NCBI GenBank assembly: GCA_009772895.1
Contig: WOUP01000005.1
Span: 62,001-126,000, forward strand
Direction: 5' to 3'
Source of the DNA: Puniceicoccaceae bacterium 5H
GTDB lineage: Bacteria > Verrucomicrobiota > Verrucomicrobiia > Opitutales > Oceanipulchritudinaceae
DNA length: 64,000 nucleotides
Each line of letters begins with the position of its first letter. Position 1 is the first letter of the stretch. Shown in pieces: positions 1-64,000 of this stretch. The notes under the pieces were generated by a model that saw only the letters and a program-made list of their open reading frames with translations, did no database searches and was not told where the DNA came from. The translations under genes were made by a program, and so were the position numbers.

Positions 1-1
1 C

Positions 2-1765
2 TTGCTCACGTACTACCTCGTCTCGACCGTCGAGCAGCTCGAGTACGAGGACATCCGTAGCACCAATGCCGTCAGTGAACTGATCACGGCGGTCAACCGA
101 ACCAATGCCGGCGTCAACCTCATCTTCAACGGCTATCGGGATGAGGGGGCCGCTGTCATCGAGCGCAACCGCGACATCATCGAGCAACAGCTCGACAAGC
201 AGCAGGCCAGCGCCACCGACAATGAAGCCAAGGCTCTGACCGAAGAGCTCGCAGAGGCTGTGCGGACTCATGTGAATCTGGTCGAGATGATCCTCGATCC
301 AGACGAAAGCATTCCCGACAGCTACACCTTGCGCCGAGAAGAATCCGCCCAGCAAATCTCCGAGCTGGGCGGGGCGATCATCGAGCGCAACAACGCCTCG
401 ATCGCCAACACGTTCAACGCCTTCGAGATCCGGACCGAAACCTTCATCTGGATCACCATCATCGCGATCTTTGCCGCGCTGCTGCTGGCACTTCTGCTCA
501 GTTACCGCATCAGTGACCGCCTCGTCCACCCGATCGAAGAATTTACGGAAAAAGCGGAACTGATTGGCCAGGGTGATTTCGAGACCCGCGTCTCCTATCA
601 TTCCAACGACGAGATCGGGCGCCTCGCCCAGTCCTTCAACCACATGCTCGACCGGTTGCGAGCCTACCGCAGGCTTCTCAATGCCGAGATCACCCAGACG
701 CGCATGACGCTCGAGACCATCGTCAAGAACCTGCCGGTCGCCTTTTTCTTTTACGATCAAGACGCTCAGCTCATCATCACCAACGACGCGGCCGACCACC
801 TGCAAAACGCCCCCGAATGGAAGAACGGCATGCCCGAAGAGGTCAACGCCCTCCAGCGGCAAGTGCAGGAGAGCCACAAACTCTATGCCCCGGATCAGCT
901 CGACGACGCGCTGATTCTGCACGTGCACAACGAGGAGCGCTTCTTCCTGCCCACCGTCTTTTTCGTCGAAGGCGACCGCTCCAAAAGCGGGGTCGTCATG
1001 ATGCTGCAAGACGTCACCAAGCTGCGGCTGACCAGCGACCTGAAAAACGACCTGGTCGCGATCGTGAGCCACGAGCTGAAGACGCCGCTGACCAGTGCGC
1101 GCCTCTCCCTCTACATGCTCTCGGAAGAGCAGTTCGGCGACCTCAACGACGTGCAGCGCGAACTGGTTGCCACCGCCAAGGACGACCTCGACCGGCAACT
1201 GAAGACGATCCAGAGCCTGCTGAGCCTCAGCAAGATCGAGTCCGGTTCGTCGCGGCTGGAGCGCCAGACCTTCCACCCCTGCGACCTGCTCGAAAACTCC
1301 GCCCGGGAGACGCGGCAAGCCGTGGAGGAAGCCCACTTGGAACTGCAGATCGAAGCGGCCGAAACCTTGCCGGATATCGAGGGCGATCCCTTCCGCCTGC
1401 AACTGGTGCTCACCAACTTCATTTCCAACGCGATCAAGGTTTCTCCCGAAGGCACCAGCATCGTGCTGCGGGCAGCGCAACAGGACGAGGAGGTCCGCTT
1501 CTCCGTGATCGATCACGGGCCCGGCATCGCTCCGGAATACCGCTCGCGCGTCTTCAACAAGTTTTTCCGCATCCCCGAGCAACAGACCAAAGGGGCCGGG
1601 CTCGGCCTCAGCATCGCACGCGAAATCGCCCTTGCCCACAACGGGGAGGTCGGTTGCGAGAGCGAGATCGGCAAGGGCAGCGAATTTTTCATGATCCTGC
1701 CGCTGCGCTGGGACGCCCACTCCGACGCGCGAGCCCAGATGTCGACCCCCGCCCCGCAAAAATAG
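2..1765 (+). CDS. Sensor histidine kinase (HAMP-PAS-HisKA-HATPase), 5' truncated
   Basis: Membrane sensor kinase of a two-component system; signal and partner are unknown. The frame is open to the left edge, so the first transmembrane helix is probably outside the window. Visible in order are a helical sensor region (to about residue 148), a membrane helix (about 149-168), HAMP (about 170-222), a PAS-like domain (about 235-330), HisKA with the phospho-acceptor in SHELKTP (His about 357), and HATPase with the N box NFISNAIK (about 472), DHGPGIAP and GAGLGLSIAREI. The layout recalls KinB/NtrY-type kinases. No response regulator follows; the next gene starts about 120 bases downstream. A partner may lie upstream, outside the window. 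Confidence 0.9.
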   Translation: MLTYYLVSTVEQLEYEDIRSTNAVSELITAVNRTNAGVNLIFNGYRDEGAAVIERNRDIIEQQLDKQQASATDNEAKALTEELAEAVRTHVNLVEMILDPDESIPDSYTLRREESAQQISELGGAIIERNNASIANTFNAFEIRTETFIWITIIAIFAALLLALLLSYRISDRLVHPIEEFTEKAELIGQGDFETRVSYHSNDEIGRLAQSFNHMLDRLRAYRRLLNAEITQTRMTLETIVKNLPVAFFFYDQDAQLIITNDAADHLQNAPEWKNGMPEEVNALQRQVQESHKLYAPDQLDDALILHVHNEERFFLPTVFFVEGDRSKSGVVMMLQDVTKLRLTSDLKNDLVAIVSHELKTPLTSARLSLYMLSEEQFGDLNDVQRELVATAKDDLDRQLKTIQSLLSLSKIESGSSRLERQTFHPCDLLENSARETRQAVEEAHLELQIEAAETLPDIEGDPFRLQLVLTNFISNAIKVSPEGTSIVLRAAQQDEEVRFSVIDHGPGIAPEYRSRVFNKFFRIPEQQTKGAGLGLSIAREIALAHNGEVGCESEIGKGSEFFMILPLRWDAHSDARAQMSTPAPQK

Positions 1766-1882
1766 CACGACCGGCGGCAGCAGCCACGGCTTTTTGCACG
1801 AACTACATGTCGTGCGAAACCGCATCACTCTGACATTTCAGTAGATACAAACTAGGCAAGCCTCCTGCTTAAAGAGAGCACA

Positions 1883-4225
1883 ATGCCATCTTCGTCTCCT
1901 GACAATCGACCGCCCGGCGTCCTGATGATCCAGATCGACGCCCTCGCCCGCCATCAGCTACAGCGGGCGCTTCGCCGTGGTCGCATGCCTTTTCTCCGCC
2001 GCCTGCTGCACGACCAAGGTTACCAGCTGATGGACCACTACTCCGGCATGCCCTCGTCGACCCCTGGGGTGCAGGCCGAGATTTTCTTCAAGGAAAAGAG
2101 CGCGGTACCGGCCTTCAGCTTTTACGACCGCGAGGAGGGCCGCGAGTTCCGCATGTATCAGGCGGAATGTGCCTCCGCCGTTTCCAAACGTATCCGCGGC
2201 GTCGCCGAGCCCTTGCTGCACGGCGGCTCGAGCTATTCCAACATCTACTGCGCCGGCTCCCTGCGTCCGCGGTTCTGTGCCCAGGTATTCGGTCCCAAGA
2301 CCGCCCTTAAATATGCCAGCCCCGGCACCTGGAGCAGCCTGCTGACGAAACAGCTGAAGCGCACGTCCAAGGTGGCCTGGCTTGGCCTGATGGAGAGCGG
2401 TCTGGCGCTGTCCGACGCCGTCCGCGGCTCGATGGACCTGCGCGAGCTGCCCAAGGAGGCCATCTTCGTGCCGGCGCGCGTCTCGATCTGCATCCTGCTG
2501 CGGGAGATCATCCGTTATTCGGTCATGCAGGACGTCGCCGAAGGCCTGCCCATCGTCCACGCCAACCTGATCGGCTACGACGAGCAGGCCCACCGGCGAG
2601 GCCCCAGCTCCCACTTCGCTCACTGGACGCTGCGGGGGATCGACAACACGGTGCGCGACATGGTCAAGGCCGCGGAGAAGAGCGACAAGCGGCGCTATCG
2701 GGTTCTGATCTACTCAGACCATGGCCAGGAAGACACGATTTACTACGCCCACGAGACGGGCCGCGAGCTCGGCCACGTGCTGAAGGAGATCAGCGGCGAA
2801 GAGCCTACCGACGAGCCGACCGAGCCCGTGAACATGTATCACGAGCGTGGCAGCCGCATGTTTGCCGGCTCACCACGCGAAGAGGGGCCCGACCCGCTCA
2901 ACGGCGTGCGCCTCTGCTCCATGGGACCGCTCGCGCAGGTCTACTGGCCGAAGATTCCTTCCAGCGAGCAAAAGGCGGCCTACGCCAAGCAACTGGTCGA
3001 AAACCATAGCGTGCCGTGGGCCCTCTACCGCACGGGGCGCGACGGCACGGTGCGCGCCGTCTCTGCCCGCACAGGAGACCAGCCGCTGCAAGACGTGCGC
3101 GATGCTCTTTGCGGCCCGCACCACCCCTTCCCCGAAGCAGTGATCCGCGACCTCGACTACCTCGTGCGCACGCCGCAGGCCGGCGACCTGGTGTTGAGCG
3201 GCTGGCGCCACTGGGCCAAGCCGATGACCTTTGCCAACGAACACGGCAGCCACGCTGGCCCCGGTCGACACGAGACCCACGGCTTTGCCCTGCTGCCGCC
3301 CATCGTGCACATCAAGCGCCCCTACCTGCGCCCCAGCGACCTGCACGACATCGCGCAGCACCTGCGCCATCAGGAAGAAGTCACGGATACCCGCATCCCC
3401 CGGATCGCTTTGCGCGCGCCGGACGAGGCCCCCAAGAGCATCAATGTCGGCAACATTCCCACGCTCGAACGCGCCTATCCGGCCCGTCGACTGCGCGTGA
3501 TGACCTACAACGTGCACCATTGCCAGGGCATGGACATGCGGCTGGACCTGCCTCGGGTGTCCCGGATTATCCGTCGCTTTGCCCCCGACATCGTAGCCCT
3601 GCAAGAGGTCGATGTGGATGTCGAGCGTTCGCGCCGGACGCACCAGCCGCAGGACATTGCCGAGATGCTGGGCTACCACCACGAGTTTCTGCCGGTGCGC
3701 CCGCAGGGCGGCGGCAAATACGGCATCGCCCTGCTGAGCCGCGAGCAGCTGAAGGTATGCCGCGCCGCCAATTTCGACCAGGGGACCGAAGACGCCAAAC
3801 GCGAAATCCGCGGCGGCCTTTGGGTGCAAGTCGAGGTCGAAGGCCAGAAGATCAACATTTTCAACACCCACTGGGGCCTCAATCCCGGGGAACGGGTGCG
3901 CCAGGCCAATCAACTGCTCAACAGCCATTGGCTGCAGCAGGTCGACGAGGATGAGCCGGTCGTGATCCTGGGCGACTTCAATGCCCTGCCCGAGACGGAA
4001 GCCTATCAGGTGATGTCGCGCAAACTGCGGGACGCCCAGCTGGAGCTGCCCCACCACGCGCCCTTGCCGACCCTGCCTTCCCTCAAACCGGTGGCCCGGA
4101 TCGACCACATCTGGATCTCTCCCCACTGGAAGGTCCGGGCCATTGCGCGCCCCACCGATCGACAGACCCGCCTGGCCAGTGATCACCTGCCCCTGATCGC
4201 CGATCTCGAGCTGCAACAACCATGA
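1883..4225 (+). CDS. Fusion: alkaline-phosphatase-superfamily phosphodiesterase + endonuclease/exonuclease/phosphatase domain
   Basis: A 780-residue protein with two unrelated phosphoesterase folds. Residues about 10-500 look like a nucleotide pyrophosphatase/phosphodiesterase of the alkaline phosphatase superfamily: an early metal-site Asp in MIQIDALARH, a likely nucleophile region MPSSTPGVQAE, GYDEQAH, YSDHGQED and late metal ligands in HGSHAGPGRHETHG. Residues about 536-775 form an EEP domain: MTYNVHH, ALQEVD, VILGDFNALPE, RIDHIWIS and SDHLPLIADLEL, so its catalytic Asn/Glu/Asp/His set looks complete. No signal peptide is evident, suggesting a cytoplasmic protein. The stop overlaps the start of the next gene by ATGA, so the membrane VTT protein is probably co-translated. 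Substrates are unknown; lipid or nucleotide phosphodiesters are possible. Confidence 0.85.
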   Translation: MPSSSPDNRPPGVLMIQIDALARHQLQRALRRGRMPFLRRLLHDQGYQLMDHYSGMPSSTPGVQAEIFFKEKSAVPAFSFYDREEGREFRMYQAECASAVSKRIRGVAEPLLHGGSSYSNIYCAGSLRPRFCAQVFGPKTALKYASPGTWSSLLTKQLKRTSKVAWLGLMESGLALSDAVRGSMDLRELPKEAIFVPARVSICILLREIIRYSVMQDVAEGLPIVHANLIGYDEQAHRRGPSSHFAHWTLRGIDNTVRDMVKAAEKSDKRRYRVLIYSDHGQEDTIYYAHETGRELGHVLKEISGEEPTDEPTEPVNMYHERGSRMFAGSPREEGPDPLNGVRLCSMGPLAQVYWPKIPSSEQKAAYAKQLVENHSVPWALYRTGRDGTVRAVSARTGDQPLQDVRDALCGPHHPFPEAVIRDLDYLVRTPQAGDLVLSGWRHWAKPMTFANEHGSHAGPGRHETHGFALLPPIVHIKRPYLRPSDLHDIAQHLRHQEEVTDTRIPRIALRAPDEAPKSINVGNIPTLERAYPARRLRVMTYNVHHCQGMDMRLDLPRVSRIIRRFAPDIVALQEVDVDVERSRRTHQPQDIAEMLGYHHEFLPVRPQGGGKYGIALLSREQLKVCRAANFDQGTEDAKREIRGGLWVQVEVEGQKINIFNTHWGLNPGERVRQANQLLNSHWLQQVDEDEPVVILGDFNALPETEAYQVMSRKLRDAQLELPHHAPLPTLPSLKPVARIDHIWISPHWKVRAIARPTDRQTRLASDHLPLIADLELQQP

Positions 4226-4872
4226 GCAAGCAGTGGGTCTCGCGCATCTTCTGGGCCCTGTTGGCCGCCGCCCTCATCGGGCTTGGCGTCTATTTGTGGC
4301 AACACCACAACCTGACGGAGCAGGACGTGCAAGAGTGGGCACGCTCGGCGCATCCGCTCTGGGTCATCGGCATGATCCTGGTGCTGCCGATGTTCGGCTT
4401 TCCTATCTCGATCACGCTCTTCATCACCGGCGTGCGCTTCGGCTTCGGCTGGGGCATGGCCATCGTCACACTGGTCGTGCTGCTGCAGCTGCTCGCCGCT
4501 CTGCCCCTCGGTCGCGGGCCGCTGAACAGAGTCGCCCATAAATGCTTTGGCGACCGTGTGCACGCATTGCGCAATGCCAGCACCCGGAGCCAGGCGGTCA
4601 TCACCTTTTTTACCACGCTGATCCCCGGGCCGCCCTACATCGGCAAGATCTATGGGCTTGCGGCGGCGCATGTGCCCCCGTCCATCTATCTCGGCATCGG
4701 CTGGCCCATCTTCGTCATCACCGCCGTTCCGCTGGTGGGGCTCGGCGGCGCGGCCTTCAACGTAAATGCCGATCGCATCCTGCTTTTCGTAGCGCTGGCC
4801 GCGCTCCTGGCCCTGGGTCTGCATTGGGTCCGCAAGCGCTGGGGCGGCAAAGCCGTTGCGAATGCAAGTTGA
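4222..4872 (+). CDS. VTT/SNARE-associated (TVP38/TMEM64-type) membrane protein
   Basis: A 216-residue polytopic inner-membrane protein. The N-terminal helix (about 8-26) is followed by a VTT-type core with FGFPISITLFITGVRFG-like helical hairpins, a central GP-rich stretch PLGRGPLNR, the segment TTLIPGPPYIGKIYGLA and a C-terminal helix (about 190-206). DedA/TVP38 relatives are implicated in lipid scrambling or transport and envelope homeostasis. The gene overlaps the phosphodiesterase fusion by four bases, which suggests that the two act on a shared membrane substrate; that is inference. Family assignment rests on pattern resemblance. Confidence 0.75.
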   Translation: MSKQWVSRIFWALLAAALIGLGVYLWQHHNLTEQDVQEWARSAHPLWVIGMILVLPMFGFPISITLFITGVRFGFGWGMAIVTLVVLLQLLAALPLGRGPLNRVAHKCFGDRVHALRNASTRSQAVITFFTTLIPGPPYIGKIYGLAAAHVPPSIYLGIGWPIFVITAVPLVGLGGAAFNVNADRILLFVALAALLALGLHWVRKRWGGKAVANAS

Positions 4873-5048
4873 AGGATGGGCCCGCCACAGTCGTTGCAGT
4901 CTGCCTTGACACGCCGCACCTTCATCTTCCGCCGATGCGCTGTTAACCTGATATAGAAGGTTTTTGTTCACCGAAATCAGGATTGGTACAGGGCGCGCAT
5001 GAGGAAGGGACACTTCCTCTACGAATCCTTTGCATTCCGTTTCCTATC

Positions 5049-5528
5049 ATGGCCGACCTAGCTGACATGCTGGTGGATCGCCTGAAACAGCTGCGCGACG
5101 AGTGTCGCGAAAGTGCGTTCAAGCTCGAGTTCACCTCCCAACACCTCAAAGAGAAGTTCGCTGAGCTCTCCGCGCGGTTGGCTCAAATGACCGAACAGCG
5201 CCGCCAGTGCGAGCAACAGCTCGACCAACGTATCCGCAGCCTCGGTCACGACACCGCAGAGGGCGACTCCCTCATGACTTCCGTCAGCCATAGCTGGGAC
5301 GAGTTGCGTGCCTCCATCGTGCCCCCGAAGGCGGACCACCTGCTGGAAAGCCTGATCGAACGCGAGACCCAGGCCTTGGCCACCTACGACGACGCGCTGC
5401 AAGAAGTCATGGATTCCACCACCCTGCAAATGGTGCTCGAGCACCGCGCCCACATCGAGATGTGCCTGCACGAGCTGCAATACCTGAAGCAGGATGGCGG
5501 CCCCGCCTTCACCTCGATGAGCCTTTAG
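5049..5528 (+). CDS. Hypothetical coiled-coil protein
   Basis: Unrecognised 159-residue, hydrophilic protein. The ATG at 5049 (MADLADML) is chosen over an in-frame TTG at 4983, because the extra residues look non-coding. Residues about 5-70 are strongly helical and rich in Glu, Gln, Lys and Leu heptads; a second helical block covers about 95-150. There is no signal peptide or membrane segment, so it is probably cytoplasmic. It lies 25 bases before the UbiB-type kinase and may share its transcript. Confidence 0.65.
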   Translation: MADLADMLVDRLKQLRDECRESAFKLEFTSQHLKEKFAELSARLAQMTEQRRQCEQQLDQRIRSLGHDTAEGDSLMTSVSHSWDELRASIVPPKADHLLESLIERETQALATYDDALQEVMDSTTLQMVLEHRAHIEMCLHELQYLKQDGGPAFTSMSL

Positions 5529-5553
5529 AGCCTTTTCAGAATAAGAGCCCTGC

Positions 5554-7197
5554 ATGACGACCTTTCGCCCGGCCTACCTACGCCAGTATCTGCAATTATT
5601 TCGCCTGCTGGCGCGCTACGGGCGGGCGCCGCTCAAACGGGATGACGTCTCGGCTGAAGAACCGCCCGAATCGCCGGAAAAGTTCGCGCGCGATCTCGAG
5701 TCCCTCGGCCCCACCTACATCAAGCTGGGGCAGCTGCTCTCCACCCGCCCGGAACTGCTGGCACCCGCTTACCGCGAAGCCCTCTCCCGCCTGCAGGACA
5801 AGGTGAAGCCTATCCCGTTCTCCGAGGTGGAGCAAGTGATCGAGCAAGACCTGGGTTCCAAACCGGACGCCATCTTCCACAACTTTGTGCGCGAGCCGGT
5901 CGGTAGCGGATCGCTTGCGCAAGTCCACTGCGCCCGGCTGCCCACCGGCGAAAGCGTCGTCGTAAAAGTCCAGCGCCCCAACATCCGCCAGCAGATCATG
6001 CGCGACCTCTCCGGGATGGAGTTGGTGGCTGAACAGCTGGATGCCCACACCTCGTGGGGAGCGCGTTACCACTTTGCGGATTTGATCCGCGAGTTTCGCC
6101 ACCACCTCGCGATCGAACTCGACTTTTCGATCGAAGCCCGCTCCCAGAAGCACTTGCGAGAGAGCATCAACGCGTTTCGCAGCCTGTATGTGCCCTGGAC
6201 GGTCGACCGCCTCTGCACGCCCCACGTGCTCGTGATGGAGCGAGTCGAGGGCGTGAAAGTCGGCAAGCTGGATGAGCAGGACCGCCTGCGCCTGCCGGGC
6301 GCGGAGATGATCGACGACCTCTTCCACGCCTATTTGCGCCAGGTGCTGATGCACGGCTTTTTCCACGCCGACCCCCACCCGGGCAACCTGTTGCTGACCA
6401 AACAGGGGCGGCTCTGCATCATCGACTTCGGCCTTTGCGCCCGCTTCAGCCCCGACCTGCAGGAAAACCTGCTCCAGTTTATCCTCGCGCTCTCCGAAGG
6501 CCGCGGCAAGGACACGGCCCAGATGGCGATGAAGATCGGCCAGGCCGGACCCGCCTTCGACCGCTTCAGCTTTGAGCACGACGTCAGCCGCATCGTGCTG
6601 GCCCAGCGAGACGCCCCCGTCTCCATGCAGTCGATGGGCGAGACCGTTTTCTCACTGATTCGCACCTGCGCGGAGCATTACGTGCGCCTGCCGGCCGAGA
6701 TCAACCTGCTGGGCAAGACGCTGATGAATCTGGATCTGGCCGCGATGAAACTGCACCCGGACTTCATCCCGGCGTATGCCGTGCGGCACCACGCCAAGGA
6801 AGCCGTAGCGAACAAGATCAAGGACTCCGCCAGCCTGCCCCGCATCCTCCAGCAGAGCCTGGAGTGGAAGGACTTGATGGAGCAGACGCCCTCACGGCTC
6901 AACCGGCTCCTCAATACGCTTTCGGACAACCGCATCGGCCTGAAGGTGGACGCGATCGACGAAAACTTCCTCATGGAGGGCTTTCAGAAGATCGCCAACC
7001 GCATCACCATCGGGATTATCCTCGCCGCCATCATCATCGGCGCCGCCTTGTTGATGCGCGTGAAGACCAGCTTTACCCTTTTCGGCTATCCGGGGCTCGC
7101 GATTATTTTTTTCCTGGCGGCCGCCCTGGGCGGGCTGGGGCTGATCATGGAGATCTTGATCGGCGACCGCAAAAAATCCCGCCGTTCCAGGGTTTAG
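5554..7197 (+). CDS. ubiB: ABC1/UbiB-family atypical protein kinase-like protein
   Basis: A 547-residue protein of the AarF/ABC1/UbiB family, whose characterised members support ubiquinone biosynthesis or handling as atypical kinases/ATPases. Visible are the KxGQ-type motif YIKLGQLLSTRPELL (about 52-66), the Ala/Gly-rich nucleotide loop VGSGSLAQVHCA (about 115-126), the Lys in VVVKVQRP, HADPHPGNLLL (about 271-281), IIDFGLCARF (about 289-298) and two C-terminal membrane helices (about 490-540). This is the usual architecture and length. It converges with dgkA downstream. The symbol follows family usage; whether this organism makes ubiquinone or menaquinone cannot be read here. Confidence 0.88.
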   Translation: MTTFRPAYLRQYLQLFRLLARYGRAPLKRDDVSAEEPPESPEKFARDLESLGPTYIKLGQLLSTRPELLAPAYREALSRLQDKVKPIPFSEVEQVIEQDLGSKPDAIFHNFVREPVGSGSLAQVHCARLPTGESVVVKVQRPNIRQQIMRDLSGMELVAEQLDAHTSWGARYHFADLIREFRHHLAIELDFSIEARSQKHLRESINAFRSLYVPWTVDRLCTPHVLVMERVEGVKVGKLDEQDRLRLPGAEMIDDLFHAYLRQVLMHGFFHADPHPGNLLLTKQGRLCIIDFGLCARFSPDLQENLLQFILALSEGRGKDTAQMAMKIGQAGPAFDRFSFEHDVSRIVLAQRDAPVSMQSMGETVFSLIRTCAEHYVRLPAEINLLGKTLMNLDLAAMKLHPDFIPAYAVRHHAKEAVANKIKDSASLPRILQQSLEWKDLMEQTPSRLNRLLNTLSDNRIGLKVDAIDENFLMEGFQKIANRITIGIILAAIIIGAALLMRVKTSFTLFGYPGLAIIFFLAAALGGLGLIMEILIGDRKKSRRSRV

Positions 7198-7237
7198 CGG
7201 AACCGGCAGGAGAAAGGGATGCTCCCACGACCCGTTT

Positions 7238-7699
7238 TTAGCGAGACAGGTGGGGATAAGCCCAGCCACCGATGACGATCAGCAGCGCCAAGCCGCAGTG
7301 CGCGATGCTCATCAGCACGGCCGCGCTGGCCATGTCTTTGATGCGCTTGGCATACGGGTGCCGTTTGAGCGAAATGTAGTCGACCGTCCATTCGAGCGCG
7401 CTGTTCAGCAGCTCGACGATCATGACGGCAAAGATCGAGGCCAGCAGGTAAAGAGTGCTACCGAGGCTCAGCGGCAGCAACAGAATCAGCGGTACCAGGA
7501 TCGCCGCCGCCCAGACTTCCTGCCGAAAGGCCTCCTCATGACGATACGCGGCCCCGAAACCCTGGGCCGAAAACTGGAACGCCGCCACCAAACGAGCCAA
7601 CCCGCTCTTGGGAGCGAGCTCCGGGGCGGCCTGTTCCGTATGGCTCTCCTTGGAAGGAGGTGGAGCGAAGCGGTCGGCGCCGCGCTCGTCCGGGCTCAT
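7238..7699 (-). CDS. dgkA: Diacylglycerol kinase (DgkA family)
   Basis: Small integral-membrane lipid kinase that phosphorylates diacylglycerol or undecaprenol for phospholipid and cell-wall lipid recycling. It has 153 residues: a hydrophilic, Pro/Ser-rich N-terminal tail of about 35 residues, then EEAFRQE, three membrane segments, the signature VELLNSALEWTVDYIS and RIKDMASAAV. The tail is longer than in E. coli DgkA (about 120 residues), so translation could begin further in, although no better start is evident. The gene leads a minus-strand group that includes Pmp3/YqaE-like and DUF892 genes. It converges with the UbiB-type gene. Confidence 0.92.
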   Translation of the reverse strand: MSPDERGADRFAPPPSKESHTEQAAPELAPKSGLARLVAAFQFSAQGFGAAYRHEEAFRQEVWAAAILVPLILLLPLSLGSTLYLLASIFAVMIVELLNSALEWTVDYISLKRHPYAKRIKDMASAAVLMSIAHCGLALLIVIGGWAYPHLSR

Positions 7700-7748
7700 G
7701 ACGGTAAGGGATTGGACTGTCGAACTGAAAGATATGCCAGGGCTACCG

Positions 7749-7907
7749 CTACTTTTTGGCGATAACCCACACGGCGTGAATGATGCCTGGGATGTAACCC
7801 AGGAGGGTCAACAGGATGTTGAGCCAGAAGTGCATGCCGAAGCCGACCTGGAGAAAGACGCCGACCGGCGGCAAAATGATGGCGAAGATGAGGCGGATAA
7901 TATCCAT
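7749..7907 (-). CDS. Pmp3/YqaE (UPF0057) family small membrane protein
   Basis: A 52-residue protein, MDIIRLIFAIILPPVGVFLQ at the start, with two hydrophobic helices joined by a short polar loop containing GMHFWLN, then LLGYIPGIIHAVWVIAKK. The ILPPvGVFLq and LGyiPGiiHAvwvi motifs are hallmarks of the Pmp3/YqaE proteolipid family, linked in yeast, plants and bacteria to membrane potential and salt or osmotic stress. It sits between dgkA and the DUF892 gene in the same orientation. The length matches the family exactly. Confidence 0.92.
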   Translation of the reverse strand: MDIIRLIFAIILPPVGVFLQVGFGMHFWLNILLTLLGYIPGIIHAVWVIAKK

Positions 7908-7913
7908 AAAGCT

Positions 7914-8417
7914 TTAAGCGGGGATGGCGGCCGGTTCGAGACGGGCTTCGGCTCGGACGGCCAGACGTTGAAATTCTTCGAGAGCGGCCAGTTCGTCTTC
8001 GGCGGCAAAGCGCAGGCGCTCCGCGACTTCCGGCTGATCCAGCTCTTCGGCGATAGACTGAGTGGCGCTATAGAGAGCCTGCTTCAGTTGGGACAGGGCA
8101 GACACTAGAGAGACGATGCCCCGATCCTTGACCTTCGGATCGCCTTCACTCGACACCAGCTCTTCGACTTCGATCATGAAAGCTTCGGAGGGAATGCAGC
8201 GACCGCCGATCTGGACGGTGTCGAGCTTCTCGAAGCACGTCGTCAGGCGACGCAGATTCTTCATGCTCAGGTCTTCGTAATGGGCGAGCGCCAGAGCCAA
8301 AGTGTTCGAGTTCGCGACCGTGCGCAGCGCGGGAATCGTGTCCGACATCTTGTCTTCGCAATCCCAGTGATTGCGCAGACGTTGGATCAGGAGATTCTGG
8401 AGATTTTGCAATTTCAT
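7914..8417 (-). CDS. DUF892/YciF-like ferritin-like helical protein
   Basis: A 167-residue, all-helical protein with the layout of the DUF892 (YciE/YciF) ferritin-like family: LQNLLIQRLRNHWDCEDKM, then ALAHYEDLSMKNLRRL, IEVEELV, and a last helix AAEDELAALEEFQRLA. Several Glu/Asp/His residues fall where di-iron ligands would be expected, but the match is loose and iron binding is not certain. Relatives are induced by osmotic or general stress. The stop is six bases from the Pmp3-like start, so the two are probably co-transcribed. Confidence 0.7.
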   Translation of the reverse strand: MKLQNLQNLLIQRLRNHWDCEDKMSDTIPALRTVANSNTLALALAHYEDLSMKNLRRLTTCFEKLDTVQIGGRCIPSEAFMIEVEELVSSEGDPKVKDRGIVSLVSALSQLKQALYSATQSIAEELDQPEVAERLRFAAEDELAALEEFQRLAVRAEARLEPAAIPA

Positions 8418-8461
8418 GGCGGGAGAGAGGTCTATTTAAAGTTCGTTATACGCCCAACAAA

Positions 8462-8608
8462 CTAGTCGTTGGCATTCTCGGCCGCATTTTCGATCGCATC
8501 TCCCGTCGCCTGGACGTCTTCACCAAAGCCTTCGGAAGTGTTGCAGCCCACGATGGAAAAGAGCACCCCAGCGATGCCCATGAAGAATAGAATATTACGC
8601 ATTTTCAT
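8462..8608 (-). CDS. Entericidin A/B-type small lipoprotein
   Basis: A 48-residue precursor starting MKMRNILFF with a short hydrophobic signal and a lipobox ending IVGCNT; lipidation is expected at Cys 22. The remaining polar helix, GFGEDVQATGDAIENAA, matches the entericidin pattern GxGxDxxxxGxxIxxAA. Entericidins are small membrane lipoproteins linked to stationary-phase bacteriolysis or envelope stress; the role here is unknown. The internal ATG is preferred to the one at 8653 because only it places the signal peptide at the N-terminus. Confidence 0.85.
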   Translation of the reverse strand: MKMRNILFFMGIAGVLFSIVGCNTSEGFGEDVQATGDAIENAAENAND

Positions 8609-8760
8609 AGTGACCCCATATATTGCCAGATGTGTACCAACCCACCAAAACACAAGCTAAACACCTGACCATCACGCGTTTTTATGTTGATCACGAAAGT
8701 CGTATCCCGGCATTTTGCAGCTCTACCCGATGGCCAAGTGCAACCTGCATCCAAACAGAA

Positions 8761-8787
8761 AAGCCGCCCGGATGACCCAGACGGCTT
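8761..8787 (-). terminator. Probable Rho-independent terminator for the 8820-9401 gene
   Basis: Read on the minus strand, a 6-bp stem AAGCCG/CGGCTT with a 15-nt loop is followed by TTTTCTG, about 30 bases beyond the stop of the lipoprotein gene. The stem is short, so efficiency is uncertain. Confidence 0.5.
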
Positions 8788-8819
8788 CGCGATAAAATCT
8801 TACTGAGGAAGGGCTGTAA

Positions 8820-9401
8820 CTAAGCGTTGTCCTCAATCGTATTTTCGGCGCGCTGGAAGGATTGCTGCATCTTGTTCCACGCATCGCCCACGCCACTCTT
8901 GAATTCGTCCCAGTTTTGCTCGGTCACATCACCGGCACGTTCAAGGCGCTGATCGAGGTTGGCCTTGGCATCTTCAAGGTCGTTCATGGCTTCGTCGAAT
9001 TCCGCCTTGGCTTCGCCGGACAGCTCACTGCCACGCTCGCGCAACTGATCCATCTGGGATTCCAGATGATCGCCCGCCTCACTGAGCTCGTTGGTAAAGT
9101 CTTCGCTGTGATCGGCAGAGTAATCCTGCACGTCGTTCCAGGCCTGCTTCAGGTTCTGGCCCATGTTCTGGGCGGCATCCTGCGCCTGATTGCCCCACTG
9201 GCGGGCGGTGGATTCCGCCTGGTTGCCCATGCGCTCGGCCGCGTTTTCCATGTTATTGCCAGCCTGTTCCATGTTTTCGGCGACTTCTTCAGACTGATCC
9301 TGGCTGCCGTACTCGGCGGTTTCTTCGCGATCGTTGCAGCCGGCGAGTCCAAGACCGAGCAGGGCCAGCGTAGAGAGGAGGTAATAACGATTTTTCATCA
9401 T
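8820..9401 (-). CDS. Helical lipoprotein with apolipoprotein-like repeats
   Basis: A 193-residue precursor; signal peptide MMKNRYYLLSTLALLGLGLAG with the lipobox LAGCN. The mature part is one long run of amphipathic, Asn/Gln/Glu/Ala-rich helix with recurring 11-residue-like units (ENMEQAGNNMENAAERM, NQAEST, NQAQDAAQNMGQNLKQA), then SEAGDHLESQMDQLRERGS and AKANLDQRLERAG. It resembles YtxH/apolipophorin-like stress lipoproteins, but no specific family is named with confidence. The ATG at 9401 or 9398 is chosen because upstream residues do not fit a signal peptide. It stands with other envelope/stress genes. Confidence 0.8.
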   Translation of the reverse strand: MMKNRYYLLSTLALLGLGLAGCNDREETAEYGSQDQSEEVAENMEQAGNNMENAAERMGNQAESTARQWGNQAQDAAQNMGQNLKQAWNDVQDYSADHSEDFTNELSEAGDHLESQMDQLRERGSELSGEAKAEFDEAMNDLEDAKANLDQRLERAGDVTEQNWDEFKSGVGDAWNKMQQSFQRAENTIEDNA

Positions 9402-9689
9402 TCGGTTGGGTTTTGAATGGGTCTTGCGCGCCCGCCCCGAAAAAGGAAGCGGCACACATAGCTTCGGGCACGTGCGGTGCGCACAGCTCGAAGCCTTTGA
9501 CGTTGCTTCTTTTGCCGCTCTCATGCCAACACGAGACAGAAACATTGTAAGTAATTATTTAATAAGGTCTTCCACCGATAACCAAAGCACCTTGGTCCCT
9601 TTTGTCATGCACAATGCATCTATTTGCCCTGTCGCCACTATCTAGCTCTGTCGGAAGAAGATCGGCACGAGCCTTGCGTCACGCGTGGC

Positions 9690-10511
9690 GTGTCCAGTCA
9701 GCCTCAATACCAACGCCGCGTGCGAGAAGAGCGCCTTTTCGCCGCCCCCAGCGCAGCCTCCGTCTATCAAGCCGTCTACACCGAGGGCGAAAACGAGCTA
9801 CACCGCCCGGTGACGCAGCTCTTTTGGTCGGCTCTCGGCGCGGGCATCGCCATGGGGTTTTCGTTTGTCACCGAAGCGGCGCTCTCGGCACACCTGCCGG
9901 AAACGTCTACCTGGCCTCAACTGATCACCAAGTTCGGCTACTGCATCGGCTTCCTGCTGGTCATCCTCGGACGGCAACAGCTGTTTACCGAAAACACGAT
10001 CACGCCAGTGCTGCCGCTCTTCAAACACTGTGGGCTGGCGGAGCTGCGCAACGTGGCCCGACTCTGGGCCACTGTGCTGTTCGCCAACCTCGTCGGCGCC
10101 TTCTGCTTCGCCGCAGTCGTCCACTACACCCAGCCCATGCCGGAGATCATGATGGAGCGGGCGCACACCCTCGCCACGCACGTGGCCGAAAAATCATTTG
10201 CGCGCAACCTCGTCGGCGGCGTCTTTGCCGGCTGGCTGATCGCATCGCTCGTCTGGCTGCTGCCCTTTGCCGGCCCCTCCCGCGTGCCGATGATCATCAT
10301 CGTCACCTACGTGATCGGCCTCGGTTCCTTTTCCCACGTCGTGGCGGGCTTCGTCGAGACCAGCTACGCCTTCCTGTCGGGCGAGATCGGCCTCGGCCAC
10401 ATGTGGTTCGGCTTCTTCCTGCCCACCCTCACGGGCAATATCCTGGGGGGCACAGCCCTCGTGGCGGCCATCAACCACGGTCAGGCCGCCCAGCCGCCAG
10501 AGGAGGCCTGA
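9690..10511 (+). CDS. Formate/nitrite transporter family protein (YfdC-like)
   Basis: Six-helix membrane channel of the FNT superfamily, closer to the YfdC branch than to FocA/NirC: a hydrophilic N-terminus of about 40 residues, then FWSALGAGIAMGFSF, the FNT-like helix break GRQQLFTENTITPVLPL, LVGAFCFA, NLVGGVFAGWLIA, HVVAGFVETSYAFLSGE and LTGNILGGTALVA. The substrate cannot be deduced. Start is a GTG at 9690 (MSSQPQYQRR); a TTG at 9624 is the alternative. It converges with the histidine kinase at 10531. Confidence 0.85.
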   Translation: MSSQPQYQRRVREERLFAAPSAASVYQAVYTEGENELHRPVTQLFWSALGAGIAMGFSFVTEAALSAHLPETSTWPQLITKFGYCIGFLLVILGRQQLFTENTITPVLPLFKHCGLAELRNVARLWATVLFANLVGAFCFAAVVHYTQPMPEIMMERAHTLATHVAEKSFARNLVGGVFAGWLIASLVWLLPFAGPSRVPMIIIVTYVIGLGSFSHVVAGFVETSYAFLSGEIGLGHMWFGFFLPTLTGNILGGTALVAAINHGQAAQPPEEA

Positions 10512-10530
10512 ACTCGCGGAAGGAGCGAGC

Positions 10531-11784
10531 CTATTCCGTCAGGGCCGGCTCGCGCGGGATCTCATGCTCCCCTTCCACGAGCACGCCTTCCTGCTCGTGG
10601 CGAGGATAGCCGCGCGGTAGCACGATTTGCACGCTCATGTGGTGGTCTTCCCGGCGCACCGCCATCTGGCCGCGCAAGGCTTCGCTCAGCCGGCGGACGA
10701 TCGCCAGGCCCAGGCCATCGCCCTCATGACTCTCCACCTCACCGTCCACGGAGGGAGCTTCCGCCTCTGCGGCATCGGGGAAGTGATTGTGCACGGTCAA
10801 TCGCCACAAGTCGTCGTCCACCACTTTCCATTCGATACGGATCTGCCCCCGCGGGGTAAACTTGAACGCGTTGTGCAGGAGATTCTGCAAAATACGGCCC
10901 AGCTTGAGGGGGTCCGTCTCCACCGTGAGATCCGGCGGGCCGCGCAGGTCAAACTCGATCTTGCCTTCGTTCAGCGTCATGAACGGCTCGGCCGCCTGGC
11001 AGACGAGGGGCTCGATGGTCGTGTCTTCCAGTGAGATCTCCGGCTCCTCCGCCTCGAGCGACGTCAGCTCGCGCACCTCGTCGAGCAGACGCAGGGCCGT
11101 TTCCAGGCCGAGGCTCAGGACCTCGGTCAGGCGACCGTTCTGCTCGTCGGGCCCGATCGCCTTGAGGCGATTCGTGACGCGGGTGAGGATCGACAAGTTC
11201 CCGGAGAGATCATGGGCAAACTCCAGGAGCGACTCCCGCTGGTAACGTCCCACCCGGTCGAGCAACGACATGTGCTGCTCCAGGTCGCCCAGGCGACTTT
11301 GCGCCTCCCCCTGACGCAACTTTTCAAACTGGTTCACGCTCTCACCGACGCCGGTCGAAATCAGCTCGGAGATCACGCCGTAGGTAACCCGCAAGACCTC
11401 TCCGTCAAAGGTCTCTTCATGCCTCAGGATGTAGTCCAATACATGAAAAACGGCGCCGCGCAAATGGTGCCAGTCCCGCACCAGGCTGCCCAGATGGTAG
11501 CCCTGGTGCCAGCGCTGTCGGCCATGTTCGCGTAATTTCTCCGGCAGTTCCGGCATCCACGGAGCGTGGGTCCGCCGCTCTACCTTCTTTTCTGCATAGT
11601 CATGCAAACGTTGCTCGACGAGATCGAGAAAGGCAGGTATATGGTCGTAAAACTGACGGCGGGTCAACAGAGGCCGCCCCGGGTTCTTTTCTTGTTCGGA
11701 GCGGTTTTCCCACTCCTTCAGGATGTCGGGGCGATGAGAGCGCAAGCGCTCTACCAGCCGCTTGAGTTGCATGTGGTGCGACAT
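10531..11784 (-). CDS. Cytoplasmic sensor histidine kinase with RsbRD-like N-terminus
   Basis: A 417-residue soluble kinase with no membrane helices. The N-terminal ~150 residues (LERLRSHRPDILKEWENR, then HQGYHLGSLVRDWHHLRG) resemble the RsbRD-type helical sensor domain. The dimerisation helix carries a reduced H box, LEFAHDLSGNLSIL, and the ATPase domain shows LLHNAFKFTPRGQI and GDGLGLAIVRRL. The start at 11784 (MSHHMQ) is preferred to 11805. It diverges from a LuxR-type response regulator across a 108-bp gap containing an inverted repeat, so the two are a likely cognate pair. RsbRD domains are known from stressosome and general stress control. Confidence 0.85.
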   Translation of the reverse strand: MSHHMQLKRLVERLRSHRPDILKEWENRSEQEKNPGRPLLTRRQFYDHIPAFLDLVEQRLHDYAEKKVERRTHAPWMPELPEKLREHGRQRWHQGYHLGSLVRDWHHLRGAVFHVLDYILRHEETFDGEVLRVTYGVISELISTGVGESVNQFEKLRQGEAQSRLGDLEQHMSLLDRVGRYQRESLLEFAHDLSGNLSILTRVTNRLKAIGPDEQNGRLTEVLSLGLETALRLLDEVRELTSLEAEEPEISLEDTTIEPLVCQAAEPFMTLNEGKIEFDLRGPPDLTVETDPLKLGRILQNLLHNAFKFTPRGQIRIEWKVVDDDLWRLTVHNHFPDAAEAEAPSVDGEVESHEGDGLGLAIVRRLSEALRGQMAVRREDHHMSVQIVLPRGYPRHEQEGVLVEGEHEIPREPALTE

Positions 11785-11842
11785 TTTTAAAAGTGAATAT
11801 GCCAAATTATAGATGCGAACGACATTGCGCCGGAGGCTTCGT

Positions 11843-11862
11843 CTTCTGACAGTAGTCAGAAG
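11843..11862. promoter_or_regulatory. Perfect 8-bp inverted repeat between divergent kinase and regulator
   Basis: CTTCTGAC-AGTA-GTCAGAAG lies 30 bases before the LuxR-type gene and about 60 bases from the kinase start. A competing pair GGCTTC (11835-11840) and GAAGCC (11859-11864) overlaps it, so the transcript could fold in two ways. It could be a dimer binding site for autoregulation or a leader hairpin. A terminator is less likely because only TTTCTT follows. Confidence 0.5.
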
Positions 11863-11892
11863 CCTTTCTTCCTGAGCCGTGGCTGTTTACAG

Positions 11893-12519
11893 ATGAGCAT
11901 TAGAATAGGGATCGTTGATAACCACCCCGTGGTCTTGTTGGGACTCCAGACGCTTCTGGAGGAGCAACAGCTTTTTCAAATTGTCTGGACGGCCGACAGC
12001 GCCGATCAGGCTTTGGCGGAACTTCGCGTCCGCCCGGTTGACATCGTGCTGGTCGACCTGAGGATGCCGGAAGTCTCCGGACTGGATCTCTTGCGAAAAG
12101 TCCAGTCGTCGGCCCCGGATACAAAACGCGTCATTCTGTCTGCCTACGCGTATGCGCAGGAAGTGAAGGAGGCCTTCCGCCTGGGCATCCATGCCTACTT
12201 CACGAAAGACGATCCCATCGAAGACGTCGTGGCGGGCCTCCTGCGAGTAGCCCAAGGTGAGGTGGTCATCAAACCGGAGCATCAGTCGTTCATTGAGGAT
12301 GACTTTCGCAATCCATTGAGCCCGCGTGAGCGTGAGATCCTGCATCTGCTGGCCAAAGGATATTCGAACAAGATGATCGCTTCCGAGCTATCTTTGACCC
12401 AAGGCACCGTAAAGGCCCATGTCATCCGGCTGTTTCAGAAGCTGAATGTTCACAGCCGTACCGAAGCGATCAAGAAGGGGCTCAAGGAAGGCTACTTCTC
12501 CGTCGATGATCTGGGCTGA
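11893..12519 (+). CDS. LuxR/NarL-family response regulator
   Basis: A 208-residue regulator: receiver domain (about 4-120) with the acidic pocket in IVDNHPV, phospho-acceptor Asp 55 in VLVDLRMPEVSG and the conserved Ser/Lys region ILSAYAYAQEV...YFTKDD, then a C-terminal LuxR helix-turn-helix with SPREREILHLLAKGYSNKM and LTQGTVKAHV. It is divergent from the RsbRD-type kinase and is its probable partner. Neighbouring small envelope/stress genes are candidate targets, by context only. Confidence 0.93.
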   Translation: MSIRIGIVDNHPVVLLGLQTLLEEQQLFQIVWTADSADQALAELRVRPVDIVLVDLRMPEVSGLDLLRKVQSSAPDTKRVILSAYAYAQEVKEAFRLGIHAYFTKDDPIEDVVAGLLRVAQGEVVIKPEHQSFIEDDFRNPLSPREREILHLLAKGYSNKMIASELSLTQGTVKAHVIRLFQKLNVHSRTEAIKKGLKEGYFSVDDLG

Positions 12520-12721
12520 TGCCGCCTGGCAAAAGCAACCCAAACCCACGGGATCGGATCTCCTGCATCGATTCATGGCAGTAGATGAACAGGAGGCATG
12601 CCAATTCTGCCTCAATCGGCTTATTCGTGCGCAAACAAAGGGGAACCTGGGCTACAAACCCCGGATTGCCTTACCATAACGTCTGCGAAAGGGCTTTGCG
12701 ATATACGGAAACGCCGTGCAG

Positions 12722-12964
12722 TTAGCGCGATGATCTGGCGCGCTCGCGGGTTAATCGTTCAAATTGCACGAGACGACGCTCGAGGTCACGCATCGCGTTG
12801 TGGACTTTATAAGCGTTATTGCCGCAAGTAAGTCTATCGGATTCAACTTCTTGGCAGAGGTCATGATACAGCGCTTCCACCGATTCGTAGGCACTGAGTG
12901 CACGATCTGGGAGGCGCGAACGGATGCGTTGAAGCAGGGCAAGACTAGTAGGATTGGGCGACAT
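12722..12964 (-). CDS. Small hypothetical helical protein
   Basis: Unrecognised 80-residue protein beginning MSPNPTSL. It is hydrophilic and helix-prone (MRDLERRLVQFERLTRERA) with two Cys residues in DLCQEVESDRLTCG. There is no signal peptide. An in-frame TTG lies nine bases upstream. No clear ribosome-binding site is visible, and overlapping frames on the other strand look less protein-like. It may be a real small gene, but this is not certain. Confidence 0.4.
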   Translation of the reverse strand: MSPNPTSLALLQRIRSRLPDRALSAYESVEALYHDLCQEVESDRLTCGNNAYKVHNAMRDLERRLVQFERLTRERARSSR

Positions 12965-13094
12965 CGGAGGCAAACTTTACGACCGATACCCCCTAGCCCT
13001 CAAACGCAAAATCACGTATAGGGTAAAGTATAGATGCGTATGAAGGCCCTGCGTTATCAGCTCAGGGTTAAACGGATGTAAAGGTGAGGGAAAG

Positions 13095-13535
13095 CTACAC
13101 TAATGACAGCACCAACCCCAGTATGGTGCCAAAAATAACGTGGGCTACGGTGTGCACAACGCCTACTTGCATGCTCGCCCGCCGGTAGTTATCCGGCAGG
13201 GTTTCGGCGGTTCCGTACATCAAGGCGAAGGCCACCGTGATCCCCTGGTAGAAACCAAGACCTGCGCCCATCAAAGTGCCGGCCAAAACGCTGACATCGC
13301 CGAACCAACTCAGCGCGAGCGCGTAAAGCAGACCGAAGACAGACCCAAGGCCCAAATGGATCAGGAGAGAAATGTAGCTACTGCCCTGCGGGTTGTGTTG
13401 GATGACAACCGACACCACGCGCACCATATCTACATCGATAGAGGGCGAGAGACTGACGAGGCGCATGAACCAATGCATGATCAGCGCCGCCCCAGCTCCC
13501 GCCAGGATTGCAATCAGAATTTCACCTCCCGTCAT
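13095..13535 (-). CDS. Hypothetical four-helix membrane protein
   Basis: A 146-residue integral-membrane protein with about four helices (residues about 5-25, 58-80, 84-105 and 125-145) rich in Gly and Ala: LIAILAGAGAALIMHWFMR, GLGSVFGLLYALAL, GAGLGFYQGITVAFALMYG and HVIFGTILGLVLSLV. A conserved-looking polar segment, AETLPDNYRRASMQVG, precedes the last helix. No family is recognised. It is followed upstream on the same strand by an acidic small protein and the DUF1328 gene, forming a small-membrane-protein group. Confidence 0.7.
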   Translation of the reverse strand: MTGGEILIAILAGAGAALIMHWFMRLVSLSPSIDVDMVRVVSVVIQHNPQGSSYISLLIHLGLGSVFGLLYALALSWFGDVSVLAGTLMGAGLGFYQGITVAFALMYGTAETLPDNYRRASMQVGVVHTVAHVIFGTILGLVLSLV

Positions 13536-13548
13536 CGTTCAAGCCTCC

Positions 13549-13764
13549 TCAGCGATCGGTGGGCTCGTCATCTTGTGCTTCGTCCTGGGCATTTTCTGCC
13601 TGCTCATCCGAAGCGGCTTCGACGCCTGCATCGACCATGTTTTCACGGACCAATTGCTCGTCCGTGGTAGGCGGGAGCGTATTCTCGTCTTGCTCTTCTT
13701 GAGGCAACGAAGCTGGATCCCGCGCCTGCGCGGAATCCAGCGGCTGTTTTTCTGGAACTGACAT
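13549..13764 (-). CDS. Small acidic, disordered hypothetical protein
   Basis: A 71-residue, highly acidic protein starting MSVPEKQPLDS and rich in Glu, Asp, Gln and Ala (AENAQDEAQDDEPTDR at the end), with almost no hydrophobic core. It is probably disordered. It sits 13 bases upstream of the four-helix membrane protein in the same orientation and 38 bases downstream of the DUF1328 gene, suggesting a common transcript. Function is unknown. Confidence 0.55.
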   Translation of the reverse strand: MSVPEKQPLDSAQARDPASLPQEEQDENTLPPTTDEQLVRENMVDAGVEAASDEQAENAQDEAQDDEPTDR

Positions 13765-13802
13765 CTAAACTAATTCGTTCTCTGCGCGATTGCGCTTAAC
13801 AA

Positions 13803-13979
13803 CTAGACGGTTGGGGTGCGTCCGCGGACGGCACCAGCGATGAGCGAAATGATCAACAGCACGAGGAAGACGAAGAAAAGGATCTTCGCGATCCCGGCGG
13901 CGGCACCCGCGATGCCCCCAAAGCCGAGAGCGGCTGCAATAAGGGCGACAACAAAAAATACAATGGACCAGGTAAGCAT
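13803..13979 (-). CDS. DUF1328 (YtjA-like) small membrane protein
   Basis: A 58-residue, two-helix membrane protein, [20 protein letters not shown], then [20 protein letters not shown] and [18 protein letters not shown]. The [16 protein letters not shown] core is typical of the DUF1328/UPF0391 family, which is often found beside osmotic or general-stress genes. GAGTTTTACC lies just upstream on the coding strand. Length and motif match the family closely. Confidence 0.92.
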
Positions 13980-14172
13980 TGGTAAAACTCCTTGTTATTG
14001 GTTTGCCCTTCAATAATGCGAATCCCATGCCAATTCACATAAAATACCCGTTAAACCATTGGTATACAGTATTTTGAAACATATTCAGAAACCACATAAA
14101 TAACGTTTTATGGCAGGTTGCACTTCAGCTTGCAGGGGATTCGTGCAACAGGCTGAGGCGGTTTAAAACTCG

Positions 14173-14205
14173 AAGGACACGGCGCTGCTTCAACGCCGTG
14201 TCCTT
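14173..14205 (-). terminator. Strong Rho-independent terminator after the glycosyltransferase
   Basis: A perfect 12-bp stem AAGGACACGGCG/CGCCGTGTCCTT with a 9-nt loop, followed on the minus strand by CGAGTTTTAAAC. It lies about 45 bases beyond the glycosyltransferase stop, and isolates that gene from the DUF1328 group. Confidence 0.8.
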
Positions 14206-14248
14206 CAGCTATATCTATGATCTGACGGGTCCCAACTTCCTCGCTTCT

Positions 14249-15526
14249 CTAGGCTAACAAAGATTTGGCTGCTTCGTATTTTTCAGACAGCAAAGACCAT
14301 TCCGATTCCAGCCGAGCCATGATTTCGCTCCAGGCGTCCTTCGGTTTTTCATCCGGATGCGTCGACTGGTAAACCTCGATGGTCTCGGCATAAACTTCCA
14401 ACATACGCTCTGCACAGACTTTACGATCAAACTGCTGGGCGGCCTCCCGTGCCTGGCGGGAATACGCCCGACGGGTTTTGTCGTCGGTCATCATTTCGAG
14501 AATGGTAGCGGCAAATTGCTCCTCTGAGGTCGTTTCGGGCAAAACGCGCCCCGAATAGCCGTCTTTAATGCAATCCCGCGCGCCCGGCGCATCGATCGCC
14601 AGCACCGGGGTGCCTCCTGCAAACGATTCGGCCAGTACGATGCCCTGCGTATCAGTCTTGGAGGCAAAGACAAACAGGTCCATACCCGCGTAGGCGTCGA
14701 CCACGTCCTGCCCCTTCAGCACGCCGGTGTGCACAAAGCGCTCACCCATACCGGCCTCCCGCAGCGATTCCTGGATAGGCTCCACGAGCTCCCCTTCGCC
14801 CACGAGCAGGAAGTAAAGCTTTGGGTCCTGCGCCATCGCCTGCTGAACCGCGTCGGCTACATAATCGAGGTTCTTTTCGCGATTGAGGCGGCCCACCTGC
14901 CCCACGACGCGCGCGTCAGTCGGGATATTGTAGCGCTGCCTAAAGCCCTCACGGTCGCCATTACTGAAGTCGCTCACCTGAATCCCAGTCGGGACCACCC
15001 GCACCGGCTTGCTGATGCCGCGCTCCTCCAGGAGCTTCTTGATACTCTCGGTCGGTGCGATAACCAGATCGCACAGATTGCCGTATTGCACGGAAAGTGT
15101 CGCGGCAAAGCGGCGGGTATTTTCGTTATCCACCATGAAGTAGTGCGCATAGCGCTCGTACAGCGTGTGGTGGGTAAAGATCAACGGCGCGCGCCACTTC
15201 CGCGCCATACGCAGGGCGGTATCCCCCAACAGAAACGGCTGGTGTGCGTGCACGATGTCGGGCTGGATCGCTTCCATCCAGTGGTCGATCAGGCTCGGCG
15301 TCGGAAATTGAATCGAAAAGTTTTTCTCGGTAATCCCCGTGATGGCAGGTACCCGCAAGACGCCCCGACTGGTGCGGACCGGCTTGCCGTTTTCATCACG
15401 AGCCTCCGGTGTAATAATGCGGTTGAAATGCCCCAGCTGGGCAAAGTCTTCGCAGAAGGTCTGCACCGACTTTTCGATACCTCCCACCAGGGGGAAGTAG
15501 GTGTTGGTAAACATCGTGATGTTCAT
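14249..15526 (-). CDS. GT4-family glycosyltransferase
   Basis: A 425-residue, GT-B-fold retaining glycosyltransferase. The N-terminal domain begins MNITMFTNTYFPLVGGIEKS, the typical donor-proximal GGIE motif. The middle shows FTHHTLYERYAHY and VVPTGIQVSDFSN, and the C-terminal domain GQVGRLNREKNLDYV and the E-x7-E-like region IVLAESFAGGTPVLA. It resembles glycolipid-forming enzymes (mono/diglucosyl-diacylglycerol synthase type), but the acceptor is uncertain. The long upstream reading frame to 15715 is rejected because family proteins start at this Met. It is transcribed alone. Confidence 0.88.
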   Translation of the reverse strand: MNITMFTNTYFPLVGGIEKSVQTFCEDFAQLGHFNRIITPEARDENGKPVRTSRGVLRVPAITGITEKNFSIQFPTPSLIDHWMEAIQPDIVHAHQPFLLGDTALRMARKWRAPLIFTHHTLYERYAHYFMVDNENTRRFAATLSVQYGNLCDLVIAPTESIKKLLEERGISKPVRVVPTGIQVSDFSNGDREGFRQRYNIPTDARVVGQVGRLNREKNLDYVADAVQQAMAQDPKLYFLLVGEGELVEPIQESLREAGMGERFVHTGVLKGQDVVDAYAGMDLFVFASKTDTQGIVLAESFAGGTPVLAIDAPGARDCIKDGYSGRVLPETTSEEQFAATILEMMTDDKTRRAYSRQAREAAQQFDRKVCAERMLEVYAETIEVYQSTHPDEKPKDAWSEIMARLESEWSLLSEKYEAAKSLLA

Positions 15527-16028
15527 GTGAGCGTAGGAGAAGAATGGCGCGCGCCGAGGCTTCCAGCAACTCCGAGCGCTGATTTCCTTCAGTGGAAATG
15601 CGGCGCAAGACGGACGCGGCGGACAGCCTTCCTGTTCTTGAGGTTCTTCATACGCCAGAAGCATGCCAGCATCTTCTTTAAGGATAAATACCCAATATAT
15701 TCGACCATACTTCAACCTAACAGCCTATCAACGCTAGCGATAATACAACGCCACAGGACCTTATAACGCAGCATAGTGCAATTCACCAAACCTGCCGCAT
15801 TGCATCTTGCTGCTAAGCGATTTTTCACGACACCTCTTGAGGTTATTGCAAAGCATCGCCCTCAGCGGAAAACCATCATGCGAATCGCATATTTCACCCG
15901 ACAGAGATCCACACCGAAATGCACAACATTACGCATATCGTTTATAAACAGATATTAACAAACACATGGGCTAATGTGGCATGGGATAGGCCCTAAGGGA
16001 ACTGCTAAACCCAGAACACAGTAGCATC
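15527..16028. other. 502-bp intergenic region, no gene recognised
   Basis: AT-richer than its surroundings, between the divergent glycosyltransferase and BON-like genes, so it should hold both promoters; no clear -35/-10 pair is assigned. The only structure seen is a 13-bp palindrome ATGCGA-A-TCGCAT at 15878-15890. Short reading frames here have non-coding composition. Confidence 0.5.
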
Positions 16029-16424
16029 ATGAAAAACACTAGCCGTCTTCTCGCTATCGGCCTACTGGGCCTTCTCCCTTCTCTCGCCTTTGCACAATCA
16101 GGCGTCAATGAATTCGACGTGCCGACGCCCCTGCAGCCCGATTACTCCGGGAATCAGGTAGACCGCGTCACCGGTTCGCCCGCGCAAGTCGAACGCGCTG
16201 TGGTCGCACGGCTCAACGCGACCTGGCGGAACCGGGCCGACTTGTTTCAATTCTACGATTTCAAGCTCCGCCAGGACTACGACAACCTCGCCATCCAGTT
16301 TTCCAATGGACGTATCCTTATCCACGGAGTCGCCGCTAACGAACGTGCCCGCGATACCCTCGTCAGCGACGTTGCTGCCCTGACTTCCTATGAGGTCGAG
16401 AGCCGCATCCGCATCCGCGGCTAA
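16029..16424 (+). CDS. Secreted BON-like small protein
   Basis: A 131-residue precursor with a clear signal peptide, MKNTSRLLAIGLLGLLPSLA followed by FAQS, with cleavage probably after AFA. The mature C-terminal half, GRILIHGVAANERARDTLVS then YEVESRIRIRG, has the strand-helix-strand rhythm of a BON domain (periplasmic, phospholipid-associated in other proteins), but only one repeat is present and similarity is weak. It is monocistronic, closed by a terminator 35 bases downstream. Confidence 0.75.
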   Translation: MKNTSRLLAIGLLGLLPSLAFAQSGVNEFDVPTPLQPDYSGNQVDRVTGSPAQVERAVVARLNATWRNRADLFQFYDFKLRQDYDNLAIQFSNGRILIHGVAANERARDTLVSDVAALTSYEVESRIRIRG

Positions 16425-16460
16425 AACGCCCGCCATTTTTTCAAGCTAGAGAACTTGGGA

Positions 16461-16489
16461 GCCCGGTGACTTACGTTGCCGGGCCTTTT
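16461..16489 (+). terminator. Rho-independent terminator after the BON-like gene
   Basis: A GCCCGG/CCGGGC stem with a 12-nt loop is followed by CTTTTTCTT, about 35 bases past the stop. Confidence 0.8.
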
Positions 16490-16658
16490 TCTTGGGCGGT
16501 TGAGGAATCTTCTTTACACCTCCTGCCCCGGTTCCAGACTGAAGGACGGTTTCCCAAGGCCACCCCCAAGTGCTCCAGACAAACCAGGGTTGCGTTTCTG
16601 CGTCAGCCCCGCTTTATTTATCGACTCTCCATTTGAATCGACTGCCAGCGCGAGCACT

Positions 16659-17141
16659 ATGGATATATTGCAATCTTATTGGCGCATGGAGTACGTGACG
16701 GCGGCTCCAGAAAAGAAATCAAACAACGACCGTTTGTTTGAAGAGTTGCCGCAAAAGGACGACCGGGAAGCGCTGATCGTATATCGGGGCGAGCACCATT
16801 ACATGATCCTCAACCGTTACCCTTACAACCCGGGGCACCTCATGGTGATTCCCTATCAAGCGGTTGCGCAATTGAAGGAACTCAGCGTCGAAGCCCGCGC
16901 GGAGATGATGGAACTGATCGTTTACGCGCAGGACATGCTCACACGCGCGATGCAGCCCGACGGCTTCAACATCGGCTTCAATATCGGCAAGATCGCGGGC
17001 GCGGGCATTCCCCACCACCTGCACGGCCACATCGTGCCCCGCTGGGGTGGCGATACGAATTTTCTTCCCGTCATCGGGAAAACCCGCACCCTGCCTCAAG
17101 CGCTCGAAAAAACCTGGGAGCGCCTCAAGGAGTGTCTCTAA
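16659..17141 (+). CDS. HIT-family nucleotide hydrolase/transferase
   Basis: A 160-residue histidine-triad protein starting MDILQSYWRMEYV. It has the N-terminal strand NRYPYNPGHLMVIPY and the catalytic triad in HHLHGHIVPRW (about 118-127), where the middle His acts as nucleophile in family members. The WRMEYV and GFNIGFNIGKIAGAG elements resemble the bacterial Ap4A-phosphorylase-like HIT branch. The frame extends upstream to 16476 across the terminator, but the ATG at 16659 gives the usual family length. It opens the operon with phoH, which starts at the base after its stop. Confidence 0.9.
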   Translation: MDILQSYWRMEYVTAAPEKKSNNDRLFEELPQKDDREALIVYRGEHHYMILNRYPYNPGHLMVIPYQAVAQLKELSVEARAEMMELIVYAQDMLTRAMQPDGFNIGFNIGKIAGAGIPHHLHGHIVPRWGGDTNFLPVIGKTRTLPQALEKTWERLKECL

Positions 17142-18203
17142 ATGGCAGAGCAAACCTTATATTTCCAGAATCCCCGGCTCCTCTCCGAGCTTTATTGCAG
17201 CGACGAAAGCCTGCTGCTGGCGGTGGAGGAAAACCTGGGCGTCCAGGTGGTGACGCGTGACGACTGGATCCAGTTCACCGGCTCAGACGAAGCGGTGAGC
17301 AAGGCGACGGACTTCTTCGACATCCTGCGCCTCGCGCGCGAGCAAGGAATCCGCATCACCATCAGCGACTACCGCAACACCTTCAGCGAAGTGCTGCAGG
17401 GCAACGCGGATGAACTGCGTCGCGTCTTTGCCGACCCGCTGGTGCTGCAGTTCAAGCGCAAGAGCGTCGTGCCCAAGACGATCAACCAGAAGCGCTACCT
17501 GCAGGAGATCCGCGAAAAGGAGGTCGTCTTCGGCATCGGGCCAGCCGGCACGGGCAAGACCTACCTCGCCGTGGCCGCCGCGCTGGATGCGCTCTTCAAC
17601 GAGCGCGTGGAGCGCATCATCCTCACCCGCCCCGCCGTCGAGGCCGGTGAAGCGCTGGGCTTCCTGCCGGGCGATTTGACGGAAAAGATCCTGCCCTACC
17701 TCCTGCCCCTTTACGATGCAATCTACGACATGCTGGGCCAGGCCGACGGGCGCCGCCTGATCGGGCTGGACCAGGAGAAGCGCGACGACCGCAGCGAGCG
17801 CATCTCCAAGATCGAGATCGCGCCCCTCGCCTATATGCGGGGCCGCACCCTTTCCGACGCCTTCGTCATCCTCGACGAGGCGCAGAATACGACCCATGAG
17901 CAGATGATGATGTTCCTGACGCGTCTCGGGAACAACAGCCGCATGGTCATCACGGGCGACAAGACGCAGATCGACCTCCCCCGCAGCAAGGTCTCGGGCT
18001 TGCGCGAGGCCGAGCGCATCCTCCACGGAGTACCGGGAATCAAATTCCACTACTTCGAAGGACGCGATGTCGTCCGTAATCCAATCGTGCAGCGCATCAT
18101 CGATGCCTACCAGGAGGATGCCGACAGCCAGCTCCCCGGGGCGCATCCCCGCCGTTCCAACAGCGGCGCGCCCCATCCGGCTGCTGCGGCTGACATCTCA
18201 TGA
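17142..18203 (+). CDS. phoH: PhoH-like ATPase
   Basis: A 353-residue PhoH/PhoL-type P-loop NTPase, probably involved in RNA metabolism like its partner YbeY. The N-terminal ~110 residues form a KH-like region, then Walker A GPAGTGKT (133-140), [19 protein letters not shown], Walker [11 protein letters not shown] and [13 protein letters not shown]. The order HIT-phoH-HD hydrolase-ybeY matches the widespread bacterial phoH-yqfF-ybeY cluster. Its stop overlaps the next start by ATGA, indicating translational coupling. Confidence 0.95.
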
Positions 18204-20701
18204 CCCTTTTCCGCAAGTCCAAGAAGGCCCAGGCCGAAGCCAACCGTCGCAAGCGGTTGAAGGCACCGCGCGTAGAGCCGGTCCAGCAACGCGGCCCGCA
18301 AGGCAGTCTGCTGGACACCGGCATCTTTGCCCTGTTTGCCCTGCTGGCGGTCATTATCTGCTTTGTCGGGCTCTCCCCCGCCGGCCCCGTCCTGCAGGTG
18401 GGTCAGGTCGCCCGTATCCGCGTCGTGGCGGAGCTGCCCTTCTCCTACCAGAGCGAATTGCTGCGCGAGGACCGCGTCGAAGCGGTCAAACGCACCGTGC
18501 CGCCCGTCTTCCGGGTGGATATGGGCAAATTCGAGCAGTATGAGGGCTACATTACGGACACGCTCGACAAGCTTTCCAGCTACGCCCAGCTGCCGCAGGG
18601 GGCGACGAACGACCTCACCGCGCTGACGGCGGACGACGTCAACCACTTCCTCGAAGCGACCGACGAGGGCAACCCCTACCGGCTCAACGCAAGCGACTTT
18701 GCCACGTTCTTTAACAAGTTGCCCGCCGAACGCCGCCAGGAGGCCATCCAGGAGGGGCTCGTGCTGATGCGCGACCTGCTGGAGACAGGGATCTACAACT
18801 CCGAAGACGGCTCGTTTCAGGCCGCCCAGGGCCGTCTGCGCTTTTTCGACGTGCACGACAAGGAGGGCCGCCTGCAACAGGTCGAGATCCTCAGTCTGGA
18901 AGACGCCCTGCGCTCGCTGCGCATCAACCTGACCGCTCTCGACATCCCGCGCGAGGTCTCGATCAGCCTGTTCCGCCTGTTGCGCCCCGGCCTGCAGCCC
19001 AACATCGTCTACGACGAGGCGCGCACCCAGGACCGCATCGACAAGGCGGTCGCCGCGATCGAACCCGTCCAGGTCGACGTGCGCGAGGGTGAGATCATCA
19101 TCGAGCCCAACACGACCGTCACCGACCTGCAGAAGGAGCAGCTCGAAGCCTACCGCAAGGCCTTGCGCGCGAGCCGCATCTCCCAGGTAGGCCTCGAAAC
19201 GCTGCTGATCGAGCGCATGATCATGACGATCATCATCGTCGCCGGCGCCGCGCTCTACCTGCACACCTTCCACCAGGCCTACGCCGACAACCGCCGGTTC
19301 ATCGTCACCGCCGGTTTCGCCATCCTTTTCAACCTCGGGCTGATCCGCCTGATCTACGAGCTGGGCACCGGGCCGCTGGCCGAGAGCAATCCGCTGTTGC
19401 CCTCGCTCGCGCCCTTCCTCTTTCCGGTGGCGCTGGGGCCCATCCTCATCGCGATCCTCGTCGGCACGGGTCCCGGTATTCTCGCCGCGGCGCTCATTGC
19501 GGTGATGACGGCCATGATGGGCGGTAACTCCCTCGCCATGCTGATCGCCGCGCTGCTGTCGTCCCTCATCGGGATCTACTCCAGCCGCCGGATCCAGTTG
19601 CGTGCCCGCGTGGTGCGCGCCGGCTTCCTCACTGGTATGGCCATGGCCATCTTTGCCGTGCTCGTGGGCCTGCGCGACGCCCAGGAGCCGGCCGTGATCG
19701 TCTACCAGATCATCGCCGCCCTCTTCACCGGCCTCGTCACAGGCATTACCGTGGTCGGCCTGCTGCCCATCGGCGAATCCATCTTCCGCTACACCACCGA
19801 CATCACCCTGCTGGAGCTGACGGACTTCAATCACCCCCTGCTGCGCAAGATGCAAATGGAGGCGCCCGGCAGCTATCACCACAGCCTGATGGTGGCCAAC
19901 CTGGCCGAAAACGCCGCCGCCCGCATCGGGGCCAATCCCCTGCTCTGCCGCGTCTGCGCGCTCTTTCACGACATCGGCAAGCTGGCCAAGCCCGAATACT
20001 TTACCGAAAATCAGCGCGACGGTTACAACCCGCACCTGGAGCGTAACCCCTCCATGAGCGCCCTGGTGATCAAGAGCCACGTGAAGGAAGGCGTGCAACT
20101 GGCCAAGCAGAACCGCCTGCCCAAGGTGATCCTCGACGTTATCCGCCAACACCACGGCACCAGCCTCATCCAGTATTTCTATTACAAGGCCATTGAGCAG
20201 CAGAAGGAAGCCGTAGTCGAAGATCCGACCGGCCGCACCCCGCGCATCGAACTGGACAAGGTCAACGAAGACACCTACCGCTACGAAGGCCCGACGCCCC
20301 AGTTCACCGAGAGCGCCATCATCATGCTGGCCGACTCCATCGAGGCCGCCAGCCGCAGCTTGCGCAAGGTGACCCCGCAGAGCGTGGAGGAACTGATCGA
20401 GAAGATCGTAAGCGCCCGGATTGAAGACGGCCAACTCGACGCCACGCCGTTGACCTTCCGCGACCTCAAGAAATTGCGCGAGAGCTTCGCCTTCACGCTG
20501 CTCAACAGCCTGCATGCCCGCGTCGAATACCCCAAGGAAACCGACAGCGGCGGCGACAAGAAGAAGGCCTCCAAGACGCGCGCGCCCTTCCCGCCCGACA
20601 CCGATACAGCCGCCACGGCTGAGAGCAAGGCCGCCAAGGAAAAGACCAGCGGGGGTGGCCTGCCCAGCCAACAGCCGGCACCTTCCGCCCCTCGCCGATA
20701 A
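18200..20701 (+). CDS. 7TM-HD family phosphohydrolase (PgpH/YqfF-like)
   Basis: An 833-residue membrane enzyme. An N-terminal helix (about 36-56) is followed by an extracytoplasmic 7TMR-HDED region (about 60-330), a cluster of about seven helices (about 335-540) and a cytoplasmic HD domain (about 555-720) with [30 protein letters not shown] and [17 protein letters not shown]. Characterised members such as Listeria PgpH hydrolyse c-di-AMP. The C-terminal tail (after about residue 775) is Lys/Pro/Ala-rich and probably disordered. It sits between phoH and ybeY, as in many bacteria. c-di-AMP specificity is inferred from the family. Confidence 0.93.
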
Positions 20702-20704
20702 TTT

Positions 20705-21169
20705 ATGCCGCGCACGGTAGAGATTGTGAACCGCGTCCACGGGCTGGAGCTCGCCGAAGAGGACTTTGCCCAAATCATCCACCGGCTCGACGCGCTCGAG
20801 CAGTGGTCGGTACCCGACGGCGATCTGGGCCTCGCCATGATCGAGCTCGAGGAATGCCAGCAGTTGCACGCCGACTTTTTCGGTGACCCCTCCGCGACCG
20901 ACGTCATGACCTTCCCTGGTGAGGAAGACGACTACGCGGGCGACATCGCGGTCTGCGTGCCCTTTGCGGCCGAGGAAGGCCCGCAGCACGGCTTCAACCT
21001 GCGCCAGGAAGTGACCCTCTACGTGGTCCACGGCTGGCTGCACCTCGCCGGGCTGCGCGACGATACGCCCGAGCACATCCAGGCCATGCGATCAGCCGAA
21101 GCCGTCTGCCTGGAAGCGATCGGACGCGAGCAACTCTGGCCGGAACTGCGGTGGACTCCCGCCGGATAA
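20705..21169 (+). CDS. ybeY: YbeY-type rRNA maturation endoribonuclease
   Basis: A 154-residue metallo-endoribonuclease involved in 16S rRNA 3' maturation and ribosome quality control. The family core is clear: DVMTFPGEEDDYAGDIAVCV and VVHGWLHLAGLRDD. In E. coli the metal site is HGxLHLxGxDH; here the third His position is Asp, with DD following and a His five residues later (TPEH), so metal binding must use a variant set. It lies four bases after pgpH in the phoH operon. Confidence 0.9.
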   Translation: MPRTVEIVNRVHGLELAEEDFAQIIHRLDALEQWSVPDGDLGLAMIELEECQQLHADFFGDPSATDVMTFPGEEDDYAGDIAVCVPFAAEEGPQHGFNLRQEVTLYVVHGWLHLAGLRDDTPEHIQAMRSAEAVCLEAIGREQLWPELRWTPAG

Positions 21170-21218
21170 AGTGAGGGGGACTTGCCAAGCGGGCCCGGCC
21201 CTACAAGTCTAGAGCACG

Positions 21219-21920
21219 ATGGTATTCAAGCCGCTGCGCAGTTGGTTTATCTCCGGCCTGCTTCTGCTCGCTCCGGTGGGAGTGACGTTGTTCGTCTTCA
21301 ACCTCCTGATCAAGCGGGTAGGCGTGCCGGTGCGCGAGCTGTTCGATGCCTGGATCACGCCCGAGTTGCTCGAAAACCCGTTTGTGGAGCTGGGCCTCAA
21401 CATCGCGTCCCTCCTGTTGGTGGTCGTGCTCGTGGCGATGCTGGGCTGGTTCTCCCAACTCTTGCTGGGGCGCGTCTTCGTCAATTTCTTTGAGCGGATC
21501 GTGGACGGCCTGCCCGTAGTGCGCAGCCTCTACAACTCCGTCAAGCAGATCCGCGATACCTTCGTGCAGCAGCAAAAGGCCGTCTTCCAGAAGGCAGTGC
21601 TGATCGAATACCCGCGCAAGGGCGTGTGGGTGCTCGGCTTCCTCACCAGCGACGGCCGGGGTGAAGTCCAGTTCCGCACCGAGGCCGAACTGGTCAACGT
21701 CTTCGTGCCCACCACGCCCAACCCGACCAGTGGATTCCTGCTCATGGTGCCCAAGGAGGAGGTAATCGAGCTCGAGATGTCGATCTCCGACGCCATGAAG
21801 GTCATCATCTCCGGAGGGGCCGTTACGCCTCGCTTCGACCCTGTGACGGGTACCAGCACCCCTGCGCCCGATCCGGCCACCATCGCTCCGCAGACACCGC
21901 CCACGGAACGCCAACCCTAA
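21219..21920 (+). CDS. DUF502 membrane protein
   Basis: A 233-residue inner-membrane protein with two helices (about 8-30 and 62-85). It has the DUF502 signature stretch LRSWFISGLLLLAPVGVTLF, IVDGLPVVRSLYNSVKQIRD and a cytoplasmic beta-rich half (AVLIEYPRKGVWVLGFLT, VFVPTTPNPTSGFLLMVPKE). The tail is Pro/Thr-rich. The family function is unknown; homologues in plants (COV) affect vascular development. It lies 50 bases after ybeY, in the same operon. Confidence 0.9.
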   Translation: MVFKPLRSWFISGLLLLAPVGVTLFVFNLLIKRVGVPVRELFDAWITPELLENPFVELGLNIASLLLVVVLVAMLGWFSQLLLGRVFVNFFERIVDGLPVVRSLYNSVKQIRDTFVQQQKAVFQKAVLIEYPRKGVWVLGFLTSDGRGEVQFRTEAELVNVFVPTTPNPTSGFLLMVPKEEVIELEMSISDAMKVIISGGAVTPRFDPVTGTSTPAPDPATIAPQTPPTERQP

Positions 21921-21926
21921 GTCACC

Positions 21927-22547
21927 ATGCCCGGGCAGGAGTGGACAGACGAAGTCCTGGTGCTCGGCCGCGAAGCCAGCGGCGAAGCCCACCTGCGTAC
22001 CTGGTGCTTTTCGCGGGAAAACGGACGGATTCTCGTGATGCAGCGCGCGGCCACCCGCAAGGGCAAGGCGCTGGCCTCACTCGACCTGTTCGACCACGCA
22101 GAGGTGAGGCTGGAACGCCGTTCCACCACGGGCGCCGGCTTCCTCAAGGAGGTTCGCCACATCGCCCAGCACGAGGCCCTGGCCCAGCACTACGGGTCGT
22201 TTCAGGCCGCCGCCACCTGGAACCGCTGGGTGCGGGACAATCTGCCGACTGAGCAGCCCGACCCGGACTTGTTCGCGTTGACGCTGCAGACCTGGCAGGC
22301 GCTCATCCGCAGTCACCGTCCCGCCCTGGTCCTGCTCAAGGCCCTCTTTCGCTGGACCCGCCACGAAGGCTATCCCGTCGCCGAGGGCTGGCTGGCCGGG
22401 TTGCCTTCCGCCGAACGGGAAGAGGTCTACCAATGGCTGAGCCGACCGTTGGCCGAGCTCGAAGTGGGCGACGACGCCGTCCGGCCCTCCCTCCAGCAAC
22501 TGCAGCGGTTTCTGGAACATCACGCCGACCTGCGCCTCATTGGTTAG
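21927..22547 (+). CDS. RecO-like DNA repair protein (short form)
   Basis: A 206-residue protein that fits the RecO plan: an N-terminal OB-like region (EVLVLGREASGEAHLRTWCF, RILVMQRAATRKGKA, LDLFDHAEVRLERR), then the helical domain with PDPDLFALTLQTWQAL and LVLLKALFRWTRHEGY. It is shorter than E. coli RecO (about 240) and lacks the four-Cys zinc motif of many RecO proteins. RecO loads RecA with RecR at gaps. It follows the DUF502 gene by six bases at the end of the phoH operon; a recO gene near ybeY is common. Assignment is by pattern only. Confidence 0.6.
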   Translation: MPGQEWTDEVLVLGREASGEAHLRTWCFSRENGRILVMQRAATRKGKALASLDLFDHAEVRLERRSTTGAGFLKEVRHIAQHEALAQHYGSFQAAATWNRWVRDNLPTEQPDPDLFALTLQTWQALIRSHRPALVLLKALFRWTRHEGYPVAEGWLAGLPSAEREEVYQWLSRPLAELEVGDDAVRPSLQQLQRFLEHHADLRLIG

Positions 22548-22629
22548 CTAAAATTTAACCTAATGCTTACACCGGTAACGGTAAATCCGATTGCCAGTCA
22601 TGGTTTTGCGGCTATCGTCGAAACCCGAG

Positions 22630-23598
22630 ATGAGCACCTGCCTGCGCCTGCTTGCGACCACTGCTGCTGCCTTTTGCTTCCTTCCTTTCGCCTACGCTCA
22701 AGATGTAGCCGAGGCACCGCCTTCCGATGTGCCCACGGCACCGGCGTCGGACGCACCCGGCCCCGAGAACGCTCCCGCCGGGGCTGAAAAGCCGACCGCC
22801 AAGGGCACCATCGAAATCACTCAACCCACCCCGCCTCAGACGGACGAAACGGCCGCCAAGATCGTGGACCTCGTGGTGCAGGCGCTGGGGGGCCGCACCG
22901 CGATCGAGAAGATCCACAGCCTCAAGACCGTCGCCGAAGTCGTCGAACCGACCCAGGAATACACGCTCACGAGCTTCTATCAGTTGCCCGGGAACTACCG
23001 CGAAGAGTTTTACCGTTATCACCTCGGCTGGGAGCACCTGAATTTCATCACGACCGACGGCCAGTATGGTTGGAGTCGCGAGCTGAAGCCCGAACCCAAG
23101 CCGGGCGCCTACGTGAAGGGCAAAGAGTTGCGCGAGTTGAAGGAAAAGGCAGACCTGCACGGCCCCTTCATCGACTACGAAGACAAAGGCATCGTCTTTT
23201 CCTACGCGGGTGAAACGGAGGTCGCGGGGCGCAAGGCCTACATGCTCGACGCCCGCCTGAACAAGGAACGCACCGACCGCTACTACATCGATGCGGAGCG
23301 CTTCATCCCCCTCGCCATCCAATCACCCGACACCTTTGCGGGCAAAACGCTGCCAGCCGTCTTCTTCATCAAGCGCTACAAGAGCTACGACGGCGTCATG
23401 TTTCCGGTGGAGATCGTGGCGCGGGCCGACGGCAAGAGCTATCGTACCACCACCGTGACCCACGTGACGGTCAACCCCGATCTCCCGACCAGCCTCTTTC
23501 ACATCCCGCACCAGCGCCTGTTGCGCAGCCGCCCGGAAGCCCCGACCACGCCAGACCAAGCCTCTCCGGAAATCGAGGGCGTCTATCGCCGCAAGTAG
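22630..23598 (+). CDS. Exported LolA-like / outer-membrane lipoprotein-sorting-like protein
   Basis: A 322-residue precursor starting MSTCLRLLATTAAAFCFLPF with cleavage expected after AYA. A low-complexity Pro/Ala/Glu linker (about 27-80) precedes a globular part with VVQALGGRTAIEKIHSLKTV, ATG-free beta strands, GETEVAGRKAYMLDA, DRYYIDAERFIPLAIQSP and YDGVMFPVEIVARADGKSY. This repeated short-strand pattern is that of LolA/LolB-like (DUF4292-type) proteins. A lipid-carrier role is possible but unproven. The ATG at 22630 is chosen over 22600 because it gives a standard signal peptide. Confidence 0.75.
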   Translation: MSTCLRLLATTAAAFCFLPFAYAQDVAEAPPSDVPTAPASDAPGPENAPAGAEKPTAKGTIEITQPTPPQTDETAAKIVDLVVQALGGRTAIEKIHSLKTVAEVVEPTQEYTLTSFYQLPGNYREEFYRYHLGWEHLNFITTDGQYGWSRELKPEPKPGAYVKGKELRELKEKADLHGPFIDYEDKGIVFSYAGETEVAGRKAYMLDARLNKERTDRYYIDAERFIPLAIQSPDTFAGKTLPAVFFIKRYKSYDGVMFPVEIVARADGKSYRTTTVTHVTVNPDLPTSLFHIPHQRLLRSRPEAPTTPDQASPEIEGVYRRK

Positions 23599-23605
23599 GC
23601 CCGGC

Positions 23606-24820
23606 TCAGCTCAGCAGGCCCATCAGCCCGGCAAAGGCGAAGATGCCGAGCGCGATCAGCACGACCTTTTGCAAGACTTTGTGCAAGAACACGATCTTGA
23701 ACGAACGGACTTGATCCTTCACCGATGAAAGCGCGGGCAGGACCAGCGCCATCACGATGGTGGCGGCCAAGTAGTCGGCCTGCACGGCGCTGGGGAAGCC
23801 GGCGACCGCAACCATCAGGTATTGCACGCCCACAATGATCAGGGCATCTACCAGTGCAAAAATCGCCATCGACCCGAACATCATCTCGTCGTTGAACACC
23901 TTCATCAGGATCCAGATCAAGCCGAACGAAATGAAGGCCGTGATGCAGTAGAGCAGGAAGAAACCGCCCAAACTGTGCCGGACTTGTTCGACCTCTTTCT
24001 CCGCTTCCAGCCCCTCGATCTTGGGCATCGAGGGCATGCCCGAGAGCGCCTTGACCGCCTCCGGATCGTAGCCCCCCATTTCGGCCACCTCGTTCACCGC
24101 GTCGTTGTAGTCGACGAGGCTCTGCTCCAGTCCTTGCGCCTGCTTGCTCAAGGCGTCCTCCGGCTCCGTCACAGGGGTTGCGGGCGCTCCGGCGGGTGCG
24201 GAAAGCTCGTCCTCCAGCGGCACCAGATCCAGCGGATCGTCCTGCGCAGGCCGCGGAAAACCGGCGGCATTCTCAGGTGCCGGCTGCACCTGCACGCTGC
24301 CCATCTGGTCCACCGTAGCGCCCTGGGTGCCCGGAGCCGACGAAGAGCCGCCCGCCGCCGGCGATAGGACGAAGCCCTTTGTATCGACCTTGGGCACATC
24401 CGATTTGGGTGCCGTAGTCGGGCGCTCGGCATCATTCTCGAAATACACACCCCTGCGCTGCTCGGAAGGCGTACTGCGGGCCGACCGGCCATCGCTGAAG
24501 CGCACGCCTTGTCGCGTCTCGGGAGCCGTCTCGGGCGTCAGCCACTGATCCCCCGATTTTTCGCCCTCGCCGCCGACATAGTCGATACCGGCCACCGTCA
24601 CCAACTGGCCGTCCTCAAAGGTCAGCCGCGCACCGTTGCCGTACACCCACAGGATCTCGTCGCCCGAGCGTCGCTCACCATTGGGCGGCCCCAGCTCGTC
24701 GCGCACTTGCGCGGGCGTCATGCCGATGCGCACGGCAGACCACGCACCGGAAACCAGACACAGGCACAGCCCAACCCAGCAACACCACCGGGACCAGCAG
24801 GACAGTCGGATAGACAGCAT
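23606..24820 (-). CDS. Membrane protein with N-terminal BamE/OmlA-like motif
   Basis: A 404-residue protein. An N-terminal signal or anchor (about 5-28) is followed by GMTPAQVRDELGPPNG and LTFEDGQLVTVAGIDYV, the signature of the SmpA/OmlA/BamE-like fold, here in an exported position. A Pro/Ala/Ser-rich disordered linker (about 90-240) leads to a C-terminal domain with four or five membrane helices (about 285-404), including LLYCITAFISFGLIWILMK and LIALGIFAFAGLMGLL. The start is the ATG at 24820; the frame continues far upstream only as antisense to the helicase gene. The combination is unfamiliar. Confidence 0.75.
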   Translation of the reverse strand: MLSIRLSCWSRWCCWVGLCLCLVSGAWSAVRIGMTPAQVRDELGPPNGERRSGDEILWVYGNGARLTFEDGQLVTVAGIDYVGGEGEKSGDQWLTPETAPETRQGVRFSDGRSARSTPSEQRRGVYFENDAERPTTAPKSDVPKVDTKGFVLSPAAGGSSSAPGTQGATVDQMGSVQVQPAPENAAGFPRPAQDDPLDLVPLEDELSAPAGAPATPVTEPEDALSKQAQGLEQSLVDYNDAVNEVAEMGGYDPEAVKALSGMPSMPKIEGLEAEKEVEQVRHSLGGFFLLYCITAFISFGLIWILMKVFNDEMMFGSMAIFALVDALIIVGVQYLMVAVAGFPSAVQADYLAATIVMALVLPALSSVKDQVRSFKIVFLHKVLQKVVLIALGIFAFAGLMGLLS

Positions 24821-24916
24821 CAATGCCGAGCATAAGGGCGTTTTCGCCCACGAAAAGCAAAAAGCCTGTGCCCGGATCCTCACGCTACCCTTGCCAAGCG
24901 CCCGCCTCGGCAGACA

Positions 24917-27274
24917 ATGGACCGGATGCAGGTGGACTGGGAACAGCGGCGCGTGCGGCTGAGCGTGCGGGAGCTCGCCAACTTTGCGCTCGGCCCCGGC
25001 GCGGGTGGCAGCGGCTACAGCGGGCGCGGGCGCGCGGAGATCGGCCGCCAGTGGCACCAGACCCTGCAGGACCGGGCGGTGCAGACCCAGGCCACGGCCT
25101 CGACCGAGATCAAACCGGAGGTGACGATCCAGGCCATCTGGAGCCAGGGAGGCTGGAGCCTTGAGCTGCAGGGCCGTATCGACCTGCTGTTGCGCGAGGG
25201 CAACCGCGAAACCCTGCGCGAAATCAAGACCGTGCGGCGGCCCTTGCCGGAAGATCCGACAGCCCTGCGCGACGACTATCCCGAGTATTTTGCGCAGCTC
25301 GCCGCCTATGTCGCCCTGCGGGAGTTGCTCGACCGGGAGGAAGGCATCACGCGCAGCGCCGAGCTGGTGCTGGTCGATATCGACGAGGGGCTGTCGCAGA
25401 CCGTGCGTCTGATGGAGGACGACCTCGACCTCTTCCATCGGCAGGTGCAGCGCCTGGTCGACTTCCTCGACGCCCGGCACCGCCGTCGCCTCGAGCTGCG
25501 CGAGCTGACCCGCGAAGCGCCCTTCCCGGATTGGCGCCCCGGGCAACCGGAGGCACGCGAAGCCCTGGCCGAAGCCGCCACCCGCGACGCTTTGCTCTTT
25601 TTTCAGGCGCCCACGGGCTTCGGCAAGACGGGCTTGGCCCTCGACTTTGCCCTCGACGCCCTGCAGAGCGGCCGCTGCGACCGCGTGATCTACCTGACCG
25701 GCAAGAGCACGGGCCAATGGCAGGCGGGCGCTCAACTCGCCGGCATGCGCCCCGAGGGCCCTACCGGCTTTCGCTATTACCAGCTGCGCAACCAGGCCGA
25801 GCACGACCCCGAGGGCCGCTGGATCGGTCACCGCGAGGGGGACGTGTGGCAGGCGCGCTGGCGCGAGCGCGCGACCGCCATCGACGCGCTGCTCGAGGTC
25901 GGAACCCTTTCGCTGACGGAAGTCCAGGGGCTCGCCCACCAGTGGGAGATCCCGCCCTACGAAATTTCCCGCGCCCTCCTGCCCTTCTGCGAGGTATGGC
26001 TCGGAGACTACAATTACGTGTTCTCGCCCCGGCACTCGCGTGTCTTCACCGAGCAGCCGGGGTTCGATCCGCGCCAGACGCTGCTGCTGGTGGACGAAGC
26101 GCACAATCTGGCCAGCCGCGTTGCCTCGGGGTGGAGCCGCAATCTGCGCGCTGAAGACCTCTCGGTGCTGACGGCGGAGCTGCAGATCCAGGGGGCCTCG
26201 CGTCCCGCGATCCGCGCGCTGCAGAACCTCGAGGACTGGCTGCAGCAGCTGGACAAGACCGAACGTATCCCGCCGGAGGGCGTGGCCGAGCTGCGGGGCC
26301 TGCTCGCTCGCTGCAATGAATCGCTGAGCCATACCTGGCTGCTGGCCGATGTGTTGACGCCCTTTGCCCTCGAGCTGCTGGGCGAGATCGAAGGTGCCTA
26401 TCAGACGCTCGAGCGCGCGACGCTACAAATTCTGGAATGGGCTCCACAAAAGGGCCAGCTGCGCCTCGACTGCCTGAACGCCGCGCCCGAAATCGCGCAG
26501 ACCTTGAAGAGCTATCAGCAGGTGGTACTGATGTCGGCCACGCTCGAACCGCGCGACCTGACCAACCGCGGCCTCGGCCTGCCGCCCGATGCGGGCTGGT
26601 GGATCGAGGCCGAGGCTCCGTGGCGCGAGGGGGCCTATACCGTGGCCGTCGATACCCGGGTGGATACCCGCTACCGGCAGCGCGCCCAGAGCTACGGCAT
26701 CACCGCGGAAAGCCTGATCGAACTGACTGCTGGAGGCCCCCTGCTGCCGGTGGTGGCCTTCTTTTCCAGCTACGCCTACGCGGAGGCCATCAAGCGCGAG
26801 CTGGAAGCCCGAGCGCCCCACCTTGTCGTGGTGATTCCGCCGCGCGGTATCCCGTTATCCGAGATGAGCGACTTCCTCGAACTCGCGCTGCTCAACGCCC
26901 ACCTGCTGCTGCTGGTGCTCGGCAGCGGCCTGAGCGAGGGCATCGACATCCTCGGCGGACGCGTCGAGCGCGCCGTCGTCGTGGGCCCGGCACTACCCGA
27001 AGTCAATCCGGTGCAACAGGCGAAGCTCGAAGCGGCAGAGGCCGGGCAGAGCCGACAGGAAGCCTTTCGCGAAGTCTACTTGCTGCCCGCCATGCTAAAA
27101 GTCAACCAGGCGCTGGGCCGCCTCGTGCGCGGTCCCCACCAGCACGCCACCGTCGTCCTGCAAGGGCGCCGTTACGCCGACCCCGCCTATCAGAATCTGC
27201 TCGCCCCTTCCTACCGTGGCGGCACCGTCATTGCCAATCGCCAGGACTGGGATGCGTGGCGTAATGATTTGTAA
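24917..27274 (+). CDS. PD-(D/E)XK nuclease fused to XPD/DinG-like superfamily 2 helicase
   Basis: A 785-residue DNA-processing protein. Residues about 15-200 form a RecB/Cas4-like nuclease: His 47, Asp 89 in QGRIDLLL, Glu 102 and Lys 104 in LREIKTVRR, then YFAQLAAYVAL. The helicase has Walker A in APTGFGKTGLAL (about 232-239), DEAHN (about 392), VVLMSATLEPRDL and a motif VI-like QALGRLVRGPHQHA. In XPD/DinG relatives four Cys ligands of an Fe-S cluster lie between Walker A and DEAH; here only CDR and PFC remain and the usual CPYE-type ligand reads IPPYEISRAL, so the cluster is probably absent. No cas genes are nearby. A repair role is likely. Confidence 0.88.
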   Translation: MDRMQVDWEQRRVRLSVRELANFALGPGAGGSGYSGRGRAEIGRQWHQTLQDRAVQTQATASTEIKPEVTIQAIWSQGGWSLELQGRIDLLLREGNRETLREIKTVRRPLPEDPTALRDDYPEYFAQLAAYVALRELLDREEGITRSAELVLVDIDEGLSQTVRLMEDDLDLFHRQVQRLVDFLDARHRRRLELRELTREAPFPDWRPGQPEAREALAEAATRDALLFFQAPTGFGKTGLALDFALDALQSGRCDRVIYLTGKSTGQWQAGAQLAGMRPEGPTGFRYYQLRNQAEHDPEGRWIGHREGDVWQARWRERATAIDALLEVGTLSLTEVQGLAHQWEIPPYEISRALLPFCEVWLGDYNYVFSPRHSRVFTEQPGFDPRQTLLLVDEAHNLASRVASGWSRNLRAEDLSVLTAELQIQGASRPAIRALQNLEDWLQQLDKTERIPPEGVAELRGLLARCNESLSHTWLLADVLTPFALELLGEIEGAYQTLERATLQILEWAPQKGQLRLDCLNAAPEIAQTLKSYQQVVLMSATLEPRDLTNRGLGLPPDAGWWIEAEAPWREGAYTVAVDTRVDTRYRQRAQSYGITAESLIELTAGGPLLPVVAFFSSYAYAEAIKRELEARAPHLVVVIPPRGIPLSEMSDFLELALLNAHLLLLVLGSGLSEGIDILGGRVERAVVVGPALPEVNPVQQAKLEAAEAGQSRQEAFREVYLLPAMLKVNQALGRLVRGPHQHATVVLQGRRYADPAYQNLLAPSYRGGTVIANRQDWDAWRNDL

Positions 27275-27291
27275 ATCTCACCCAAACGGCA

Positions 27292-27303
27292 AAACGATCG
27301 TTT
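27292..27303. repeat. 12-bp perfect palindrome AAACGATCGTTT
   Basis: AAACGATCGTTT lies 18 bases after the helicase stop, in the 253-bp gap before the PEP-CTERM gene. No T-run follows, so it is not a good terminator. It could be a protein-binding site or chance. Nothing else is recognised in this gap. Confidence 0.3.
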
Positions 27304-27527
27304 GAAATCAGGAGGAGCAGAAGCTTCATCCGCACTTTGGGTCACGCACCACACAAGGTGGGAATTATCCCTTTGAGGTTAAAAATCCACTACAAAAGGT
27401 AGTTACGCCGGCACTGCGTAAGGATTACTTGTACCAAGTTAGCCTCGGTACCTGCAATCGTGGTCATTAAAAAGAGGTTTCTCGTTTAATACACGTTACT
27501 GCTCGTTCAATGCAGCTATGTATCGGT

Positions 27528-28184
27528 ATGAAAAAGCTCATCTTGAACCTCTTCGCGATCTGCCTGATCGCGGCCTCTTGTAGCGCTTTTGTGCGCATAG
27601 ACGGCCTCACCTTCACCGTCGCTGACGCGGCGTATTTTCATTCTTCCTCCACCACACCGCTCCCCAACCTCGCAGAAGTCGGCGAGATGTACTACGGTGG
27701 AGCGGAGGAGCAGGCCCGTGGCATGTCCGAATTCGACATCACCGGACTGACCCTGCCGGCGGCCAAAGCCTACGTGCAATTCGAAGTCGTCAACGACGGC
27801 GGCCTCTTCTTTACCAACGACTTCTCTTTCGACGGCAATATCGCCGCCGAAATGTATCGCGGGAACAACACGGAAGACCTCACGGACTTCTGGATCCCGA
27901 GCTTCGTGCAAGTGGCCGACATCAGCACCACCGGCCTCATGGTCGGGCAGACGCTGATGGTCGAAGTCACCGAAGCCCTCAACTACGCCATGTCGAAGGG
28001 AGACAGTGCCCTGGGCATCCGTCTGCAGGCCGATCCGCTCTACTACGTCAACGGCGGCGCCTGGACCTTCGGCGACTTCGAAATGCTCTACACCGCGGTG
28101 CCGGAAGCCAGGACGACCGGCGCCCTGGCCTTGGTGGGGCTCGGCGTAATGCTCTTCGCCCTGCGGCGACGGCGTCTCGCCTAG
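27528..28184 (+). CDS. PEP-CTERM-type sorted surface protein
   Basis: A 218-residue exported protein: signal peptide MKKLILNLFAICLIAASCSA, a beta-rich middle (FDITGLTLPAAKAYVQFEVV, LGIRLQADPLYYV) that recalls DNRLRE/TNFR-like surface modules, and a tripartite C-terminus VPEARTTGALALVGLGVMLF then ALRRRRLA. The VPEA motif, hydrophobic helix and Arg cluster are the PEP-CTERM sorting signal processed by exosortase in exopolysaccharide-producing Gram-negatives. It is written VPEA rather than VPEP. The start at 27528 is preferred to the ATG at 27510 for the signal peptide. No exosortase gene is in the window. Confidence 0.85.
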   Translation: MKKLILNLFAICLIAASCSAFVRIDGLTFTVADAAYFHSSSTTPLPNLAEVGEMYYGGAEEQARGMSEFDITGLTLPAAKAYVQFEVVNDGGLFFTNDFSFDGNIAAEMYRGNNTEDLTDFWIPSFVQVADISTTGLMVGQTLMVEVTEALNYAMSKGDSALGIRLQADPLYYVNGGAWTFGDFEMLYTAVPEARTTGALALVGLGVMLFALRRRRLA

Positions 28185-28216
28185 CCCGCTACGGGCGACC
28201 TCTGGGTTGTAGCTTC

Positions 28217-28254
28217 GCACCCATCTCGCGTGTCGGGGTGGGTGCTTTCTTGTT
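28217..28254 (+). terminator. Hairpin and T-rich tract: terminator of the PEP-CTERM gene or pyr leader attenuator
   Basis: GCACCCA (28217-28223) pairs with TGGGTGC (28239-28245) and is followed by TTTCTTGTT. It lies 33 bases after the PEP-CTERM stop and about 55 bases before pyrR. A terminator for the upstream gene is the simplest reading. An attenuator for the pyr operon is possible, but no PyrR-binding loop or antiterminator was identified. Confidence 0.6.
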
Positions 28255-28300
28255 ACCGCAAAACCTGTACTTTCCCGTTGCACCCCCGCGCTGCGTGGTC

Positions 28301-28846
28301 ATGGTTTACCACTCGGCGATGCACTTCCCCCAGGTTGACAGCAAGAGCCTCGACGCGGCGCTGGAAAAACTCGCGCGCGAGCTCAAATCCTATCTCGAGC
28401 CCAAGCCCCGGGCGGCCCTCGTCGGCATTGCCAACGGCGGCATCACGCTGGCCCAGCTGCTGGCCGCGCGGATCGGCGGCGACCTGCCCGTCGGCGTCGT
28501 CAACTCCAGCTTTCACCGCGACGACGTCACGCTGAAGCTACTGCCCTCGAACTTCGCCCTGACGGATCTCGATTTCGAGATCGACGGCGCCACCATCGTG
28601 CTGGTCGACGACGTGTTCGCCACCGGTCGCACCGTGCGCGCCGCACTCAACGAGCTGTTCGACTACGGGCGGCCCGAAGAGGTCTGCGTGGCCGCGCTGG
28701 TCGACATCAACCAGAAGAAGCTGCCGCTGCACCCCGATTTCGTCGGACTTTCTCTAGAACTGGAACCCGGCCAGAAGGTCAAGGTCCGCCTCAACCCGGA
28801 CGAACCCGCGGCCCACATCATCGAGTTGGAACACAGCCCCGCATGA
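28301..28846 (+). CDS. pyrR: PyrR-type bifunctional regulator / uracil phosphoribosyltransferase
   Basis: A 181-residue type I phosphoribosyltransferase with the PRPP loop TIVLVDDVFATGRTVRAAL, IANGGITLAQLLAARIG and a flexible NSSFHRDDVTLK loop. It heads the pyr genes and overlaps pyrB by ATGA. PyrR regulates pyr genes through mRNA attenuation in Firmicutes; whether it binds RNA here is open, since only a single hairpin is visible upstream. An ATG at 28319 (MHFPQVDSK) is an alternative start. Confidence 0.88.
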   Translation: MVYHSAMHFPQVDSKSLDAALEKLARELKSYLEPKPRAALVGIANGGITLAQLLAARIGGDLPVGVVNSSFHRDDVTLKLLPSNFALTDLDFEIDGATIVLVDDVFATGRTVRAALNELFDYGRPEEVCVAALVDINQKKLPLHPDFVGLSLELEPGQKVKVRLNPDEPAAHIIELEHSPA

Positions 28847-29811
28847 GCACCACCACCACCTGGCGGCACAAAGACCTCACGAGCATAGAGCGACTGACGC
28901 GTGAGGAAATCGAGACCGTTCACCACTACGCCGCCCAATTCAAACAGAGCCTGGGCCGCACGCAAAAGAAGCTGCCGACCCTGCGCGGCAAGACGGTCAT
29001 CAACCTCTTTATCGAGCCGAGCACCCGCACCCGCGTCGCCTTCGAGATCGCGGCCAAGCGCCTCAGCGCCGACGTCACCACGATCGAGGAGGCCGCCAGC
29101 AGCCTCGTGAAGGGCGAAAGCCTGCGCGACACCGCCGAGGTGATCCAGGCCCTCAACGCCGACCTGATCGTGATGCGCCACCGCTCGCCGGGCTCCGCCG
29201 ATTACCTCGGCAAGATCCTCAACATTCCGGTCATCAATGCCGGCGACGGCGCTCACGAGCACCCGACGCAGGCCCTGCTCGACACCTTTACGATGAAGGA
29301 ACGCCTGGGCGACCTCGCCGGCCGCAAGGTCACCATCCTCGGCGACATCCTCTTCAGCCGCGTGGCGCGCTCCAACATCTGGGCGCTGAAAAAGCTGGGC
29401 GCCCACATTACCCTTTGCGGGCCGGCGACCCTGATCCCCGAATCCTTCCGCAGCCTGGGTTGCGAGATTACCCACAACCTGCGTGCCGCCCTCGCCGATG
29501 CCGACGTGGTCATGCTGCTGCGCATCCAGCACGAGCGCCAGGCCAGCACCCACTTCCCCAGCCTCGGCGAATACAAGGCCCTCTACAGCCTCAACGAGGA
29601 GCGGGCGTCGTGGCTCAAGCCCGATGCGATCATCATGCACCCCGGCCCGGTCAACCGCGGGGTCGAGATCGACTCCGCCCTCGCCGACAGCAAGCAATCC
29701 GTCATCCTCGAGCAGGTCACCAACGGCATCGTGACCCGCATGGCCGCCCTTTTCCTCTGCCTGACCAAGGCCAACGAGCTCAACAACGCCCAGGCCCCCG
29801 CCCAGTCATGA
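28843..29811 (+). CDS. pyrB: Aspartate carbamoyltransferase catalytic chain
   Basis: A 322-residue cytoplasmic enzyme that joins carbamoyl phosphate and aspartate, the committed step of pyrimidine synthesis. Visible are the carbamoyl-phosphate loop IEPSTRTRVAFE, SSLVKGESLRDT, GDGAHEHPTQALLDTF, the aspartate-binding loop with RIQHERQ and the C-terminal HPGPVNRGVEI. A regulatory pyrI is absent, consistent with the class using PyrR and a pyrC partner. Its stop overlaps pyrC by four bases. Confidence 0.97.
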   Translation: MSTTTTWRHKDLTSIERLTREEIETVHHYAAQFKQSLGRTQKKLPTLRGKTVINLFIEPSTRTRVAFEIAAKRLSADVTTIEEAASSLVKGESLRDTAEVIQALNADLIVMRHRSPGSADYLGKILNIPVINAGDGAHEHPTQALLDTFTMKERLGDLAGRKVTILGDILFSRVARSNIWALKKLGAHITLCGPATLIPESFRSLGCEITHNLRAALADADVVMLLRIQHERQASTHFPSLGEYKALYSLNEERASWLKPDAIIMHPGPVNRGVEIDSALADSKQSVILEQVTNGIVTRMAALFLCLTKANELNNAQAPAQS

Positions 29812-31112
29812 GTATTCTCTGGATCAAGAACGGTCGTGTGATCGACCCCGCCAACCAACGCGACGCCGTCGGCGATGTGTTTGCCGTGGACGGCAGGATC
29901 GTGGCGGAACTGAGCGCCGAACAACAGCAACAGGCCGAGGTGATCGACGCCGGCGGCCAGATCGTATGCCCCGGCCTCGTCGACGTGCACGTGCACCTGC
30001 GCGAGCCCGGCCAGACGCACAAGGAAGACATCCGCTCCGGCTCCCGTGCGGCCGCGGCCGGCGGTTTTACGACCATCGTCTGCATGCCCAACACCAGCCC
30101 GGTAGCGGACAACAGCGGCACGATCGAGCGCATCCGCAATTCGGCCAAAGCCAACAGCATCGTGCACCTCTACCCCACCGGCACCCTGACCGTCGGCATG
30201 AAGGGCGAGGCACTGGCCCCGATCGGCAGCCTCAAGCAGGCCAAGGTCGTGGCGGTGACGGACGACGGCAAGTGCGTGCAGAACAACGAGCTGATGCGCC
30301 GCGCGGTCGAATACGCCCACATGCTCGACCTCGTCGTGATGGACCACTGCCAGGACGACACCCTGACCAAGGGTGCGGCCATGAACGAGGGTGAGTGGTC
30401 GATGCGACTGGGCCTGACCGGTTGGCCTGCAGCGGCGGAAGACATCATCATCGCCCGCAACATCGTGCTGGCCGAGACCACCGGCGCGCACATCCACATG
30501 CAGCACGTCAGCACCAAGGGCGGCGTGGAGCTGATCCGCGAAGCCAAGAAGCGCGGCATCCGCGTGAGCGGCGAGGCCATGCCCCACCACGCCTTCTTCA
30601 CCGACGAGGCCTGCAAGGACTACAACCCCAATTTCAAGATGAACCCGCCGTTGCGCACGGCGGAAGACCGCGAGGCCGTCATCCAGGGCGTGATCGACGG
30701 CGCGCTGGAAATCATCGCGACCGACCACGCCCCCCACACCGATTACGAGAAGGATTGCGAGTTCGACAAGGCACCCTTTGGCGTGATCGGCATGGAGACC
30801 GCCCTGGCCGTCTGCCTCGAAGTGTGGCACCACAGCGGTTTTCTCGAGCTGCCGGCCCTGCTGCAACGCATGACCGAGCAGCCGGCCAAGCTCGTCGGCC
30901 TGCCCGCCGGCACCTTGAGCCCGGACGCAGTGGCCGACGTCTGTATCTTCGACCCCAACGAACGCTGGACCGTCGATCCGCTGAAGTTCCAGAGCAAATC
31001 CATGAATTGCCCGTGGAACGGCATGACGCTGCGCGGTCGCGTAAAGCACACCATCCGCGCCGGTGAGCGCATCTGGGACGGCGAACAGATCCTCGAGCCC
31101 AGCGCCTCATGA
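29808..31112 (+). CDS. pyrC: Dihydroorotase (PyrC/PyrX-type, class I)
   Basis: A 434-residue amidohydrolase that cyclises carbamoyl-aspartate. It starts MSILWIKNGRVIDPANQ, has the metal motif DVHVHLREPGQTHKEDI, HMQHVSTKGGVELI, GEAMPHHAFF and IATDHAPHT with the catalytic Asp. These binuclear-site residues look complete, so it is probably an active dihydroorotase rather than a non-catalytic ATCase partner. Translationally coupled at both ends (ATGA with pyrB and with the CPBP gene). Confidence 0.95.
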   Translation: MSILWIKNGRVIDPANQRDAVGDVFAVDGRIVAELSAEQQQQAEVIDAGGQIVCPGLVDVHVHLREPGQTHKEDIRSGSRAAAAGGFTTIVCMPNTSPVADNSGTIERIRNSAKANSIVHLYPTGTLTVGMKGEALAPIGSLKQAKVVAVTDDGKCVQNNELMRRAVEYAHMLDLVVMDHCQDDTLTKGAAMNEGEWSMRLGLTGWPAAAEDIIIARNIVLAETTGAHIHMQHVSTKGGVELIREAKKRGIRVSGEAMPHHAFFTDEACKDYNPNFKMNPPLRTAEDREAVIQGVIDGALEIIATDHAPHTDYEKDCEFDKAPFGVIGMETALAVCLEVWHHSGFLELPALLQRMTEQPAKLVGLPAGTLSPDAVADVCIFDPNERWTVDPLKFQSKSMNCPWNGMTLRGRVKHTIRAGERIWDGEQILEPSAS

Positions 31113-31984
31113 CCGACGAGTTGTCGTCCCTCGATCCCCAGCAGCTCATTCCCATCGGCATCTACATGCTGGTGCTGCTGACGGGGGGCCTGATCCTGAC
31201 GACCCGCTTCATTTCGCGCCTCAAGGCCGAGCCGAGCCTGCTCACGCCGCGGCTCACGCGCTGGCGCATCTCCCTGATCGAGAGTCTGATCTTCGGCTGT
31301 GCCGTGGTCGCCGTCTACAGCATGGCGATCTCGGTCGTCGGTCAGCTCCAGAGCACCATCACCGCGATCTGGCCCGATACGCCGGCCGCGATGGACGTCT
31401 TCGGCACTTTCACCATGGAGGTGATGCTGATCCTGACCGTTCTGGGGCTCTACAAGTATTTCGGCGAAGAGGAAAAGGGCCGCATCAGCCCCCACCCGCT
31501 GCCGCTCTTCCAGGCCTTCAACATCGGTGCGCTCAGCATGGTGGCCGCCTACCCCGTGCTCTTCGGGGTCAACCTCGCGTGGAGCTGGCTGCTGGAGCTC
31601 CTGATCAGCCTGGGCGTCAACATCCAGATCCAGGCCCAGCCGGCCGTGACGATGATCATGGAGATGAACTCGCCCGTGCTGCTGGCGCTGCTGATCTTTG
31701 CCGCCGTGGTCATGGCGCCCATCGCGGAGGAGCTGGTCTTTCGTGCCGGGCTCTACCGCATGTGCCGCGACCGCCTGCCCACCAGCGTTTCGGTGATCAT
31801 CACGAGCCTTTTGTTTGCGCTGGTGCACTTTCATTGGCAGGGTATCCCCGGCCTGTTCCTCGTCGGCGTTTCGCTGGCGCTGATCTACGAATTCACCGGT
31901 GACATCAAGGCCTCGATGGCCTTCCACATGGCCTTCAACCTCAACTCGGTCATCATGATGTTCCTCGTCCCCCACGTCGCATGA
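31109..31984 (+). CDS. CPBP-family intramembrane metalloprotease
   Basis: A 291-residue membrane protein with about seven helices. The CAAX/CPBP (Abi-type) motifs are in the C-terminal third: APIAEELVFRAGLYR (paired Glu and Arg), LLFALVHFHWQG (His) and MAFHMAFNLNSVIMMF (His and Asn). Family members cleave within membranes or serve in maturation or immunity; the substrate is unknown. It is inserted in the pyr-thiL-tsaE chain with ATGA overlaps on both sides, so expression is coupled to pyrC and thiL. Confidence 0.88.
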   Translation: MTDELSSLDPQQLIPIGIYMLVLLTGGLILTTRFISRLKAEPSLLTPRLTRWRISLIESLIFGCAVVAVYSMAISVVGQLQSTITAIWPDTPAAMDVFGTFTMEVMLILTVLGLYKYFGEEEKGRISPHPLPLFQAFNIGALSMVAAYPVLFGVNLAWSWLLELLISLGVNIQIQAQPAVTMIMEMNSPVLLALLIFAAVVMAPIAEELVFRAGLYRMCRDRLPTSVSVIITSLLFALVHFHWQGIPGLFLVGVSLALIYEFTGDIKASMAFHMAFNLNSVIMMFLVPHVA

Positions 31985-32952
31985 GCGCCACCTATCCCCT
32001 CTTTTCCGAGCACAAAGAAGAGACGATCGCCGCCTGGGGCGAGGTGCAGTTGTTGGGCTATATCCGCGAATGGCTGGGCGACGCCACCCCGCCGGCGCCA
32101 CACGGCATGGGCGACGACACCGCGGTGCTGCCCGACGACGCCGGCAACGTCATTACGACCGATTCGCTGGTCTTTGGCCGACACTTTACCACCGCGCTGC
32201 CGCCGGAGCTGGCGGGCGAGAAACTGCTCAAGCGCAACCTGAGCGACATCGCGGCCATGGGTGCCAAGCCCACCGTGGCCGTGTTGGCCGGCTTCTTCCC
32301 CGCCAACTTGCGCCAGGACTGGCTGCAGCGGTTTACCGAAGGGCTCGGACGCTGCGCCGTCGAGTGGGGCACGCGCATTGTGGGCGGCGATCTGGCGCAG
32401 ATCAATGCCGGTTGGAGCGCCAACCTGACACTGCTGGGGCACGCCGCACGCCCTGTCCTGCGCACGGGAGCAGGCATTGGCGACTGGATCTTCGTTACGG
32501 GTCAGCTCGGCGGCTCCATCGTCTCCTGGCACGCCCGCTTCACCCCGCGCCTCAAGGAGGGCCAATGGCTCGCCCAACAGCCGGAAATCGTCAGCATGAT
32601 CGATCTGACCGACGGCATCGCCAAGGACTTGCCCGCCCTGATGACGCCCGACCAGCAAGCGCTCGTCAACCGCAGTGACCTGCCCCTGCGTCTCGAAGCC
32701 AAAGAGCAGGAAGCGGGCGGCAGCGGTAAGCACGCCTGGCAGCACGCCCTGACCGACGGCGAGGACTACGAGCTGCTCTTCACCTGGCGCGGCGATGCGA
32801 CCGAGCTGCGCGAACGCTGGCCCTTTACCGGCACCGATCTCACCTGCATCGGCCGGATCGAAGAACGCCCGAGCCCGGATGCCCCGTTGCTACTCGACCC
32901 GATGGACGAATTGCCTTTGCTGAAGGCCAGCGGCTATGAGCATTTTCGCTGA
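31981..32952 (+). CDS. thiL: Thiamine-monophosphate kinase
   Basis: A 323-residue ThiL of the AIR-synthetase-like fold; makes thiamine diphosphate from the monophosphate with ATP. Visible are HGMGDDTAVLPDDAG, the metal loop TTDSLVFGRHFT, KLLKRNLSDIAAMGAKP, TRIVGGDLAQ, LTDGIAKDL and ALTDGEDYELLF. The glycine-rich region and the acidic ligands are intact. Its stop lies inside tsaE (16 bases of overlap). Confidence 0.93.
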   Translation: MSATYPLFSEHKEETIAAWGEVQLLGYIREWLGDATPPAPHGMGDDTAVLPDDAGNVITTDSLVFGRHFTTALPPELAGEKLLKRNLSDIAAMGAKPTVAVLAGFFPANLRQDWLQRFTEGLGRCAVEWGTRIVGGDLAQINAGWSANLTLLGHAARPVLRTGAGIGDWIFVTGQLGGSIVSWHARFTPRLKEGQWLAQQPEIVSMIDLTDGIAKDLPALMTPDQQALVNRSDLPLRLEAKEQEAGGSGKHAWQHALTDGEDYELLFTWRGDATELRERWPFTGTDLTCIGRIEERPSPDAPLLLDPMDELPLLKASGYEHFR

Positions 32953-33370
32953 CCTGAAATCCGGCCTCATCACCGACGCGCCTGAAGCCACCGAAGCCCT
33001 GGGCCGTCGCCTCGCCGCCGAACTGCCGAGAGAAGCCTACCTGGCCCTGCGCGGCGACCTCGGCGTCGGCAAGACCACCTTTGTCCGCGGCCTCGCGCGC
33101 GGGTTGGGCATCGACAAGCACATCACCAGCCCGACCTTCAACATCTACACGCTCTACCGCGGCTCGCGTCACCTCCTGCACATGGACGCCTACCGGCTCT
33201 CGAGCGCCCGCGACGCCGAGGACCTGACGCTGGAGGAGTTCCTGAACCCACCCTTCATCGCCGTCGTCGAGTGGCCCGATAACATCACCGAGTGGTTCCC
33301 GCCCGAAACCTTCTGGCTCGAATTCTCCATCCTCACCCCCGGCCGCCACCAGATCCGGCTCGTCGGGTAA
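32936..33370 (+). CDS. tsaE: tRNA threonylcarbamoyladenosine biosynthesis ATPase TsaE
   Basis: A 144-residue P-loop protein needed with TsaB, TsaC and TsaD for t6A37 in ANN-decoding tRNAs. It has Walker A LRGDLGVGKTTFVRGLA (about 38-54), SPTFNIYTLYRG, LHMDAYRL and AVVEWPDNI. The ATG at 32936 gives 144 residues, within the usual range, and overlaps thiL. tsaE often neighbours thiL in Verrucomicrobia-like operons, as I recall. Confidence 0.94.
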   Translation: MSIFADLKSGLITDAPEATEALGRRLAAELPREAYLALRGDLGVGKTTFVRGLARGLGIDKHITSPTFNIYTLYRGSRHLLHMDAYRLSSARDAEDLTLEEFLNPPFIAVVEWPDNITEWFPPETFWLEFSILTPGRHQIRLVG

Positions 33371-33422
33371 AATGCGCTTTTCGCGGCTTGATCCCGGGGC
33401 GAAGGTCGCTCCTGCTAGAGGC

Positions 33423-34136
33423 ATGTTTCAGCACATCGTGATTTTGACCGGCTCGGGGATTTCGGCGGAATCCGGCATCCGCACCTACCGGGGCGATGAG
33501 GGCCTGTGGGAAAACCATCGGCTGGAAGATGTCGCGACGCCGGAGGCCTTTGCCGCCAATCCGGACCTCGTCTACCGCTTTTACAACGAGCGGCGGCGAC
33601 AGCTGAAAAGCCCCGAGATCCGCCCCAACCCCGCGCATGAGGCCATTGCACGCCTGCAACGCGAGTATCCGGGCCAGGTTGCGCTGATCACGCAAAACGT
33701 CGACAATCTGCACGAACAGGCCGGCAGCAAACAGGTCTGGCACATGCACGGCGCCCTCACCCGCGCACGTTGCACCGCCTGCGAGCAATCACGCGCGTGG
33801 CATGACGACCTGGATGCCTCCCACGCCTGCCCGGATTGCGGCCAGAGAAGCACCCTGCGGCCCGACATCGTATGGTTTGGCGAAATGCCGATGGGCCTGG
33901 AACACATCGTCGAGCAAGTCGAACACTGCGACCTCTTCATCGCCATCGGCACCAGCGGTGTCGTCTACCCGGCGGCCGGCCTCGTCCAGATCGCCCGTCA
34001 ACAAGCCCTCGCCCACACCGTCTGCCTGACGCTCGACCCGCCGGTCAACGAACACCAGTTCCACGACTACCAGCAAGGCCTCGCCAGCGAACTCGTGCCC
34101 CAACTCGTCGACGCCCTGTTGGCCGAAGAGAAATAG
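33423..34136 (+). CDS. cobB: Sirtuin-type NAD-dependent protein deacylase
   Basis: A 237-residue Sir2 protein starting MFQHIVILTGSGISAESGIR. It has the NAD loop GSGISAESGIRTYRG, TQNVDNLHEQAG, the catalytic His in WHMHGAL and four zinc Cys residues (RCTAC, then CPDC). The Tyr and Arg in YRFYNERRRQ match the class III (CobB/SIRT5-like) desuccinylase signature. A start at 33372 would add 17 untypical residues. Last gene of the pyr-thiL-tsaE chain, 52 bases after tsaE. Confidence 0.93.
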   Translation: MFQHIVILTGSGISAESGIRTYRGDEGLWENHRLEDVATPEAFAANPDLVYRFYNERRRQLKSPEIRPNPAHEAIARLQREYPGQVALITQNVDNLHEQAGSKQVWHMHGALTRARCTACEQSRAWHDDLDASHACPDCGQRSTLRPDIVWFGEMPMGLEHIVEQVEHCDLFIAIGTSGVVYPAAGLVQIARQQALAHTVCLTLDPPVNEHQFHDYQQGLASELVPQLVDALLAEEK

Positions 34137-34149
34137 GCAGGTAGCAGCC

Positions 34150-34252
34150 TTAGCCACAAAAAGCACACAAGACACAGAAACCCCAAAGAAGTAACGGTAG
34201 ACGCAAGCAGACAGGGTTCCCCCTTTTGTGTCTTTTGTGCCGTCTGTGGCCC
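34150..34252. repeat. Copy 1 of a ~105-bp repeat that carries its own inverted arms
   Basis: Begins TTAGCCACAAAAAGCACAC and ends TTTTGTGCCGTCTGTGGCC. The two ends are imperfect inverted repeats (CCACA-4-GCACA-1-AAGACACA on one side, the complement on the other). The middle reads AACGGTAGACGCAAGCAG then a GGGTT and C-run. It lies just 3' of the sirtuin gene and before the GxxExxY gene, and matches copy 2 at 34716-34821 almost throughout. Confidence 0.9.
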
Positions 34253-34339
34253 ATCCAACCCTGCTTCCAGCCCGAAACAAGAAGAAAAGTCTGTCCATCC
34301 TGATCCGCACAACTTTTGCTAAGTAGCAGAGATCTAACG

Positions 34340-34705
34340 ATGAAGATGGATCAGCTTGTAGACATGGTTCGGCAGACGGGTTACGAAACGCACGTCTATT
34401 TCAAGAACGGCTTTCTGGAGAAAGTCTATGAAAACGCCCTCGCAAGAAGGCTTCGCGTCCAAGGGCTTGCGGTCTCCCAGCAACACGCCCTGACCGTTTA
34501 CGACGAAGACGGCTCCATCGTGGGCGAATATCTTGCCGATCTACTGGTTGAAGACTGCCTGATCGTCGAGTTAAAAGCCGTCCGGGCACTAAATGACATG
34601 CACACGGCGCAGGTTCTCTCTTATCTCAAGACTTCACGTCTCAAACACGGCATGCTGTTGAACTTCGGTGCGCCCAAATTTGAAGTACGCAAGCTGGTCC
34701 TGTGA
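34340..34705 (+). CDS. GxxExxY-family protein
   Basis: A 121-residue protein with the family motif GFLEKVYENALARRL (GxxExxY at G-F-L-E-K-V-Y), AVSQQHALTVYDEDG, GEYLADLLVEDCLIVELKAV and LNFGAPKFEVRKLVL. The D-x(n)-E-x-K-like LLVEDCLIVELKA arrangement resembles a PD-(D/E)XK nuclease core, but this is only suggestive. The gene fits between two ~105-bp repeats (64 bases upstream from start to repeat end region and 11 bases downstream of the stop). An in-frame start at 34316 is possible. Function unknown. Confidence 0.88.
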   Translation: MKMDQLVDMVRQTGYETHVYFKNGFLEKVYENALARRLRVQGLAVSQQHALTVYDEDGSIVGEYLADLLVEDCLIVELKAVRALNDMHTAQVLSYLKTSRLKHGMLLNFGAPKFEVRKLVL

Positions 34706-34715
34706 AAAGATTATT

Positions 34716-34821
34716 TTAGCCACAAAAAGCACACAAGACACAGAAAATTCAAAGAAAAACGGTAGACAGACGCAAGCAGGCACGGGTTACCCCTTTTGTG
34801 TCTTTTGTGCCTTCTGTGGCC
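34716..34821. repeat. Copy 2 of the ~105-bp repeat with inverted arms
   Basis: Direct repeat of 34150-34252, starting TTAGCCACAAAAAGCACAC and ending TTGTGCCTTCTGTGGCC. Differences from copy 1 are a few substitutions and short indels, such as an extra AGA in GGTAGACAGACGCAAGCAGG. It starts 11 bases after the GxxExxY stop. Confidence 0.9.
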
Positions 34822-34850
34822 AATATCCCACCTCCTTCCGCCACCACGAA

Positions 34851-34878
34851 ACAAGGCACCGATCTCGCGACCGGTGCC
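34851..34878 (-). terminator. Probable terminator of thrS
   Basis: On the minus strand, stem GGCACCG/CGGTGCC with a 10-nt loop is followed by TTGTTTCG, about 55 bases past the thrS stop. Confidence 0.6.
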
Positions 34879-34889
34879 TGGAAAGCTTA

Positions 34890-34912
34890 TCTGTCTTTTC
34901 TGCCTTCTCTGG
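34890..34912. repeat. Third, degenerate copy of one repeat arm
   Basis: TCTGTCTTTTCTGCCTTCTC then TGG matches the right arm of copy 2 (TGTGTCTTTTGTGCCTTCTG then TGG) at 20 of 23 positions. All three differences are G to C in TGTG/TGTG-like words. It lies 21 bases from the thrS stop. Confidence 0.55.
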
Positions 34913-34933
34913 TAAAAGAAGAGGCGGCGGGTT

Positions 34934-36775
34934 TTACGCCTTCTCTTCGAGCACGGGCAGGGCCTTCTCCGCGATTTGCTCGAGGATGAGCCCGATGGCT
35001 TCGTCAGCGGGTTTGGCGCCGTCGTGGGCCTTGTTGACGCGGCTGCGGATGGTGACGTTGCCCTCGGCGGCTTCGTTTTTGCCGATCACGAACATGTAGG
35101 GCACCTTCTCCATCTCGGCGCGGCGCACCTTGGCCCCAAACTTGTCGCTATGGCTGTCGATGCTGACGCGGATCTTGGCTGCCTGCAGCTTCTTCTGCAC
35201 TTCCTGCGCGAATTCCAGCTGGTCGTCCGTGATCGGCAGGATGCGCACCTGCTCCGGCGAGAGCCAGACGGGGAAGTTGCCCGCAAAGTGCTCGATCAGC
35301 ACGCCCGTGAAGCGCTCCAGCGAGCCAAAGGGCGCGCGGTGGACCATCACCGGACGGTGCTCCTGGTTGTCGGCGCCGATGTAGCTCAGCTCGAAGCGCT
35401 CCGGCAGGTTGTAGTCGACCTGCACCGTGCCGAGCTGCCACTCGCGGCCGATCACGTCCTTGACCACGAAGTCGATCTTCGGGCCGTAAAACGCGGCTTC
35501 GCCCGGTTCCTCATTGTAGGGCACGCCCAGCACCTGCACGGCTTCGCGCAGCGCCGCCTCGGCCTTGTCCCAGGCTTCGGGACGGCCGACATACTTGGTG
35601 CTGTCCGGGTCGCGCAGGCTGAGGCGCACACGGTAATCGTTCATGCCGAGGGTGCCGAAGACCTTTTTCACGAGGTCGAGGCAGCCGTGGATCTCACTCG
35701 CCAGCTGATCTTCGGTGCAGAAGATGTGGGCGTCGTCCTGGGTAAAGCCGCGCACGCGCGTCATCCCGTTCAGCTCACCGCTTTGCTCCCAGCGATACAC
35801 GGTACCAAACTCCGCCAGGCGAATCGGCAGGTCGCGGTAGCTGTGGCGCTGGCTGTCGAAAATCTTGATGTGCATCGGGCAGTTCATCGGCTTGAGCAGG
35901 AAGCCGTCGACCTCACCCTTGTCCACCATGTTGCTCAGCTGCGCGCAGCTGCAACCCTCGTGCGCCAGGTGTTCCAGCTCGTCGTTTTCGACGATGGGCG
36001 TGAACTGGCTCTCCTTGTAATACGGGAAGTGACCGCTGGTGCGGTAGAGCCCGAGCTTGCCGATGTGCGGCGTAAAGACCTGATCGTAGCCCTGCTGGCG
36101 CAGCTCTTCGCTGATGAAGTTCTGCAGCTCCTGCCGGATGATGCTGCCCTTGGGCGTCCAGAGCACGAGGCCCTGCCCCACCGCTTCGTCGATGTGGAAG
36201 AGCTTCTGCTCCCGGCCCAGCTTGCGGTGGTCGCGTTGCTTGGCCTCCTCGAGGTTCTTGAGGTAGGTCGCCAGCTCCTCCTTGTTCGGAAAGGCCGTAC
36301 CGTAGATGCGCTGCAGCTGCTTGTTCTTTTCGTCGCCGCGGTGGTAAGCCCCCGCGATGTTGAGCAGCTTGAACGCCTTGACCTTCGACGTGTATTTGAC
36401 GTGCGTGCCGGCGCACAAGTCGATGAACTCGCCGTTGCGGTAAAAGCTGATCTCCTCGCCCTCGGGGATGTCCTCGAGGCGACCCAGCTTGTAGCGCTCC
36501 TGGCCGATCTTCTTGATCAGTTCGATCGCTTCGTCGCGAGAGACTTCCTGGCGCTCGAAGCGCTGGTTCTCCTTCACGATCTTTTTCATCTCGGCCTCGA
36601 TTTTCTCGAGATCTTCGAGGCTCAACTTGTGGTCGAGGTCGATATCGTAGTAAAAGCCGGCGTCGGTCGGCGGACCGATATCGAGCTTCGCCTCCGGATA
36701 AAGCCGGAGAATTGCCGTAGCCAGAATGTGCGACGCCGAATGCCGCAACTCTTCGAGCGGAGTCATCTGTTTCAT
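34934..36775 (-). CDS. thrS: Threonyl-tRNA synthetase lacking the TGS domain
   Basis: A 613-residue class II synthetase that charges tRNA-Thr and edits Ser-tRNA-Thr. The protein starts directly at the editing domain, LRHSASHILATAI (editing His residues), with DLCAGTHV and HRGDEKNKQLQRIYG. It continues with the class II core: LKPMNCPMHIKIF, YRWEQSGELNGMTRVRGF, FYGPKIDF, MVHRAPFGSLERF, then an anticodon-binding domain. The ~60-residue N-terminal TGS domain of E. coli ThrS is missing: upstream codons to 36928 do not resemble it. No T-box leader is seen. It converges on the GxxExxY region. Confidence 0.95.
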   Translation of the reverse strand: MKQMTPLEELRHSASHILATAILRLYPEAKLDIGPPTDAGFYYDIDLDHKLSLEDLEKIEAEMKKIVKENQRFERQEVSRDEAIELIKKIGQERYKLGRLEDIPEGEEISFYRNGEFIDLCAGTHVKYTSKVKAFKLLNIAGAYHRGDEKNKQLQRIYGTAFPNKEELATYLKNLEEAKQRDHRKLGREQKLFHIDEAVGQGLVLWTPKGSIIRQELQNFISEELRQQGYDQVFTPHIGKLGLYRTSGHFPYYKESQFTPIVENDELEHLAHEGCSCAQLSNMVDKGEVDGFLLKPMNCPMHIKIFDSQRHSYRDLPIRLAEFGTVYRWEQSGELNGMTRVRGFTQDDAHIFCTEDQLASEIHGCLDLVKKVFGTLGMNDYRVRLSLRDPDSTKYVGRPEAWDKAEAALREAVQVLGVPYNEEPGEAAFYGPKIDFVVKDVIGREWQLGTVQVDYNLPERFELSYIGADNQEHRPVMVHRAPFGSLERFTGVLIEHFAGNFPVWLSPEQVRILPITDDQLEFAQEVQKKLQAAKIRVSIDSHSDKFGAKVRRAEMEKVPYMFVIGKNEAAEGNVTIRSRVNKAHDGAKPADEAIGLILEQIAEKALPVLEEKA

Positions 36776-36961
36776 GGGATTTTTCGGGTTGGCGAGCTGC
36801 CCTACAAACGGCAGGACGCGAAAGCGCCTAGCAAGCCAGTACGCCCCCGCCTCTGGCAAGGGAAAAGGTGGAGCGCGCCAGCGCCAAAACAACATGAGCG
36901 CATGCAGGCTTGCGGCTCGGCACGACAAGCCTCACGTTCACAGGCATCGATCTTGGCGACC

Positions 36962-37504
36962 ATGAAGCGATTTCAACTAACGCCCGAAGATTTCGAAGAA
37001 TTTACAGGAGCACTGGTACACGGTGCTTTTGATGGCAAGCTTCACCAAGTCCAGTATCCCGACTTCTTCCCGGTAGTGACCTTAGGTGCAGTCTGCGTAG
37101 CGGCCCTCGCTTTCTTTTTGGCAGGTATGCCTGCAATGGTGCTGGGGATCACCGTCGGGGCGATCGTGGTAAGCCTGGTACGGAGTCTTGAACACTATCT
37201 GATGCGACGCCTGGCCCTAGAGCGTTCAGCTCCGTTACCTGAAGGTACATGCTACAGCCCGAGATCCGTAGCGTTCTCTCCAGAGGGTTTCCATATTACG
37301 ACAGCCACCCTGAAGACATATCAGCGATGGGAAGGCATTCTGAAGGTCGCCGAAACCGATCGCCTCTATCTCCTTTTTACCGATCGACACGTGGCCTACA
37401 TCTTCCCCAAGGACGCGCTGGAATCAGAGATGGAGCGAATGGAAATACGGCAACGACTAACGCCCCAGCACCGCCCATCCGGAGACGACGGCTCGTCGTC
37501 CTGA
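36962..37504 (+). CDS. YcxB-like membrane protein
   Basis: A 180-residue protein starting MKRFQLTPEDFEEF. Two hydrophobic helices (about 37-55 and 57-75) are followed by a YcxB-like C-terminal domain: VAFSPEGFHITTATLKTYQR, WEGILKVAETDRLYLLFTDR and AYIFPKDAL. Family members are uncharacterised. The ATG at 36962 fits the domain; the longer frame is antisense to thrS. It is divergent from thrS across 186 bp. Confidence 0.8.
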   Translation: MKRFQLTPEDFEEFTGALVHGAFDGKLHQVQYPDFFPVVTLGAVCVAALAFFLAGMPAMVLGITVGAIVVSLVRSLEHYLMRRLALERSAPLPEGTCYSPRSVAFSPEGFHITTATLKTYQRWEGILKVAETDRLYLLFTDRHVAYIFPKDALESEMERMEIRQRLTPQHRPSGDDGSSS

Positions 37505-37671
37505 CGGGCAGAAAGCTTTGCCGAGTGCGCCTTTGAGCATACGGTCGCAATTGCGCGACGAGGATCGACAACTGTAGCCACGATACGCGGCAGCAAATGG
37601 CATTGCAGCGATCCGGCTCGACACCAACCAGCCGATAATCAGGTCAAGGCGTAGGATGAATGCTTTCGCGC

Positions 37672-38232
37672 TCAGGTCGCGTTATAAATCAACCCTGAGT
37701 CATCCGAATAACGCTGAAGGACAGCCCGCGCTTCTTCCCGACAGAGGCCGCCGACGACTTCAACCTGACGCGCCCGCAAATACGCCTGCCACTCCGGGTG
37801 CTTCGGACCTTCATCAAATCCAATCGTCCTCGCATCTTCATCCAGCGCGCCGAAGATCAAGCGGGTCACCCCCGCCCAAAGTGTGCCGCCGATACACATG
37901 ACGCAGGGTTCGCAGCTCGAGAACAGCTCGTAGCCCTGCTCACCACACGCCCGCAGGTTAAAACGACCGCTGGCAGCTTCAGCCCGGTAGATCGCGACCA
38001 TTTCCGCATGCCAATGAGAGCAGTTGCAAGGCACCACACAGTTGGCTCCCAGCGCCACAAGCTGATGCGTCGCCCGGTCGAATATCGCCGCGCCGAAGGG
38101 ACCGCCTTGATGCCGGATGCTTTCCGCAGACGTCCGAACCGCCAGCATCATCTTCTCCCGATCATCCTTGAAAGTCTGATCGCGTGCCGCTTGCTCCATG
38201 TCCTCAAGCCACACCGGAAAGGCGGGATCCAT
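37672..38232 (-). CDS. Cytidine/guanine deaminase-superfamily zinc deaminase
   Basis: A 186-residue zinc hydrolase of the CDA fold. It has the catalytic His/Glu in CSHWHAEMVAIYRAE and the two zinc Cys in EPCVMCIGGTLWAGV. The downstream FGALDEDARTIGFDEGP and PEWQAYLRARQVEVVGG resemble guanine deaminase or related nucleoside deaminases rather than TadA. The ATG at 38232 (MDPAFPVW) is chosen over 38325, whose extra residues overlap the neighbouring gene. Substrate is uncertain (guanine is most likely). Confidence 0.85.
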   Translation of the reverse strand: MDPAFPVWLEDMEQAARDQTFKDDREKMMLAVRTSAESIRHQGGPFGAAIFDRATHQLVALGANCVVPCNCSHWHAEMVAIYRAEAASGRFNLRACGEQGYELFSSCEPCVMCIGGTLWAGVTRLIFGALDEDARTIGFDEGPKHPEWQAYLRARQVEVVGGLCREEARAVLQRYSDDSGLIYNAT

Positions 38233-38237
38233 GTGCT

Positions 38238-38822
38238 TCACGCCAGCACACCTAACAAGGAATCCCACAAAATCAAAGCGTAAATGCACAAGAGCACTCC
38301 CCAACCTAACAAGGCGTAGCGCCATACCTCCAATACCCTCATAAACAGCGCGCTGCCCTCCTTTCCCGCATCCGGCAAAGGTTCCAGACGGGTTGTCAGC
38401 GCCAACTCAGTAGCATCGGACCGAAACATCCTTTTCTCCATGCCTACGCAAATCGTCACTGACCGCGTCAAGAAGTCATTAAACATCTTCATCTTTTTTG
38501 AGAACGGGCCCATGCCGAGAATGGCGATCAGGATGCAAACCAAAGACAACCCCACGTACCCCAAAAATTCCATAAAAATCAGCACCTGCGGGTAAGTGGC
38601 ATTTTGAGTCGTCATAACGCTTCTAACCAGATCTGACGCTTGTTGGATCAAATAGCCAGACGCGCCACTAAAAAACACACAGAACGTAATCGCCATTGGA
38701 ATCACCGTTAACCTCAAGCGATCGCAGTTCTGGATCATGCCCCTCACGGCGGTGTAATAGTTGATTTCCTCAGGTGTTACCCCGGCCTTGAAAACGACTT
38801 GATAGTAAGGCTGGTCGCTCAT
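38238..38822 (-). CDS. Hypothetical three- or four-helix membrane protein
   Basis: Unrecognised 194-residue membrane protein starting MSDQPYYQVVFKAGVTPEEI. Hydrophobic segments lie at about 42-62, 80-105 and 168-192 (VLIFMEFLGYVGLSLVCILI, ALLGWGVLLCIYALILWDSL). It is encoded six bases before the deaminase start on the same strand and may share its transcript. Function unknown. Confidence 0.65.
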   Translation of the reverse strand: MSDQPYYQVVFKAGVTPEEINYYTAVRGMIQNCDRLRLTVIPMAITFCVFFSGASGYLIQQASDLVRSVMTTQNATYPQVLIFMEFLGYVGLSLVCILIAILGMGPFSKKMKMFNDFLTRSVTICVGMEKRMFRSDATELALTTRLEPLPDAGKEGSALFMRVLEVWRYALLGWGVLLCIYALILWDSLLGVLA

Positions 38823-38930
38823 ATGAATAACCACTATAAATTAGTCATCACAAGGCAACATAAAACGATTTTAAATTAAGCCACTCTCTGAAAACAAAGC
38901 GGCCAATAGCGGACCCCATGCACCACGATG

Positions 38931-38959
38931 ACAAAAAAAACGCCCCGAGTCTGGGGCGT
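38931..38959 (-). terminator. Rho-independent terminator after the glyoxalase gene
   Basis: ACGCCCC/GGGGCGT stem with a 6-nt loop, followed on the minus strand by TTTTTTTTGTC; about 48 bases past the stop at 39007. Confidence 0.9.
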
Positions 38960-39006
38960 CTGGCGGGTGCGGGGATGGGCCGCGGAAAACCTGAAAACGG
39001 TTGGAC

Positions 39007-39393
39007 CTAGTTCTCGAGAATTTCGAGCTCGTAGCCGTCCGGGTCGGTCAGGAAGGCCATTTTGCGGCCATCGGGGGAAGTGAATTCCTGCTTCCACTTG
39101 TCGGGCCAGATCTCGAAACCCTGGTCCTCGAGCTTCTGGCAATAGGCGACAATGTCGTCGACGCCGATGCACGTGTGCATGAGGTCCTCGGGGAACTCGA
39201 CCTTGTAGTCGGGCGAATAGGTCAGCTCGAGCATGTGGTCGTTGCCGGGGATCTCGAGGTGCACGATCTGGTTACCAGCGGGGCTCTTGTCGCTGCGCTT
39301 CACGACTTGGAAGCCGCAGGTCTTGCCATACCACTCGATGGAGCGGTCGAGGTCGCTGACGCGGATACGGGTGTGGAGGAATTTTGTCGGCAT
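39007..39393 (-). CDS. gloA: Lactoylglutathione lyase-like VOC protein
   Basis: A 128-residue vicinal-oxygen-chelate protein with the glyoxalase I pattern: FLHTRIRVSDLDRSIEWYG, a Glu in NDHMLELTYS, His in LMHTCIGVDDI and Glu in GYELEILEN, corresponding to the two His and two Glu metal ligands. Glyoxalase I converts the methylglyoxal-thiol adduct to a lactoyl thioester. The ATG at 39393 fits family length. Substrate could differ, since other VOC enzymes share this layout. Confidence 0.88.
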   Translation of the reverse strand: MPTKFLHTRIRVSDLDRSIEWYGKTCGFQVVKRSDKSPAGNQIVHLEIPGNDHMLELTYSPDYKVEFPEDLMHTCIGVDDIVAYCQKLEDQGFEIWPDKWKQEFTSPDGRKMAFLTDPDGYELEILEN

Positions 39394-39520
39394 GGGAGAT
39401 ATAGTAGAGAAGGGTAAATACAGCACAAACCCACTCTTCAACCCGGCGGCAACGGCCCGGCCGGGAGGCAGAAGGTTCGGTCAAGGCGCCGACGTCCAAA
39501 CGCGACGCCGCGCAAAGTCC

Positions 39521-40066
39521 TTAGAAATAGCCCTTTTTCTGGGCGGCCGCCTGCAGCTCGGCCTGGAACTCCTGGATGTCCTGGGCGGAGGGCTGATAAC
39601 CCGGCGTCTTCGGCTTGAGCCCCACGCGACCGGTCTGGTCGATATACCAGGTCGCCGTTTCGCCGTCGCTGAAGCTGACCGAACCGCTGATGAGCGTACC
39701 GGGCACGTTGATCGAGTCGATATTCACGCTGACGCCTCCCTGCCCCACGACTTCGGCATCGGCCATGTCGGGCGCGGAGGGTTGCGGCGGAGGAGGCGGC
39801 ATGTGGTCGGGCGCCATCTCGCGCTCCGGCGTGGGCAAGCCGTTTTCGCCCTGGGGCTGTTGCGGCTGCTGGCCCTGGGATTGAGGCTCCGGCTGGCGCG
39901 GCTTCTCGGCCAGCGTCAAGTCGAGGTCATCGACGAGAAAGCGCGTATCGAGATACGTCAGCTTGATCTTCATTTCCTCCTCGAGGCGGCGTTGCACGTC
40001 CGAAATGGAGGCGCCTTCGCTGACCCAGGTGGCCACTTGTTGCTTCTGCTCGTCGCTCAGTTGCAT
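39521..40066 (-). CDS. Hypothetical SDEQ-motif protein with Pro/Gln-rich linker
   Basis: A 181-residue protein starting MQLSDEQKQQVATWVSEGAS, with a helix-turn-like stretch DVQRRLEEEMKIKLTYLDTR and FLVDDLDLTLAEKP, then a Pro/Gln linker (about 65-120) and a small beta-rich C-terminus (VSVNIDSINVPGTLISGSVSF, GETATWYIDQTGRVGL). I recall similar unannotated proteins from Verrucomicrobia. The reading frame extends to 40255 with a possible extra helix; that start cannot be excluded. Function unknown. Confidence 0.7.
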   Translation of the reverse strand: MQLSDEQKQQVATWVSEGASISDVQRRLEEEMKIKLTYLDTRFLVDDLDLTLAEKPRQPEPQSQGQQPQQPQGENGLPTPEREMAPDHMPPPPPQPSAPDMADAEVVGQGGVSVNIDSINVPGTLISGSVSFSDGETATWYIDQTGRVGLKPKTPGYQPSAQDIQEFQAELQAAAQKKGYF

Positions 40067-40293
40067 AGACGCCAGCAACATAAGCCCGAGCGCCCAAATG
40101 GCAAGCATCCCTCCCAAGGAGAAATGCGAAGCCACTCTCACCGAAGCATGCGAGGCCCATAAAATTCCGTTGTCACCCCTCTCTGAAGACGACCCAACGC
40201 CGATGGCCGGAATGAAGATCAGGGCCCGACTTCTGCCAAACCTGTTCCAATCCACCTCTTGGTGATCTTCGTTTTCTTCCGTTCGTCGAAATC

Positions 40294-41010
40294 TTACAAG
40301 GCGCCGAGCTTGGCCAACACGAGGCTCAGACCAACGAGGGTAGCCGTCTCTTGCCGCAGCACGCGCTCGCCGAGGCCCAGCAGCGTGAAGCCCGCGGCCC
40401 GCAATTCACGGCGGTCGGGGCCGTTCCAGCCGCGCTCCGGGCCCAGGACCAGCGCCACTGCCGGGGCTTCCAGCATAGCCGCCGACAGGCTTCCTTCCGC
40501 CTCGTAGACATCCAGGGCCCAACGCATGGCGCTGCGGTCTGCCTTCGCCAGCGCATCGCCCAGCGAGGGGCAGACCTCAACCTCCGGCACGTGCGTGGTG
40601 AAGGCCTGCTCCGCCCCCAGGCGCACGTGCCCTTGCCATTCACCGCTCGACCACAGGCTGCTGCGGGCGTAGGCGGGATCGCATTTGCCGCTCTGGGCAA
40701 AGATGAGGCGACGCACCCCTAAGGTCGTTGCCTCCTGCAGGATCTTTTTGGCCGTGTTGGGACGCGGCAGACCAAGGATCAGGTCCACCGGTGGCGGGGG
40801 TGGCGGCACAGGGCCCCAGGCCAGCTCCAGTTCGACGGCGTCATCCGCAATCGCACGGACCGTGCCCTTGCCGCGCGGCCCATTCACCGCCCCCACGTCG
40901 AGCTGATCCCCCACCTGCAGCCGCAAGACGCCACGGATATGCTCCAGCCGCGGATCATTCGCCGAAAGCGTATGGTGCGGCTTGGCTTCAGGCAACAGGA
41001 GGAGATTCAT
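40294..41010 (-). CDS. rsmE: 16S rRNA m3U1498 methyltransferase
   Basis: A 238-residue SPOUT methyltransferase that N3-methylates U1498 of 16S rRNA with SAM. It starts MNLLLLPEAKPHHTLSANDP, with an N-terminal PUA-like part (LRLQVGDQLDVGAVN), then ILGLPRPNTAKKILQEATTL, ALVLGPERGWNGPDRRELRA and the knot-forming GLGERVLRQETATLVGLS. The start is the ATG at 41010, preceded by a run of non-family residues. A short Pro-run (GPVPPPPPPVD) is unusual. Confidence 0.93.
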   Translation of the reverse strand: MNLLLLPEAKPHHTLSANDPRLEHIRGVLRLQVGDQLDVGAVNGPRGKGTVRAIADDAVELELAWGPVPPPPPPVDLILGLPRPNTAKKILQEATTLGVRRLIFAQSGKCDPAYARSSLWSSGEWQGHVRLGAEQAFTTHVPEVEVCPSLGDALAKADRSAMRWALDVYEAEGSLSAAMLEAPAVALVLGPERGWNGPDRRELRAAGFTLLGLGERVLRQETATLVGLSLVLAKLGAL

Positions 41011-41118
41011 GGGAACCTGAAAATTGAACAGAAGAAAACGAAGTGAACGAAGGTGATGAAATGGCAACAATGCCCACTTCATCGCCGCCACCATCTCTGG
41101 CTTAAAAAGCGGCCCGCC

Positions 41119-42219
41119 CTACTTCGAGAAGCGGAACTCCGCCACGTCGCCGTCCTTGAAGAGATATTCCTTGCCTTCGAGGCGCACGCGTCCGGCGTCG
41201 CGGGCGGCTGCCTTGCTGCCGTACTGGATCAAGTCGTCGTAAGCCACGACTTCGGCCTTGATGAAGCCCTTCTGGAAGTCGGTGTGGATCACGCCGGCAC
41301 ACTCCGGGGCGGTCATGCCCTGGCGAAAGGTCCAGGCGCGCACTTCCTTTTCGCCGGCCGTAAAGTAACTGGCGAGGCCGAGCAGATCGTAGGTGGCACG
41401 GATCAGGTTGCTCACGCCGGAATCACGGGCGCCCATGTCGTTGAGGAATTCCTTGGCTTCTTCCGGCGGCATCTCGCTCAGCTCCTCCTCGAGGCGCGAG
41501 CAGATGATGGCCACGCCGGCCTCGTGGGCCTTCTCGACGTAGGCGCGCACCGCCTGCACGTAAGGGTTGGCATCGGGATCGGTGATGTCGTCTTCGGCCA
41601 CGTTACAGGCGAAGATGACCGGCTTGATCGAGAGCAGGTTGAACTGCCGCATGCGCGCCTTCTCGTCGTCGTCCACTTCGAGCATGAAGGCGGGCTTGCC
41701 TTCGGCCAGGAGCGGCAGGAGGCGATCGAGCAGCGCCACGGCGGCGATGGCATCCTTGTCCTGCCCGCGTGCCCGCTTGGTCAGGCGCTGGTGCTGGGCT
41801 TCGGCGCTCTCGAGGTCGGCCAGGATCAGCTCGGTCATGATGATCTCGATGTCGCGCACCGGATCGACGGAGCCCATCGAGTGGATGATGTCGTCGTTTT
41901 CGAAGCAGCGCACGACCTGGATGATCGCATCGACCTCGCGGATGTTGGCGAGGAACTTGTTGCCGAGACCCTCCCCCTTGGATGCCCCTGCCACGAGGCC
42001 GGCGATGTCCACGATCTCGATCGAGGCGGGGATCACGACCTGCGTATGGGCAATCTGGCGCAGCGGCTCGAGGCGCTCATCCGGCACCTGCACCACGCCG
42101 ACGTTGGGGTCGATGGTGCAGAAGGGGTAGTTCGCGGCCTCCGCCTTGCGCGTCCGCGTCACCGCATTAAAAAGCGTGCTTTTCCCGACATTGGGCAATC
42201 CGACGATGCCTGCTTGCAT
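41119..42219 (-). CDS. ychF: Ribosome-binding ATPase YchF (Obg-like)
   Basis: A 366-residue P-loop protein of the OBG/YchF family, which binds the ribosome and prefers ATP. The G1 loop is AGIVGLPNVGKSTLFNAVT, with IDPNVGVVQVPD, VDIAGLVAGASKGEGLGN, FACNVAEDDI and a C-terminal TGS domain (LASYFTAGEKEVRAWTFR, FIKAEVVAYDDLI). Full family length. It diverges from the LytS-like kinase. Confidence 0.97.
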   Translation of the reverse strand: MQAGIVGLPNVGKSTLFNAVTRTRKAEAANYPFCTIDPNVGVVQVPDERLEPLRQIAHTQVVIPASIEIVDIAGLVAGASKGEGLGNKFLANIREVDAIIQVVRCFENDDIIHSMGSVDPVRDIEIIMTELILADLESAEAQHQRLTKRARGQDKDAIAAVALLDRLLPLLAEGKPAFMLEVDDDEKARMRQFNLLSIKPVIFACNVAEDDITDPDANPYVQAVRAYVEKAHEAGVAIICSRLEEELSEMPPEEAKEFLNDMGARDSGVSNLIRATYDLLGLASYFTAGEKEVRAWTFRQGMTAPECAGVIHTDFQKGFIKAEVVAYDDLIQYGSKAAARDAGRVRLEGKEYLFKDGDVAEFRFSK

Positions 42220-42405
42220 AAGGGGTCACACTGCGCAAAGCCGCGCGCGGTGGGAAGCAAAAAACGGGCGAGGCACGCCTGCGGTTCGGATTCGCCGCCG
42301 CAAAAGCCAGCCTCCCCTGCTTTGCGCCCCGTCCATCCGGTCCGCTAGCCGTTGGTCCTGCGGGTTTTGCTTTGCCTGTGGCGCCTGGGGCAGCATGGTG
42401 AGAGC

Positions 42406-43524
42406 GTGACCGTTCATCCTTGGATCAGGAAGCACCTCTATTGGATCTGCCAGCTCGGCGGCTGGGGGTGCCTAGGCCTGACGCTGACCCTGTTTGGGCT
42501 GATCGAGGACAACAACAACGAGGCCGAGGTGATCCTGCAAAACGTGGTCTTCGCCGGCTCCTGCCTCGCAGGCACCCACTGGCTGCGGGTCACGATCCGT
42601 CGGCGCCAGTGGCTTTCGCTGCGCCCCAAGCCCGCGCTGCTGCGCATCATCCCGGCCATGATGTTCATCAGCCTGATCTTTGCGGTCGGGCTCGCGATGA
42701 TCGTGCCGATCGCTCTGCGCAGCAGCATCGAAGACGATCCCACCGTGCCCCTGCCACTGATCGTGTTTCTGCTCATCATGATCATCTGGCTCAACCTGCT
42801 GATCATGTATGTCGGGTGGACGGCCATCTTCCTCGGCTACAAGGTCACCCAGCGCAACCACCAGCTCGAGACCGAGCGCCTGCGCCTGCAAGCCGCCGCC
42901 AAGGAGGCCGAACTGCGGGCCTTGCGCTCACAGATCAACCCACACTTTCTCTTCAACAGCCTCAACAGCCTCAGCTCGCTCATCTGCGAAGATACGGCCC
43001 GCGCCAACCAGGCCGTGCTGCACCTCGCGCAAATGCTGCGCTACAACCTGCGCGCCACCCGCTCGGAGCTCGTGCCGCTGAGCCAGGAGCTGCAGGTGGT
43101 GGAGGGCTATCTGGCGCTGGAAAAGATCCGCTTCGAAGACCGGCTGGAGATCCGTTACGAGATCGAACCCGGCGCCCGCTCCGGTCTGATCCCACCGTTT
43201 TTGCTGCAGCACCTGATCGAAAACGCGATCAAGTACGGCATCGCGCGGCGCAAACTGGGTGGCGAACTGCACGTGGCCGCCCGCGTCGAGCGCGGCATCC
43301 TGACGCTCTGCGTGAGCAACCCGGGCGAACTGGCGGAAACGGGAGCCTCCACCGGCACGGGCCTGCAGAACGCGCGGGAGCGCCTGGCGCTGCTCTTCGG
43401 CGAAGCCGCACAGCTGAGCGTGGAGAACGGCCCGGACAGCACGGTGATTGCCGAGGCCTGCCTGCCCTTCCATACTGAGTTTTCGCTCCAATCCAGCACC
43501 GCCGATGAAAGCCCTCATTGTTGA
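42406..43524 (+). CDS. LytS-like sensor histidine kinase
   Basis: A 372-residue membrane kinase of the LytS/YehU (His_kinase) type. About four membrane helices lie in the first ~145 residues, then the phospho-acceptor region LRSQINPHFLFNSLNSLSSL (His about 180) and the ATPase domain with LLQHLIENAIKYGI and GTGLQNARERL. The GTG at 42406 gives a plausible start (MTVHPWIRKHLY); the frame is open to 42352. It overlaps the LytTR regulator gene by 20 bases, marking a coupled two-component pair. Confidence 0.9.
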   Translation: MTVHPWIRKHLYWICQLGGWGCLGLTLTLFGLIEDNNNEAEVILQNVVFAGSCLAGTHWLRVTIRRRQWLSLRPKPALLRIIPAMMFISLIFAVGLAMIVPIALRSSIEDDPTVPLPLIVFLLIMIIWLNLLIMYVGWTAIFLGYKVTQRNHQLETERLRLQAAAKEAELRALRSQINPHFLFNSLNSLSSLICEDTARANQAVLHLAQMLRYNLRATRSELVPLSQELQVVEGYLALEKIRFEDRLEIRYEIEPGARSGLIPPFLLQHLIENAIKYGIARRKLGGELHVAARVERGILTLCVSNPGELAETGASTGTGLQNARERLALLFGEAAQLSVENGPDSTVIAEACLPFHTEFSLQSSTADESPHC

Positions 43525-44224
43525 CGACGAACGCCTGGCCCGCAACCAGCTGAAGCGCCTGCTCGAAGCCCACCCCCAGATAGAAGTGGTGGGCGAAGCG
43601 AGCAATGCCAGCGAGGCGCGCGACCGCATCCATGAGCTCAACCCCAGCCTGCTGTTTCTGGACATCCAGATGCCGGAGGAGACGGGCTTCGACTTGCTGC
43701 AGACGCTGGAGCCCCCCGTCCCGCGCGTCATCTTTACGACCGCCTACGATGAATATGCGCTGCGGGCCTTCGAGGTGAACGCGCTGGATTACCTGCTCAA
43801 GCCGATCGACCCCGCGCGCCTGGCCGTGGCGCTGGAACGCGTCCAGACCACCAGCCGCGCCGAAGCCGCCGAACCGCAGGCCCATTCCTTTACCCCCGAA
43901 GACCGCGTCTTCATCCGCGAGGGCGAACGTTGCTGGCTGGTCGAGGTCAAGCGCATCCGGCTGCTGGAGAGCGAGGGCAACTACACCCGGGTGCACTTCG
44001 ACGACGAGGCTCCGCTGCTCTACCGCTCGCTCACGGCAATGGAAAAGCGGCTCGACCCGCAGAAATTCTTCCGCGCCAACCGCTCCCAACTCATCAACAC
44101 CGACTGGATCCAGTCGATCGAACCCTGGTTCAGCGGCAACCTCAAGGTGACGATGCAAGGGGGTGCCGAAATCGAGATCTCCCGCCGACAGGCCCAGGCC
44201 TTCCGCGACGTCTGGAGCCTCTAA
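43505..44224 (+). CDS. LytTR-family response regulator
   Basis: A 239-residue regulator: receiver domain (about 1-120) with LIVDDERLARNQLKRLL, Asp 53 in LLFLDIQMPEETG, FTTAYDEYALRAFEV and LLKPIDPARL, then a LytTR DNA-binding domain (about 140-239) with IRLLESEGNYTRVHF and FFRANRSQLINTDWIQ. Partner of the preceding LytS-like kinase. Targets cannot be read from the sequence. Confidence 0.95.
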   Translation: MKALIVDDERLARNQLKRLLEAHPQIEVVGEASNASEARDRIHELNPSLLFLDIQMPEETGFDLLQTLEPPVPRVIFTTAYDEYALRAFEVNALDYLLKPIDPARLAVALERVQTTSRAEAAEPQAHSFTPEDRVFIREGERCWLVEVKRIRLLESEGNYTRVHFDDEAPLLYRSLTAMEKRLDPQKFFRANRSQLINTDWIQSIEPWFSGNLKVTMQGGAEIEISRRQAQAFRDVWSL

Positions 44225-44239
44225 CGCGGCGTCCCCCGC

Positions 44240-44851
44240 CTATCCGCGTTCGAGCCAGTAGAGGGCGTAGCCCGCGCGCCAGCCGGGCAGGACGTGGCAG
44301 GGTGTGCGCCAGTCGCCCCGCAGGTAGACGCGCTCGTGGATGGGGTAGCCGGCACGGATGCAGAAGCGCTCGAACTCTTCGACCGAGATCTGGTTGTGCC
44401 GCCAGTCATACTCCCAGGCGCGCGGGAAGACCTCGCTCACCCGGTGGCGGCTGTAGACGAGCGCGTCCATACGGTTGCGCCAGTAGCCGAAGTTGGCGAA
44501 GCCGATCGCCATGCGGCGGGCGACGCGCAGACATTCGTCGATCACCCGCCCGGGCTGATCGAGCTCTTGCACGGTGCGCGACATCACCACCCAGTCGAAG
44601 GCGTCCTTGGGCTGGGACTTCAGGAAGCCTTCCGCGTCTCCCTGATAGACGTTGACGCCGCGTTTGACGCAGCCGGCGACCTTGGCGAGGTCGTTGTCGA
44701 CACCCACTCCGTAGATCTCCTTCGTCTGGTTGAGGTGTTCGAGCAGCAACCCGCGGCCGCAGCCGACGTCGAGCACACGCTGCCGCGGCTCGATCCAATC
44801 GCTGAGGATGCTCTGTTCGGTCTCGCGCTTGATTTGCTGGCGTGGGGGCAT
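44240..44851 (-). CDS. metW: MetW-like methyltransferase
   Basis: A 203-residue class I SAM methyltransferase-like protein with RVLDVGCGRGLLLEHL, VDNDLAKVAGCVKRGV, VYQGDAEGFL, VVMSRTVQEL and FANFGYWRNRMDAL, the latter typical of MetW. It follows metX with one base between them. MetW assists MetX in homoserine acylation in several bacteria; its methyl acceptor is unclear. Confidence 0.93.
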   Translation of the reverse strand: MPPRQQIKRETEQSILSDWIEPRQRVLDVGCGRGLLLEHLNQTKEIYGVGVDNDLAKVAGCVKRGVNVYQGDAEGFLKSQPKDAFDWVVMSRTVQELDQPGRVIDECLRVARRMAIGFANFGYWRNRMDALVYSRHRVSEVFPRAWEYDWRHNQISVEEFERFCIRAGYPIHERVYLRGDWRTPCHVLPGWRAGYALYWLERG

Positions 44852-44852
44852 G

Positions 44853-45995
44853 TTAGATCAGGAAGCGTTCTACCAAGTCGTAGAGTTCCGGTGCGTGCAC
44901 CAGAAACGAGTCGTGCCCAAGCGGCAGATCCACCTCGGCATAGCCGGCATTCTTACCCGCGCGCAAGAGGGCCAGGGCGATCTCGCGGTTTTGCTTGGGC
45001 GGAAAAAGCCAATCGCTGGTGAAACCGACCACGAGCGTGCGCGCCCGAATGGCTTCGAAGGTCTCCTCCAGCCGACCGCTCTCCCCATAGAGGTCGAAGC
45101 GGTCGAGCGCCTTGGTGAAGTAGAGGTAGGTATTGGCGTCGAAGCGGTTGGTAAAGCTCTGCCCCTGGTAGCGCAGGTAGCTCTCCACCTGAAACTCCGC
45201 GTCGAAAAGCGTGCGCGCGGCCGCCCGGCTGATGCGCTCGCGGCCGAACTTCTGGTCCAGCCCCTGATCGCTCAAGTAGGTGATGTGGGCCATCATGCGG
45301 GCGACGGCCAGGCCGACGTGTGGCCCCTGCCCCGGCGGGTAGGCGCCATCGTGCCAATTCGGATCCTGCACGATGGCGAGACGCCCCACTTCGTTGAAGG
45401 CGATGGCCTGGGCGTTCTGGCGGGCCGTGGTGGCCATGGGCAGCAGGCGCCGCACAAACTCCGGGTAGCGTACACCCCATTCGAGCACCTGCATGCCGCC
45501 CATGCTGCCGCCGACCACGGCGTACATTTCCTGCACGCCCAACTCTTCGGTCACCAGACGGTGCTGGGCGCGCACCATATCGCCGATGGTCACCACCGGA
45601 AAGTCGAGGTGGTAGGGCCGGTTCGTCTCCGGGTTGATCGAGGTGGGTCCAGTGCTGCCCTGGCAACCGCCGAGGCAGTTGGAGCAAATGACGAAGAACC
45701 GGTTGGTATCGATCGGCTTGCCGGGGCCGATCATATTGTTCCACCAGCCGGGCTTGCGGTCACGGATCGAGTGGACGCCCGCGCAATGGTGGTCGCCGCT
45801 GAGGGCGTGACACACGAGTATGGCGTTGCTGCCTTCGGCATTCAGTTTGCCGTAGGTCTCGTAGCGCAGACGGAAGCCGGGGATGGTATCCCCGTTTTGA
45901 AAGGTAAAGGGACGACTACTTTCGTAATCGTGCCACTCCACCAACCCGACCTCACCAGAGTGCGCGAAAGTATCGACTTGCTCCGGTTGTTGCAT
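44853..45995 (-). CDS. metX: Homoserine O-acyltransferase MetX
   Basis: A 380-residue alpha/beta-hydrolase that activates homoserine for methionine synthesis. It has the oxyanion region ALSGDHHCAG, PGKPIDTNRFF, the nucleophile elbow GGSMGGMQVLEWGV, and the Asp/His end FTSDWLFPPKQN and PLGHDSFLVHAPE. The acyl donor (acetyl- or succinyl-CoA) is not settled by motif reading alone. The ATG at 45995 is preferred over a TTG at 46007. No SAM riboswitch is recognised in the short gap upstream. Confidence 0.94.
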   Translation of the reverse strand: MQQPEQVDTFAHSGEVGLVEWHDYESSRPFTFQNGDTIPGFRLRYETYGKLNAEGSNAILVCHALSGDHHCAGVHSIRDRKPGWWNNMIGPGKPIDTNRFFVICSNCLGGCQGSTGPTSINPETNRPYHLDFPVVTIGDMVRAQHRLVTEELGVQEMYAVVGGSMGGMQVLEWGVRYPEFVRRLLPMATTARQNAQAIAFNEVGRLAIVQDPNWHDGAYPPGQGPHVGLAVARMMAHITYLSDQGLDQKFGRERISRAAARTLFDAEFQVESYLRYQGQSFTNRFDANTYLYFTKALDRFDLYGESGRLEETFEAIRARTLVVGFTSDWLFPPKQNREIALALLRAGKNAGYAEVDLPLGHDSFLVHAPELYDLVERFLI

Positions 45996-46086
45996 GTAAG
46001 CTGCCAAGGAAAAACTGACATGTCTCTGCTGGCAACGCCGGACTCACATCTTCCTCCAGATCTCTCGCCGTCTATCTCCGTTACCC

Positions 46087-47673
46087 ATGTTTGATTTCTT
46101 CACCAAGTTCTGGACGACTGACGGCTTTATGCCGCACCAGCACTGTTACGTATTGGAACGCGGAACTTTTTGGTTGGCAGTCTTTTCAGACCTCCTGATC
46201 GCCGCCGCCTACTTCTCGATTCCCTACGCTCTGTGGATTCTGGTCAAACAGCGCGAAGACCTCATCCACCGCAAACTCTTTTACCTCTTCGCGGCCTTCA
46301 TCTTCCTCTGCGGCGTCACCCATGTCTTCGGCATGGTCGGCATGTGGTATCCGCTCTATCGGATCGATGCCGTCATCCGGCTGCTGACGGGAATCGTTTC
46401 CCTCGTTACCAGCGTTATCCTTTGGCGAGCCTTGCCGGTTATCCTGCAATTCCCCAGCAAGGCCCAAATGGAGGCCGCCCTGGTCGAAGCCAACCACCAG
46501 GAGGTGCTGCGCGAGAAGGAGGCCGCTTCCAACCGGATGAAGAGCGAATTTCTAGCCAACATGAGCCACGAGATCCGCACGCCCCTCAACGGCGTCATCG
46601 GCATGCTCGACGTGTTGACCCAGAGCAACCTGACTGACCGCCAGAACGAGTGCGTGCAGGTCGCTCTGGACGCCTCCGAACGCTTGCTGGTCATCATCAA
46701 CGATGTGCTCGACCTCTCCAAGATCGAGGCAGGCAAGCTCCAATTCAACCACGCCGACTTCATGCTGAAGGAGGTTGCGGCGGAGGTCATGGACCTCTTG
46801 CGCATGCAGGCCGATGAAAAGCGCTTGTCCTTCCCCCTCCAAATCGGTGACGGCGTCCCGGCCATGGTGCACGGCGACTCCGCCCGCATCTCGCAGATCC
46901 TGATCAACCTGCTCTCCAACGCGATCAAGTTTACCCGGGAAGGCGGCGTGACACTCCGAATCGAGCGGGTCGAGCAGACAGACGACGCCCTCACGCTCGA
47001 CCTAGCGGTGCAAGACACCGGCATCGGCATCCCCCAGGATCGCCTGGACGCGATTTTCGAGGCCTTCACCCAGCAGGATTCCAGTATCCAAAAGCACTTT
47101 GGCGGCACCGGTCTCGGCCTGACGATCGCCAGCCGGCTCTGTCAGCTGATGGGCGGCGAACTCATGGTCTCCAGCGAAGTCGGTGTCGGCTCGACCTTTA
47201 CCGCGCGGGTGAAACTACAGCCTGCGCAAGCAAAGGCTGCCCCTGCCTCTCCCTACACCAACGGCCACGCGCCGGATGCGGGCCAGACGCCGCACTGGAC
47301 CGTCCTGCTGGTCGAAGATTCGGCGGCCAACCGCAGCGTGTTGCAACGCATGATCGAAAACGAAGCCTATTCGGTGGTGACGGCGGAAACGGCAGAGCAA
47401 GCCTGGCAGCTGACACAGGAACGCACCTTTGACCTCATGCTGATCGACGTTCGACTCCCGGGTATTGACGGTCTGGAATTCACCCGCCGCTACCGGGCGT
47501 TCGAGCGGGAGAACCGCAACCGCAGCTGTCCCATGGTCGGCCTGTCCGCGCAGGCCATGCGCGAAGACATCGACGCCGGGATCGAAGCCGGCATGGATGC
47601 CTACCTGACCAAGCCGGTGCGCCGCAACGAGCTGCTGCGAATGCTCGACCGCTTCCGCCTCGCCTCCGAATAA
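46087..47673 (+). CDS. Hybrid histidine kinase with ethylene-receptor-like membrane domain
   Basis: A 528-residue hybrid kinase. The N-terminal three-helix domain (about 25-120) closely follows ETR1: SDLLIAAAYFSIPYALWILV (Asp 35, Tyr 42), FIFLCGVTHVFGMVGMW (Cys 75 and His 79, aligning with the copper ligands Cys 65/His 69 of ETR1) and a third helix ending RALPVIL. A short linker leads to HisKA (MSHEIRTPLNGVIGML, His 161), HATPase (LLSNAIKFTREGGV, GGTGLGLTIASRL) and a C-terminal receiver with Asp 454 in MLIDVRLPGIDG. There is no GAF domain. Ethylene binding is inferred from conserved residues only. Confidence 0.92.
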   Translation: MFDFFTKFWTTDGFMPHQHCYVLERGTFWLAVFSDLLIAAAYFSIPYALWILVKQREDLIHRKLFYLFAAFIFLCGVTHVFGMVGMWYPLYRIDAVIRLLTGIVSLVTSVILWRALPVILQFPSKAQMEAALVEANHQEVLREKEAASNRMKSEFLANMSHEIRTPLNGVIGMLDVLTQSNLTDRQNECVQVALDASERLLVIINDVLDLSKIEAGKLQFNHADFMLKEVAAEVMDLLRMQADEKRLSFPLQIGDGVPAMVHGDSARISQILINLLSNAIKFTREGGVTLRIERVEQTDDALTLDLAVQDTGIGIPQDRLDAIFEAFTQQDSSIQKHFGGTGLGLTIASRLCQLMGGELMVSSEVGVGSTFTARVKLQPAQAKAAPASPYTNGHAPDAGQTPHWTVLLVEDSAANRSVLQRMIENEAYSVVTAETAEQAWQLTQERTFDLMLIDVRLPGIDGLEFTRRYRAFERENRNRSCPMVGLSAQAMREDIDAGIEAGMDAYLTKPVRRNELLRMLDRFRLASE

Positions 47674-47683
47674 CCGCTCCCGG

Positions 47684-48667
47684 TCAATGGGCGGGCTCCG
47701 CTTCCTGCTCCAGCTTTTCCTGCTGCTCGGCCAGCGTCAGGATTTCGCGCAGATGCCAGTGCACCTGCCGCTCGAAGTCTTCGTGCTCGAACTCGACCTG
47801 CCCCGTATCTTCGTTCAGGTGCCACTGCTGCGGGTATTTGACGAACAGGTCGAGCACGTCCCTGGCCAGGCTGCTCATCTGGGCGTCCAGCGTGCGTAGC
47901 TTACGGGCGCGCACAAAAAACGGGTCCTGCAGCAGGCGCTCCTTCTGGGCCACGCCTACGCGCTCCGCCTCTTCCGAGAGGTCGAGCGCATCGAGTTTCT
48001 CCTGATAGGTGTCGCCCAGGTTGTTGAGGTAGTCCGCGATCCGGGCCGTCACCTGCGCGATCTCGCGGTATTGATCGCGCGCCTTCCGGTAACGCTCCAG
48101 ATCGCCCGAAGTCAGCCATTCGTCCGCGGTCATCTCCAGGTTGCCCATCAGCGACTCGATCTCGGCCTGCATATCCTGGAAATCGGCCAGCACCGCCTTT
48201 TCCACCCCCCGCAGCTGCTCGAGGTCGCCCGGCGGCAGGCGGCGTTCGTAGGCCGCAAACGGATCTCGCTCGAACTCCTCGGCCAGGCGCCGCTGCTCCG
48301 CGATCATTTCCCGCATCGCCCGACGCTGCGCCCGGATCGCTTCCTGACGTTGCGCATATTCCGCGTCGATCTGCTGCTGACGCTGATAAGTGCTCACCTC
48401 CTGGGCCAACGCCAGCCCGCCGATCCACGCACAGCCCATCGAGAGCAGGGCAAACCACGGCAGATTCAGGAACCGGCGCTCGCTGCACAGCCACAGCAGC
48501 GTGCCCATGCCCCAACCTATGATCGTCAACACCGCCGCGCTCACCACAAAATGCCACCCGCTGACCAGTAACTCCGGGGCCGCGTAGGTGTGCAGTTTCC
48601 ACGCGACGACGATCGTGCCCACCAGGGCAAGAAAGGCGGCAACAGCGGCTGACAGGCTTTGCTTCAT
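47684..48667 (-). CDS. Membrane-anchored coiled-coil protein
   Basis: Unrecognised 327-residue protein. Three hydrophobic segments (about 8-24, 38-60 and 70-88) are followed by a long Gln/Arg/Glu-rich helical region (about 90-327), including RQQQIDAEYAQRQEAIRAQR, which should form a cytoplasmic or periplasmic coiled coil. The gene converges with the ethylene-receptor-like kinase, ten bases apart. No functional motif is visible. Confidence 0.7.
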   Translation of the reverse strand: MKQSLSAAVAAFLALVGTIVVAWKLHTYAAPELLVSGWHFVVSAAVLTIIGWGMGTLLWLCSERRFLNLPWFALLSMGCAWIGGLALAQEVSTYQRQQQIDAEYAQRQEAIRAQRRAMREMIAEQRRLAEEFERDPFAAYERRLPPGDLEQLRGVEKAVLADFQDMQAEIESLMGNLEMTADEWLTSGDLERYRKARDQYREIAQVTARIADYLNNLGDTYQEKLDALDLSEEAERVGVAQKERLLQDPFFVRARKLRTLDAQMSSLARDVLDLFVKYPQQWHLNEDTGQVEFEHEDFERQVHWHLREILTLAEQQEKLEQEAEPAH

Positions 48668-48710
48668 CTACCGATTGGACGCTCCGACCGCGCAGGGCGT
48701 TCAAGCACAG

Positions 48711-49505
48711 CTACTTGAGCCCGTAGAACGCGACGGTGTTGGCGTGCGTACGCTCGACCAGTTCCTCGTAGGGCACGCCCAGCAGTTCCGCGCAACGCTC
48801 GGCCGTATGGCGCACGTAGGCGGGCTGGTTGGGCTTGCCGCGATGCGGCTCCGGGGGCAGATACGGGCTGTCGGTCTCGACCATCAGACGCTCGATGCCC
48901 TGCGCCAGCATGGCCTGCCGCACGTTTTCGGCGCTCTTGTAGGTCACGATGCCGGTAAAGGACGCCCGCCCGCCGCGCTCGTTGAGCTGACGCACTTCAT
49001 CCGGACCCTCGGAAAAGCAGTGATAGACGACTTTGCGCCAGTCCACGCCGCTTTCGTCGATCAGCTTCACACTCTCGGCAAAGGCGTTGCGGCTGTGGAT
49101 CACGACGGGGCACTCCAGCTGATAGGCGAGGTTCAACTGGGCCTTGAAGGCCTTCACCTGCAGCTGCTTCACCTCCGCCGCTTCGTCCGGATACTTGGGC
49201 AAATGAAAGTGGTCCAGGCCGATCTCGCCCAGCGCCACCGGCATCGGCTCGGTCGCGAAATAGCTGGCAATGCTCTTGAACTGGTCTTCCCAGTCTTCCT
49301 CCACCGCGCAGGGGTGGATGCCCACGGTCCAGTCGATCACCCCCGCATGCTCGTCGGCCAGCTGGTAATAGAGCGGCCAGTCCTTGAGGCTCGTGCCGAT
49401 GGTGATGTGCCGCCCCACCCCGTTTTCCCGGGCCTGGTCGAGCCAGGCTTGCACCTCACCCTTTTTCGCGGCGGTCTCAAAGTGACAGTGACTGTCGATC
49501 AGCAT
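48711..49505 (-). CDS. tatD: TatD-family metal-dependent deoxyribonuclease
   Basis: A 264-residue TIM-barrel hydrolase starting MLIDSHCHFETAA (metal His-x-His). It has VALGEIGLDHFHLP, CPVVIHSRNAFAE, VYHCFSEG and MVETDSPYLPPEPHRGKPN, the complete TatD signature. TatD acts as a 3'-5' exonuclease in DNA repair and turnover. The usual length of about 260 is kept. It faces the moeB gene. Confidence 0.95.
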   Translation of the reverse strand: MLIDSHCHFETAAKKGEVQAWLDQARENGVGRHITIGTSLKDWPLYYQLADEHAGVIDWTVGIHPCAVEEDWEDQFKSIASYFATEPMPVALGEIGLDHFHLPKYPDEAAEVKQLQVKAFKAQLNLAYQLECPVVIHSRNAFAESVKLIDESGVDWRKVVYHCFSEGPDEVRQLNERGGRASFTGIVTYKSAENVRQAMLAQGIERLMVETDSPYLPPEPHRGKPNQPAYVRHTAERCAELLGVPYEELVERTHANTVAFYGLK

Positions 49506-49614
49506 ACTGCCACCCTAGCCCCTGCGCCGCGGATGGCAAGGGCCAGCACGTCGTGCGCCCTCCTGCCACCGCGCCGCGCTGGACAAAGCGGGCTGGATCG
49601 CTTTGCTTGGCCCC

Positions 49615-50781
49615 ATGGCATTGAGCGGAGCAGAAGCCGCGCGCTACAGCCGGCAGATCATCCTGCCGGAGATCGGCGTGGAGGGGCAGGAGAAGCTGCG
49701 GCAAAGTCGCATCTTGATCATCGGGCTGGGCGGTCTCGGCAGCCCCGCCGCCCTTTACCTCGCAGCCGCCGGCGTCGGCACACTCGGGCTGGCGGACTTC
49801 GACCGCGTGGAGGTGCACAACCTGCAGCGCCAGATCATCCACGACGAGATGAGCGCCGGACACCCCAAGCTCGAGAGCGCCGCCCAGCGCCTGCGCGCCC
49901 TCGATCCCGACGTGCAGCTGCGGTTCCATCCACAAGGCGTCACGGTCGACAACGCGCTTGAGCTCTTCCGGCAATACGACCTCATCATCGACGGCACCGA
50001 CAACTTTCCCACCCGCTACCAGAACAACGACGCCGCCGTTCTGGCGGGCAAGCCGCTCGTCTACGGCAGCATCTATCAATTCGAGGGGCAGGTCTCGATC
50101 TTCGACCCGGCTCAAGGCGGCCCCTGTTATCGCTGCCTCTTCCCGGAGATGCCGGCGCCGGGCGAGGTGCCCAATTGCGACGAGGCGGGCGTGTTCGGCG
50201 CGCTCTGCGGCGTGGTCGGCTCATTCCAGGCGCTGGAGGCGATCAAGTATCTGACGGGCGCGGGCGAACCCTTGCGCGGCCGCCTGCTCGCGATCGACGC
50301 CCTGAGTCTGCGCGTGCGCACGATCAACCTGAAAAAGCACGCAGACTGCCCCGTATGCGGCGCACACCCCACCATCACCGGCCTCCAGGCCGATCGCTAT
50401 GAGTGGAGTTGCCAAGTGCCCGAACCTGACGATACTGCCCCCACCATGTCCGGACAACTCCCCGTAGAAATCTCCGTCGAAGACGCCCACGCCCTGCTCC
50501 AGCAGCCCGAAGCCGAACGCCCGCTACTGGTCGACGTGCGCGAAGACCACGAGCTGGCGATCTGCCAGATCCCCGGCAACCGGCACATCCCGCTGGGTGA
50601 GCTGGGCAAGCGCCAGGCCGAGTTGCCCGAGGACCGCCCGATCCTCGTGCTCTGCCACCACGGCAGCCGCAGCCTGCGTGCCGCCCAGGCCATGCGCCGC
50701 GCCGGCTACGAGGCCGCCTCCATCCGTGGCGGCATCGACCAGTGGGCCGAGCAATACGCCCCCGACATGCGGCGATACTAG
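49615..50781 (+). CDS. moeB: MoeB/ThiF-type adenylyltransferase fused to rhodanese
   Basis: A 388-residue E1-like enzyme: Rossmann ATP site ILIIGLGGLGSPAALYLA, QRQIIH, IDGTDNFPTRY, zinc Cys pairs CYRC and CPVC, then a C-terminal rhodanese domain (about 285-388) with VDVREDHELAICQIPG and active-site Cys in LVLCHHGSRS. It adenylates the C-terminus of MoaD or ThiS and can sulfurate it, for molybdopterin or thiamine sulfur transfer. The ATG at 49615 is preferred to the TTG at 49603. Its TAG overlaps the stop of the convergent gene in CTAG. Confidence 0.93.
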   Translation: MALSGAEAARYSRQIILPEIGVEGQEKLRQSRILIIGLGGLGSPAALYLAAAGVGTLGLADFDRVEVHNLQRQIIHDEMSAGHPKLESAAQRLRALDPDVQLRFHPQGVTVDNALELFRQYDLIIDGTDNFPTRYQNNDAAVLAGKPLVYGSIYQFEGQVSIFDPAQGGPCYRCLFPEMPAPGEVPNCDEAGVFGALCGVVGSFQALEAIKYLTGAGEPLRGRLLAIDALSLRVRTINLKKHADCPVCGAHPTITGLQADRYEWSCQVPEPDDTAPTMSGQLPVEISVEDAHALLQQPEAERPLLVDVREDHELAICQIPGNRHIPLGELGKRQAELPEDRPILVLCHHGSRSLRAAQAMRRAGYEAASIRGGIDQWAEQYAPDMRRY

Positions 50782-52235
50782 TTCACCAGGCGCATCCATT
50801 CCGCCATGTCGTCCAAAGAGGCACGGGCGTCGTCACTCAAAGTCTTGTCCTGCGCGACCTCCCGCTGGTAACGGTCGAAGTCCTCCTGCATCAAGGCCCG
50901 ATAATAATCGGTGCGAAGGTCGCGCGAAATCTCCGGCGGCAAACGGGCAGCATCGGCTTCCAGCGTCTCCCAGTCCGGGTCCGCCAGAAACGCCGGTGAA
51001 TTGACTATTTCGGCCAGTTTGCGCCCATAGGCTCCGCTCAGCGCCGGCTCCAGATCGGAACCGGCATACGCCTCGAAATAGGTCGCCAGTTGCGGAATCG
51101 TCAGGTCTTCCGCCGCGCGTTGAATGGCGTAAGGGGATACGCCGTCAAAATCGGCGACCTGTGCGGTCGCACCCCACTGCAATACGGCCTGCGGATCGAT
51201 CGCGGCGTAAGCCTGCATGGCCGCCGGGACCGCCAGAGCGTCTCCCTGTGCCTGCAGTTCTCGCGCCCACGCCAGCATCACCTGCGGATCCCGCTGCGCC
51301 TGGGCTTCGAAGACGCTGCCCAGCGCACCGCCTCGCTCCCACGGCGCGGTAATCGTTTCCGCGATGCGCAGGCCCCACTCCGGATTGTCGTCCACCACAG
51401 CGTCGAGCACGCTGGTCTTCAGACTGCTGTCCGGCTCGAACGGCAGGCGCTCGTAGAGGTCGAACAGCGTTTGCGTCTCGCCCGCTCGCTGCAAGCGCCT
51501 CGCCAAAATATTGGCCCGGGCGGATGCCACCATCCGCCAACCGACGCCCTCGCCCCGGAGCAACTGCTGCATCAGCCGGAGCTGATCGGAAAGGGGACGA
51601 TCCCACGGCCACGTGCCATTCACCAGATCGCTGACCTGATAAGGGGAGACATATTCCAGCGTCTGCAGCCAGGCCACCGCGTTGACCAGGCCATCGCCCT
51701 TCGCCTTGACGGTGGCCATGGCGAGGGCGGCGACCGAACGGGCCTCTCCGGGGAGTTGAGCCAGCGCTTGCTCCGCCTGCACCGGATCGACCTCGGCCCA
51801 CTGCGCAAAAAGCGATCTCAAGAATGCGTTCCGGCGCTCCGAAGGCGCCCGCTGCAACAGCGCTTCGAGCAATCGAGGGTATTCCGTGGGCGCCAGCGTC
51901 TCGACATAGCGATCCATCCAGCCAAAGGCTCGCGAACCGCCCTCCTCCGTCAGCAGGTCGTCGATCAGCGCCCGGCGGCGCGCATTCAAAGTGGGTGACA
52001 GGCCGATATCGGGCCGCAAATCCGCCCAGGCTTTCGGCTCCGTCGCGGTCAATGCGGGCACCTCCGCGTCGGTGGCTTCCGGCGCCGCCGGAGCTTCCGC
52101 TTCTACCGGGGGCGGGGTTTCCACCAGCCGATAGCCCAGGCGCGTGGCTCCATAAACGCCCAGCACCGTCAGCGCCCAGCCGCTGAGCCAGAAGACCCAA
52201 CGTTCGCGTCGGTTAGTGGCAGCGCCGAGCTTCAT
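50778..52235 (-). CDS. Membrane-anchored helical-repeat protein (paralogue A)
   Basis: Unrecognised 485-residue protein. An N-terminal membrane helix (about 14-32) and a Pro/Ala/Glu linker (about 36-65) precede a long alpha-helical repeat region with units such as FAQWAEVDPVQAEQALAQLP, YAAIDPQAVLQWGATA and WARELQAQGDAL. The WAxxDPxxA pattern is also present in the adjacent gene. ATGA overlap with that gene shows a two-gene operon. A periplasmic or envelope scaffold role is a guess. Confidence 0.7.
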   Translation of the reverse strand: MKLGAATNRRERWVFWLSGWALTVLGVYGATRLGYRLVETPPPVEAEAPAAPEATDAEVPALTATEPKAWADLRPDIGLSPTLNARRRALIDDLLTEEGGSRAFGWMDRYVETLAPTEYPRLLEALLQRAPSERRNAFLRSLFAQWAEVDPVQAEQALAQLPGEARSVAALAMATVKAKGDGLVNAVAWLQTLEYVSPYQVSDLVNGTWPWDRPLSDQLRLMQQLLRGEGVGWRMVASARANILARRLQRAGETQTLFDLYERLPFEPDSSLKTSVLDAVVDDNPEWGLRIAETITAPWERGGALGSVFEAQAQRDPQVMLAWARELQAQGDALAVPAAMQAYAAIDPQAVLQWGATAQVADFDGVSPYAIQRAAEDLTIPQLATYFEAYAGSDLEPALSGAYGRKLAEIVNSPAFLADPDWETLEADAARLPPEISRDLRTDYYRALMQEDFDRYQREVAQDKTLSDDARASLDDMAEWMRLVN

Positions 52236-53647
52236 TGCGCCTCCTGGGCCAAGGCCTGTTGCACCTGCCAGAGCGGTGCCTGTTGACGTAGCAGCTGCTG
52301 AATCTCGATCGGCAAGGCCGGGTGATAAGCCAGTTTCACGCGTGCCTGCTCGGGCTCGGTCTCCAGCCAGGCCTGCGCGATCTGCGCGCTGATGCGTTGA
52401 CGTTCGGAGCCTGCGGGCAAGAGCTGCAAGTCGTTGAAGGCGCCTTCCAGACTCCGATCCGCCAGCACCCGCCCCACCAGCATCCTGTCCCGCTCATTTT
52501 GATCGAGGTCCAAAGCACCCAATGTTTGCGCATAGAGCGCCGGGTCGCTTTCCCGTAACTTGCTCAGCTCTTCTCCGGCCATCTCGGTCAAAATCATCTC
52601 TTGAGTTGTATCCCCTTGCTCGGCGGTAGCGAACGCCTGGGGCAAGGTCGCCAGCACCCCGCGCGGATCGAGTTTCAGTTCGGCTAACAGGGCTGAGATC
52701 TCCAACAGGCCCGCACCCTCGCCGGAAAGCTCATCCGTATGCGCCTCCTTGAACGCCAGAAAGGCGGTGGGATCCTCTTGCGCCCATGCAGCCAGCATAC
52801 TGGACGTTTGAAATGCCAGCGTCGGCGATGCTTCCTGAGCATGGCGCTTCCGGGCCACCATCAAGTCGGCCCATGCCTCTGCGGCAAAGGCATAGGTGCC
52901 TGAAGTCCGCGCGTTGCTTGCGAGCTTCTCAACCGCATCATTCAGCGCGCCTTCATCCAGCGCGCCGGTGTCCCCGGCCGCCCAGGCGTCGATTTCGCGA
53001 CGCAGCCAGCGGCTCGTGCCATCCGCGTTTTCACTCACCGCCCAGTCCAACATGAAACCTGACATGGGACGCTCCAGCTCCGCCTCCTCGGCGCTGCCGT
53101 CGAGACTCCAGTGCAAGGCTTCGCCCGGAGAGGCGGCAGCCCAGCCGATCAAGGCGTTGAACAAGTCGACGCCGGGCTGCTCCCGCGCCAGCGTGACGAC
53201 ATCCTGCCCGCGCAGTTGGCCGAGCCGGAAACTGAGGTGGCCCGCGATGTGGAGATGTTCTCCGCTGCCCGGCGGCGGGTGCTCGGCCAGCCAGGCCAGC
53301 GCCTGTAGCGTATTTTCCGCGTCCAGCGAGTTGGCCATGGCGGTGCAGAGGTAGTAGCCCTCCAGATTATCCCCCGCCGCCAGCTTTTCCAACTCCCAGA
53401 GCTCCATGCCCAGCGCCTCATCGAACTGCACCGTGCCCGGCGCCGCGTAGCGCAACTGGCTCGAATAATCCACCCGATCAGGGCGCGATGACCGGCTCGT
53501 CGCCGCAGACGGGGCCCGATCGGTCGCGGGCGATGGCGGGGCGGGCGATTCCTGGGCGGGCGCAACCTCCGGGCGTGCCACGGCATAGGCGCCGTACAAG
53601 GACGCCAACCAACCCGCTCCCAGAATCACCTGCCAGACAGCCTTCAT
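52232..53647 (-). CDS. Membrane-anchored helical-repeat protein (paralogue B)
   Basis: Unrecognised 471-residue protein of the same plan as its neighbour: N-terminal helix (about 5-22), Pro/Ala/Ser-rich linker (about 27-52), then helical repeats with LIGWAAASPGEALHWSLD, LAAWAQEDPTAFLAFKEA and AQAWLETEPEQARVKLAY. It is first in the pair and overlaps paralogue A by four bases. Similar repeat proteins are, in my recollection, numerous in Verrucomicrobia. Function unknown. Confidence 0.7.
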   Translation of the reverse strand: MKAVWQVILGAGWLASLYGAYAVARPEVAPAQESPAPPSPATDRAPSAATSRSSRPDRVDYSSQLRYAAPGTVQFDEALGMELWELEKLAAGDNLEGYYLCTAMANSLDAENTLQALAWLAEHPPPGSGEHLHIAGHLSFRLGQLRGQDVVTLAREQPGVDLFNALIGWAAASPGEALHWSLDGSAEEAELERPMSGFMLDWAVSENADGTSRWLRREIDAWAAGDTGALDEGALNDAVEKLASNARTSGTYAFAAEAWADLMVARKRHAQEASPTLAFQTSSMLAAWAQEDPTAFLAFKEAHTDELSGEGAGLLEISALLAELKLDPRGVLATLPQAFATAEQGDTTQEMILTEMAGEELSKLRESDPALYAQTLGALDLDQNERDRMLVGRVLADRSLEGAFNDLQLLPAGSERQRISAQIAQAWLETEPEQARVKLAYHPALPIEIQQLLRQQAPLWQVQQALAQEAQ

Positions 53648-53812
53648 CTACGGCGGTTAGTGTGCTGAACCGCATCCCCCGGGGCAAGCGCGATCGCGCG
53701 CCAAGACAGACTTCATCTTGATCCACCGATCAGCGCCGGGAAAAACCGTTCGCCAAGCTTGGCGCGTCGTGTATGCTGGCTAGGTTGCCGAGTCCCACTT
53801 GAGAGCAAAGCC

Positions 53813-54361
53813 GTGATCCAGCGCCCAAATATCATCCTCATCGCCGTACAGTCGGTGGACGGTTTCATCACCTGCGGCGAAAGCAAGGGCACCGCCTTTG
53901 CCTCGCCCGCCGACCAGGAATGGTTTCAATTTGCGCTCCAGCAAATGCAGGCCGCCGTGTTTGGCTCCGGCACGTACGAGGCCGAGCGCGAGCGCATCCG
54001 CAACCACTTGACCGAGCAGCGGCCCAAATACGTGCTGACCCGCCACCCGGAGCGCTACGCCCACGAAGCCGTGCCCGGCCAGCTGGAATTTACCGCGGAC
54101 TCGCCCGAAGCCCTCGCCCGCAGCTGGGGCGCCAAAGGGTGGGAGCGCGTCGGCCTGATCGGCGGCAGCGTCCAGCACGCGCGCTTTCTCGAGCAGGGGC
54201 TGGTCGACGAGCTGTGGTTGACCATCGAGCCCATGCTCTTCGGCCGGGGCCGCCCGCTCGCCCCCATCCAGGATACAATCGACCTGGACCTCGACCACGT
54301 GGAGCGCCTGACCGACCAGACTTTGCTGCTGCGCTACCGGGTAAGAGGCGCGGAAGGTTGA
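53813..54361 (+). CDS. RibD C-terminal / dihydrofolate-reductase-like protein
   Basis: A 182-residue reductase-fold protein with IILIAVQSVDGFITCGES, FGSGTYEAERERIRNH, GWERVGLIGGSVQHARFLEQ and VDELWLTIEPMLFGRGRPL, the motifs of the RibD C-terminal reductase domain (NADPH-dependent riboflavin intermediate reductase). The deaminase domain of full RibD is absent, so it may act on another pterin or riboflavin precursor. The GTG at 53813 is chosen (MIQRPNIILIAV) because upstream residues do not match. Confidence 0.82.
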   Translation: MIQRPNIILIAVQSVDGFITCGESKGTAFASPADQEWFQFALQQMQAAVFGSGTYEAERERIRNHLTEQRPKYVLTRHPERYAHEAVPGQLEFTADSPEALARSWGAKGWERVGLIGGSVQHARFLEQGLVDELWLTIEPMLFGRGRPLAPIQDTIDLDLDHVERLTDQTLLLRYRVRGAEG

Positions 54362-54394
54362 CCCGGCTGAAAAGCGGGCACATCGTTCCCGCGT

Positions 54395-55492
54395 ATGTCC
54401 AGTCGCTACGTCGTCATCATGGCCGGAGGCAAAGGCGAACGCTTTTGGCCCCAGAGCCGCCTCGAACGCCCCAAGCATCTGCTGCCCATCGTGGGCGACG
54501 AGCCGATGCTGACCCAGACCATCAAACGCCTGGGGGAAGTCGTGCCGCCGGAACGCGTGCTGATCATCACCAATGACGAGCAACGCGAGGCCGTGCTCGA
54601 GGCCTGCCCGATGCTGGCCCCCGAGAACGTGGTGGGCGAGCCCATGCCGCGCGATACCGCCGCCGCCGCCGGCCTGGCCGCCGTGCTCGTGAAGCACCGC
54701 GACCCGCAGGCCACCTTCGCCATGTTGCCGGCAGACCACGTGATCCACGACGCCGCGGGCTTCCAAGCGGTCGTCAAGGCCGCCTTCGCCGCCGCCGAGC
54801 AGGCCGAAACGCTCGTCACCATCGGCATTCAGCCCGACCAGCCGGCGACCGGCTACGGCTACATCCAGCGCGAGGGCGTGGCCGCCCAGGCCGAGGGCCG
54901 CGACGTCTTCGGCGTGAAGGAGTTCAAGGAAAAGCCCGACCTCAAGACCGCTCAGGCTTACCTCGAAAGCGGCAACTACTACTGGAATGCCGGCATGTTT
55001 TTCTGGACGGTGCCCGTCATCGCCAACTGCTTCGCCAGCTATACGCCGGAACTCTGGCAAGCCTTGCAGGCGATCGAACAGGGCCTCGATGCCGGTCAGG
55101 ACCTCGGCCCATTGCTGGCCGAGCACTACCCGAAGCTCCAGAAAATCTCGGTCGACTACGCGATCATGGAGCCCGCCTCGCAGGAGAACAAGGTGCGCGT
55201 GGTCGAATCGGACTTCGATTGGGACGACGTCGGCGCCTGGCCGTCCATCGCTCGCCACTACCCGGCCGACGCCAAGGGCAACGTCGTGCGCGGCGCGTTG
55301 CTGACCCACGAGGCGCACGACAACATCGTGGTGAATGAAAAGGGGCACCTGACCGCGCTCGTCGGGGTGGACAACCTTATCGTGGTCCAGACCCAAGACG
55401 CCACGCTCATCGTGCCGCGCGACCGCGCCCAGGACGTCAAGAAACTGGTCAAGCAGCTCAACGAACACCCCGAGTGGAAGCATCTGAGCTAG
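54395..55492 (+). CDS. manC: Mannose-1-phosphate guanylyltransferase
   Basis: A 365-residue nucleotidyltransferase that forms GDP-mannose for polysaccharide or LPS synthesis. It has the signature MAGGKGERFWPQSRLERPKH, TNDEQREAVLEA, GEPMPRDTAAAAGLAAV, FAMLPADHVIHD and FKEKPDLKTAQAYLESGNYYWNAGMFF-like elements, with FDWDDVGAWPS. The isomerase half of bifunctional ManC is absent (length ~365). It stands 33 bases after the RibD-like gene. Confidence 0.94.
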   Translation: MSSRYVVIMAGGKGERFWPQSRLERPKHLLPIVGDEPMLTQTIKRLGEVVPPERVLIITNDEQREAVLEACPMLAPENVVGEPMPRDTAAAAGLAAVLVKHRDPQATFAMLPADHVIHDAAGFQAVVKAAFAAAEQAETLVTIGIQPDQPATGYGYIQREGVAAQAEGRDVFGVKEFKEKPDLKTAQAYLESGNYYWNAGMFFWTVPVIANCFASYTPELWQALQAIEQGLDAGQDLGPLLAEHYPKLQKISVDYAIMEPASQENKVRVVESDFDWDDVGAWPSIARHYPADAKGNVVRGALLTHEAHDNIVVNEKGHLTALVGVDNLIVVQTQDATLIVPRDRAQDVKKLVKQLNEHPEWKHLS

Positions 55493-55524
55493 ACTCTTCG
55501 GCGGGCGTGCGCCAATAAAGGTGC

Positions 55525-55983
55525 ATGCCCCGCTACCTCGGGATCGACTACGGAGAAAAACGCATCGGCCTCGCCTACGGGGACGAGTTGGGCGTGGCCA
55601 CGCCGCTGCCCGCAGTCATCGAGCCCAATTGGGAGACGCGTGCCAAGGTGCTGGGCCAGCAGATCGCCCAACGCCGCATCGACGCCCTTGTCGTTGGCTA
55701 CCCCTACAACATGGACGGCTCGGTCGGCTTCAAGGCGCGTGAAGTGGATGCCTTCATTGCGCGCCTGGAAGAACAGTTCGGCCTCCCCGTCCATCGCATC
55801 GACGAGCGCCTCACCTCCCACCAGGTCGAGACCCAGCTGCGCGCCATGGGCCGCAAGAACAGCAACGATCGCAAGACCCGGGCCACCGGCGAAATCGACT
55901 CCCGCGCCGCCAGCCTCATCCTGCAAGACTACCTCGACCTGCACCACCCCGCCCTCATGCCCGAGCCTTGGGACGAGGATTGA
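55525..55983 (+). CDS. ruvX: Holliday-junction resolvase-like RNase YqgF/RuvX
   Basis: A 152-residue RNase-H-fold protein implicated in pre-16S rRNA 5' processing or junction resolution. It has the catalytic Asp in YLGIDYGEKRIGLAYGDE, VVGYPYNMDGSVGFKAREVD, IDERLTSHQVETQLR and DSRAASLILQDYLD, with the acidic residues in place. It starts 32 bases after manC. Confidence 0.94.
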   Translation: MPRYLGIDYGEKRIGLAYGDELGVATPLPAVIEPNWETRAKVLGQQIAQRRIDALVVGYPYNMDGSVGFKAREVDAFIARLEEQFGLPVHRIDERLTSHQVETQLRAMGRKNSNDRKTRATGEIDSRAASLILQDYLDLHHPALMPEPWDED

Positions 55984-56099
55984 GCCTGCGCGACACGGGG
56001 CGCACTGCCTTTGCGGTTTTTGCCCTCACTTTGGACGCGACCAGGAATCAAGGGTCGAACATCTTGTCAAATGCAACGACACACATAGACTAGAATACG

Positions 56100-56321
56100 A
56101 TGAAGGTCGAACTGCAGGATCCGGCAGTCATTGCCGAAGCGCAACGGTTAGCAGATGCTCGTCACGTTGGGCTAGACCAATTGGTCGAAGAGCTACTGCG
56201 TGAGCAATTTCGTCAGCCGAGCCGGATGCGCCCTTTTCCCACCTTTGATCTGGAATATCAGGAAGGGGTTGATCTCGAGGACAAGCAGCAAATCCAAGAC
56301 CTTTTGGATCGCCACGGATGA
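56100..56321 (+). CDS. VapB-type antitoxin candidate
   Basis: A 73-residue protein with a helical N-terminal half, LQDPAVIAEAQRLADARHVG then LDQLVEELLREQFRQPS, that looks like an RHH-type DNA-binding/dimerisation domain, and an acidic C-terminus likely to wrap the toxin. Its stop overlaps the PIN-domain gene by ATGA, the usual antitoxin-toxin order. The family is inferred mostly from size, context and pattern. Confidence 0.75.
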   Translation: MKVELQDPAVIAEAQRLADARHVGLDQLVEELLREQFRQPSRMRPFPTFDLEYQEGVDLEDKQQIQDLLDRHG

Positions 56322-56740
56322 AGCTGCCAGACGTCAACGTTCTGGTTTACGCAGCAGATCGTCAATCAAAGTATCATACCTCGGCAGCGTCCTGGTTGGA
56401 GGAAACCATCAGCCTCAAGGCGCCGCTGAGGATTCCCTCTCACGTCGTGATAGGGGTTGTGCGCATCCTGACGCACCCGCGCATTTACAAAAGCCCGCTA
56501 ACTGCCGCCGAAGCCTTTTCTTTTATCGGCAGCCTGCAAGCAGGCGACTTTCACTTGCTTCTCCCCGGCGAAAGATACCTTGAGATCTTCCGAAACCTGT
56601 CGATCGATCTGAAGGCAGTCGGGAATTTGATACCCGACCTTCATTTGGCAGCCCTGGCACTGGAGCACGATTGTGAATTGGTTACTTTCGATCGCGATTT
56701 CGAAAAGGTAACCGGCCTCCGGACTTACCGACCCCGCTGA
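56318..56740 (+). CDS. VapC-type PIN-domain ribonuclease toxin
   Basis: A 140-residue PIN protein. The first acidic residue is in MKLPDVNVLVYAADRQSKYH (Asp 5), with HTSAASWLEETI, the helical region ILTHPRIYKSPLTAAEAFSF, and the last acidic residues in NLIPDLHLAALALEHDCELV then TFDRDFEK. The LPDVNVLVYA start is typical of the Mycobacterium-type PIN subfamily. VapC toxins cleave tRNA or rRNA and are neutralised by VapB. The acidic position after IPSHVV is less clear than usual. Confidence 0.85.
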   Translation: MKLPDVNVLVYAADRQSKYHTSAASWLEETISLKAPLRIPSHVVIGVVRILTHPRIYKSPLTAAEAFSFIGSLQAGDFHLLLPGERYLEIFRNLSIDLKAVGNLIPDLHLAALALEHDCELVTFDRDFEKVTGLRTYRPR

Positions 56741-56811
56741 TTTCCCCGCACCCCGGGCTTGGCATCCACGAGCGCAACGGTAAGGTGAGGATGCGATCGC
56801 GAGCACAGGCC

Positions 56812-57555
56812 ATGAAGCGACTCTACATCATCAAGCTCGGCACGACCTTCCCCGACACCTTGCAGCGGCTGGGTGACTTCGACCGCTGGACGACCATCGC
56901 GCTGGGGCCGCTGGAGACGCCGGTAGAGGTGGTCGACGCCACCCGGGTCGTGGAGCTGCCGGCACCCCACGCCTGCGCCGGCGTCGTGATCACAGGCTCG
57001 CATGCGATGGTGACGGACAATCTGCCCTGGAGCGTGCACGTCGAGCGGTGGATCCCGGCGTTGTTGGAGGCAGCGGTGCCGATCTTCGGGGTATGTTACG
57101 GGCACCAGTTGCTGGCCCGCGCGGCGGGCGGTGAAGCCGGCTACCACCCGAGGGGTCAGGAGATCGGCACCGTCGAAGTCGAGCGGCTGCCCGCCGCCGC
57201 GCAAGACCCGCTGTTTCGGGACCTGCCGGAGCGCTTTGCCGCCCACACCACCCATTCGCAAACGGTACTGCGCCTGCCGTCCGAGGCGGTGCACCTCGCC
57301 CGCAATGCCTTCGAGCCCCACCACGCATTCCGCGTCGGCCCGTCGGCCTGGGGCGTGCAGTTCCACCCGGAATACACGGTGGAGATCATGCGGGCGTACA
57401 TCGAGGAGCAGACGGCCGGGATCACGGCAGCCGGCCAGGATGTGCCAGCGCTGCTCAACGGCGTCCGCGAAACCACACTCGCCGCCCAGACAATCCGCAA
57501 CTTCGGGCGCCTCGTGGATCAGCGCCTGACCGGACGCATTGCCCAGGCAGTCTAA
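56812..57555 (+). CDS. Class I glutamine amidotransferase-like protein
   Basis: A 247-residue GATase1 domain protein with the nucleophile elbow GVCYGHQLLARAAGGE (Cys), ITGSHAMVTDNLPWS and the catalytic His in VQFHPEYTVEIM; a late acidic partner is nearby. No synthetase domain is attached, so it resembles GMP-synthase-like stand-alone amidotransferases with an unknown acceptor. The ATG at 56812 (MKRLYIIKLG) is preferred to 56785. Confidence 0.85.
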   Translation: MKRLYIIKLGTTFPDTLQRLGDFDRWTTIALGPLETPVEVVDATRVVELPAPHACAGVVITGSHAMVTDNLPWSVHVERWIPALLEAAVPIFGVCYGHQLLARAAGGEAGYHPRGQEIGTVEVERLPAAAQDPLFRDLPERFAAHTTHSQTVLRLPSEAVHLARNAFEPHHAFRVGPSAWGVQFHPEYTVEIMRAYIEEQTAGITAAGQDVPALLNGVRETTLAAQTIRNFGRLVDQRLTGRIAQAV

Positions 57556-57667
57556 TGCCACGCGACACTTGCGGTGATTTCCCGCGGTCCCGCGCTTGGC
57601 AAATGCGGCGGGCGGCCTTAAAGTGGCGCATACAAGCGGCTAAACCCTAACCCGCGAGATACCCTTT

Positions 57668-58324
57668 ATGGCGAAACGAATTGGAGTAGTGCTCTCTGGC
57701 TGCGGCGTGTTCGACGGCGCAGAAATCCATGAATCCGTGCTGACGCTGCTGGCGCTGCACCGCGCGGGCGCCGAACCGGTCTGCTATGCCCCCAACACCG
57801 ACCAGCTGCACGTGATCAACCACCTCACCGGCGAGGAAATGCAGGAAAAACGCAACGTGCTGGTCGAAGCGGCCCGCATTGCGCGCGGCAAGATCGGCGA
57901 CCTCGCGGGCGCCAAGGTGGACGATTTCGACGGCCTCGTCTTCCCCGGTGGCTTCGGCGCCGCCAAAAACCTCTGCACCTTCGCGGTGGACGGTCCCAAC
58001 GCTAAGATCCACCCGCAGGTGGCGCGCATCGTCAAGCAGACCCGCGCTGCGGGCAAGCCGATCGGCTTTCTCTGCATCTCCCCCGCTGTCGGCGCGCTCG
58101 TGCTGGGTGAGGAGCATGTCGAACTGACCATCGGCAACGACAAGGACACGGCGCAGGGGCTTGAAAAGCTGGGCGCCAAGCACTTTGACTGCACCGTGGA
58201 CGAGATCCACGTGGACGAGGAGCGCAAGGTCGTCTCCTCCCCCGCCTATATGCTGGGGCAAAACGTAGCCGACGTCGCAACCGGCATCGAGCGACTCGTG
58301 CAACAGGTCGTCGACTGGGCCTAG
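57668..58324 (+). CDS. elbB: ElbB-type glyoxalase/DJ-1-superfamily protein
   Basis: A 218-residue DJ-1/PfpI-superfamily protein with VVLSGCGVFDGAEIHESV, YAPNTDQLHVINHLTG, LVFPGGFGAAKNLC, and the nucleophile Cys in IGFLCISPAVGALVLGE. ElbB is linked to isoprenoid metabolism in early reports and has glyoxalase-like activity. Full family length. It sits upstream of the lpt genes but with a 62-bp gap. Confidence 0.94.
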   Translation: MAKRIGVVLSGCGVFDGAEIHESVLTLLALHRAGAEPVCYAPNTDQLHVINHLTGEEMQEKRNVLVEAARIARGKIGDLAGAKVDDFDGLVFPGGFGAAKNLCTFAVDGPNAKIHPQVARIVKQTRAAGKPIGFLCISPAVGALVLGEEHVELTIGNDKDTAQGLEKLGAKHFDCTVDEIHVDEERKVVSSPAYMLGQNVADVATGIERLVQQVVDWA

Positions 58325-58386
58325 GGCGCTCCCCCCGCGTTTCCGGGGTTGCACCGCAGCCCCACCTTTTCTTTGCTGGAGCCTGC

Positions 58387-58821
58387 ATGACCCGTCCGAT
58401 GCGATACTTCCGGTGGCCCGCCCTGTTCATCCTGGGCGTGGCCTTGCACGGGCAGTTGACGCCCGATGCACCGCTGAAGAACTTCCGCCTGCCCATGTTT
58501 GGCGAAAGCTCATACAAGACGTGGGAGATCCGGGGGGACGAGGGTCGCTACATCAGCGACACCCGCGGCGAGATCAAGGGGCTGGAGATGGTCATCTATT
58601 CCGGTCGCGAAGATCTGCAGGTGCTCGGTCGCATCGAAACGCCCTTCGCTGAAGTGGACCTGGCCGATCGCACCGCCCATGGCGACTCACCCCTGCACAT
58701 GGAAGGCCCGGGCTTTACCATCGACGGCGAAAACTGGAACTGGAGCGGCAACGAACGCCTGCTCCAGATCCAGGAAAAGGCTCGCGTTGAAATCACCGAT
58801 TCACTGATCTTGCTCGAATGA
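58387..58821 (+). CDS. LptC-like LPS transport protein
   Basis: A 144-residue protein with an N-terminal membrane helix (about 9-24) and a beta-jellyroll-like body: WEIRGDEGRYISDTRGEIKG, FAEVDLADRTAHGDSPLHME, GFTIDGENWNWSGNERLLQI. This pattern matches the LptC/DUF1239 periplasmic domain that connects LptBFG to LptA. It overlaps the LptA-like gene by ATGA, which supports the assignment. It is shorter than E. coli LptC (191). Confidence 0.8.
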   Translation: MTRPMRYFRWPALFILGVALHGQLTPDAPLKNFRLPMFGESSYKTWEIRGDEGRYISDTRGEIKGLEMVIYSGREDLQVLGRIETPFAEVDLADRTAHGDSPLHMEGPGFTIDGENWNWSGNERLLQIQEKARVEITDSLILLE

Positions 58822-59465
58822 TCCGGCTCCGCCTTGTTTGCCTCCTCGCCCTGCTCGCGACTGCGACCTTGGGCGCCCAGACGCCGTCCTCAACGGACGC
58901 GGAGATCCCACGCACCGTCATCACCAGCGAGGAGATGGAGTGGCAGGGCACGCCGATCCAGAACTTCTTCTATTTCCAGGGCGACGTGAAGGTGCAGGGC
59001 AACAACCTCGAGCTGGCCTGCGACCGCCTGAGCGTCACCACCACGGCCGAACGCGAAAAGGAAGGCACCGTCGGCCAGATCGGCCCCGTCCAGGAAATCA
59101 TCGCCGAAGGCAACGTGCACATCAGCCAGGCCGGCCGCGAAGCCTTTGCCGGGCGCGCGGAAATGGATACCGAAAAGGGCACCGTGACGCTCCGGCAGGA
59201 GCCGCGCGTCGTGCAGGGCGAGACCGAGATCCTGGCCGACCGCGGTTACATGCTGGTGCTGTACAAGGACGAGATGAAGATCCGCCTCGTGCCCGATCCC
59301 GACATTCCCACCCCGGCCAACAGCCGCTCGCGCCTGAAGTTGGGCGGCATGCCCAATATGGGCCTCGAGCAGGCGGAAGAAAAGATCACCACCGGCAAGC
59401 AGCTGGCCCCCGCCGCCGACCTGCCGCCGCGTGACGAACAGGAAGTCGCCAACCCCGCCGAATAG
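58818..59465 (+). CDS. lptA: LptA/OstA-type LPS transport protein
   Basis: A 215-residue precursor with signal peptide MIRLRLVCLLALLATATLGA and an OstA-fold beta-jellyroll: FYFQGDVKVQGNNLELACDR, GQIGPVQEIIAEGNVHISQA, GTVTLRQEPRVVQGETEILA. LptA forms the periplasmic bridge that carries LPS to the outer membrane. It is followed by an Ala/Pro/Glu-rich tail (about 165-215) unlike E. coli LptA. It lies eight bases before lptB. Confidence 0.9.
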   Translation: MIRLRLVCLLALLATATLGAQTPSSTDAEIPRTVITSEEMEWQGTPIQNFFYFQGDVKVQGNNLELACDRLSVTTTAEREKEGTVGQIGPVQEIIAEGNVHISQAGREAFAGRAEMDTEKGTVTLRQEPRVVQGETEILADRGYMLVLYKDEMKIRLVPDPDIPTPANSRSRLKLGGMPNMGLEQAEEKITTGKQLAPAADLPPRDEQEVANPAE

Positions 59466-59473
59466 CGCACGCC

Positions 59474-60229
59474 ATGCCCGTTGCTTCTCCCACTGCACAT
59501 AACGGCACCGCGCGCATCGAGGCCAAGGGCCTGCGCAAGGACTACGGTCGCCGCTCGGTCGTTCAAGACGTCAATCTCTCCGTCGATGCAGGCGAAATCG
59601 TCGGCCTGCTAGGCCCGAACGGCGCCGGCAAGACGACCTCCTTTTACATGATCGTGGGGCTGGTCGCGGCCACCCACGGTCAGGTCTTCCTCAATCAGGA
59701 CGAAATCACCCGGCTGCCGATGTATCAGCGCGCGCGGCTCGGGATCGGCTATCTGCCGCAAGAGGAATCCGCCTTTCGTAAGCTGACGGTCGAGGACAAC
59801 CTCGCCGCCATCGCCGAGACCCTGCGCCTGCGGCCCAACGCGCGCAAAAAGTGGGTGGACCGCCTCCTGGAAGAGCTGGGGCTCGAAGACCGTCGCAAAC
59901 AGAAGGCCTTTACCCTGAGCGGGGGCGAGCGCCGCCGCCTCGAGATCGCTCGCGCCCTGGTCACCTCCCCGCAGTTTCTCTTGCTGGACGAGCCCTTCAG
60001 CGGCGTCGACCCCATCAGCGTCTCGGAGGTCAAAAACATCGTGGTGAGCCTCAAACGCCGCGGCATCGGCATCCTCATCACCGACCACAATGTGCGCGAG
60101 ACCCTCAGCATCGTGGACCGCGCCTACCTCTTGCACGAAGGGCGTGTGCTGGTCGAGGGCGACAGCGATTACCTGCTCAAGAGCGAAGACGCCCGCCGGG
60201 TCTACCTCGGGCACGACTTTAATCTTTAA
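59474..60229 (+). CDS. lptB: LPS export ABC transporter ATP-binding protein
   Basis: A 251-residue ATPase with Walker A GPNGAGKTTSFYMIVGL, Q-loop LGIGYLPQEESAFRKLTV, signature TLSGGERRRLEIARALVTSP, Walker B FLLLDEPFSGVDPISVSE and switch ITDHNVRETL. YLPQEESAFRKLTV and TDHNVRETL are typical LptB features. An N-terminal extension of about 15 residues is unlike E. coli. Completes an lptC-lptA-lptB operon with hprK 29 bases downstream. Confidence 0.97.
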   Translation: MPVASPTAHNGTARIEAKGLRKDYGRRSVVQDVNLSVDAGEIVGLLGPNGAGKTTSFYMIVGLVAATHGQVFLNQDEITRLPMYQRARLGIGYLPQEESAFRKLTVEDNLAAIAETLRLRPNARKKWVDRLLEELGLEDRRKQKAFTLSGGERRRLEIARALVTSPQFLLLDEPFSGVDPISVSEVKNIVVSLKRRGIGILITDHNVRETLSIVDRAYLLHEGRVLVEGDSDYLLKSEDARRVYLGHDFNL

Positions 60230-60258
60230 TTGCCGCTAGCCCTCCGTATGCTTGGTGG

Positions 60259-61233
60259 ATGCCGCCACGCCCCCAGCCGAAAATCCCCGATAGCGTTACC
60301 GTCCAGAAGTTTTTCGACGGCCTGCGCGAAGCGCTCAAACTGACGGTCGTTCAGGGAGAAAAGGGGCTCTCTCACCAGATCCGCGACAAGTCGCTCAACC
60401 GTCCCGCGCTGGCCCTCACGGGTTATTTCAAGACCTTCGGGCACAAACGCGTCCAGCTCTTCGGCGCCGGCGAGATGATGTACCTGCGCGACCTGCCGGC
60501 GGAACGCCAGCACGAGGTGCTGATGGAGATGGCCGACCGCCACATCCCCTGCCTGCTCATCACCCGCAATTATCAGCCGACGCCCGCGATGGAGCACGTG
60601 GCCCGCGAGCGCGGCATCCCCCTGCTGCGTTCGCCGCTCACCAGCCGCGACGTCGCCAACGCCGCCACCGTGTGGCTCGAGCACGAGTTCGCCCCCCGCA
60701 TCGCAGAGCACGGCACGCTGATGGACATCAAGGGCATCGGCACCCTCATCCGCGGCAAGAGCGGCGTGGGCAAGAGCGAGTGTGCGCTGGCCCTGATCGA
60801 GCGCGGCTACAGCCTGGTGGCAGACGACCTCGTCTACATCCGCCTGATCAACGAAAACGAGCTCCAGGGGCGCTCCAGTGAGCTCAACCGCGGCTACATG
60901 GAATGCCGCGGGTTGGGCATTGTGAACATCGCGGAGATGTTCGGCATCCGGGCCGTGCGCCTGAGCAAGAACATCAACCTCGTGGTGACCTTCGAGGAAT
61001 GGAAGAGCGGCATGGAGGAAGACCGGACGGGCCTCGAACAACATACCTTCGAGGTGCTCGGACAAGAAGTTCCTCACATCATTTTACCGGTGCGACCGGG
61101 GCGGGATTTGGCACGCCTCGTCGAGGTGGCAGCCATGATCCAGGCACTCAAGCAAATTGGGCACGATCCGGCTAAAGTCTTCAACGAGCAGCTGATATCC
61201 TACATGGCGCAGAATCCGCCCTCCCTTTCCTAA
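60259..61233 (+). CDS. hprK: HPr kinase/phosphorylase
   Basis: A 324-residue enzyme that phosphorylates or dephosphorylates HPr on Ser in carbon catabolite control. The N-terminal DRTGG-like domain is followed by the P-loop IRGKSGVGKSECALALIER, LVADDLVYI, MECRGLGIVNIAEMFG and VRLSKNINLVVTFEEW. The HPrK capping motif and length fit the family. Its position beside lptB mimics the ptsN/rapZ region of Proteobacteria. Confidence 0.96.
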   Translation: MPPRPQPKIPDSVTVQKFFDGLREALKLTVVQGEKGLSHQIRDKSLNRPALALTGYFKTFGHKRVQLFGAGEMMYLRDLPAERQHEVLMEMADRHIPCLLITRNYQPTPAMEHVARERGIPLLRSPLTSRDVANAATVWLEHEFAPRIAEHGTLMDIKGIGTLIRGKSGVGKSECALALIERGYSLVADDLVYIRLINENELQGRSSELNRGYMECRGLGIVNIAEMFGIRAVRLSKNINLVVTFEEWKSGMEEDRTGLEQHTFEVLGQEVPHIILPVRPGRDLARLVEVAAMIQALKQIGHDPAKVFNEQLISYMAQNPPSLS

Positions 61234-61316
61234 CGGATGCGTGTCTAGAAAAATAGTGGGTGTACCGCTTCAAAAATAAGGCAACATTTTTGTGACAAGA
61301 GTTATTGGAAATCGCG

Positions 61317-61325
61317 TGTGAACAA
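61317..61325 (-). promoter_or_regulatory. DnaA-box-like site (one mismatch)
   Basis: TGTGAACAA, the complement of TTGTTCACA; differs from TTATNCACA at one base. Located about 320 bases before dnaA. Confidence 0.4.
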
Positions 61326-61614
61326 CTTGTGCAAAAGATAGGATTGAAACCTCGGGTCGGCTGGGAATAACTTTGTCCCATCCTGCCTGTGCTGTCACCG
61401 CAATGGAGCTTCCAGCTTCGAGCGTCGGCATCGCTTATCCGGGAATCGATCATCATTCCGACGCAAGTCGTTGATTATCATCATTATTTCACTACCAATG
61501 GGCCAGCTTGAACGAATTTCTATCCAGGGAGGCTTTGTCTCTAAACGCGGCAATTGCCGGGAACTGACGTCGATGCAACAGCAGACGCCGACTGTGGCGT
61601 GCTCGCGCGCCCAG

Positions 61615-61623
61615 TGTGAATAA
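61615..61623 (-). promoter_or_regulatory. DnaA box upstream of dnaA
   Basis: TGTGAATAA is the complement of TTATTCACA, an exact TTATNCACA match, 24 bases before the dnaA start; likely autoregulatory. A single 9-mer can occur by chance. Confidence 0.5.
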
Positions 61624-61647
61624 AACCCGCTAATCCAGCCGTCTGCC

Positions 61648-63051
61648 ATGTCGCTAACGTCTGTAACAAATGACACCTGGACCACTCTCCGCGCCGACCT
61701 CGAGGCTACGCTGCCCCGAGATGTATTCGTGACGTGGATCGAGCCGCTCCGGGCCGAGATAGTCGGTGATGACACGCTGTTGATCATCGCCCCGAACGAC
61801 TTTGCCGCCATCTGGCTCGAGGACAACTACCAGGACCTCCTGCGTGAGAAATTGTCCACTATCGGCAACGGGGAACTGGAGCTGGAAATCACCAGCCGCC
61901 AGAGCGGGGAAGAATCCGCCTCCCAGCCAACCGGGACCAGCGAGCCTTTCACGGCGCCGCCCTTCCGCGACCACGAGCGCAGCAATACCAAGAACGGTCG
62001 CGACAAGAAGCGCCGCCCGGCCTACCTCAACCCGCGCAATACGTTCGACAACTTCATCGTCGGGCCGTCCAACCAGTTGGCCCACGCCGCCGCCCTCGCG
62101 GTGGCCGCCCAACCGGGCAACGCCTACAACCCGCTCTTCCTCTATGGAGACACCGGGCTGGGCAAGACGCACCTCATGCACGCCGTCGCCCACGCCATCC
62201 AGGCCAACGACCCGGACGCGCACGTCGTCTACGTCTCGTGCGAGAAGTTTACCAACAAGTTCCTCAAGGCGATCCGCGAAAACACGCTCGACGAGTTCCG
62301 CAAGTTTTACCGCAAGGTGGACGTGCTGCTGATCGACGACGTGCAGTTCCTCGAGGGCAAGGAGCGCACCCAGGAGGAATTCTTCCACACCTTTAACGAG
62401 CTGTTCGAGAGCCAGCGCCAGATCTGCCTCTCCAGCGACCGCCCGGCCAGCGAGATCTCCCGCCTCGAGAGCCGCCTCGTCTCCCGCTTCCAGTGGGGTA
62501 TGATCACGGATATCCAGGCGCCGGACCTCGAAACCCGCGCCGCGATTCTGCGCAAGAAGGCCCAGGCCCTCGGTTACACCAACCTGACGGAGGAGATCTT
62601 CAACTTTCTCGCCATGCGGGTGACGCGTAACGTGCGGCGGCTCGAAGGCGCGCTGCTAAAGGTCGCCGCCTACGCCAAGCTGACCAAGCACCCGCTCGAC
62701 CTGACCATGGCCGAGCACTTGATCAAGGACATCCTGCAGGAAGAACAAAGCCAGCAGGTAACGATCGAGAAGATCCAGCGCAAGGTGGCCGACTACTACG
62801 ACCTGCGCATGGGCGACATGTCCAGCCGCCGCCGCCCCAGCAACATCGCCTTCCCGCGCCAGATCGCCATGTATCTGAGCCGCATCCTCACCAGCCACCC
62901 GCTGAAGGAAATCGGCGACTCGTTTGGCGGTCGCGACCACGGCACCGTCATCCACGCCTGCCGCCAGGTGGAAAACATCATGGAGCAGGACCCCGAGGTG
63001 AAGCGCGCCGTCGAATACCTCACGCGCCAGATCAACGGCCAGCAGCCGTAG
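61648..63051 (+). CDS. dnaA: Chromosomal replication initiator DnaA
   Basis: A 467-residue initiator: domain I (about 1-85), a variable linker (about 86-125), AAA+ domain III with Walker A YGDTGLGKTHLMHAV, Walker B VDVLLIDDVQFLEGKERT and sensor regions, then domain IV with the DnaA-box signature FGGRDHGTVIHACRQVE. DnaA opens the origin and regulates its own gene. It is closed by a strong terminator and followed by oppositely oriented genes, not dnaN. Confidence 0.98.
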   Translation: MSLTSVTNDTWTTLRADLEATLPRDVFVTWIEPLRAEIVGDDTLLIIAPNDFAAIWLEDNYQDLLREKLSTIGNGELELEITSRQSGEESASQPTGTSEPFTAPPFRDHERSNTKNGRDKKRRPAYLNPRNTFDNFIVGPSNQLAHAAALAVAAQPGNAYNPLFLYGDTGLGKTHLMHAVAHAIQANDPDAHVVYVSCEKFTNKFLKAIRENTLDEFRKFYRKVDVLLIDDVQFLEGKERTQEEFFHTFNELFESQRQICLSSDRPASEISRLESRLVSRFQWGMITDIQAPDLETRAAILRKKAQALGYTNLTEEIFNFLAMRVTRNVRRLEGALLKVAAYAKLTKHPLDLTMAEHLIKDILQEEQSQQVTIEKIQRKVADYYDLRMGDMSSRRRPSNIAFPRQIAMYLSRILTSHPLKEIGDSFGGRDHGTVIHACRQVENIMEQDPEVKRAVEYLTRQINGQQP

Positions 63052-63072
63052 CCCTCGCCCCCCCTTTTACGC

Positions 63073-63106
63073 AAAAGCCCCGACTCAGACCGAGCCGGGG
63101 CTTTTT
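63073..63106 (+). terminator. Bidirectional terminator between dnaA and convergent genes
   Basis: AAAAGCCCCG (63073-63082) pairs with CGGGGCTTTT (63096-63105), with A and T runs on both sides, so it can stop both dnaA and the minus-strand operon. Confidence 0.9.
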
Positions 63107-63136
63107 GCTGGGTCGAAAAATCGCTTCGACGCGTAC

Positions 63137-63571
63137 CTACAGTGCGTCCGGGCGGAAGATCATCAAAAGCTCCGCGCGCGCCACCGTCTCGGGCTGGCGC
63201 TGCAGCCACTGGGCAATCGCGCGCTCCTTGGGGGCCGAGAGCGCATCGGCCAGCCGACGCCCGCGGTATTCGCGCGTCACGGGATCGGCCACCAACAGAT
63301 CCTTCAGCAGCACCTCCACCTGCTCCGGCAGGCGGTCATGACGCGCGATGGACTTCAGGGCCGCGATGTCCGGCGCATCGCCGGTCACCTCCGTCAACCA
63401 CAGGCCTACCTCGCGCTCCGCCGGTGAAATCTCCGGTGCGTCGAACGGCACGGCCTCCGGTGCCTTGTGCATGGCCAGCGAGGCGAGAAAGCCCAGCAGA
63501 AAGGCGATGCCGATGGAGGCCAGCCAGGAGAGGCCGTACATCAACGTGCCGAGGTAGCGCGCGCTCTTCAC
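63137..63571 (-). CDS. Hypothetical single-helix membrane protein
   Basis: A 144-residue protein starting with GTG (MKSARYLGTLMYGLSWLASI), one membrane helix (about 9-32), then a soluble part, ISPAEREVGLWLTEVTG and RLADALSAPKERAIAQWLQR, with no recognised family. Its GTG overlaps the TGA of the DUF5069 gene as GTGA, so translation is coupled. The long upstream frame to 63973 is antisense/out of frame to that gene. Confidence 0.7.
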   Translation of the reverse strand: MKSARYLGTLMYGLSWLASIGIAFLLGFLASLAMHKAPEAVPFDAPEISPAEREVGLWLTEVTGDAPDIAALKSIARHDRLPEQVEVLLKDLLVADPVTREYRGRRLADALSAPKERAIAQWLQRQPETVARAELLMIFRPDAL

Positions 63572-64000
63572 TGTTGCTGCTGTTGCTGGTTTTGCCGGGA
63601 GGCCTGCTGGTGCTGGGGCGTGCGCGACTGGAACTGGCGCTGCCCCTGCAGCTCGGCTGCCCGCACGGGATCGTAACCGGGGATGCGTCCTTCGTCGAAG
63701 TCGATCAGGTCGCACACGCACACGATATCGCGCACCCGCTCGGGTGTGCCCATCTCGGTCAAGGCCTCGGCCAGGAACTCGCGCCCTGCCTCGGTCTGGC
63801 CCTTGTGCGTCACCTCGCGATTCCACTGGGCGGCCTCGACGTTTTCCGGAAAGAGCTCCTGCAGGCGGGTAAACAGCGCCGTTTCGTCCGGATCGTGCGC
63901 CTTCACCGCCGCCACCACATCCTGCGGATCGACGCCCAGGTGCATGCAGAGGAAGCGGTCGAAGCCGCGGCAAAAATTCTTCTGGTAGCTCTTGGGCAGT
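63568..64000 (-). CDS. DUF5069 family protein, 5' end outside the window
   Basis: The frame stays open to the window edge, reading LPKSYQKNFCRGFDRFLCMH into GVDPQDVVAAVKAHDPDETA; the visible 143 residues therefore lack the N-terminus. The motif F-D-x-FLC-xx-LG-x-D and the following DVVAAV-K helix are those of DUF5069, common in Verrucomicrobiota and Planctomycetota. The C-terminus has a Gln-rich tail ending in six Gln (CAG/CAA repeat, 63571-63588). Function unknown. Confidence 0.75.
   Translation of the reverse strand, partial: LPKSYQKNFCRGFDRFLCMHLGVDPQDVVAAVKAHDPDETALFTRLQELFPENVEAAQWNREVTHKGQTEAGREFLAEALTEMGTPERVRDIVCVCDLIDFDEGRIPGYDPVRAAELQGQRQFQSRTPQHQQASRQNQQQQQQ

Follow-up and report, generated by a model that had tools for sequence, protein, structure and literature searches.

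A small gene in the 64-kb stretch of DNA analysed here (the window), which codes for a GxxExxY protein, leads us to favour with moderate confidence a minimal mobile element, in which the gene of a PD-(D/E)XK nuclease is bracketed by inverted arms of iterated words that the protein would recognise. To a broader statement we give even chances, namely that such elements, spread through many bacterial phyla, make up an undescribed class of mobile DNA: a stand-alone PD-(D/E)XK protein would read its own 7-bp end words by a residue-to-base code and the six words of an element would change together with the protein. The evidence was computed and comprises the architecture of gene and arms, the sharing of words, the covariation of word letter 3 with residue 7, occupied and empty sites, gene-less hairpins and conserved catalytic residues.

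In the window, the gene lies between a sirtuin-type gene (+, ends at 34136) and thrS (34934-36928, -). It is bracketed by two direct copies of a repeat of about 105 bp each (34150-34254 and 34716-34824), in which both end blocks (41 nt) are 93% identical and the middle is 79% identical. Each copy forms a hairpin (Table 1). In hairpin 1 each arm holds three word repeats of about 9 nt around a centre of about 44 nt; hairpin 2 has the same words and centre, stands in direct orientation relative to hairpin 1 and begins 8 bp downstream of the gene's stop codon. One arm is made of the three ~9-nt repeats TTTTGTGTC TTTTGTGCC TTCTGTGGC, and the partner arm is its inverse. Only these two hairpins exceeded the threshold when the 64 kb were searched for inverted repeats, and a scan for triple-word hairpins found the same two and no others. 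Both are predicted to fold, on 4/4 strands, better than 200/200 dinucleotide shuffles (z -3.5 to -7.0). Alignment and inverted-repeat scan hence bear out the two direct repeats with inverted arms that the original prediction had seen around the gene, and the RNA fold that it had proposed as a check returned stable predicted hairpins, beating all shuffles.

Table 1. Features of the GxxExxY locus (positions within the window).
Feature	Position	Strand	Details
Hairpin 1	34150..34254	.	left arm 34153-34179 (GCCACAAAAAGCACACAAGACACAGAA), right arm 34224-34250 (TTTTGTGTCTTTTGTGCCGTCTGTGGC)
GxxExxY gene, 121 aa, predicted PD-(D/E)XK nuclease fold	34340..34705	+	TIGR04256, PF13366, conservation, AF2 model
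Hairpin 2	34713..34826	.	arms 34713-34745 and 34794-34826
Third arm, putative remnant end of a TTTTCTG-word element	34885..34918 (approximate)	-	minus strand ACCAGAGAAGGCAGAAAAGACAGATAAGC; aligned to G055

The encoded protein matches TIGR04256 (E 1.4e-34; 118.9 bits, above the curated cut-off of 35) and, as its sole significant Pfam match, PF13366 (PDDEXK_3; E 2e-31), and with the G24-E27-Y30 motif present it is a member of the family. The start codon given by the profile is the ATG at 34340, the TTG at 34316 merely beginning the longest open frame. Among 48 relatives, G24, E27, Y30, D67, E77, K79 and Q91 are invariant or nearly so. The AlphaFold2 model of the protein (pLDDT 97.1, pTM 0.89) has a PD-(D/E)XK fold, so that structure prediction supports the nuclease-like core originally suspected. 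Its best match among solved structures is Cas4 SSO0001 (Z 9.4; Foldseek 4ic1 E 4.9e-4); other restriction-like nucleases also match, for example Hjc with Z 6.7, where values below about 8 may mean just a common fold. Based on the modelled core fold and the conserved D67, E77 and K79, we assign the protein to the PD-(D/E)XK superfamily. Catalysis is probably retained, because D67, E77, K79, Q91 and the glutamate of the GxxExxY motif are so well conserved in these relatives. The PADLOC models gave no match for GxxExxY, absence from this library being weak evidence, and the defence, phage and solved-structure sequence libraries that we searched gave no useful match.

The third arm of the window lies beside thrS. 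It matches (87%, over 30 nt) the left arm of a GxxExxY element that stands at the same place in G055, a genome of the same genus. There, the gap between thrS and the sirtuin gene contains a GxxExxY gene that is 75% identical to ours, lies in the opposite orientation and has TTTTCTG words. The original prediction had described the third arm as differing only by G-to-C in three words: the G-to-C change indeed recurs at an identical position in each of them, and the first word additionally carries a T-to-A change. From this alignment we read the third arm as the remnant of a TTTTCTG-type element. An older element with these words would have occupied the site between thrS and the sirtuin gene and left one arm in the window; the present TTTTGTG-word gene with its two hairpins may have replaced it, or may have arisen from it via inversion and word change.

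Searching the source genome with BLAST, and thus counting dispersed hairpins by similarity, we found the 105-bp unit at 3 places only. Besides the window, TTTTGTG arms occur in a cluster flanking cysS (contig C34) and as one copy on contig C16, neither place having a GxxExxY gene. At cysS (G000:C34:89989-92131; L013 ~2490-4650), several hairpins are located on both sides with no GxxExxY gene nearby, and they comprise at least three word types (TTTTGTG, TTCTCTGG, CTCTGCGG), partly as inverted copies of each other. The genome has two additional GxxExxY genes. The one on C22 adjoins recQ and its flanking repeats use a different word, CGCAGAT, while for the one on C18, beside gyrB, no flanking arms were detected. 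By themselves the 3 places would have suggested a local oddity; it was a sequence-free detector that showed the generality. The originally proposed BLASTN check therefore delivered the extra copies in the source genome, but alone it would miss the generality because the repeats elsewhere keep the architecture and not the sequence.

GxxExxY loci were sampled from the window's order and from many phyla. The gene is present in 61 of the 132 genomes sampled from the order and also in many phyla; a GxxExxY gene is annotated as well in a large virus of the alga Chrysochromulina parva (PMC12085832, Table 1). Near these genes strong ungapped inverted repeats are 3-4-fold denser than further off, and nearly all of them consist of a short word at a 9-10-nt step, the word differing per locus. 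A detector that knows nothing of the sequence, looking just for 7-mers that occur as three similar copies with steps of 8-11 nt, found a three-word arm at most 600 bp from 109/150 GxxExxY genes, about 12 times the background density. When upstream and downstream arms had also to be inverted copies of each other (score of at least 52), such paired arms were detected at 79% of 151 GxxExxY genes versus 0.7% of 408 control positions, which lay 3-4.5 kb away and were treated identically. Among genes fetched afterwards as a held-out set, 61/82 have paired arms, and among S23 genes from the same order 3/25. Two S23-protein genes with paired word arms (L307 and L308) may adjoin or sit inside a GxxExxY-type element. 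No arms are detectable at about 20-25% of the GxxExxY genes, the C18 gene being an example, and the window's own gene scores just 56.6 because its left arm is degenerate. The originally suspected link between repeat and GxxExxY gene is consequently strongly supported and general: other GxxExxY genes do have such repeats, with the architecture conserved and the sequence not.

A typical unit of about 500 bp consists of an upstream arm (CACNNNN x3), the gene and a downstream arm (NNNNGTG x3). The arms measure about 28 bp; the upstream arm usually stops no more than some tens of bases from the start codon and the downstream arm terminates in G[TC][TA]AA. Beyond the outer word, inverted identity falls to background within 5-8 nt. 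All six copies in one element have a common word, which differs from element to element with the overall preference [CAt]T[CT][CT]G[TC]G, and the word steps are identical in both arms in 132/151 elements (26 expected). In some elements an ATG located at the outer edge of the upstream arm can open the reading frame (L118, 1964-2020), and translation of the word repeats would then yield a variable N-terminus. Arms in alternation also form tandem arrays (L067, ~1700-5900 bp from its gene; L138; L143; L035), with steps of ~49, 183, 174 and ~224 bp and a word that matches that of the resident GxxExxY gene.

Occupied and empty sites are seen in Halomonas, where an element of about 503 bp fills the gap between two sugar-biosynthesis genes (L117, L099), while the orthologous gap measures 22-33 bp in G188, G201, G197 and G180, with flanks that are 80-88% identical. 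A gene-less hairpin that is absent in relatives lies in the operon's next gap, and more hairpins are found at other gaps of this operon. This hairpin type has 6 and 5 matches in the two gene-bearing genomes, all within about 3 kb, and among genomes without the gene it was found in 1/8, weakly; gene-less hairpins are thus few and clustered rather than dispersed. Two Dolichospermum genomes have, at other loci, elements that share 83-84% identity with the L118 element, and the homology stops at the arms. At the site orthologous to L118, G143 and G217 contain a short footprint of both outer words and the gene is gone. When L350-L353 are compared with L118, the sequence to the right of the element is wholly different from about 8-12 bp past the arm, which puts the element at a rearrangement breakpoint. 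Orthologous sites both occupied and empty, the same element at different loci and gene-less hairpins together support the mobile cassette or group of miniature repeats that the original prediction had considered; part of the presence/absence pattern could be due to loss. For 149 elements and lengths of 2-14 we obtained no signal of a target-site duplication, and we discounted, as too weak, a possible imprecise duplication of about 13 bp at the site in Halomonas. In two cross-phylum pairs, L111/L120 (Nitrospirae/Planctomycetota) and L080/L130 (Chloroflexi/Planctomycetota), the proteins are about 80% identical and the word is the same, which suggests recent horizontal transfer.

The word goes along with the protein. 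Protein similarity correlates with word similarity (0/500 permutations were as strong), a correlation that inheritance alone could produce. Whether letter 3 of the word is C or T depends on the residue in alignment column 7 (V7 in the window's protein), where helix 1 begins; this column reached z 14.8 against a mean of 0.3 and sd of 1.7. Thr is found there solely with C: counting downstream arms alone, in 47/71 C words versus 0/54 T words, and at held-out loci in 11/23 versus 0/17 (p=8e-4). The upstream arm never overlaps profile-matched codons, so the link is no coding coincidence. On a tree built without column 7, letter 3 changes 24 times, and among path-disjoint pairs 13 changed in step, 0 were opposed and 10 were unchanged. 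The pairing of letter 3 with residue 7 is the top result of 294 column/residue tests (7.7 versus 0.6 for the runner-up); corrected for these 294 tests the 13:0 result stands at 0.07, borderline by itself without the held-out check. Restricting the analysis to strongly supported branches left 5 pairs, of which the differing ones all point in the same direction, a number too small for significance. Together, these data make a direct reading of letter 3 by residue 7 likely. Letter 1 and residue 94 are associated more tightly by count (held-out 40/43), yet with just 5 and 2 changes on the tree; this link splits along one or two old branches and may reflect common descent, and we set it aside as evidence for a contact. 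For word letters 4 and 6 the column/residue tests on the tree indicated no clear single residue.

From these data we infer that the GxxExxY protein binds the words, cuts the ends and thereby causes the movement. The element would consist of one gene, coding for a PD-(D/E)XK GxxExxY protein of about 120 aa, between inverted arms of ~28 bp whose words lie about one helical turn apart. The protein would bind the arm words, perhaps with one protomer per word and helical turn, and when bound it may repress its own start, since the upstream arm ends nearby. It would cut at or near the element ends, and repair or strand transfer would then insert the element, or gene-less hairpins derived from it, mostly locally and without leaving a recognisable target-site duplication.

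We regard it as unlikely that GxxExxY is instead a nuclease of the restriction or defence type, with the arms as its operators or self-marks and the protein binding the words to repress its own start and perhaps protect the locus. The upstream arm does lie close to the start codon, restriction enzymes and Cas4 are among the distant structural relatives, and the patchy distribution of the gene would follow from ordinary horizontal transfer plus homologous recombination. But this leaves the mirrored downstream arm, the gene-less hairpins and arrays with the same word and the homology that ends exactly at the arms at different loci unexplained, and PADLOC has no matching system. We consider it quite improbable that the hairpins are integron-like joining or shuffling sites between cassettes, with GxxExxY as the cutting enzyme. 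Hairpins in successive gaps of one Halomonas operon, a cysS flanked on both sides in the window's genome and a Dolichospermum right flank that differs per genome from about 10 bp beyond the arm would fit such shuffling; the operon order is unchanged in relatives without hairpins, however, and in the element we found no gene for a recombinase.

An RNA-forming element served by the protein had been part of the original prediction, and arms that pair in a transcript as antitoxin, guide or processing signal would account for the stable predicted hairpins. A transcribed stem is expected to favour one strand in its mismatches, but the arms contain 62 G.U mismatches on the gene strand versus 78 on the other (p=0.2), Rfam gave nothing at gathering scores, and each arm repeats its word, something that pairing would not require. 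We therefore rejected the structured RNA as highly improbable, and since no strand is preferred we read the arms as DNA sites. It is hardly more credible that the repeats are those of some other, unrelated mobile element, with GxxExxY as its passenger or preferred landing site. Gene-less hairpins without a neighbouring GxxExxY gene in the source genome (C34, C16) speak for it, whereas the bracketing frequencies of genes and controls, the covariation of word and protein and the near-absence of the hairpins from genomes without a GxxExxY gene speak against it.

The mobile element that we favour resembles known systems in part. In RAYT (TnpA-REP)/REPIN systems, as two papers describe them, a nuclease gene is accompanied by inverted palindromic repeats, cognate non-autonomous hairpins are located elsewhere and the repeat type tracks the protein type (PMC3116915, PMC8266576). 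The GxxExxY gene is likewise flanked by inverted cognate repeats, there are gene-less hairpins and the word goes with the protein. Measured against these same descriptions, an HUH (Y1) transposase stands there in place of the PD-(D/E)XK protein, REPINs are dispersed in high copy while GxxExxY hairpins are clustered (3 places in the source genome, within 3 kb in Halomonas), and the GxxExxY ends consist of three iterated words that differ in sequence between elements. Because protein fold, iterated-word ends and the few local hairpins differ, the GxxExxY element would follow a REPIN-like logic and yet be no member of RAYT/REPIN, as far as these sources go. Like IS elements and MITEs, it has a single gene between inverted ends and gene-less, internally deleted derivatives; unlike IS elements, it has no DDE or HUH transposase and no target-site duplication signal, its ends are iterated words and it measures only about 500 bp. 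The fold and the D...ExK residues are those of Cas4 (SSO0001), Hjc resolvase, TnsA, restriction enzymes and PD-(D/E)XK homing endonucleases, none of which, to our knowledge, acts alone on inverted iterated-word ends that flank its own gene. S23 genes for 23S rRNA intervening-sequence proteins (PF05635) are similarly small and abundant in the same genomes, but 22/25 are without such arms. In open-licence papers we found none that links GxxExxY, TIGR04256, PF13366 or the words to repeats, and a description elsewhere is possible.

The GxxExxY family is almost unstudied, and it would gain a function if the protein reads its own ends. If our interpretation is true, it adds a class of mobile elements built on a nuclease fold that is not known to act alone in this way, it accounts for period-9 intergenic repeats in environmental genomes, and it provides about 150 natural protein-DNA pairs for learning and testing the rules of sequence specificity. 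That six words per element change in concert raises the evolutionary question of how the copies switch together.
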